Source: a virus. From it: a stretch of 25,768 nt of DNA. The notes under the pieces were generated by a model. That model did not search any database and was not told the DNA's origin. It saw only the letters and a list, made by a program, of their open reading frames with translations. Position numbers and translations under genes: made by a program. Positions 1-25,768 of the stretch are shown in pieces. Within the stretch, counting starts at the first letter, position 1. Each line of letters opens with the position of its first letter. The stretch is from positions 1-25,768 of IMG/VR virus record IMGVR_UViG_3300029954_000077. One strand, 5' to 3'.

Positions 1-676
1 CCATCTGTTGAGTTGGGGCATTTGTTTGGGCGCCTACGGAATTCGTTAAATGGGTGTGAGTATTAAACAACGATTGAAACACCGATGTGACAAAACTTAG
101 CAACGTCTGCCCAGTCGAGCCTAGAGTGATTGTGGGCGCGGTAATCGCCACTGATACCGCGGCGACAATCGATGCTATCTGAGCCGATATCGTCGCGTTG
201 CCAGCGACATTAGCGGTGACGTTGCCAGTGACATTCGCAACCATATTCCCCGTAACGGTTGCATTCAAATTTCCAGTCGTGCTTACATCAATGTCGCCGT
301 TAGTAACGAGCTTCACAAAACTTCCGGTCTGATGTAGCGCCCATATTTCGCCGCTTGGCACTGCTGGGGCTTGCTGCGAAACCGAAAAGATGCGGGACAC
401 AATCGTGCCTGAGCTGAAATCACCATATTCGTAGATCACAAGCACTTGGTCATTAATCTGCGGGCCGACCGCAACACCCCAGCCATTGCCAATCCCGATC
501 GCACCAAGCGGCATCCAGTTGGACTCGATGCCCGATGGCTGCGCCTTTACTTTTACAGCATGGTTGTTTTGGTCGTAACTACTAATCGTCGCCAACTGCG
601 GCCAGGATTTGGAGCTGTCGCCAAGGCCGGATTGCTGCTGAATAGCGCTCGACAATGCATTCATGCCGCGACTCAT
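1..676 (-). CDS. Baseplate spike protein, gpV-like (C-terminus cut by window edge)
   Basis: This gene runs off the left edge; about 225 residues are visible, translated by hand from the minus strand. The ATG overlaps the stop of the upstream hub gene (ATGA) and follows a GGGAG ribosome site. The N-terminal half looks like the OB-fold domain of P2 gpV/Mu gp45 baseplate spikes (stretch VAVGPQINDQVLVIYEYGD). The middle has a run of short TGN/TANV-type repeats typical of a triple-stranded beta helix. Near residue 207 is a THTH motif; in this family an HxH motif binds a metal ion at the needle tip. The tip motif being present means only a few residues are likely missing. In the virion it would form the trimeric membrane-piercing needle under the hub. 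Position after the gpD-like gene supports this. Confidence 0.85.
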   Translation of the reverse strand, partial: MSRGMNALSSAIQQQSGLGDSSKSWPQLATISSYDQNNHAVKVKAQPSGIESNWMPLGAIGIGNGWGVAVGPQINDQVLVIYEYGDFSSGTIVSRIFSVSQQAPAVPSGEIWALHQTGSFVKLVTNGDIDVSTTGNLNATVTGNMVANVTGNVTANVAGNATISAQIASIVAAVSVAITAPTITLGSTGQTLLSFVTSVFQSLFNTHTHLTNSVGAQTNAPTQQM

Positions 677-1812
677 AATGCTCCCGTTGCCGATTCTGGC
701 GAATGGTTTTTAGCAGCGATCACCATCTGATAGCCGTCTTCGAAGTTGAGTGATCGATGGATGCTATCGGGAAAATATTGCTGATCAAATGCCGTCCCGG
801 TACCACTAAGCGAGATAATCGAAGTGATATCCAGGCCGTTATCCCCGGGCATCACCAAATTCTCAAACTTTAGTTCGTGCGCAATGAGCTGCGCGTACCA
901 ATTCTGAGCATATTGATTCGCTTTTTCTTGCGTCAGGTTAGGAATTGTCCGCGAGTAAATTTGCGCACCAGATCCCACCGTCGACTTACCCGCCTGAATA
1001 GCTCTTACCTTCGCTGGCCATGTGGCAACAAAGCCGTGCGCCTGCTTTTTATTCCACGATCGGATAATTACCTGAATTCCTCGCGACACGGTTAAGGCGC
1101 GTTTGAAATTGACATGCATAAAATTTGCTTGCGCTGAAGTCGTGCTGGTTGGCGGCGTCCATATAACTTGATATGGGGTCGCCGTGGCTGGGTCTGGCGC
1201 TGGCTGGAAATACAGCGACTGTCCACGCACCCATACCCGCATCCCCTCAACCCCCGCAAAATAATTCAATATGTCCCACTCGGATCGTTCATCTTCAATA
1301 TTGACATGGTCAATTTCGTAATACTTACCTGCGAGTGTAGTTGTCGCCGCTACTACTGGAGTCAACCCATGCGCCTGCGCCAACTGCGTCACGATTTGCG
1401 ATGCTGTTTGGTTAGGCCATTTCTGCGTAGTCTTCGTGTCAATGAAAACCCGTGTCAGATCACGCCCAGAAACGGTTATCGTATTCCTGACAATGTCGAA
1501 ATCAATCTCATCAACCTGACCATAAATCCAGCTCTGCAACTCGTCCACCGTAAAAGAGAAGGCATCAGCAGGGAAGCCAATAAATAATTCGACATACATG
1601 TCCTGCTGACTAGAAAACCAGTCCGCATTGCGGTCAGTAGGTAATTGCCCAGCATCAAAAACACAGCGAAATGTATCTGCGCTGTAAAAATTGTTGTTGT
1701 CGATTTCCATTTCAAGGCACGCATTGATCAACTCACCGTTCGTGTTGGCAGCGCTATATATCTTGACCGCACCGCGCGGCTGCCGCCCGGTCGGGGTCAG
1801 GAAAGATGTCAT
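673..1812 (-). CDS. Baseplate hub protein, P2 gpD-like
   Basis: A 379-residue protein resembling the phage late control gene D/T4 gp27-like hub family. Visible features are the N-terminal beta-rich segment (residues about 15-100), the stretch VSGRDLTRVFIDTKTTQKWP where this family has a conserved SGRD/P motif, and the segment QTASQIVTQLAQAHGLTP. It would form the trimeric hub that joins the tail tube to the spike. It starts with ATG two bases after the stop of the GpU-LysM gene and overlaps the spike gene by four bases, so the three baseplate genes are probably translationally coupled. Length is close to the usual size for the family. The family call is from pattern recognition, not a search. 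Confidence 0.8.
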   Translation of the reverse strand: MTSFLTPTGRQPRGAVKIYSAANTNGELINACLEMEIDNNNFYSADTFRCVFDAGQLPTDRNADWFSSQQDMYVELFIGFPADAFSFTVDELQSWIYGQVDEIDFDIVRNTITVSGRDLTRVFIDTKTTQKWPNQTASQIVTQLAQAHGLTPVVAATTTLAGKYYEIDHVNIEDERSEWDILNYFAGVEGMRVWVRGQSLYFQPAPDPATATPYQVIWTPPTSTTSAQANFMHVNFKRALTVSRGIQVIIRSWNKKQAHGFVATWPAKVRAIQAGKSTVGSGAQIYSRTIPNLTQEKANQYAQNWYAQLIAHELKFENLVMPGDNGLDITSIISLSGTGTAFDQQYFPDSIHRSLNFEDGYQMVIAAKNHSPESATGAL

Positions 1813-1814
1813 AT

Positions 1815-2777
1815 TTATGCGCTCAGAATGCCGTCGCTATTTGCACTGTAGGGAGGAATAACCAATGTCGTTATCCCGGTCAATGTTGGATCTTTGATGC
1901 CATTCGCTTGAGCTATCTGCGTCCACGCTGTAGAGTCACCGTACTGCTTGGATGCGATGTCAAACAAATTCCCTCCGCCCACGGTGATCGTCTTAGCGCT
2001 CGAATTAACCTGTCCAAGATTTACCTGCATGCGCCCTAGGAGAGATGAGATTTGCAAATAAGCTGGCTGCAATGATGCTGCATTCGAAACTGCTGTGAAA
2101 TTTGCGATATTCGTCAGGATCGGTGTTGATGGCAGAACACCGGCAGGCACGCCCAATTTCCCTAGGATGCTATCCGCCTGCGAAATTGCCGAAGTTAAAT
2201 AGGTCGCAGCCGCATGAATCGGCTGCAGCACTGACGAAATCTCACTCATCGTGGCACCGACGAATGTACTGACATTTGAAAACGCAGATGTCACCGAACT
2301 CATCAAGCCGCTCAGCTTTGTATCGCCCGTTGTTGCGGTTAATGTATTGGCATTATTCAGGTCTGCATCCAGTAGATCATCCGAATTCTGCGTGCTGCCA
2401 GTATTGATTGGCGCTGTAAAGTCCTGTAGAACCTCGCAAGTAATCTTGTACGGGATACGTGCGAATCGATAATCTGGCTCGAATTTGGTGATGTAGACCT
2501 GATAAAACAGCCTATCCCAGAGCAAATTAACCGGCTGCGCAGCAGTAACCATCTGCTGCACTTGTAGCGCACGATCTAGCGCCGTAACGCCGCCCACCAT
2601 CGGAAAGAAAATGCCGGACCATTCGATAGGCCTCGGGTCCGGCCCAAGCGTCTGCATGTCGCGAACGCCGCCGATCATTTTTTTTACGGCAATCTGCTGC
2701 GCGCTACCAAACGGAATGACTTCTGGCAATTCGAAGTCCAGGAACTCGAAATCACCAAGGAGTAGAGTGAGGGCCAT
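1815..2777 (-). CDS. Tail/baseplate protein: GpU-like N-terminus with C-terminal LysM domain
   Basis: A 320-residue protein in two parts. The first 110 residues (LLGDFEFLDFELPEVIPFG, then IGGVRDMQTLGPDPRPIEWS) resemble the P2 GpU tail terminator family. The last 55 residues (GGGNLFDIASKQYGDSTAWT, followed by IAQANGIKDPTLTGITTLVI) read as a LysM-like domain as found in P2 GpX and other baseplate proteins. The middle, about 130-260, is rich in S, T, A and N and is likely a linker. The gene sits between tape measure and gpD-like hub, where P2-type phages carry separate U and X genes, so it may be a natural fusion or a LysM baseplate protein. It lies one base after the tape measure stop. Confidence 0.65.
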   Translation of the reverse strand: MALTLLLGDFEFLDFELPEVIPFGSAQQIAVKKMIGGVRDMQTLGPDPRPIEWSGIFFPMVGGVTALDRALQVQQMVTAAQPVNLLWDRLFYQVYITKFEPDYRFARIPYKITCEVLQDFTAPINTGSTQNSDDLLDADLNNANTLTATTGDTKLSGLMSSVTSAFSNVSTFVGATMSEISSVLQPIHAAATYLTSAISQADSILGKLGVPAGVLPSTPILTNIANFTAVSNAASLQPAYLQISSLLGRMQVNLGQVNSSAKTITVGGGNLFDIASKQYGDSTAWTQIAQANGIKDPTLTGITTLVIPPYSANSDGILSA

Positions 2778-2778
2778 A

Positions 2779-4671
2779 TTATTTGAGCGCCGGCATAGGC
2801 AGGCTTACATTCGGGTCGATCTGTCCGCCGTAGTAGCCAGACCCAAGAGCACCAGCCATATGGGGCGCAATACCATTGCTTAATTTGCGGCCATCCAGCC
2901 ATATATTTATTGGCTGCACAGGCGCATCGCCGCCAGAATTTTTTGGAAGTACGCCATCTGTTTTTGATTGACTGAATCGATTCACGATGCCAGCACCAAG
3001 TTCCAGCATCAATCCATTGGGCATGATGTAAGACAGCCATTTGGGGATGTGAACTAAATCACTTTCTTTCTGCGCTGGCAAAACACTGTCTTTGAAATCA
3101 TGAAATTTTGCCGCGAATCCGCCGATCGTGCGCAATATCGCCGCCCCATCTTTAAGCATTTCCGTCACCGCTGGCAGCACATCCCTGTCGAACTCGGTTT
3201 TAAAATTCTTCCAAGCCGTACCGAAATCTTCCTCCGCTCCCATTGGCGTATGGTCCATGTCGTTGTCGTAAGCTGCGCTGTAATCTCTAGTTTTGCGGAT
3301 GCCTAGCGTATCCTTGGCAACTTTTTGCTGATTGGTTACCCAGAACGACAGATCATTTGAGGTGCTACGGTTTAAATTCCCAGATAACAGCGTCGCAACT
3401 TCCTCATTGCTGATATTCAGTCCATATTTTTTACGAATAGCAGGCAGCATCACATCAAGTACAAATTTGTTGTGATCCTCAACGAACAATTTTGCGTTCT
3501 CTGCCGAAAGCCCACCTGGTTGAATCAAGCTGCCGCCGTTCGCTGCAACAATCTTCTGATATTCGGGGTCTTGACCAAATTTCTTTCGCATGGCCGCGAC
3601 TTCCGGGGTGACCTGGTCGTTCCAAAGCCCAATACCTTGCAAGAAGTCTTTGCCTTTTTTATCCATATGGCCGCCGATTAGCGATGACAGCGCGGTCATT
3701 TCCATCGTGCCGGCAGTTGATCCTGAATTGGCAGAAATGAGCGCGGCTGCAGGCCCATATAGATACTCTGGGGACGCTAATTGATAGGCCAACTTGCCGG
3801 TCTTGCTCATGGCGAAATAATCGGCCGGGCTGACGGTGCCGCGCGTAAAGAAGTCGACCTGACTTTGCATGCGCAACTCTTTGTCGCGCTCAGCAGGGCT
3901 CTGCAACACCTTGTCGCCCCGATGCTCCAGGGCCTTAATCGAGTCAGAAACCAGCCCGTCGACATCATTGCCGTTGTTCTGGATCTTCGCAGCCACCTTG
4001 AAGCGCGCATAGGCGTCGCTCATTTCTAATGCGTGCGCCAGATCACCGGTGGCCGTGTGCAAATCCTGAATCAAGGCCATATTTTCATACGCGACGGTGC
4101 CATGGACCTTGTTTGTCAGATCCCATGACTTGGCCAACACATTGTCGTTGTCGGCCTTCGACAGATTCATGTTCGAAAAATCAGCCTTAGCTTTTTCGAG
4201 CTTTTTGGCCTCTTCATAGAACATATGCCCGATATAGACGGTCGCGCCAGCGACAGCCAAAGGCACCATCGCCTCATTCATCATGTTCATGCCAATGCCG
4301 CCAATACCGAAGCCGCCAGGTCCGACATGGAGATTGCCGCCATGTAGCCGCCCGCCGTGGCCTCCCCTCCCGCCGCCGCCACTACCGCCGCCAGACAATC
4401 CCGGCATCATACCAATAGCCTTGATTGATTTAAGATTCTGCTCAAGCATCAGAGCTTGGGCGTTTGCCTTGGACAGATGCCTGCCAAATGAGCCAGTGGC
4501 ATTGCTAAGTGCTTTCATGCCAGCGGCCTCTGCGCCGATATCCTTCAGGCTCTTGCTGAACTCCATGGCCAGCACATCTAGCTTTTCGAACTGCTTGGAC
4601 AGTTTGAGCAGTTCAGGGCCAACTAGGTCATTGATTTTCAGCGTAATGCCGATATCGTAGACATCAATCAT
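2779..4671 (-). CDS. Tail tape measure protein
   Basis: A 630-residue protein just downstream of the tail chaperone and gp10-like genes, the standard position for the tape measure. The N-terminus (residues 15-85) is helical and heptad-like. A glycine-rich segment follows (about 93-128), then a hydrophobic segment (EAMVPLAVAGATVYIGHMFY, about 133-152) that could be a membrane segment used during DNA delivery, and a long charged helical region. The length would correspond to a fairly short contractile tail. The ATG lies after a weak AGG site. The gene start overlaps the promoter of the divergent plus-strand membrane-protein gene, so strong transcription on one strand could interfere with the other. 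No lytic enzyme domain was recognised. Confidence 0.82.
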   Translation of the reverse strand: MIDVYDIGITLKINDLVGPELLKLSKQFEKLDVLAMEFSKSLKDIGAEAAGMKALSNATGSFGRHLSKANAQALMLEQNLKSIKAIGMMPGLSGGGSGGGGRGGHGGRLHGGNLHVGPGGFGIGGIGMNMMNEAMVPLAVAGATVYIGHMFYEEAKKLEKAKADFSNMNLSKADNDNVLAKSWDLTNKVHGTVAYENMALIQDLHTATGDLAHALEMSDAYARFKVAAKIQNNGNDVDGLVSDSIKALEHRGDKVLQSPAERDKELRMQSQVDFFTRGTVSPADYFAMSKTGKLAYQLASPEYLYGPAAALISANSGSTAGTMEMTALSSLIGGHMDKKGKDFLQGIGLWNDQVTPEVAAMRKKFGQDPEYQKIVAANGGSLIQPGGLSAENAKLFVEDHNKFVLDVMLPAIRKKYGLNISNEEVATLLSGNLNRSTSNDLSFWVTNQQKVAKDTLGIRKTRDYSAAYDNDMDHTPMGAEEDFGTAWKNFKTEFDRDVLPAVTEMLKDGAAILRTIGGFAAKFHDFKDSVLPAQKESDLVHIPKWLSYIMPNGLMLELGAGIVNRFSQSKTDGVLPKNSGGDAPVQPINIWLDGRKLSNGIAPHMAGALGSGYYGGQIDPNVSLPMPALK

Positions 4672-4685
4672 ATTTGACCTATACT
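4658..4685 (+). promoter_or_regulatory. Sigma70-type promoter for the plus-strand membrane-protein gene
   Basis: TAGACA (4658-4663), a 16-base spacer, and TATACT (4680-4685) match a vegetative promoter well. Predicted start is near 4692, only about 10-18 bases before the candidate ATG codons of the plus-strand gene. It overlaps the 5' end of the tape measure gene on the other strand. Confidence 0.55.
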
Positions 4686-4700
4686 TTAATTTTTGACCGG

Positions 4701-4967
4701 ATGAGCACTATGCAGAGACCAGATTTTCGAATTATCAGAAAAGCTCATGAGTGGCTAGCAGATCGCATTTCTTGGGTGCAATACCCTAAACCGCGTGCTA
4801 GGCCAGTTTCTAAATCAAGTTTGCCGCCGCTTTACAAGCCTCGCTCCGCCAAGGTCTGGTTACTGACGATCATTCCGGTGCCGTTTTTATTTCTCGTTCC
4901 GACATTGCTTGTCGTCTACTTAATCGTGATGCTGATGCTCTATCTGGACTTCCTCAAGAAGCGCTGA
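4701..4967 (+). CDS. Small single-pass membrane protein, lone plus-strand gene (possible moron)
   Basis: An 88-residue product if the ATG at 4701 is used; an ATG at 4710 is also possible and neither has a strong ribosome site. The N-terminal half is basic and soluble (RPDFRIIRKAHEWLADRISW). The C-terminal half is one long hydrophobic stretch (about residues 52-84, VWLLTIIPVPFLFLVPTLLV then VYLIVMLMLYL) ending in KKR. It is the only plus-strand gene among the tail genes, has its own promoter, and no minus-strand gene occupies 4672-4953. It overlaps the end of the convergent gp10-like gene by 14 bases. This layout fits a moron expressed in the lysogen, for example a superinfection-exclusion or surface-modifying protein, but no family was recognised and the function is unknown. 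Confidence 0.55.
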   Translation: MSTMQRPDFRIIRKAHEWLADRISWVQYPKPRARPVSKSSLPPLYKPRSAKVWLLTIIPVPFLFLVPTLLVVYLIVMLMLYLDFLKKR

Positions 4968-5436
4968 TTTTTCGCGGCTGCCTCCAACCAACACCACAAA
5001 GCCACGCTACCGTTGTTTTCCCGATGAACTTGCCTACTCGCTCTTTGCTATGCATGACAGCCGGCCCCAGTACAGGGCGCGGAGGAATGTGCAGTGTGCC
5101 AAGTTCGTGATAGACCATGTTTTTATCCTTGGACCCCACAACGGCCTTTTTACCCTCAGTGGTTTCCTGGATGCTTTTTTTCATCTCGCCAGTGCGCAAC
5201 AATGGGGCATCCAGCGAGAACCCCAGTCTAGCCTTCTCCGCTTCCGTGCTATCAGCTAGCTCCTCCCACTTCGCATAGGGTCCGATCGCGTCCTGATATT
5301 GGCCGATCATGCCTTGTGCCGTATCTCGTATTTCCTCTGCCGATTTCTTCGTAGCATGCGCCAATACTTCCTCTGAAATGGCCGCCAGTTTGACAAGGTG
5401 AGCCGCGAACATCTTTGGGCTTGAAAATGTTTTCAC
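4954..5436 (-). CDS. HK97 gp10-like tail completion/minor tail protein
   Basis: A 160-residue protein with the look of the HK97 gp10/virion morphogenesis family: a helical N-terminus containing the segment KKSAEEIRDTAQGMIGQYQD, a central LRTGEMKKSIQ motif (this family usually has an LxxTGxLxxSI pattern) and a C-terminal YHELGTLHIPPRPVLGPA where the family has a G-T-x-x-x-P-x-R-P-F/V motif. It starts with GTG at 5436, eight bases after GAAGGG, and this GTG overlaps the TGA of the frameshifted tail chaperone (GTGA), so its translation is probably coupled to the -1 product. In related phages the protein acts at the head-tail junction or tail end; its place between chaperone and tape measure is slightly unusual. 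Confidence 0.65.
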   Translation of the reverse strand: MKTFSSPKMFAAHLVKLAAISEEVLAHATKKSAEEIRDTAQGMIGQYQDAIGPYAKWEELADSTEAEKARLGFSLDAPLLRTGEMKKSIQETTEGKKAVVGSKDKNMVYHELGTLHIPPRPVLGPAVMHSKERVGKFIGKTTVAWLCGVGWRQPRKISAS

Positions 5437-6010
5437 GTCGTCGGCCCTTCAAATTCACCAGTACGAAAGTTGTATTTCTTACCGCTTCCTTGCTCTGAAA
5501 AAATTATCGCTAGCCCAGTTCGCAATCTCGCGCGCATGGAAAACGCCACATCAAACGGCACGCCATGTGAAATAAGCCATGCGGCCTGCCGTATCGGTAT
5601 GGCGTTGACTATTTTTTTAGTGCGTCAGTCTCCGTCGCCTCTGCCTGCGCCTCATCCTCGACGGCTGGATGCCGATCTTTAACAGCCTGGCGAATGGCAG
5701 CAAATCCATGAAAGCCAATGCGGCTAATCAGCGCACGTAATTGCGGCACCGTCTTAGGGAATGGCGCAGGGTTGCCGTCGATTGCTGCAACATAGGTGAT
5801 TGGCGTAACTACATTGCGGTAGATGTTGTTTTCTGCCAGATCGCCAAGAACCTCGATCAAATCAAGCTGCACCAAGATGTCCGGGTCTTTCAAGGTAAAA
5901 ATGCGCCCTTGAGAATCTGTAGCTGTGAATGTTTCGCTTGCAACTGTCACGATACGCTCACTAGGCGTAGGTGCAGAAGCGCCAGCCTTAACTGTGATTT
6001 TTTGGTTCAA
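5433..6010 (-). CDS. Tail assembly chaperone, long form by -1 frameshift (gpG-gpT type)
   Basis: Reading to the slippery A run at 5618-5612 and then in the -1 frame gives an open frame without stops to a TGA at 5435-5433, adding 59 residues. The added part reads IVNAIPIRQAAWLISHGVPF, then DVAFSMRARLRTGLAIIFSE and QGSGKKYNFRTGEFEGPTT. The HGVPFDVAFS block and the GxxF ending look like the C-terminal extension of phage tail chaperones. The extension fills an otherwise empty stretch (5437-5608) and its stop overlaps the next start. Known gpG/gpGT pairs in lambda and many myophages work by exactly this kind of slippage, with the long form recruiting tube subunits to the tape measure. Frameshift use is inferred; the open frame and slippery site are seen directly. 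Confidence 0.72.
5609..6010 (-). CDS. Tail assembly chaperone, short form (gpG type)
   Basis: The unshifted product is about 133 residues, ending in DALKK at a TAG right after the slippery run. A TTG at 6016 overlaps the tube gene stop but lies against the ribosome site; the TTG at 6010 is seven bases from GGGAG and gives MNQKITVKAG, so it is preferred. The N-terminal part resembles tail tube chaperone proteins with a small beta-rich domain (ITVKAGASAP, RIVTVASETFTATDSQGRIF) and a helical middle. The gene follows the tube gene and precedes the tape measure region, the standard chaperone site. The C-terminal tail is acidic and low complexity (EDEAQAEATETDALKK), consistent with a linker before the frameshift point. 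Confidence 0.7.
   Translation of the reverse strand: MNQKITVKAGASAPTPSERIVTVASETFTATDSQGRIFTLKDPDILVQLDLIEVLGDLAENNIYRNVVTPITYVAAIDGNPAPFPKTVPQLRALISRIGFHGFAAIRQAVKDRHPAVEDEAQAEATETDALKK
5612..5618 (-). promoter_or_regulatory. Slippery heptamer for programmed -1 frameshift
   Basis: On the minus strand the codons are CTA AAA AAA TAG, so the heptamer A AAA AAA is in the right phase for tandem -1 slippage, one codon before the stop of the short chaperone. It is one of the strongest known slippery sequences in bacteria. I did not identify a downstream pseudoknot. Confidence 0.7.
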
Positions 6011-6012
6011 AA

Positions 6013-6453
6013 TCAAACTCCCAGCGGAATCTTGCGAGCCGCTTCAAATGTGAATTTCTGAGTAACTTTCTCTTGACCGGTGTACTTACCGGCGTCTTCT
6101 GGATACAGCTCCACATCAGTAAATTGAAACTGCGTGGTAGTACCATCTAGCTCGGTGATGGTTTGGGTGATGAAGATCGCACCAGGAGGCAATCCGCCAT
6201 AGTAATTTGCCTCTCTGTTGGCAAAATACGTATCGAATGTTGCATCTTGGCGGTCAACCTCGAATGAGCCTGAGTGTCCATCTGGGATCGACCGGCGCGT
6301 GATGCCACCACTGATATTGACGCTCTTGAGTTTGACGGTGCCTGGCTTCGAATCGAAACTGGTAATGCCGTTGATCGTGACTTGACCAAGGGTGGAATCG
6401 AAAATCGTTATCTGCGCACCGTCGCGGCCTACGTTGAATGAATTAGTGGTCAT
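6013..6453 (-). CDS. Tail tube protein
   Basis: A 146-residue protein rich in beta strands, directly after the sheath gene in transcription order, as in most contractile-tailed phages. Visible blocks are NVGRDGAQITIFDSTLGQV, LKSVNISGGITRRSIPDGHS (where tube proteins carry a G-rich turn) and a C-terminal FTDVELYPEDAGKYTGQEKV. About 150 residues is the usual size of a myophage tube subunit. ATG follows GGGGAT six bases away. A strong terminator separates it from the sheath gene, so relative dosage of sheath and tube may be set by read-through. The call rests on context, size and fold-like pattern. Confidence 0.75.
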   Translation of the reverse strand: MTTNSFNVGRDGAQITIFDSTLGQVTINGITSFDSKPGTVKLKSVNISGGITRRSIPDGHSGSFEVDRQDATFDTYFANREANYYGGLPPGAIFITQTITELDGTTTQFQFTDVELYPEDAGKYTGQEKVTQKFTFEAARKIPLGV

Positions 6454-6465
6454 TTACTGATCCCC

Positions 6466-6499
6466 AAAAAGGAAACGCCCCGGTAAAGGGGCGTTTTTT
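6466..6499. terminator. Bidirectional intrinsic terminator between sheath and tube genes
   Basis: A 9-base stem, AAACGCCCC (6473-6481) with GGGGCGTTT (6488-6496), loop of six, T runs on both strands. On the minus strand it follows the sheath stop and precedes the tube ribosome site. Located inside the late operon. Confidence 0.8.
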
Positions 6500-6518
6500 A
6501 GAACAAGAGGAAGATGGC

Positions 6519-8513
6519 TTAGGCTGGCTGCACGGTGACGCTTACGGTGCTGCCGCCTTGCAAAGAGATAGCGAAGACGCGAACAATTGATAGGTAAGTG
6601 ACCTTGACCAACGTTTGCATCAGGCCGACCGCCACTTGCTGACTTGGGTTATTCGCGGCATTCGTCTGCACTGAGAACGGGATTTGTTGTGGCGAATTGA
6701 CGTTGCCGATATAGCCGAGCGACGGGTTCAGCCATAGATTCATCAAGAAGCCAGAAATGGCGTCATTGACTTCTTGACGCAGATCCGCTGTTTGTGGATT
6801 GCCAACCACCCAGCCGAAGTTAGATGCCAATGTCAGCGCCAAGAAGTTCGTCATCGTGGTGTAGGCTTCCGAATTGGTCGCGGCATACGTCGAGCAATTC
6901 ATGTCGGTCTGGAAGGAAAAATAATTACCGCCAGGGGATGGATTGGCGAGGTAATCAAGGCGACCTTGTACAGCGGCCAACGCTTCGGCCTCGGAGTAAA
7001 GCAGGCTTTGCGCAGAGCGTTGCGTGCCGATGATTCCGCTCACTGGCTTATTCAGCGTGGATTGATTCGGCGCTAGATTGGCGCGCATCGGCGCCCAGAA
7101 AGTCGCCGGGCCAAGCAGGCGTTGTACGTTATTGACCGTGTCTTGCCAATACACCCAGTCACCGACCAGATCCTTGAAGCTGTAATTGTCAACGCCAGCC
7201 GAGGACAGCAACGATGCAACAGTGGCAATAGACTGCCCTGCTGAGCCTTGCCCAGCACCGAAAATGCCATACAGAATCCCAAACTGAGCAATCGTGCTCC
7301 ACTGCGAGGAGGTCGAGTGGTCGATCAGGTTCATCGTCAGCACATTGGCGTTTTGCAGTGCGTACATGCCAGTTGGCGGGTATGAATTGGTGCCAACCAG
7401 AGTTGCATCAGTCACGCCAGCCGCGCCATCGGTGCCGCCTGACAGCGTGTAAGTGGTAAGTGCTGGCGCTGCAGCCGATGTCCCAATGGTAGCGACGACG
7501 AGCTGAGATGGGCCGCGCACGCCCGACTGACCGTTGTTGATCGCGCTGACCAGATTTGTCCAGCAGCCGACGCCCAAAGTAATTGCACCACCAGTACCGC
7601 CACCACCGGACAATGCTGCAGTTGCCGATGTGTAGCCAGAGCCAGAGGTAACGGTTACTGGTGTGCCAAGTCCCCATACCAGATTGATCAATGCGCCAAC
7701 GCCGACGCCCGATGTTTGAATCGGCGCGTTGAGAGTGGTTGGTGCCGCACCGCCGCCGATAGATCCAGCATTGGTCACAGTCAAAGAAGTGATGATTCCG
7801 GAGGCTGCAGTTACGGTCAGAACGACGCCATTGGCGAGCGTAACTGTATCTCCCGTCACGAAACCAGTGCCGCCCGATGCGCCGCTACCTGTGATATTGG
7901 CTGACAGCACGGCAAGCGTTGCATGCACAACCGCCTGAGTGCCGCCGCTTGCCTGTGGCGCAGATGTGGCCACCGCTGGAACGCTGGTAAAGCCTGTTCC
8001 GGGAGTAACCGCACCGGGAATAACGCCAACGCCGAGATTGTCGTAAATCTCAGAAAAGAAGCCAGGCAGTGCAACGGTGCACTTGTACGTTGCAGGTTTT
8101 GTGCCGTTGCCCATGGTGGATGTCAGCGTATTGCCTTGGGCTCCAGTATAGAAGCCGGTCAAGGTTGTACCAGTTGTTGCAGCTCCATCCTTCAACGCAA
8201 CCGTTGCGGCCGTATCGGTGCCATCTGTCACGCGCACGGATGTGTTGTTGGTCTGGCCCATGCCGAGAGCAATCGCCATAGCGGTTGCCAAGTCATACTT
8301 GCGCACTGAGACAGGGCCAAGCGTCAAACTGGCCGCTTGTGGCGATCCAATGACGACGGGGCTATTGACAGGCCCCCACGATGCGACGCCAACTTGTCCG
8401 AGGCCATTGGTGGCGATGCCCTGGACGACTGCAGGAGGGGCGACCACTTGCGTATAAACGCCCGGCGGCAAGGTACCGGCGAGATTAAGCTGGCCAGCTT
8501 GATAGATCGGCAT
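6519..8513 (-). CDS. Tail sheath protein with glycine-rich repeat insertion
   Basis: A 664-residue sheath protein. The N-terminus has the family start LPPGVYTQVVAPP (about 15-27) and the GQVGVASWGPVNSPVVIGSP stretch. The C-terminal region (about 480-664, with NDAISGFLMNLWLNPSLGYI and a beta-rich ending) matches the conserved sheath core that interlinks subunits. Between about residues 165 and 315 is a low-complexity, G/S/T/A-rich insertion with repeated GTGFTSVPAV, GGTGFVTGDTVTL and GSGYTSATAAL units, likely a surface-exposed beta domain. In the virion it wraps the tube and contracts on infection. It is preceded by a terminator and by the Rha cassette, and followed by a terminator and the tube gene. 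Confidence 0.88.
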   Translation of the reverse strand: MPIYQAGQLNLAGTLPPGVYTQVVAPPAVVQGIATNGLGQVGVASWGPVNSPVVIGSPQAASLTLGPVSVRKYDLATAMAIALGMGQTNNTSVRVTDGTDTAATVALKDGAATTGTTLTGFYTGAQGNTLTSTMGNGTKPATYKCTVALPGFFSEIYDNLGVGVIPGAVTPGTGFTSVPAVATSAPQASGGTQAVVHATLAVLSANITGSGASGGTGFVTGDTVTLANGVVLTVTAASGIITSLTVTNAGSIGGGAAPTTLNAPIQTSGVGVGALINLVWGLGTPVTVTSGSGYTSATAALSGGGGTGGAITLGVGCWTNLVSAINNGQSGVRGPSQLVVATIGTSAAAPALTTYTLSGGTDGAAGVTDATLVGTNSYPPTGMYALQNANVLTMNLIDHSTSSQWSTIAQFGILYGIFGAGQGSAGQSIATVASLLSSAGVDNYSFKDLVGDWVYWQDTVNNVQRLLGPATFWAPMRANLAPNQSTLNKPVSGIIGTQRSAQSLLYSEAEALAAVQGRLDYLANPSPGGNYFSFQTDMNCSTYAATNSEAYTTMTNFLALTLASNFGWVVGNPQTADLRQEVNDAISGFLMNLWLNPSLGYIGNVNSPQQIPFSVQTNAANNPSQQVAVGLMQTLVKVTYLSIVRVFAISLQGGSTVSVTVQPA

Positions 8514-8529
8514 TGAGGTGCTCCAAATT

Positions 8530-8551
8530 AAAAAGCCGCCTCAATGGCGGC
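8530..8551 (-). terminator. Intrinsic terminator upstream of sheath gene
   Basis: GCCGCC (8535-8540), loop of five, GGCGGC (8546-8551), with TTTTTA following on the minus strand. It lies 17 bases before the sheath start and is nearly identical to the terminator at 9221-9243 on the other side of the Rha gene. Confidence 0.75.
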
Positions 8552-8580
8552 CTGGATTAGGCGACTGAAATTTTGGTAAT

Positions 8581-8603
8581 AAAAAACCGGCGCGTGGCCG
8601 GTT
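8581..8603 (-). terminator. Intrinsic terminator at the end of the first rha gene
   Basis: AACCGGC (8585-8591), loop of five, GCCGGTT (8597-8603), followed by a T6 tract on the minus strand. The stem overlaps the TAA stop of the rha gene, so it belongs to that cassette. Confidence 0.8.
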
Positions 8604-9126
8604 AGTTGATGAGTAGTGAAGGTTGCATCTGATCAAGGAGCAGATTCATCTCGCCGAGTATTTCCGGCTTAACGTCTTGCCATTTACGCATCTCGCGCGC
8701 GGCACCACTGACTTTCCCCTTGCGATCCTTGTATTCAAGCTCCTTGCGCAAGTATTGGAATTGGATTCCGTCGCGCTGATTCTTGATGTACGCGGCCATG
8801 GCATTGAACGCTTTGATGTAGGCTACCTTGAACGCCAGAGCCTTCTTACCTGTAAATCCCATAGCTAGAAGTGCAAAGCCGTCGCGCGTGATGCAATATG
8901 CTGGATCAAGACGCACTGCGCCGTTACCAATGTCGATCTCAGTTTGCATCAATGCGAAATAGTCGCCATGCTCTATATCGAGGTCAACCACCAATTCACG
9001 GATACGCCTCATCACCACGTAATGGGTCTTTCCAAAAACAGCGGCAACCTTGCGCGAGTCGGTTGATAGCTGCTCACCATCTGCAGCGATGAAATCGAGG
9101 AAATTTAAAACTGGAACTTGATGCAT
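8602..9126 (-). CDS. Rha family phage regulatory protein (copy in tail region)
   Basis: A 174-residue Rha-type protein. Two family blocks are visible: TDSRKVAAVFGKTHYVVMRR (about 22-41), matching the SREVAxxFGKxHxxVxRxI pattern of the N-terminal DNA-binding part, and DGFALLAMGFTGKKALAFKV (about 83-102) followed by AYIKAFNAM. The C-terminus is helical and charged and ends QPSLLIN. Rha proteins are known as phage regulators linked to the lysis-lysogeny decision and to host factor dependence; the molecular target is not known. ATG is seven bases from AGGGAG. It is flanked by terminators and preceded by a structured leader shared with the second rha gene, so it looks like an independent cassette inserted between head and tail genes. 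Confidence 0.85.
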   Translation of the reverse strand: MHQVPVLNFLDFIAADGEQLSTDSRKVAAVFGKTHYVVMRRIRELVVDLDIEHGDYFALMQTEIDIGNGAVRLDPAYCITRDGFALLAMGFTGKKALAFKVAYIKAFNAMAAYIKNQRDGIQFQYLRKELEYKDRKGKVSGAAREMRKWQDVKPEILGEMNLLLDQMQPSLLIN

Positions 9127-9147
9127 GCGGATACTCCCTGCAAATAC

Positions 9148-9215
9148 CCTGGAATGAATGGCTGCAGAAGCGTGCCCAGGACGCTCGCTTATCGGATGCC
9201 TCCTATCCGCAGCAC
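9148..9215 (-). promoter_or_regulatory. Conserved structured leader of rha (copy 1)
   Basis: This minus-strand leader shares the order GTGC(T/C)GCGGATAGG, GCGTCCTGGGC and CATTCATTCCAGG with the leader at 19093-19162. Hairpin one is CGGAT/ATCCG with a 7-base loop (9193-9209); hairpin two is AGCGT/ACGCT with loop CCTGGGC (9169-9185). Loop two can pair with the CCAGG at the end of the element, and TGCGGATA of hairpin one is an exact complement of TATCCGCA covering the rha start codon. This suggests RNA-based control of translation. Confidence 0.55.
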
Positions 9216-9220
9216 AAAAG

Positions 9221-9243
9221 AAAAAGCCGCCTCAAGGGCGGCT
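9221..9243 (-). terminator. Intrinsic terminator upstream of rha copy 1
   Basis: AGCCGCC (9225-9231), loop of five, GGCGGCT (9237-9243), then TTTTTCTTTT on the minus strand. It ends transcription coming from the head genes just before the rha leader. Confidence 0.8.
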
Positions 9244-9265
9244 CTGTAATTGGGAAATGGTTGCG

Positions 9266-9454
9266 TTACTGCGGCGCTACTTTGTGGCAGTGATGAACAT
9301 TTTCGCCAGCCAGCACGGCCGCTATTGCATCTGCGCTGTCAATCAGATCGCCGCGTCTGTAGTCACCGAACGGGTGAATTACGGTCAGGGCAAATTCGGG
9401 CTTTGCCACGATAGCTACAACCGGTTGAGTATTCTTTGTGTCATCAGGTTCCAT
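9266..9454 (-). CDS. Small hypothetical phage protein
   Basis: A 62-residue product of unknown function. ATG is six bases from AGGA and the gene starts eight bases after the preceding structural gene stop, ending 22 bases before a terminator, so it looks like the last gene of that head/neck block. The sequence has a beta-like first half (QPVVAIVAKPEFALTVIHPF) and a helical second half (DLIDSADAIAAVLAGENVHH) with a C-terminal HHCH cluster that could bind metal, although one cluster alone is weak evidence. Codon use looks like that of its neighbours. Confidence 0.6.
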   Translation of the reverse strand: MEPDDTKNTQPVVAIVAKPEFALTVIHPFGDYRRGDLIDSADAIAAVLAGENVHHCHKVAPQ

Positions 9455-9462
9455 TTGGATTC

Positions 9463-10305
9463 CTAGTAGGTTTTGGTTACAAGCGGCGTGCCGTTTTGCG
9501 TTTCGTATTTGACCTGCACTGCGACGACGGTCGCGATTTGTTCGGTCACAGTGGTTGCGTATTCGACCTCGTAAATCAGATCGCGCCGGTATGTCTTTGC
9601 TTTTTCAAGCGCATCAGAGAAGAAGCCGCCAGCGGTCTTTATGCGAGCACCGAAGCCGTCTGGCATCGTTAAAAACGTGACTTGCGACAGTGCTGTTTTG
9701 ATTGCGGCAGCAACTAGATTGCGCGTGGTCGGATCCGGTGCCCAGACCGTAATCTGAATACGCTGCGCTTGCCGCTCCCACTCCGTCGTGACTTGCCCGG
9801 TCGTACCCACACGGGCGACGATTGGTGTCGTACCGCTCGGCATAGTAATGACTGGACCAGTCGATGTTGTGCCTGGATAAGATGCCGCGAGCAACGTGGC
9901 CAGTGCCGTAGCGATTGTGGTCAGCGAGTCCGTCGACTGGACCGGATAGATAAAAGCGACTCCGCCGACCAGCAGCGCCAAGTTATGAGGCGTAAATGGC
10001 GAAGGCATCGCACCGCCTATCGTCACAACGTTATTGACCACCGTCAGCGTCAGCGTAGGTGTAACGACCGACATCACATTCTGCTTAGGTCGGTAGCGCG
10101 TCCGGTTCATTTCAGTGCCGGACGGGAAAATGCTGACGTTGACGGTGCCGACTTGTAAATCTTGATCCAGCGATGAGGCTGTCGGCCAGCCTGGATACAC
10201 GCGCACGTTGCAGCCTGCTACTGACGCCTGACCAGTCCCGTTCGGGTAGACGTAACCGCTAGTCTGCGCTGTCAATACATCGAGCACATCAGAAATATCA
10301 GCCAT
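9463..10305 (-). CDS. Putative neck/tail completion structural protein
   Basis: A 280-residue protein of the head-tail joining block with no family I can name. The N-terminal part (ADISDVLDVLTAQTSGYVYP then GTGQASVAGCNVRVYPGWP) looks like phage proteins that begin with a short helix and a beta domain. A middle segment (about 85-165) resembles an inserted beta-rich domain. The C-terminal block (ERQAQRIQITVWAPDPTTRN, VAAAIKTALSQVTFLTMPDG, then DLIYEVEYATTVTEQ) resembles tail terminator-like proteins, which have a helix facing a sheet. The start ATG overlaps the stop of the upstream gene by one base. It is probably the tail terminator or a connector; this is inference from order. Confidence 0.55.
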   Translation of the reverse strand: MADISDVLDVLTAQTSGYVYPNGTGQASVAGCNVRVYPGWPTASSLDQDLQVGTVNVSIFPSGTEMNRTRYRPKQNVMSVVTPTLTLTVVNNVVTIGGAMPSPFTPHNLALLVGGVAFIYPVQSTDSLTTIATALATLLAASYPGTTSTGPVITMPSGTTPIVARVGTTGQVTTEWERQAQRIQITVWAPDPTTRNLVAAAIKTALSQVTFLTMPDGFGARIKTAGGFFSDALEKAKTYRRDLIYEVEYATTVTEQIATVVAVQVKYETQNGTPLVTKTY

Positions 10306-10952
10306 TACGTCACCGCCTGCATCGCTGTTAAGCGCCAGCCAAGGTCTGTGAGCTCGGCGCTAGATATCGTGTAACGCCGGTTGAGATCGTCCGTGATAAT
10401 GTCCGACGAGCGGAGCGTAATGCCCGCGACGCCCGGCACCAAAACGGACCACCATGGAGAGCGGGCATCGCCGGGAAGGATTGCATCGCCCTTCTCGCCC
10501 TTTGTACCCTGCTGCACTGACGCAGGCCAGCCAGACATTAAGACTTGCTCGGATGCATCATCGTCAGCGCCGTTATAGCCAAGCGCCCCCACTCCGTCCG
10601 CAGACGCCGGCCGTAGAAAATTGATTGTGCGGTTGCAGCTAACCATGAAAATTGGCAGCAGCGGCTGGAGCGCAGCAACAAACAACGTGCCTTCTAGCCC
10701 GATGATGTAGTCGCCAACTGCGAGCTGCGCGCCGTCGGCTACTGCATACCATGTCGGCTTGCCGTAGACGTTTGGCCTTGAATACTTCGGGTCGTCGGCG
10801 TTCAGGCTGACCATCATGCTCGGCATTTGAGTTGCGGCGCTGACGGGGTCGGACGTGCCGGACGGTCTGTAATGCAAGTAGGTCGTCCCGATGATTAGGG
10901 CTGCTTTTGCGTACCCGGCGTAGACCTTGGCATTGATAGTTGCGCCATTCAT
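10305..10952 (-). CDS. Hypothetical virion/head-completion protein
   Basis: A 215-residue protein in the connector block, coupled to the Ntn-hydrolase gene by ATGA overlap and to the next gene by a one-base overlap. The N-terminus (INAKVYAGYAKAALIIGTTY then LHYRPSG) and the segment YAVADGAQLAVGDYIIGLEG followed by TLFVAALQPLLPIFMVSCNR resemble proteins found between capsid and tail genes in proteobacterial phages. A collagen-like triplet (QGTKGEKGD) sits at about residue 147. The position suggests a head-closure or neck role. I do not recognise a named family. Confidence 0.5.
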   Translation of the reverse strand: MNGATINAKVYAGYAKAALIIGTTYLHYRPSGTSDPVSAATQMPSMMVSLNADDPKYSRPNVYGKPTWYAVADGAQLAVGDYIIGLEGTLFVAALQPLLPIFMVSCNRTINFLRPASADGVGALGYNGADDDASEQVLMSGWPASVQQGTKGEKGDAILPGDARSPWWSVLVPGVAGITLRSSDIITDDLNRRYTISSAELTDLGWRLTAMQAVT

Positions 10953-11371
10953 CGGAGATCCAAAGTATCAATGCCGTTGCCGCAATCAACATCTAGCATG
11001 ATTGCTATTTCGACTGCGTCGCGAGCGCTCTTCCCGGCTTTCATAGCGCCCAATGCAAACTTCCCGCCGCTACCAATTGCCGTTGCACCGCAACCGAGTT
11101 TGGCCCAGTTGAGGTCGCTATCGGCCCAGTAGACGATGCCCCCTTCATCGATTGCAATAATCGAGAGATCGGTCAATTTTGGCCGATCGCGATCACCAAT
11201 AATCCAGCGATGGAATTCATTTGCATCACAGGTGCTACCTGCTGCACCATAGATGACAGCGCTTTCCCCATTCGAGACTAAGAAAATTTTCGTCGCCTCG
11301 AATGGCGTTCCATTAAAAGTAACCCGCCTGTCTGCCGCCAGCGTCTTGCCATCCCATGCGATAACAGTCAT
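10949..11371 (-). CDS. HslV/proteasome-like Ntn-hydrolase
   Basis: A 140-residue protein that reads as a small proteasome beta-type fold. It begins MTVIAWDGKTLAADRR, so removal of Met would expose Thr2 as N-terminal nucleophile; Asp14 in AADRR and Lys28 in EATKIF match the Asp17 and Lys33 positions of HslV/proteasome subunits. Near the C-terminus is AIGSGGKFALGAMKAGKSAR, close to the GSGG motif and following helix of HslV. The size is shorter than HslV (about 175) but usual for phage versions. It lies among connector genes and may act in capsid maturation or as a host-directed protease. Chemistry is inferred; the catalytic residues are visible. Confidence 0.8.
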   Translation of the reverse strand: MTVIAWDGKTLAADRRVTFNGTPFEATKIFLVSNGESAVIYGAAGSTCDANEFHRWIIGDRDRPKLTDLSIIAIDEGGIVYWADSDLNWAKLGCGATAIGSGGKFALGAMKAGKSARDAVEIAIMLDVDCGNGIDTLDLR

Positions 11372-11773
11372 TTACACCACCAGTGTGCTGCGGTTTTGAC
11401 CTGGAAAATTAGGGCCGGGGGGAATGCCAAGGAAGTTGCACAAGCGCATGCGCCATGAGTCGAAAAGGCGATCCCGGTCGCGCTGCTCATTCTTGTTGTG
11501 CTTCCAGACTGCCGCCTCGTCCGTGTCCAGATTGGCCGACGTACCGACAATCGCCGTTTCCAGCGCGTACAGGCTCGTCAGGTAGGTATTGACGACGACA
11601 TTGCCTTCGTTCACATCCATGTTGTTGAGTCGGTATTCCAGAGCCTGATACTGGCGCAGGGTCCAGGCAGCAGGAAAATACACGACCGCCCCATTGCCGA
11701 ATATTGGGTAGCCGCAGAAGCGCCGGATATCGACGAATTGCGCATCGGTGAACGTATACGGGGTAAAGCTCAT
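11372..11773 (-). CDS. Head-tail connector-type protein
   Basis: A 133-residue protein, probably mostly helical, between the capsid-associated small gene and the Ntn-hydrolase. It contains FTDAQFVDIRRFCGYPIFGN, LRQYQALEYRLNNMDVNEGN and a helical C-terminal block (WKHNKNEQRDRDRLFDSWRM). Small helical proteins at this place in other phages are head-completion (adaptor) proteins that bind the portal. The gene starts with an ATGA overlap and the next gene's ATG follows its stop directly. Function is inferred from position and secondary-structure look; no search was done. Confidence 0.55.
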   Translation of the reverse strand: MSFTPYTFTDAQFVDIRRFCGYPIFGNGAVVYFPAAWTLRQYQALEYRLNNMDVNEGNVVVNTYLTSLYALETAIVGTSANLDTDEAAVWKHNKNEQRDRDRLFDSWRMRLCNFLGIPPGPNFPGQNRSTLVV

Positions 11774-12027
11774 GACTCGGCGGCGAAGATTGCGCCGCGC
11801 TGGGCCAATTCACCGATGACTACCTTGTCGGCAACTGGATCAAACTCGGTGCCGGCCGGGTAAAACGTATGCGGATTGCCGCCAATGCGGCCGCCGAAAT
11901 TCTTGGCAAGCGCGAATTTCGGCGCTGCGTCAATGACGGCTTCGGGCGCTTCCGATTTTTCTGCAGCGGGCTTGCGGCCGCGCTGTGGCGCTGCGTCAAT
12001 GACGGCTTCAATGTTTTCTTCTAACAT
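11770..12027 (-). CDS. Small hypothetical protein with internal repeat, downstream of capsid gene
   Basis: An 85-residue protein right after the major capsid gene. The N-terminal half carries two copies of EAVIDAAP separated by a linker rich in R, K, E and P, encoded by an exact 23-base direct repeat. The C-terminal half (FGGRIGGNPHTFYPAGTEFD followed by PVADKVVIGELAQRGAIFAA) is a compact segment often seen in small phage proteins next to capsid genes. It may be a head decoration or completion factor, but this is only inferred from position. It overlaps the next gene by ATGA. Confidence 0.55.
   Translation of the reverse strand: MLEENIEAVIDAAPQRGRKPAAEKSEAPEAVIDAAPKFALAKNFGGRIGGNPHTFYPAGTEFDPVADKVVIGELAQRGAIFAAES
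11921..12009. repeat. Exact 23-base direct repeat, period 66
   Basis: The same 23 bases occur at 11921-11943 and 11987-12009, in frame within the small gene after the capsid gene, giving two copies of EAVIDAAP. It looks like a recent segment duplication inside the gene. Confidence 0.85.
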
Positions 12028-12080
12028 GGGCTCTCCAGATGGCAGGAGAGAGTCGCCCCTCCCCTGCTTTTACTCGACGA

Positions 12081-13439
12081 TTACAGCGTTTCCAGCAGGA
12101 TGCCGCGCTTGTACGCGGAGCTGTTGGCAGTTGGGATCGTTGCCGCTGAGGTGGTGATGTCGGTAGGGACCACAAAGCCGCCGATGTAGCTCCAGGTTTG
12201 GGTCACGACCTGCTTCAGCGCGTCCAGCGGTTCGCGGGTTACGTGGGCGATACCGTCAACGATGGCGATCAACTCGTCAGCGTCAACACCGGCCAAAGCC
12301 TCGTTGTATGCCTCGTTGGTGAACTCGCCCTCAACCAGCGCCCCTTGCCCGACCAGGATGCCACGGCGAATGGTGGTCGCGCCCAAAACCTGATACGGAT
12401 TTAGGTTCGTCTCGATCAGGCGAACGCCCAACATGTCAGCAATGACGCCCTGGCGGTATTCTTCCGTAGTGTTTTGCCCGCGGAAGAATTGCTGGAACGC
12501 CGGATCGCTATACAGACCAGTCGCCTGCAAAGGATCGAGATACAGGTGGTACATCCCCGACGCATTGACTGGCTGCACACCGTTGGCGCTCATAGTGGCC
12601 TTGGCTTGCAAAACCAGACCCATGGTCAACTTGCCGTAGTTGTTGTCGATGCTAGCGTTGATTGCGGCGGTGGTAGCCGACATCGCATTCGATGTGGCGT
12701 TGAATGGGCGCAGAACCACGGGAGCAACGGCGGAGACCACTGCATTCAAGGCGGTGGCATCAGCAACCGTCACAGTGGAGCTGAATGTGAGCGTGCCGGA
12801 CACACCGCCCGGAGCAGTCGACACGTTGGCGCCGTCAGCGGCAGCAGCGGTCAACGAATAGACATCCGCCCCCACAACCACGTTGATTGGATAGGAGCCG
12901 GACACAGGGACGACCTGTCCTGCGCTGTTTACCGTGTTTTGAAAGCCCCGGATGTCATCGACCGAGATGGTCGCGTTCGCAGAGCCCAGTGTCACGCGCA
13001 CGCGAGTATTGCCTCCCATGTATGCATTGAAAAGTGCAGCCTGGGCCAGCGTGTCTACTGATCGGAATGCCTGCTCGCCCAGGGCAAATGCATTGCGCAG
13101 GAACAAATCAGCAATCGCAACCTTTTGGGTCACGATATTGAGCTGCATGTTTGCGGCGTATTGCGCCACACTCAAGATGTACTGCTCTACAGCGTATTGT
13201 TGCGGCGTCAGCCCGGATGTGATGTCGCTGTTGGCCGCGGCGCCCATTGCGGTTGTCACGGCTGGCAGCAGGCCGGTTCTGGTCTTCGTGATGGTTTCGC
13301 CGATGTTCGCGGTGAAGGGTTCGCGGTCAGCAATGGCGCGAAAGCCAAGTTTTCCGCGCAATGGCTTCTCGAAGCTATGCTCCAGGAAGCCGGTTTGAAT
13401 GACCGATTGAATTGCGGTCGGGAGATTATTAAGCGGCAT
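12081..13439 (-). CDS. Major capsid protein (HK97-fold candidate)
   Basis: A 452-residue protein after the scaffold gene, in the expected place for the coat. Features are the N-terminal arm (FLEHSFEKPLRGKLGFRAIA), the helical backbone stretch (QQYAVEQYILSVAQYAANMQ then LNIVTQKVAIADLFLRNAFA), the DPLQ turn (HLYLDPLQATGLYSDPAFQQ) and a C-terminal segment with EPLDALKQVVTQTWSYIGGF. A Ser/Thr/Ala/Val-rich insertion around residues 165-250 looks like an extra surface domain. The ATG follows GAGGA and a gap of about 100 bases after the scaffold stop that shows no obvious gene. The HK97 fold is inferred from context and length. Confidence 0.82.
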   Translation of the reverse strand: MPLNNLPTAIQSVIQTGFLEHSFEKPLRGKLGFRAIADREPFTANIGETITKTRTGLLPAVTTAMGAAANSDITSGLTPQQYAVEQYILSVAQYAANMQLNIVTQKVAIADLFLRNAFALGEQAFRSVDTLAQAALFNAYMGGNTRVRVTLGSANATISVDDIRGFQNTVNSAGQVVPVSGSYPINVVVGADVYSLTAAAADGANVSTAPGGVSGTLTFSSTVTVADATALNAVVSAVAPVVLRPFNATSNAMSATTAAINASIDNNYGKLTMGLVLQAKATMSANGVQPVNASGMYHLYLDPLQATGLYSDPAFQQFFRGQNTTEEYRQGVIADMLGVRLIETNLNPYQVLGATTIRRGILVGQGALVEGEFTNEAYNEALAGVDADELIAIVDGIAHVTREPLDALKQVVTQTWSYIGGFVVPTDITTSAATIPTANSSAYKRGILLETL

Positions 13440-13538
13440 ATCGGGTCCTCAAGTGGGAAAAATAGGGTGGAATCGCTCTCGCAATGCCCCTGGTCGCCCG
13501 GACCCGATAGGTGCTTGATGATTTTTACTGCTTGCGGC

Positions 13539-14102
13539 TTAGCGGCCGCCTGGTACCTTGACGCCTAGCCGTTTCGCTTCGGCGTGTAGCTCATCTGGAG
13601 TCGCAGTCTTGGCGTTGAATGGCTTCGGATCTTCTTTCTTTGGGGGCTTCGTTTCTGTCTGGGTTGTGCTTTGCGGTGTCCCGAACAGATACGGCTTCGA
13701 TTCTTTGAGTGCCGCCATCAGTGCGTCTGCACCAACGACCTCACCCTTGTCATCGAGCTTCACGGCAGACAAGTCGGCCAGCTTCAAGCCGTCCAGATCG
13801 ACCATGCCAGCCTTGACGGCTTCCGCCTTCAGTTCGGCGCGAATGATCCGTTCGTTGGCTTTTGCGTCAGCAGTGGCAACCCTGGCGCTTGCTGCGGCTT
13901 CGGCCTCCAGGGCCTTCGCTGCTGCTGCGTCTGCGGCGTCCTTCGATTCTTTCGCGGTGGTGCGATACTTCGCGCTTTCGGCGCGAAGTTCCTGCACGTA
14001 CTCAAGCGAGAAACTGGTTTTTTCTGGCGCCGCTACTGAGGCTACAACTGGAGCCGCAACAGGTGCGACGACTGGCGGAACGACTACGGTCTCTTCAGGC
14101 AT
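13539..14102 (-). CDS. Capsid scaffolding protein
   Basis: A 187-residue protein starting at the ATG at 14102, four bases after GGAGGG; an upstream ATG at 14114 is less well placed. The N-terminal 30 residues are V/A/P-rich. Residues about 35-110 form a long, Ala-rich charged coiled coil (ESAKYRTTAKESKDAADAAA), and the C-terminus is basic with KPPKKEDPKPFN. This is the usual build of phage scaffold or GP20-type minor structural proteins that line the inside of the procapsid. It is directly upstream of the major capsid gene. A terminator lies just upstream of its ribosome site. Confidence 0.75.
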   Translation of the reverse strand: MPEETVVVPPVVAPVAAPVVASVAAPEKTSFSLEYVQELRAESAKYRTTAKESKDAADAAAAKALEAEAAASARVATADAKANERIIRAELKAEAVKAGMVDLDGLKLADLSAVKLDDKGEVVGADALMAALKESKPYLFGTPQSTTQTETKPPKKEDPKPFNAKTATPDELHAEAKRLGVKVPGGR

Positions 14103-14117
14103 CAAGCCCTCCAATGC

Positions 14118-14139
14118 AAAAAGCCCGCATCTAGCGGGC
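14118..14139 (-). terminator. Intrinsic terminator upstream of scaffold gene
   Basis: GCCCGC (14123-14128), loop of five, GCGGGC (14134-14139) with T5 following on the minus strand. It separates the preceding structural gene from the scaffold-capsid genes inside the late operon. Confidence 0.75.
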
Positions 14140-14178
14140 CGTGGTTAAATCTGGGATCAACCCAGAGCTTTGAAACTG

Positions 14179-15000
14179 TTAGACGGATTCCCATATGGAC
14201 AGCGCCCCCGCTGCTGCCGCCTGAATTACTGCGATCTTTGTCACGCCAGGCGTAACCACAATCGGCGGTGACGGGATATTCGCTGGCAAATAAATACTGC
14301 CCGTTGCAGCAGACGCAGTTGGAGTTGCGCCGAACGCGATCCAACACGCCGTTGTCGATGTAAGCACCACGCGGTTAGTCGCGGCCTGCACGGCTGCCGA
14401 GGCTGCCGAGGCACTGCCGACTGCAACCACTTGCTGCGCCTGCAGAGTCAGCGCACCAGGGTGCAGCGCTTGCTGCGGGTCAAGGCCGGCGGTGACAATC
14501 GAAACGTCTGGCGCCGAACTCACAATGCCAGTAATCAGCACGCTTGGCGATGTGCCGACGATTGCGGCCGCCAAACGACAGCGGAATTGAGGAAAGCCCG
14601 CAGCCGGCACTGTCCACCCCTGAATTGAGCCAGCTCCGGCCAAGCTATAGGTGCTGTCCGTGTTGTAGCTGGACTCGCGAGCGCATTTGATTGCCACCCA
14701 GTTTGCGCCATCGTAGACCTCAAAGATGATGGCGCCAGCGGTGATCGTGCCGCTGGGCTGGATGGTAATAGCTACCGAATCCATGCCCTGCGTGTTGAAC
14801 ACCAAGGCAGTATTGAGTGCAGTGGCAGCATTCCATGTCGCGGAGACCGGTGCGAGGTACGCATCCACCATCGGGATGGGATTGTTTTGACTTGCTGCTT
14901 GCGGAATCGCATTCAGGTCAAGCGTCATCAGGACGGCGCCCGACACAAGGCTATCGATGGCGTCGCCGGTTGCTGCGGAGTATTTTTTCTGCGATGTCAT
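14179..15000 (-). CDS. Putative virion structural protein, beta-rich
   Basis: A 273-residue protein between portal and scaffold genes. No MuF-type or protease motif was seen. Residues about 60-150 (MDSVAITIQPSGTITAGAII then FEVYDGANWVAIK) resemble beta-sandwich domains of phage decoration or fibre proteins; the second half (about 195-273) is another beta-rich domain with TSTTACWIAFGATPTASAAT and ends ALSIWESV. Composition is rich in A, T, S and V with few charged residues. It lies 14 bases downstream of the portal-side neighbour in reverse order and before a terminator. A capsid decoration or portal-associated protein is the likely role; this is an inference. Confidence 0.5.
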   Translation of the reverse strand: MTSQKKYSAATGDAIDSLVSGAVLMTLDLNAIPQAASQNNPIPMVDAYLAPVSATWNAATALNTALVFNTQGMDSVAITIQPSGTITAGAIIFEVYDGANWVAIKCARESSYNTDSTYSLAGAGSIQGWTVPAAGFPQFRCRLAAAIVGTSPSVLITGIVSSAPDVSIVTAGLDPQQALHPGALTLQAQQVVAVGSASAASAAVQAATNRVVLTSTTACWIAFGATPTASAATGSIYLPANIPSPPIVVTPGVTKIAVIQAAAAGALSIWESV

Positions 15001-15014
15001 TTATATACCTGTGA

Positions 15015-16472
15015 TTATTCGGCGATCTTTGCCTGAACCTGCGCGCCATCATTGCGCAGCGCCATGTCAACATCTGCCAGCACTTTCTCGGCGGCCGGGT
15101 CTTCGATGTCGTATTCGGCGGCCAGGATCTTGATTGCGGTCTCGCGACTCAGCAAGGCAGAATCGCAGAGTGTCTTGAGTGTAGTGGCGCGGCTCATCAT
15201 GTCTTGCAGTGTTGGCGCGAACCACTTCGGCCAACGCAGTGATGCCGGAGCCTTTTGATCGAACGTGCCAACCTTCGTGCCATCCTTGAAGACCAGCGGC
15301 TGATTCTTCGACACCTTGAAGATCATCGCGGCCAGATCCAGCAGTGCGCCCTTGCCGTAGGAGATGCGCAAGCGGCCAGCAAGCCAGATCAGCGCCTGAT
15401 TCATCAACTCCATTGCGCGGCCAGACTGGGCCGCTGCAATCTTTTCATTGCTCGATCGGTTGCCATGCATTGATTCGATGGCGATTTCGCGCAGATGCTT
15501 GACGTAATCCAGCACGGCTGCAACGCCGGTGCCGTTGATTTCTAGCAGTTTGGCGCTACCATCCTTGCCGACATTGAGCGAATTACCAGCGCCCTTGATG
15601 CGCGGGCCGCCGTCGTTGAAGCTGTCGTCTTCGCTAATCACCAGCGTCGGGTCGCTCATGAATTTCAGGCCGCGCCCAGCTTGCGACAACTGGTAATCAA
15701 TTTCAATTTGACAATCAACTGCTTCTGGCAGGATTGTCGAAGCGCCATCAATATCGTCCCCACCCGGCAGATTCTTGATCCAGATCAGCGGGACAAAGCC
15801 CAGCTTGTGTTTGACGCTGCGCCCCTTGTCGGCCTTGGGGGTTGCTGGGTTTTCTTGCGCCACTTTCCAGGGCGCGAACCACGTTTCGTTTTCACTATCC
15901 CAAATGCGCTGAAACCAGAATGTGGCACCCATGTCGTCCGGATCGATCGCGTAGCCGCTGGCAGCCAGGGCATCGCCTCTGACCTTATATTTCTCAATGA
16001 CCGACGCGAGTGTGTCGGGCGCATCCTTATCCCATTGCGGCGTCAAGTCGTCGGTATTCATCACGCGCAGGAAAATGCGGTTTTTGAGCACCTGCAGCAT
16101 GATCGCAACACTGCCGACACTTCCGCGCGTGGCGGCGTCAATCATCACCTCATTGAGGTTGATTTCCTCCAGCAAGCGATGAAGAACTTTTTCTTCGCCC
16201 TTGTTTTCCAGCGTGAAGATCGGGAAATTATCCTCAGAGAATAGCAGTGCGACAGAATCGTCAATCACGGTGCGGCAAATGTTCGATCGCACGCATGGTC
16301 GGCGGTCGCGCAGTGGAATGTATTCATCGTCGCCTCTCTTTTCCTCATGGAACGCGTGCGGTAGCTTGTCGTACATAGTGCCATCCAGCACGCGGCGCAG
16401 CATCCCCAGGCGGAATGACCGCCCGGGCATGTCTTTGTCTACTGGCCACTTTGATTGGATGGTTTTGTACAT
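15015..16472 (-). CDS. Portal protein
   Basis: A 485-residue protein directly after the large terminase gene, where the portal is expected. It contains an N-terminal segment with RSNICRTVIDDSVALLFSED, a beta-rich middle (VPLIWIKNLPGGDDIDGAST), helices with AVDCQIEIDYQLSQAGRGLK and LRISYGKGALLDLAAMIFKV, and a helical C-terminal domain with LSRETAIKILAAEYDIEDPA typical of portal C-termini (SPP1 gp6-like or related family). Length is typical. It would form the dodecameric DNA channel of the capsid. Start is 15 bases after the terminase stop. Confidence 0.78.
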   Translation of the reverse strand: MYKTIQSKWPVDKDMPGRSFRLGMLRRVLDGTMYDKLPHAFHEEKRGDDEYIPLRDRRPCVRSNICRTVIDDSVALLFSEDNFPIFTLENKGEEKVLHRLLEEINLNEVMIDAATRGSVGSVAIMLQVLKNRIFLRVMNTDDLTPQWDKDAPDTLASVIEKYKVRGDALAASGYAIDPDDMGATFWFQRIWDSENETWFAPWKVAQENPATPKADKGRSVKHKLGFVPLIWIKNLPGGDDIDGASTILPEAVDCQIEIDYQLSQAGRGLKFMSDPTLVISEDDSFNDGGPRIKGAGNSLNVGKDGSAKLLEINGTGVAAVLDYVKHLREIAIESMHGNRSSNEKIAAAQSGRAMELMNQALIWLAGRLRISYGKGALLDLAAMIFKVSKNQPLVFKDGTKVGTFDQKAPASLRWPKWFAPTLQDMMSRATTLKTLCDSALLSRETAIKILAAEYDIEDPAAEKVLADVDMALRNDGAQVQAKIAE

Positions 16473-16487
16473 TGTTGATGCTTGCGC

Positions 16488-17780
16488 CTATCGGGTCATG
16501 TGGTGCGTGGTGGTGCGGCGAACAACTGTTGGCTTCACGATTGGCCAGCGCCTCACGAGGAAATAGCCATTTGCGTCATTGGGGTGATCGTGTCCGGATT
16601 TCTTGTCTGGCTGCCCGTCGAGACCCCATATTTGCTGCTCCAACGCCTCAGTAGTTACTGGGCACAGGTCTGTATTTATCTTCCATCGTCGGCCACCCTG
16701 CGCACTCAGGATCATCCCGTTGTATGCATTCACTCGATCCTTGACCGCTGGATTCGATGGATTTGCCTCAATCCTGAATCCGGCCTGGCGCAATATCGTC
16801 AGATCAGACTCGCTGGCGTTCTTGCTTGTGGTGTTGCCGCCAGAAGCATCAGGGAAGACTGTAATTTGATGCCCCTTAAACTCTTCCTTTAGGATTCGAG
16901 CCATTTCCGGCGTGTCGCGCACCTTCGCGCGCTCAGCCAGAGTGCGAGGCAATCCATCTCGTATTACGTTGATACACGCAGTCATGTTCTGCACGTTGAA
17001 GTCCATGCCGACATTCAGCGGCTCGCCCTCTTTAATTGATTCGTCCGTATGATTCAGGCGTCTTTCGAAGTCCGGATACACGGCTCCACTCGTCAGATTG
17101 ACGAACTGGCCGCGCAGGTACGCCGCGATCAACTGCGGCGGATACGACTCAAACAGCGATGAAATGTAATCGCCCGGCAGGTTCAGCTCGTTGTCGTAAG
17201 TGCTGGCCTGAATCAGTCCGTACAGAGCGGCAAGCGAAGGCTTCTCGCGCACCGCCTTGACGAACTGCTGATAGACGAACTTGAATCCCTCTGGCGTCGT
17301 TGTGACATCAATGCCATTCAGCAGCCCCGGCACCAGATACCGCATCCGCGCAATGATCTTACGCCAAGCCATTTCGGCCTTGAGCAACGGCATAACGTCC
17401 AGTTCATCGACCAGCGCATGACCGATTTTGAAGCCGACAATCGTTTCTGGCTTTTCCATCGACCGGCAGATTACGGTGCCGCGATACTTGCGCCCCTGGT
17501 AGACTTCGACCTCGTGATCGGCAATCTTGACCTTCGTGCGCAGCCCCATCGTGAAGGCCACTTCTTCCATCGTCGGATAGAAGATGTCCCGGATCTGTGG
17601 GTAAGTCGGCGCAAAGTAGCCTTGATTGATGCCTGGCCACTGCCAGAAATGCGTGCCTATTCCAGTGCAGCCAACCCACGTCTTGCCAGAGCCGAAGCCG
17701 GCGACATAGGCCTTGAATTTGTTCGGAAGCTGAAGGAACTGCGTCTGGGGGATGTTTAGCGTCGGGCTAATCGTCCTCAT
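16488..17780 (-). CDS. terL: Terminase large subunit
   Basis: A 430-residue packaging motor. The Walker A motif is AGFGSGKT (residues 27-34, Lys33), and Walker B is ALVDELD with Asp125-Glu126. The nuclease domain starts near NVGMDFNV (about 255-262), with the first catalytic Asp in MDF, a second candidate in FPDASGG and a C-terminal acidic HDHPNDANGYFLVRR block. All three classic nuclease acidic positions therefore appear present. It overlaps the small terminase gene by 14 bases and is followed by the portal. It would cut concatemers and pump DNA into the procapsid. Length is typical of the family. Confidence 0.93.
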   Translation of the reverse strand: MRTISPTLNIPQTQFLQLPNKFKAYVAGFGSGKTWVGCTGIGTHFWQWPGINQGYFAPTYPQIRDIFYPTMEEVAFTMGLRTKVKIADHEVEVYQGRKYRGTVICRSMEKPETIVGFKIGHALVDELDVMPLLKAEMAWRKIIARMRYLVPGLLNGIDVTTTPEGFKFVYQQFVKAVREKPSLAALYGLIQASTYDNELNLPGDYISSLFESYPPQLIAAYLRGQFVNLTSGAVYPDFERRLNHTDESIKEGEPLNVGMDFNVQNMTACINVIRDGLPRTLAERAKVRDTPEMARILKEEFKGHQITVFPDASGGNTTSKNASESDLTILRQAGFRIEANPSNPAVKDRVNAYNGMILSAQGGRRWKINTDLCPVTTEALEQQIWGLDGQPDKKSGHDHPNDANGYFLVRRWPIVKPTVVRRTTTHHMTR

Positions 17781-18312
17781 GGCGTCTGGCGTCCTGCGTT
17801 ATGAACGATATGGCAACAGGCGTTGCTGCGTTGTCGTCCGGACTGATAATGTCCTTATTCGCCTGCAAAAGCCTCAGGCCAGTCTCTGCCGACGCATTTG
17901 ATACCTGAGTCAGTGCCGCGATACCCTTGAGCGTCTTTATGCCGTCATCATCCAGCGGCGTCGCATCATCTATCTCTGCGGCCTTACTGTTTGCAATGCC
18001 AGAAAGCCTGTGCGCGGTCGCCGCACCGTATCTCGCGGCCCCAGCCAAATGCATTGATATATCTTTCAGATCATCCGCAAGTGAACGCGCTGCGATTTGT
18101 TCCGAAACGTTTAATAACGACATGGCCGATTCAGCCGCAACCAATTGACTGGCAACGGTTTTGACCGTTTCGATACGTTTAGAAAAACGCACCGAAATAG
18201 ACGCCTTGCTGATCTTGTACTCACGGGCGAGCGCCGCTGCCGATTCGCCGTTCAGCAATCTTTTGCCGATTGCCTCCCATTGCGCGTCGGTCAGTTTTGA
18301 AGGTCGCGCCAT
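17767..18312 (-). CDS. terS: Terminase small subunit
   Basis: About 181 residues if the ATG at 18312 is used (six bases after GGAT); an upstream TTG at 18324 has no ribosome site. The N-terminus MARPSKLTDAQWEAIGKRLL followed by NGESAAALAREYKISKASIS is a helix-turn-helix of the type seen in phage terminase small subunits. The rest is helical and probably forms the oligomeric ring. It overlaps terL by 14 bases. The gap upstream would be a natural place for the packaging recognition site. Confidence 0.78.
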   Translation of the reverse strand: MARPSKLTDAQWEAIGKRLLNGESAAALAREYKISKASISVRFSKRIETVKTVASQLVAAESAMSLLNVSEQIAARSLADDLKDISMHLAGAARYGAATAHRLSGIANSKAAEIDDATPLDDDGIKTLKGIAALTQVSNASAETGLRLLQANKDIISPDDNAATPVAISFITQDARRHEDD

Positions 18313-18560
18313 GCTGCTATCCAATAATCAAAAGGTTGAAGCGCCCCGCGCTGCCAGGATCGGCATTGCACCGAGAGAAGGAAGCAGCTTCCATATCGTG
18401 CGCCCCTGCCGGGCTTATTCCCGAGTCGCCGGCCTGCGGGTGAAATCTTATCCACAGATTCTGTGCATAGCCTTGTGAATAACCGGGCATTACGTTTGCC
18501 AACCGGCCCGCCCCTGGCGGTTTCCAGTCAAGGTATTGCATCGGAGGGCAACCGTAATCT
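18313..18560. other. Intergenic region before terminase with DnaA-box-like cluster
   Basis: This gap between the second rha gene and terS has no gene I can support. It holds TTATCCACA at 18448-18456 (exact strong DnaA box), TGTGAATAA at 18474-18482 (box-like in the opposite direction, one mismatch) and a weaker TGTGCATA in between. Being next to terS, it could also hold the packaging start (cos or pac). A 74-residue ORF here lacks a ribosome site and looks like noise. Confidence 0.4.
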
Positions 18561-19076
18561 TTAGTGCGCGAGGAGGCTGGGCTGTAACTGCCCTTCGAGC
18601 AATCCGCGCTCTTCGCGCAGGCTCGGCAATTCCTTCTTGCGCTTGAGCATCAGATGCGAGCCGAACGAGGCGCGAACCTGCGAACTCACCTCTTTCGAGA
18701 TCAACGCCTGCATTTGCGCCCATAGATCAGCGCTTTGGTTGCGCAGTTGACCGGCCATGTCATTGAAGGCGGCGATATACGCCTCCTTGAGCTCGGCTGC
18801 TTTGGTGCCAGTGAAGCCCATTGCGGCGAACATGAATCCGTCTTTCGTCATCGTGTAGGCCGGCTCTTGGCGCGTTGCACCCTTGGGTCCGCGCACATCG
18901 ATCATCGTCAACGCAAAATTGCGCTCACGAAAACCGGTGCTGCATTCCATGTTTTTGACGGCGCGGAGGATGTCCGAGTGCCGCTTTCCGAAGTGCTTGG
19001 CTACCTTGCGCGAGTATGTGATCAGCTCATCGCCGGCCAGTGCTACCAGGTCGCTCATGCTTATCAGATCATTCAT
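18561..19076 (-). CDS. Rha family phage regulatory protein (copy near terminase)
   Basis: A 171-residue Rha protein. The N-terminal motif is TYSRKVAKHFGKRHSDILRA (about 20-39) and the second block is DGFMFAAMGFTGTKAAELKE followed by AYIAAFNDMAG. The C-terminal third is helical and basic (LKRKKELPSLREERGLL) and ends QPSLLAH, similar to the QPSLLIN end of the copy at 8602-9126. The two proteins are divergent paralogs, not recent duplicates. ATG is six bases after AGGGG. It is preceded by a structured leader and a terminator like the other copy, and followed by the DnaA-box-like gap and terS. Role in phage development is inferred from the family. Confidence 0.87.
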   Translation of the reverse strand: MNDLISMSDLVALAGDELITYSRKVAKHFGKRHSDILRAVKNMECSTGFRERNFALTMIDVRGPKGATRQEPAYTMTKDGFMFAAMGFTGTKAAELKEAYIAAFNDMAGQLRNQSADLWAQMQALISKEVSSQVRASFGSHLMLKRKKELPSLREERGLLEGQLQPSLLAH

Positions 19077-19092
19077 TTACTGCCCCTGTACG

Positions 19093-19162
19093 CCTGGAAT
19101 GAATGACTGCGGCAACGCGCCCAGGACGCGCGATTGTCGGCCGGCCAGCCTATCCGCGGCAC
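19093..19162 (-). promoter_or_regulatory. Conserved structured leader of rha (copy 2)
   Basis: This leader shares with copy 1 the blocks GTGC(T/C)GCGGATAGG, GCGTCCTGGGC and CATTCATTCCAGG. Its hairpin two is GCGCG/CGCGT with loop TCCTGGG (19115-19131), where the stem sequence differs from copy 1 but pairing is kept, which is covariation-like support. The CCTGG loop can pair with CCAGG at the end of the element. The first hairpin is less clear here, with a GGC-rich stem instead of CGGAT/ATCCG. Confidence 0.5.
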
Positions 19163-19167
19163 AAACG

Positions 19168-19197
19168 AAAAAGGGCGGCACCCGAAGGAACCGCCCT
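19168..19197 (-). terminator. Intrinsic terminator upstream of rha copy 2
   Basis: AGGGCGG (19172-19178) pairs with CCGCCCT (19191-19197), with TTTTT after it on the minus strand. It would stop minus-strand transcription coming from the tRNA and antirepressor region before the rha leader. Confidence 0.75.
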
Positions 19198-19277
19198 GCA
19201 CATGTAAAAAATCCCACTATCGGAATTCCGACCATGGGCAAGTCAGCCTTGCGACTGAGGAGGAGACTCTTTAAATA

Positions 19278-19293
19278 TAATCAAAAATGATTA
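19278..19293 (+). promoter_or_regulatory. Candidate HicB operator palindrome
   Basis: TAATCA, four A bases, TGATTA form a perfect inverted repeat eight bases upstream of the -35 box of the hicAB promoter. HicB antitoxins with a DNA-binding domain usually repress their own promoter, so this is a candidate site; it is not proven. Confidence 0.4.
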
Positions 19294-19301
19294 CAAATAG
19301 C

Positions 19302-19330
19302 TTGATGATGCAAACATTTTTGGTTACACT
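19302..19330 (+). promoter_or_regulatory. hicAB promoter
   Basis: TTGATG (19302-19307), a spacer of exactly 17 bases and TACACT (19325-19330) form a good sigma70-type promoter, about 35 bases before the HicA start codon. Confidence 0.65.
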
Positions 19331-19364
19331 GTACTTACTGAATCAAACAACGAAAGGAGGTGCG

Positions 19365-19538
19365 GTGAAGCAGAAAGAGTTTGTACGGTGGCTCGCAGAA
19401 CAAGGGGCGACATTCAAGGAAGGCAGCAACCACTTGAAGGTCTATCTGAACGGCAAGCAAACAGTGATACCGAGACATGCTGGCGAGATGAAAACTGGCA
19501 CAGTCAACGGAATCAAAAAACAACTCAACCTAAAGTGA
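19365..19538 (+). CDS. hicA: HicA toxin, mRNA interferase
   Basis: A 57-residue HicA protein starting at GTG 19365, which follows a strong AAAGGAGG ribosome site; the longer frame upstream crosses the promoter and is not used. The sequence KQKEFVRWLAEQGATFKEGS then NHLKVYL is the compact double-stranded-RNA-binding-like fold of HicA, with His23 in GSNH at the catalytic position, and the IPRHAGEMKTGTVNGIKKQL ending is typical. It cleaves mRNA when free of HicB. Toxin first, antitoxin second is the usual hicAB order. It is on the plus strand, opposite to the phage genes, with its own promoter, so it can be expressed in the lysogen. Confidence 0.92.
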   Translation: MKQKEFVRWLAEQGATFKEGSNHLKVYLNGKQTVIPRHAGEMKTGTVNGIKKQLNLK

Positions 19539-19612
19539 GGATGCCCCGAAAGGGGCTATCCCCGCAACAGCTTCACCGCATCGATTACCTGATAGCAGAT
19601 AAAGGATTAACT

Positions 19613-20032
19613 ATGAAATACCCTGCACATTTTGAGCCCGACACCAAAGATGGCGGCTTTGTCATTACCTTCCGCGATATCCCAGAGGCAATTACTCAGG
19701 GCGATACTGAGGAAGAGGCACTAGCAATGGCCGCCGATGCACTTCTGGCGTCCATGGATTTCTACTTTGAAGACAGCCGCCCTGTTCCGCCGCCATCCAA
19801 GGCAAAGCGCGGCGAGCGTCTTATCTCACTTCCTGCCAGCGTCTCTAGCAAAGTCTTGCTGCTCAATGAGATGCTGGCGCAGAAAGTAACGCCAAGTGAA
19901 CTTGCCCGGCGTCTTGATACTACGCGCCAGGAAGTCAATCGCCTGATCGACCTGGGCCACGCGACAAAGGTTGACCGCATCGAAGAAGCGCTAGGCGCAC
20001 TCGGCAAGAGTCTGGAGCTGTCACTAGCTTGA
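19613..20032 (+). CDS. hicB: HicB antitoxin with C-terminal helix-turn-helix
   Basis: A 139-residue HicB protein from the ATG at 19613, six bases after AAAGGA. The N-terminal half (MKYPAHFEPDTKDGGFVITF, RDIPEAITQGDTEEEALAMA) is the partial RNase H-like fold that binds HicA. The C-terminal part (LLLNEMLAQKVTPSELARRL then DTTRQEVNRLIDLGHATKVD) is an Xre-type helix-turn-helix, so it can bind DNA and autorepress. The spacing of 74 bases from hicA is wider than in many pairs. Its 3' end stops four bases before the encoded CCA end of the tRNA-like gene on the other strand. Confidence 0.92.
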   Translation: MKYPAHFEPDTKDGGFVITFRDIPEAITQGDTEEEALAMAADALLASMDFYFEDSRPVPPPSKAKRGERLISLPASVSSKVLLLNEMLAQKVTPSELARRLDTTRQEVNRLIDLGHATKVDRIEEALGALGKSLELSLA

Positions 20033-20035
20033 TTC

Positions 20036-20109
20036 TGGGGCATCTGCGCAAAATCGAATCGCAGTCATAAGATTGGAAGGCAGCGGCTCTACCATTGAGC
20101 TACAAACGC
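20036..20109 (-). tRNA. tRNA-Gly(TCC)-like gene, degenerate anticodon stem
   Basis: The minus strand folds as a 74-base tRNA with an encoded CCA. The acceptor pairs fully (GCGTTTG with CAGATGC, two wobbles), the D stem is GCTC/GAGC, and the T arm is TGCGA/TTGCG with loop TTCGATT. The anticodon loop CTTCCAA gives TCC (Gly). The anticodon stem, GCTGC against TCTTA, has only one normal pair, so it is probably a decaying or altered tRNA. The discriminator is C rather than the U usual for bacterial tRNA-Gly. It starts two bases after a terminator. Confidence 0.65.
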
Positions 20110-20203
20110 AGAAAAGCCCCGGCCAGTTAAGGTGCGGGGCTTACGACATTACACAGTTCTATCTGAAAAGTTGCAATTCTCTGGGCGTGCGAAACCACCC
20201 ATG
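20110..20203 (-). ncRNA. Candidate small RNA between promoter and terminator
   Basis: The promoter at 20210-20238 would start a transcript near 20203, and an intrinsic terminator at 20112-20142 ends it about 90 bases later. Only a 17-codon frame without a ribosome site lies in between. This could be a regulatory RNA, or the leader of a transcript that reads through into the tRNA-like gene. Confidence 0.35.
20112..20142 (-). terminator. Intrinsic terminator just upstream of the tRNA-like gene
   Basis: AAGCCCCG (20114-20121) pairs with CGGGGCTT (20135-20142) through a 13-base loop; the minus strand continues with TT to make a four-T run after the stem. Confidence 0.65.
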
Positions 20204-20209
20204 GAGATA

Positions 20210-20238
20210 AATATACACTGTGTTTACGCACAGTGCAA
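20210..20238 (-). promoter_or_regulatory. Minus-strand promoter with embedded palindromic operator
   Basis: On the minus strand TTGCAC (20238-20233), exactly 17 bases, then TATATT (20215-20210). The spacer and part of the -35 box are covered by a perfect palindrome, CACTGTG, TTTACG, CACAGTG (20216-20235), so a dimeric repressor bound there would block RNA polymerase. The -35 box is imperfect. No similar palindrome was noticed elsewhere in the window. Confidence 0.5.
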
Positions 20239-20282
20239 TATTTTTAACAAAATAAGTTGCAACAATCCTTTCTTCGGCACTT

Positions 20283-20978
20283 TTATGTTGCCGTCATTTT
20301 TCCTTCAAGGCTTTTGATTGCTTCGGTAGCACTCTCTCTGACCATTTGAAGATAGCTTGCGCACGATTCTATTTCCTCATAATAGTGATGAGCCAATGCG
20401 TTGCCGAGAGTTGCTTTTGCGATAATGTCACTCGCAAGCTCACTGCTTAGCTGACGTGGGGCGCCATACTCGCACCGGTACGCAATCGCCCTGATAAGAT
20501 ATTGCTTTGACAACCTAAATGATTCAAGTGCCATCTCGAACGATTTATTCTCCAAGGCTTGATTCAGGTCATCAGTAAGTGGCAAGGTTGGCTTGGAACC
20601 TCCGGACAAAAGAAGCGCCTGCACATCCACATATTTTTCTGCGTCAAACTTTCCGGTCTTGCGAATCGTTGGCAGAACATCGGATGTCACCCACTTGCGG
20701 AACCGATGTGGCAGGGTTCCCGGTTTGACGGCATCGCGGCAGCGCAGGACCAGCGTGTACATGCCGGACTCGCTGATGATAGACAGGTTCTGCTTTCCGC
20801 CAAGGGTGTCGGTTAAACCTACACCCTTTTCATCGTCGTCTAGCGACCTCAGTGAGTCTCTGGAATTTACAAGATTCAATGCCTTGCACACATCAACAGC
20901 AACAAACCACGGCTCGCCGTCGATCAGAACAATGCGGACCTTGTGATTCTCAAATGTGAAAATTGTAGGGTCGCTCAT
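20283..20978 (-). CDS. BRO-N domain antirepressor
   Basis: A 231-residue protein from the ATG at 20978; the longer upstream frame is noncoding leader. Residues about 5-105 are a BRO-N domain: VRIVLIDGEPWFVAVDVCKA, LDDDEKGVGLTDTLGGKQNL, the ISESGMYTLVLRCRD block and FRKWVTSDVLPTIRKTGKF. The C-terminal half is helical (KSFEMALESFRLSKQYLIRA) and is not one of the common antirepressor C-termini that I recognise. BRO-N proteins act as phage antirepressors that inactivate the lysogeny repressor. Its start overlaps the stop of a 49-residue ORF (ATGA), and the region upstream folds as a C4-like antisense RNA, so production is probably controlled at the level of translation. Confidence 0.85.
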   Translation of the reverse strand: MSDPTIFTFENHKVRIVLIDGEPWFVAVDVCKALNLVNSRDSLRSLDDDEKGVGLTDTLGGKQNLSIISESGMYTLVLRCRDAVKPGTLPHRFRKWVTSDVLPTIRKTGKFDAEKYVDVQALLLSGGSKPTLPLTDDLNQALENKSFEMALESFRLSKQYLIRAIAYRCEYGAPRQLSSELASDIIAKATLGNALAHHYYEEIESCASYLQMVRESATEAIKSLEGKMTAT

Positions 20979-21124
20979 GCTGCAACTCCGATTTTGGCGG
21001 GGGTGGCGAGAGGCGCAGAAACACTGCAAAGCCGTGCAATCAAGGCTTCGTAAATTTCCTGTGCTGCGGCGAGATTTGGGACGGGTTGGCGCGGTGCGGG
21101 CGTGGGGATGCAAGTAGCAACCAT
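20975..21124 (-). CDS. 49-residue leader ORF coupled to the antirepressor
   Basis: This small frame starts at ATG 21124, six bases after a perfect AGGAG (21135-21131), and its TGA overlaps the antirepressor ATG (ATGA). It reads MVATCIPTPAPRQPVPNLAA then AQEIYEALIARLCSVSAPLA and TPAKIGVAA. The strong ribosome site here, against a weaker GGAG for the antirepressor, suggests the small ORF drives antirepressor translation. In phages P1 and P7 a small ORF (orfx/icd) precedes ant in the same way and is the real target of C4 RNA. No function of the peptide itself is recognised. Confidence 0.65.
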   Translation of the reverse strand: MVATCIPTPAPRQPVPNLAAAQEIYEALIARLCSVSAPLATPAKIGVAA

Positions 21125-21130
21125 GACTGA

Positions 21131-21173
21131 CTCCTGTTTGAGACTTAGAGAAGCCCACCGGAAGCGATTTCAA
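21131..21173 (-). promoter_or_regulatory. Predicted antisense target site over the leader-ORF ribosome site
   Basis: The minus strand has TTGAAATC (21173-21166) and AAACAG (21139-21134), the second overlapping the AGGAG ribosome site. Both are exact complements of GATTTCAA and CTGTTT in the upstream C4-like domain. The order of the two blocks is right for antiparallel pairing. Confidence 0.55.
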
Positions 21174-21185
21174 GCGCAAAGGGGT

Positions 21186-21254
21186 GGGGTTAAGGTGTTG
21201 AAATCTCGTAAACAGCCGAGCGGATAGCCATTTCTGGCAATCCCACCTTTCCCC
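21186..21254 (-). ncRNA. C4-like antisense RNA domain in antirepressor leader
   Basis: A 69-base minus-strand segment folds neatly. The closing stem is GGGG-A-AAGGTG (21254-21244) with CACCTT-AA-CCCC (21197-21186). Inside are hairpin one, GGATTGCCA/TGGCTATCC with loop GAAA and one T-T mismatch (21243-21222), and hairpin two, CTCG/CGAG with loop GCTGTTTA (21220-21205), then ATTTCAA up to the closing stem. Nearly every base is used. Hairpin two's loop and the GATTTCAA segment are complementary to the leader-ORF target and to a second copy upstream (21309-21329). C4 RNA of P1/P7 is similar in size, position and logic. I could not compare to the C4 family model. Confidence 0.6.
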
Positions 21255-21308
21255 ATTGAGGAAACTGCAGGCGTAAAAAATGTCACAAAACTATCGGGGT
21301 GACATTCC

Positions 21309-21329
21309 GCTGTTTACTCGTGATTTCAA
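21309..21329 (-). promoter_or_regulatory. Upstream decoy copy of the antisense target
   Basis: Near the 5' end of the transcript the minus strand reads TTGAAATC, ACGA, GTAAACAGC. It can pair 8 plus 9 bases with the C4-like domain around a small internal loop, repeating the target blocks found at the ribosome site. P1 has a similar upstream pair of complementary blocks. Confidence 0.5.
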
Positions 21330-21341
21330 GCACTTGAGCGG

Positions 21342-21370
21342 AATATAGCCCTGGATTTACCAAATGTCAA
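21342..21370 (-). promoter_or_regulatory. Strong sigma70-type promoter of the antirepressor operon
   Basis: Minus strand: perfect TTGACA (21370-21365), exactly 17 bases, and TATATT (21347-21342). Start is expected near 21335, giving a leader of about 210 bases before the 49-residue ORF. With such a strong promoter, control after initiation would be needed in a lysogen. Confidence 0.75.
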
Positions 21371-21392
21371 ATCAGTCAAAATGAGCCGAAAT

Positions 21393-21414
21393 TAGCCGGT
21401 GCGTGCAGCGGCTA
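21393..21414 (-). terminator. Hairpin after the late-regulator candidate gene (weak terminator)
   Basis: TAGCCG (21393-21398) and CGGCTA (21409-21414) form a six-base stem with a 10-base loop, only 13 bases after the stop of the upstream gene. The following minus-strand sequence has broken T runs, so termination would be weak. Confidence 0.4.
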
Positions 21415-21426
21415 GGCACAACATGT

Positions 21427-21798
21427 TCAAAATGTGGCGCAATCAAAATAATTTCGCGTATCTGAGTGCAGCTTCATTTTGGTAACAAGTATCGCCTCAG
21501 CCTCCGCCAATTCCTTGAGGTAATCGGCATTTGGAAACCGCCACACTGTGAGTACGCTGCACTTTTTTTGAATCGCCCACCGGTGAATGGGCTTTAGATC
21601 AAATATCATCACATGCACCGCCTCAGCTGTTCGAATGTCCGCTTTGACGTATGGCAAATCCTCGTCATCGCATCCGCCTGCACGGTCCCGGTGCGTCATC
21701 GCAAGATCATCGCGGCGTGACCAGCGTACCCAAATATCAAGCACATCCCCTAACGGATCGGGTTCGCGCTCAAATACTGGTATTTCACGTGCTTTCAT
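21427..21798 (-). CDS. Small protein in the antiterminator-Q position
   Basis: A 123-residue protein ending the replication block. It contains DVLDIWVRWSRRDDLAMTHR, a stretch with clustered Cys/Asp (AGGCDDEDLPY), and a helical C-terminal half (IHRWAIQKKCSVLTVWRFPN then ADYLKELAEAEAILVTKMKL). The W-R-W start and the helix pattern at the end resemble the sigma-region-4-like layout of small phage Q-type antitermination proteins, and the place just before the late region fits, as do the many terminators inside the late operon. I cannot confirm the family. ATG follows AAGGGCAAGCG and overlaps the upstream stop (ATGA). Confidence 0.5.
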   Translation of the reverse strand: MKAREIPVFEREPDPLGDVLDIWVRWSRRDDLAMTHRDRAGGCDDEDLPYVKADIRTAEAVHVMIFDLKPIHRWAIQKKCSVLTVWRFPNADYLKELAEAEAILVTKMKLHSDTRNYFDCATF

Positions 21799-22028
21799 CG
21801 CTTGCCCTTTCGTTTTGACTTCCGTTTTTGCTGCCGCTTTAGCTCCGCCTCTTGCTGCCGCTTTAGCTCCGCCTCTTGCCGGCGCTTTAGCTCCGACTCG
21901 AACTCAACGTGGTTGGCTGGGTCACCGCCTCTTCCATACTGGCCCTGCACTAATTCCCCTTGTTCGCTCAGCAGTCGAAACAGGTCTGTCTTGCGCGCCT
22001 CCTTGGCGTTTTCTCGGCACCAGCTCAA
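21795..22028 (-). CDS. Small charged protein with tandem ELKRQQEA repeat
   Basis: The frame could begin at ATG 22103, but that would overlap the phosphatase gene by about 79 bases. A TTG at 22028 overlaps the phosphatase stop (TTGA) and follows GGTGAGGG, so it gives a more usual spacing and a product of 77 residues. The first part (SWCRENAKEARKTDLFRLLS) is helical; the second part has three copies of an eight-residue unit (SELKRRQE, AELKRQQE, AELKRQQK) followed by a very basic tail KRKSKRKGKR. It probably forms a charged helix and may bind nucleic acid. No family recognised. Confidence 0.5.
   Translation of the reverse strand: MSWCRENAKEARKTDLFRLLSEQGELVQGQYGRGGDPANHVEFESELKRRQEAELKRQQEAELKRQQKRKSKRKGKR
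21829..21900. repeat. Three tandem 24-base repeats
   Basis: Units at 21829-21852, 21853-21876 and 21877-21900; the first two are identical and the third differs at a few bases. They are in frame and code for the ELKRQQEA-type units. Confidence 0.85.
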
Positions 22029-22738
22029 TGCGCCCTCACCGGTGCCAGTGTTGCCGCATCCAATAACGTGAAGAACCCAGTCCCTCGATGCGTCGGCAGC
22101 CATGCGCCTGTATCGATGTATAGGACGTTGTCCAGACTGGCGAACCGCTGCACCGGAGTGTGGCCCACCACCACAGCGCGCACCCCTGCGATATCACCAT
22201 CCAGCGCGCCGGTGATGCGATCCCGCGACCACTGCGCATCCATAATGACTGCTCGGCGCTTGTTGTTGCTGACCGACGTATCCTTCAGCGCCGTTACAAA
22301 GTCGCCCCAGTGAAGAAATGGGCAGTCTGCGTGCACGATACCAACCAGGCCAGATTCGGTCTCCAGTTCAATAGCAATCGGCAACGCAGAAAATGCATCA
22401 GCGAATTGCCGCTGCTTCGCTGGCGTGCTTTCCACATTCCAGCCGCCACCGTTTGCTACATAGTTCTGTGCGTCCATATTGCCGTTAGGCCACCGAATAG
22501 CCATGTCTTCATGGTTCCCGGCGACAGTGCGAAACCACTGCTTTGCCAGCCATTCAAGCGCTTGATCTGACTCAGGGCCGCGATCAACCAGATCCCCGAC
22601 GCCGAATAGCCGGTCGACCTCAGGATTAAAGCTGGCAGCATCAAGTGCTTGCTGCAGTTTTGTGAAATGACCATGGATGTCGCCCACGATCAAATCGCGT
22701 CCAGACGTGTTTTTTCTGTAGCGATCAACAATGCTCAT
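22025..22738 (-). CDS. Calcineurin-like metallophosphatase (lambda NinI-type)
   Basis: A 237-residue phosphoprotein phosphatase with all metal-binding motifs: GDIHGH (residues 19-24), GDLVDRG (48-54) and GNHED (74-78), plus later HADCPFLHWGDF and GHTPVQR blocks. This matches the bacterial PrpA/PrpB and lambda phosphatase (NinI, orf221) family, Mn-dependent Ser/Thr phosphatases. The start overlaps the upstream stop by four bases. In lambda the enzyme is encoded in the nin region between replication genes and Q; here it also lies between helicase and the Q-position gene, so the placement is the same. Substrate is unknown. Confidence 0.9.
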   Translation of the reverse strand: MSIVDRYRKNTSGRDLIVGDIHGHFTKLQQALDAASFNPEVDRLFGVGDLVDRGPESDQALEWLAKQWFRTVAGNHEDMAIRWPNGNMDAQNYVANGGGWNVESTPAKQRQFADAFSALPIAIELETESGLVGIVHADCPFLHWGDFVTALKDTSVSNNKRRAVIMDAQWSRDRITGALDGDIAGVRAVVVGHTPVQRFASLDNVLYIDTGAWLPTHRGTGFFTLLDAATLAPVRAH

Positions 22739-23067
22739 ACCATCCCCGTTTCACTATTGCGCGCACCCTCGCACAACCGCTGATGCTCACCGATATCGCG
22801 CAGCCCCAATTCCTTCCACTCAGGCACGTACTTCCCTGGCAGCACCGGGACGGCGACCGCCTCATCTACGGGCAGTGAGTAGTACCTGGTGCGGCTCTCG
22901 ACCGTGACGTCAATCGTCCCTTCCCCCATGGTCTGCAATACTTTTCGGATTACGGTATCGCCGCGATGCAACTTTTTCTGGAGGTCGATCATTGAGTACC
23001 GCTCACCTGGGCGCATCATGTTCACTATCTGGCTAGGGCGGAGGGCCTTCTCTTCTTGATGTGTCAT
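22735..23067 (-). CDS. Hypothetical protein with winged-helix-like N-terminus
   Basis: A 110-residue protein between helicase and phosphatase. ATG is six bases after AGGAG. Residues about 10-68 (SQIVNMMRPGERYSMIDLQK, then KLHRGDTVIRKVLQTMGEGT and a TRYYSLP ending) look like a small winged helix: helix, helix, recognition helix with DTVIRKVL, then a beta wing. The C-terminal part (PEWKELGLRDIGEHQRLCEG) is helical. It could be a DNA-binding accessory factor of replication or of regulation; no named family recognised. It overlaps the phosphatase gene by four bases. Confidence 0.6.
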   Translation of the reverse strand: MTHQEEKALRPSQIVNMMRPGERYSMIDLQKKLHRGDTVIRKVLQTMGEGTIDVTVESRTRYYSLPVDEAVAVPVLPGKYVPEWKELGLRDIGEHQRLCEGARNSETGMV

Positions 23068-23080
23068 ACAAGGCTCCTAT

Positions 23081-24436
23081 TCACAGTTGTTCGGCCAGCC
23101 CGCGACGGCTTGGCACTTTTGATATTGGCGGTGTCCATCTAAAAGCATTTTCAAACCTGGTCTGCTCACCGATATAGGTCAAGGCAACGCGCCCTGGGGC
23201 TCCTTGCCGGCACAGGGCGACATCAACCTCGCAAGTCCCCTTGTCCATCGAATCGGCGTTGTAGACCTCATCGCGATAGAGGAAAATAACGACGTCGGCA
23301 TCCTGCTCAATCGCGCCTGAATCACGCAGATCAGACGGTTGAGGGCGCTTATTTGGGCGCTCTTCCAGTTTCCGATTCAGTTGCGACAGCAGGATAATGG
23401 CGATACCTAATTCCTTCGCCAGCGCCTTGAGGCCGCGCGTGATCCCCTCGATTTGCGCATTGCGGTTGTCGCCGTCGCCTTCCATGAGTTGCAGGTAGTC
23501 CACTACCAGCACGTCAAGGCCATGCCGGCGCTTGGTCTGCTTTGCCTTCATACGGACATCCAGCAGACGCAAGCCGCCCTGATCATCCAGGTAGAGATTC
23601 ATGTTTTCGAGCTTTTGAATCGCGCTTGTCAGGCCAGTCCAATCTCCATCGGTCAATTCCGATGGCTGCAACAGGCTGCCCAACGGGATGCGACCGAGGT
23701 TTGCCAGATTGCGATCATGCAATTGAGCCTTGGGCATTTCCATCGATAGAATGAGAACCGAGTGGTCCTGCGCAACATTCAATGCAACATTCAGGGCGAA
23801 GGCAGTCTTTCCCATTTTTGGCCGCGCTGCCAATACGATCAGCTCACCTGGGCGCATACCGCCAGACAAGCGCTTGTCGACGTCGGCGTATCCAGTGCCG
23901 ATGGCCTTGACGCCCTTGCCATCCAGACGATCCTCAAGCGCTTGCAGGTACTCAACCAATTCATCGGAAGCGCGGACCGGCTCTTGCCGGATGCGAGCCT
24001 CGGCCAGTTTTTCCAAGCTCGATGATGCGCGGTCTACCAGTACGCCAGCATCTTCGGGCGACGTAGCGCCAAGGTCGGCGAGCTCGCAGCCAAGGGAGAT
24101 CAGGCCGCGCTTCACCGCGCGGTCACGAACAATTGAGGCGTACCGGGCGATATTGGCCGACGACGGGGTGTTTTGCGCCAAAGCATTGAGGTAACTCAGC
24201 GCATCGTCCACTTGCCCAGTCAGCGCGTCGTAAAGAGAGATGACGTCGCAGGTCTTACCGGCCAGGACTTGCTTGATGATCTCGACAAAAAATGTCCGGT
24301 GGTCAGCGCGGTAAAAGTGCTCAGCGCGCAGATCACCCATACGGTCGAGGGCATCATTATCCAGCAGCAAAGCACCTAGCACCGATTGCTCTGCTTGCAG
24401 GCTGAATTGCTCGATCATTCCATTGTTTTGGCTCAT
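23081..24436 (-). CDS. dnaB: Replicative DNA helicase, DnaB type
   Basis: A 451-residue DnaB-like helicase starting at ATG 24436, which overlaps the stop of the DUF1376 gene and has AAGGGG upstream; the longer frame is not real. The N-terminal domain reads SLQAEQSVLGALLLDNDALD, where DnaB has an AE-x-x-V/x-LGGLL motif. Walker A is RPKMGKTAF (near residue 200) and Walker B is VLVVDYLQLM (near 310), followed by the H3/H4 blocks LLSQLNRKLEERPNKRPQPS and DLRDSGAIEQDADVVIFLYR. It would unwind the phage replication fork; paired with the upstream DUF1376 protein, which probably acts as origin binder/loader. Confidence 0.95.
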   Translation of the reverse strand: MSQNNGMIEQFSLQAEQSVLGALLLDNDALDRMGDLRAEHFYRADHRTFFVEIIKQVLAGKTCDVISLYDALTGQVDDALSYLNALAQNTPSSANIARYASIVRDRAVKRGLISLGCELADLGATSPEDAGVLVDRASSSLEKLAEARIRQEPVRASDELVEYLQALEDRLDGKGVKAIGTGYADVDKRLSGGMRPGELIVLAARPKMGKTAFALNVALNVAQDHSVLILSMEMPKAQLHDRNLANLGRIPLGSLLQPSELTDGDWTGLTSAIQKLENMNLYLDDQGGLRLLDVRMKAKQTKRRHGLDVLVVDYLQLMEGDGDNRNAQIEGITRGLKALAKELGIAIILLSQLNRKLEERPNKRPQPSDLRDSGAIEQDADVVIFLYRDEVYNADSMDKGTCEVDVALCRQGAPGRVALTYIGEQTRFENAFRWTPPISKVPSRRGLAEQL

Positions 24437-25248
24437 TCCATCCCCTTGTCGTCTTGAAGTTGCTTGGTGTTTTGAAATTGCTGCGCTTGCTTGCCGGCAG
24501 TGGTCAGGAAGTAATTTCCGTCCTTGTCGATGGCCCATAATTTCAAGTAATTTTTCTCAATGAAATTTCGGAACGTCTGTCGCCAGTCCTTCTGCTTTTT
24601 CGTCTGCTCGACGCCACCAGGGAGGCAGCGCCGACAGAACTCTGCCCAGGCCAGTGCCACGTAATCCACATTCAACCCAACCCCGCTTGCATAGTCCCAA
24701 AGCGGCTTGTAGTCGCGTAGCGGCCTTTCGTCTTTCGCTTTGCAGTCGTCAATGAAGCCCTGTAGCGTGGTTTGCATTTTTCTTGTGGAAGCACGAATTC
24801 CCCCGGAAGGGGGTAAGGGGGTTTCTATTTGGTTATTGGTTATTGGTTCTTGGTTAGTTGGAGTGCCGTTGCTCGGACGTTCAACGTCCGTTGGAATTCC
24901 GTCTAACGCTCGTTGGCGTTTTTCTGCTCTTTTTGCTGCAGATGCCTTACCTGCGATTGATTTCTGGCTTGTTGATGTGCGGTAGGCATCTAATTCTTCT
25001 TCACAGCGTGCGTGGTACCAACCCGTTGGCGTTTTCGTAAAGAACTCGTTCAACGTCTGTTCAACGGCTGTTACCTCTTCGTTGGTACGTGCGATGATCT
25101 TTCGGCACAACGCCGGTAAATCCAACGTCAGCGGCTGCTCGGTGTCGTAATAGACGTCCAGTAGATCTCGATAGATACTGCGCTCAATGCGCGTCAGGTG
25201 CCTTGTTGCGCGGTCAAAGTCGCCGATGTGGTGGTTGTAGTAATTCAT
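24433..25248 (-). CDS. Replication protein with DUF1376 domain
   Basis: A 271-residue protein from the ATG at 25248, which overlaps the upstream stop (ATGA) and follows ACAAGG; the longer frame is not supported. Residues 1-90 are a DUF1376 (YdaU-type) domain: MNYYNHHIGDFDRATRHLTR, IERSIYRDLLDVYYDTEQPL, then LDLPALCRKIIARTNEEVTA. A low-complexity linker (PSNGTPTNQEPITNNQ) leads to a C-terminal helical domain with WAEFCRRCLPGGVEQTKKQK and DWRQTFRNFIEKNYLKLW, which resembles the loader part of phage O-like proteins. Located directly before the helicase, so a role in origin recognition and helicase loading is likely. A 105-base part of this gene recurs inverted at the window end. Confidence 0.85.
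   Translation of the reverse strand: MNYYNHHIGDFDRATRHLTRIERSIYRDLLDVYYDTEQPLTLDLPALCRKIIARTNEEVTAVEQTLNEFFTKTPTGWYHARCEEELDAYRTSTSQKSIAGKASAAKRAEKRQRALDGIPTDVERPSNGTPTNQEPITNNQIETPLPPSGGIRASTRKMQTTLQGFIDDCKAKDERPLRDYKPLWDYASGVGLNVDYVALAWAEFCRRCLPGGVEQTKKQKDWRQTFRNFIEKNYLKLWAIDKDGNYFLTTAGKQAQQFQNTKQLQDDKGME
24536..24640 (-). repeat. 105-bp inverted repeat, copy inside the replication gene
   Basis: This stretch is an exact reverse complement of 25664-25768 (position sum 50304), coding for the C-terminal domain of the replication protein. The match stops at 24640/25664, where the bases disagree. Confidence 0.95.
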
Positions 25249-25475
25249 CCTTGTGCTGTCCCCATGCCCATATTCCGCAGACCGCACAACTCACGCTCAC
25301 GCTTAACGGCAGCCTCACGGTTCACCTGCTCAGTATTAAGGCGCGATGCTTCTGCTTGAGCTTGATCTGTGGTCACGCAAACGCACACCACGGTCATGAC
25401 ATCGCACCCAGGGGTCTTGTATGCAGCAGCATGCTTTCCATCAGCCAAGGGTCCTATCGCAACGTGGTTGAGCAT
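25245..25475 (-). CDS. Small hypothetical phage protein
   Basis: A 76-residue protein of unknown function at the start of the replication operon. It reads MLNHVAIGPLADGKHAAAYK then TPGCDVMTVVCVCVTTDQAQ, with a CVCV segment, followed by a helical C-terminus rich in Glu and Arg (EQVNREAAVKRERELCGL). The ATG shares one base with the upstream stop and its end overlaps the replication gene by four bases, so the three genes are probably translated together. No transmembrane segment or known motif seen. Confidence 0.6.
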   Translation of the reverse strand: MLNHVAIGPLADGKHAAAYKTPGCDVMTVVCVCVTTDQAQAEASRLNTEQVNREAAVKRERELCGLRNMGMGTAQG

Positions 25476-25651
25476 TACGCAGCTTCCTTCTCAGCCCGCG
25501 CAGCGCGCAGGTCTTTTAATTTCAATTGATAAATGCGCTTGATCGTCTTGGCGTCATCGATGGTCAACTTCACTGGTTCGTGATGTCCCTCCAGAAACGA
25601 CAGGCGATCAGCGCCGATCTTGCCAAGCAGGCGCAGGCGGTACTCAACCAC
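25475..25651 (-). CDS. Small hypothetical protein next to the inverted-repeat junction
   Basis: The longest open frame would begin at ATG 25744, but its first 27 residues are antisense copy of the replication gene and therefore not authentic. A GTG at 25651, seven bases after AAGGG, gives a 58-residue product: VVEYRLRLLGKIGADRLSFL, EGHHEPVKLTIDDAKTIKRI, YQLKLKDLRAARAEKEAA. It is helical, basic, with no known motif. The ribosome site lies just inside the unique side of the junction, so the GTG start may be real, or the gene may have been cut by the rearrangement and its true 5' end lost. Confidence 0.45.
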   Translation of the reverse strand: MVEYRLRLLGKIGADRLSFLEGHHEPVKLTIDDAKTIKRIYQLKLKDLRAARAEKEAA

Positions 25652-25663
25652 GTTGCCGCCCTT

Positions 25664-25768
25664 GTTCTGTCGGCGCTGCCTCCCTGGTGGCGTCGAGCAG
25701 ACGAAAAAGCAGAAGGACTGGCGACAGACGTTCCGAAATTTCATTGAGAAAAATTACTTGAAATTATG
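25664..25768 (+). repeat. 105-bp inverted repeat, copy at window end
   Basis: Exact reverse complement of 24536-24640, so this stretch reads as a plus-strand piece of the replication gene and runs to the last base of the window. Confidence 0.95.

What the first reader, a model, noticed from the sequence alone, without database searches (positions are those of the whole stretch)
20975..21370. C4-like self-targeting antisense RNA controlling a BRO-N antirepressor
Seen directly: a consensus promoter (TTGACA, 17 bases, TATATT), a 69-base domain with closing stem and two hairpins, and two short blocks in it (CTGTTT and GATTTCAA) that are exact complements of AAACAG and TTGAAATC twice in the same transcript. 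One copy lies near the 5' end; the other lies over the AGGAG site of a 49-residue ORF whose stop overlaps the antirepressor ATG. Known: in P1 and P7, C4 RNA is cut from the same transcript as its target, pairs with the ribosome site of a small ORF, and so blocks coupled ant translation. Inference: the same logic here, with a BRO-N protein and an apparently different small ORF. Competing pairs (GGTGGG or CCCACC blocks at 21154-21159, 21183-21188 and 21242-21247) suggest a switch.
Basis: partly seen in the sequence, partly recalled or inferred. Interest (0 to 1): 0.8.

Follow-up and report, generated by a model that had tools for sequence, protein, structure and literature searches.

The report
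C4-like antisense RNA guarding phage antirepressor
A phage gene that would wake the virus from dormancy is preceded by a small RNA that appears to block its translation; relatives of this circuit show that sRNA-Xcc1, an RNA long treated as a bacterial virulence factor, probably does the same job in many phages.

Summary
On the minus strand at 20975-21370 lie a near-consensus promoter, an IsrK-like 5' block with a terminator, a stem-plus-two-hairpin RNA domain, and two short antisense blocks. Each antisense block is complementary to a copy 5' of the domain and to a second copy just upstream of, or touching, the Shine-Dalgarno site of a 49-codon ORF whose stop overlaps the BRO-N start. The spacing matches authentic C4 loci before BRO-N genes. 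The domain is not Rfam C4: RF01695 finds nothing. Its closest kin are leaders carrying sRNA-Xcc1 (RF02221). A model of their 5' element, built without the window, finds it at 45 bits, E 5e-13, and target and antisense change together between window and kin. The domain itself scores only 17.9 bits with RF02221; hairpin 1 has diverged.

sRNA-Xcc1 as a family behaves like C4: in 44 of 56 phage loci its loop matches the Shine-Dalgarno region of its own downstream gene, against 6.5% for swapped pairs (0 of 10,000 permutations). Those genes are mostly antirepressors; four in bacterial genomes are SymE toxins. I found no paper making this link. Repression is inferred; no RNA data were available.

The parts
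21342..21370 (-). sigma-70-type promoter, TTGACA - 17 - TATATT
   Evidence: the -10 region and the following CCGCT are conserved in L018
21322..21329 (-). b1, first target block TTGAAATC
   Evidence: differs in parallel with b2 and b' in L018 and L060
21310..21315 (-). a1, first target block AAACAG
   Evidence: changes together with a' and a2 in L018
21259..21317 (-). 5' element of the sRNA-Xcc1-type leader: a1 followed by hairpin AATGTCAC/GTGACATT and T6 (intrinsic-terminator-like, 21275-21306)
   Evidence: model R2, built from 43 other loci: 45.2 bits, E 5.1e-13; covarying stem in those loci
21192..21249 (-). antisense RNA domain: closing stem AAGGUG/CACCUU, hairpin 1, hairpin 2, single-stranded b'
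   Evidence: fold; RF02221 17.9 bits, below the 53-bit cut-off
21222..21243 (-). hairpin 1 (GAAA tetraloop); lacks the sRNA-Xcc1 core AATACAANACCCGNAAGGGGAAT
21205..21220 (-). hairpin 2 with a' = CTGTTT (21210-21215) in its loop
21198..21205 (-). b' = GATTTCAA, between hairpin 2 and the closing stem
21154..21188 (-). hairpin CCCACC/GGTGGG that shows b2 (TTGAAATC, 21166-21173) in its loop; CCCACC can instead pair with GGTGGG at 21242-21247
   Evidence: C4 loci have a TCACCACC/GGTGGTGA counterpart
21131..21139 (-). a2 = AAACAG (21134-21139) overlapping the Shine-Dalgarno sequence AGGAG (21131-21135) of the small ORF
   Evidence: same placement in most sRNA-Xcc1 loci
20975..21124 (-). 49-codon leader ORF; its TGA overlaps the BRO-N ATG (ATGA)
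   Evidence: no Pfam or convincing tblastn match
20283..20978 (-). BRO-N antirepressor, 231 aa
   Evidence: PF02498 E 1e-19; phrog_130 anti-repressor Ant E 9e-46

Best explanation
The leader is a self-targeting antisense circuit that holds a BRO-N antirepressor off in the lysogen. One transcript starts at the 21370-21342 promoter. Some transcripts end at the terminator at about 21275 and give a short RNA carrying target copy a1b1. Readthrough transcripts contain the antisense domain, which is cut out or acts in place. Its hairpin-2 loop (a') and the adjacent single strand (b') pair with a2b2 and so block the ribosome site of the 49-codon ORF. Because the stop of that ORF overlaps the BRO-N start, BRO-N translation is shut too. 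The short a1b1 RNA is a better partner for a'b' than the real target is (predicted -24.0 against -15.7 kcal/mol), so it can act as a decoy that releases the antirepressor. Shown from sequence: anatomy, homology of the leader, coordinated change of antisense and targets. Inferred: processing, repression, coupling, decoy action.
For: The pattern and geometry (14/100/10/32/34 nt between successive blocks) match C4 loci before BRO-N genes, e.g. 16/102/15/33/29 in L006. The 5' element matches the sRNA-Xcc1 leader model at E 5e-13, in the range of true sRNA-Xcc1 leaders (mostly 40-62 bits) and above C4 leaders (at most 27 bits). Against L018 (BRO-N 56% identical), a1, a' and a2 all show the same C/G exchange, and b1, b' and b2 differ together. 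Family-wide, the sRNA-Xcc1 loop fits its own gene's Shine-Dalgarno window in 44 of 56 loci against 6.5% for swapped pairs, 0 of 10,000 permutations; both blocks also fit both the upstream and downstream copies, 0 of 5000, repeated in bacterial genomes. Downstream genes are antirepressors. Coupled small ORFs before antirepressors recur, e.g. L107, L153 and L025. In the published Gifsy-1 case (PMC4825925), IsrK has its own terminator and orf45 overlaps anrP by AUGA.
Against: No expression, processing or reporter data. The antisense domain itself falls far below both Rfam cut-offs (17.9 of 53 bits for RF02221). The a2b2 duplex alone is not stronger than shuffled targets (358 of 2000 as good). BRO-N has its own GGAG upstream of its start, so strict coupling is not certain. 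Only near-identical copies (L002, L003) share this exact hairpin 1.
Confidence: 0.85

Rival explanations
1. The leader works only in cis, as an attenuator: a'b' pairs with a1b1 in the same transcript and controls termination or opening of the ribosome site, with no free antisense RNA.
For: The full-length minimum-energy fold pairs a1b1 with a'b'; a terminator-like hairpin lies between them.
Against: P1/P7 C4 and C4-like RNAs of Acinetobacter are processed, abundant RNAs (PMC5320573), and sRNA-Xcc1 is seen as a discrete ~88-nt RNA in Xanthomonas (PMC2996969). The second target copy at the Shine-Dalgarno site would then have no purpose.
Confidence: 0.1
2. The 5' terminated RNA is mainly an activator that remodels the mRNA, as published for IsrK of Gifsy-1, rather than the antisense domain being mainly a repressor. 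The two may be views of one circuit.
For: Same order of parts as isrK-orf45-anrP, where IsrK in trans raises anrP translation about 140-fold (PMC4825925). Rfam isrK sits just 5' of C4 in BRO-N leaders.
Against: It does not explain why a' and b' are the blocks that vary together with the Shine-Dalgarno region in dozens of loci. It is compatible with a decoy role of the 5' RNA.
Confidence: 0.25
3. It is a diverged member of the Rfam C4 lineage proper (RF01695).
For: Same spacing and same overall fold; C4 precedes many BRO-N genes.
Against: RF01695 gives nothing at E<=10. The 5' element matches sRNA-Xcc1 leaders far better than C4 leaders, and the nearest BRO-N proteins by tree path carry sRNA-Xcc1.
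Confidence: 0.07
4. Chance complementarity in an ordinary leader.
For: About 1.3% of simulated one-strand windows contain such a pattern somewhere.
Against: Location before an antirepressor, 0 of 255 shuffled leaders, homologous leader at E 5e-13, and parallel changes in all three copies.
Confidence: 0.02

Closest known systems
sRNA-Xcc1 (RF02221) leaders upstream of phage antirepressors (e.g. L018; Bordetella phage vB_BaM-IFTN1)
   Same: Homologous 5' element with terminator, same order of blocks, same target over the Shine-Dalgarno site, same kind of downstream gene.
   Different: Hairpin 1 of the window lacks the AATACAANACCCGNAAGGGGAAT core; the window's target belongs to a small coupled ORF, whereas in L018 and IFTN1 it belongs to the antirepressor itself.
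C4 antisense RNA of P1/P7 (RF01695)
   Same: Closing stem with two hairpins, antisense loop a' and single-stranded b', double target, small ORF coupled to the antirepressor, equal spacing.
   Different: No RF01695 match; BRO-N protein; 5' element of the sRNA-Xcc1 type.
isrK-orf45-anrP of Salmonella prophage Gifsy-1 (RF01394)
   Same: Terminated 5' RNA, readthrough mRNA, small ORF whose stop overlaps the antirepressor start.
   Different: No RF01394 match in the window; the published model stresses activation by IsrK and, in the passages read here, does not mention C4.
sar antisense RNA of P22-like phages (RF00262; seen in L062)
   Same: Antisense RNA against an antirepressor in the same functional slot.
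   Different: Encoded on the opposite strand, not a self-targeting transcript.

Membership tests
C4 antisense RNA (RF01695) | matches the covariance model | tested here: not met
   no match at E<=10 in the window record; none at E<=5 in 20700-21700
C4 antisense RNA (RF01695) | closing stem with two hairpins; a' in the loop of hairpin 2, b' single-stranded | tested here: met
C4 antisense RNA (RF01695) | double target a1b1/a2b2, the second at the ribosome site of a small ORF coupled to the antirepressor | tested here: met
C4 antisense RNA (RF01695) | cut out of the transcript by RNase P | not testable with these tools
   a GGT lies in the 5' arm of the closing stem, as at reported cleavage sites, but this proves nothing
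sRNA-Xcc1 (RF02221) | matches the covariance model at the gathering score | tested here: not met
   17.9 of 53 bits; no match in single-family search
sRNA-Xcc1-type antirepressor leader (defined here) | 5' element with terminator matches a model built from other members | tested here: met
   45.2 bits, E 5.1e-13
sRNA-Xcc1-type antirepressor leader (defined here) | hairpin-2 loop complementary to own downstream Shine-Dalgarno region and to an upstream copy | tested here: met
isrK (RF01394) | matches the covariance model | tested here: not met
BRO-N antirepressor | Bro-N domain and antirepressor family profile | tested here: met

The most novel reading that the evidence does not exclude
sRNA-Xcc1 (RF02221), filed as an orphan, virulence-associated sRNA of Xanthomonas, Xylella and Aeromonas, is a second large family of C4-type self-targeting antisense RNAs. 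It sets phage immunity by repressing antirepressors of several unrelated folds (Bro-N, KilA-N, Rha, AntA, ORF6N, P22-AR), and it has been reused as an antitoxin-like RNA before SymE. The window carries a further, diverged form that current covariance models miss.
Probability: 0.85. Interest if true: 0.72.

Novelty: new variant of a known kind. Interest (0 to 1): 0.66.

Why it matters
It gives a testable function to an RNA family that recent papers read as a virulence factor or as an RNA delivered to plants. Multiple copies in one genome (15 in Aeromonas salmonicida J223, seven in Xylella Temecula1 according to those papers) would then more likely count prophage or toxin modules than virulence regulators. 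It also implies that the variable loop is a predicted immunity specificity: two prophages with the same loop should silence each other's antirepressor.

Tried and rejected
Rfam on the window: only a tRNA-like hit at gathering level. Distant blastn of the leader in phage records: nothing. Genome-contig scan with BRO-N: no close relative. Neighbouring-gene relatives (L308-L313) lack the antirepressor module. Model R1 of the antisense domain got only 8 pairs from RNAalifold and was not used. The invariant core in alignment A4 is partly produced by the pattern search that collected it. For the small ORF, searches used a wrong frame (20976-21122); repeated correctly. The two Rha genes of the window have no double-target leader. 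SymE-type query in plasmids: no match.

Full report
What is there. The window is a 25.8-kb virus record with a contractile-tail structural module on the minus strand (tail sheath, portal and terminase profiles). At 20283-20978 (-) it encodes a 231-residue BRO-N protein (PF02498; phrog_130 anti-repressor Ant). One point was missed: between the first target copy and the antisense domain lies AATGTCAC-N12-GTGACATT-T run, an intrinsic-terminator-like hairpin.

More than chance? A strict version of the six-block pattern occurs once in the window and in 13 of 1000 simulated one-strand windows, so the pattern alone is not decisive. In the leaders of BRO-N relatives a relaxed detector is positive in 22 of 85 real sequences and in 0 of 255 shuffled ones. 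The distances between blocks in the window (14, 100, 10, 32 and 34 nt) are almost those of authentic C4 loci upstream of BRO-N genes (16, 102, 15, 33 and 29 nt in L006).

Which family? BRO-N relatives carry one of two RNAs in this place: C4 (RF01695), usually with isrK (RF01394) just before it, or sRNA-Xcc1 (RF02221). The window domain gives no C4 match and only 17.9 bits with RF02221 (cut-off 53), so by the models it is a member of neither. Its 5' part settles the kinship. I built a model of the element (a1, hairpin, T run) from 43 sRNA-Xcc1 loci without the window or L018. It has a covarying stem (34 cells changed on both sides, 13.9 expected by shuffling, slid controls 2-8). It finds window 21317-21259 with 45.2 bits, E 5e-13. 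True sRNA-Xcc1 leaders before BRO-N mostly score 40-62 bits (L236 30, L202 24) and C4 leaders at most 27. In a BRO-N tree the window lies nearest to sRNA-Xcc1-controlled proteins, without strong support.

Coordinated change. L018 (BRO-N 56% identical) has a2 CTCAAAGAGGAG where the window has CTCAAACAGGAG. Its a1 shows the same C/G difference and its antisense loop the matching G/C difference. b1, b2 and b' also differ in step (TTGAAATC against GTAGAAAC). Bordetella phage IFTN1 has a third set, AAGCAG/CTGCTT and GTAAGAAC/GTTCTTA. This is what an antisense-target pair maintained by selection should show.

The family follows the same rule. I collected phage contigs with the sRNA-Xcc1 core. In 86 non-redundant loci both antisense blocks fit both their own upstream and their own downstream regions better than those of other loci, in 0 of 5000 permutations each. 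With start codons chosen without looking at complementarity, the loop has at least 6 contiguous pairs with its own Shine-Dalgarno window in 44 of 56 loci, against 6.5% for windows of other loci, 0 of 10,000 permutations. In 63 of 71 loci the match ends 7-12 nt before the start codon. The downstream proteins match Bro-N, KilA-N, P22_AR, Rha, AntA and ORF6N profiles. A separate sample of 369 whole genomes gives 22 with the RNA and the same complementarity; in two of these genomes four loci precede a SymE-type protein (PF08845), the loop matching the Shine-Dalgarno region in some. Bordetella phages IFTN1 and IFTN3 carry sRNA-Xcc1 and C4 respectively before the antirepressor gene at the same place in their genomes, so the two RNAs look interchangeable.

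The window as a variant. It differs from typical members in two ways: hairpin 1 has lost the conserved core, and the target belongs to a small coupled ORF. The second feature recurs in L107, L153, L087 and L110. L025 combines both features: RF02221 29.1 bits, loop CCTTGTG against CACAAGGAG, and a small ORF running into BRO-N.

Mechanism. Shown from sequence: parts, homology, co-change. Inferred: the domain is released or acts in place, covers the ribosome site of the small ORF, and keeps the antirepressor off by coupling. The terminated 5' RNA is predicted to bind the antisense blocks better (-24.0 kcal/mol, 1 of 2000 shuffles as good) than the real target does (-15.7, 358 of 2000), which fits a decoy that releases the brake. 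In Gifsy-1, the terminated IsrK RNA was shown to raise translation of the coupled anrP antirepressor (PMC4825925).

Literature. sRNA-Xcc1 was found by cDNA cloning and Northern blot as an 88-nt RNA of Xanthomonas (PMC2996969) and is cited as controlled by HrpG/HrpX and as a virulence candidate (PMC12189769; PMC8780938). A 2025 paper notes it upstream of symE in integron cassettes (PMC12444791), and another lists it in Xylella near C4 and isrK. None of the passages read here links it to C4 or to antirepressors, and full-text searches for the combinations found no such statement. The 2011 functional paper itself is not held and could not be read.

Verdict. For the window this is a new variant of a known kind. 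The wider result, a function for sRNA-Xcc1, is the more interesting part.

Noticed in passing
L276, L278, L298, L305 (whole-genome loci): sRNA-Xcc1 stands directly before SymE-type toxin genes (PF08845), in L278 with its loop complementary to the Shine-Dalgarno region; suggests an antitoxin-like use of the same RNA.
   Followed up: partly
window 18561-19076 and 8602-9126 (-): Two Rha-family regulators (PF09669). A weak match (11.1 bits, E 0.11) to the leader element lies at 19190-19238, before the first one, but no double-target pattern was found.
   Followed up: partly
window 20150-20230 (-) compared with L308-L310: By eye, TGGGYGRTTTCGCACGYCCAGAGAA follows the upstream gene directly in relatives but lies after BRO-N in the window, as if the whole antirepressor module had been inserted there.
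   Followed up: partly
window 20039-20109 (-): Rfam tRNA match (33.4 bits) that ARAGORN does not accept; perhaps a tRNA remnant or an attachment-site copy.
   Followed up: no
window 19287-20032 (+): Small protein matching phrog_353 (toxin), followed by an ORF that looks like a HicB-type antitoxin, on the strand opposite to the phage operon; probably a HicAB pair.
   Followed up: no
L310 3267-3327, L313 3149-3212: Sub-threshold matches to Betaproteobacteria_toxic_sRNA (RF02278) after a gene homologous to window 21427-21798; L310 also has a weak match to the leader model in the same place (15 bits).
   Followed up: no
L073, L076, L094, L095, L126, L149, L188: A group with the sRNA-Xcc1-like core and loop ...GCATGCGG..., before a small conserved protein MNPLCTVLPDLP..., different from antirepressors.
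   Followed up: no
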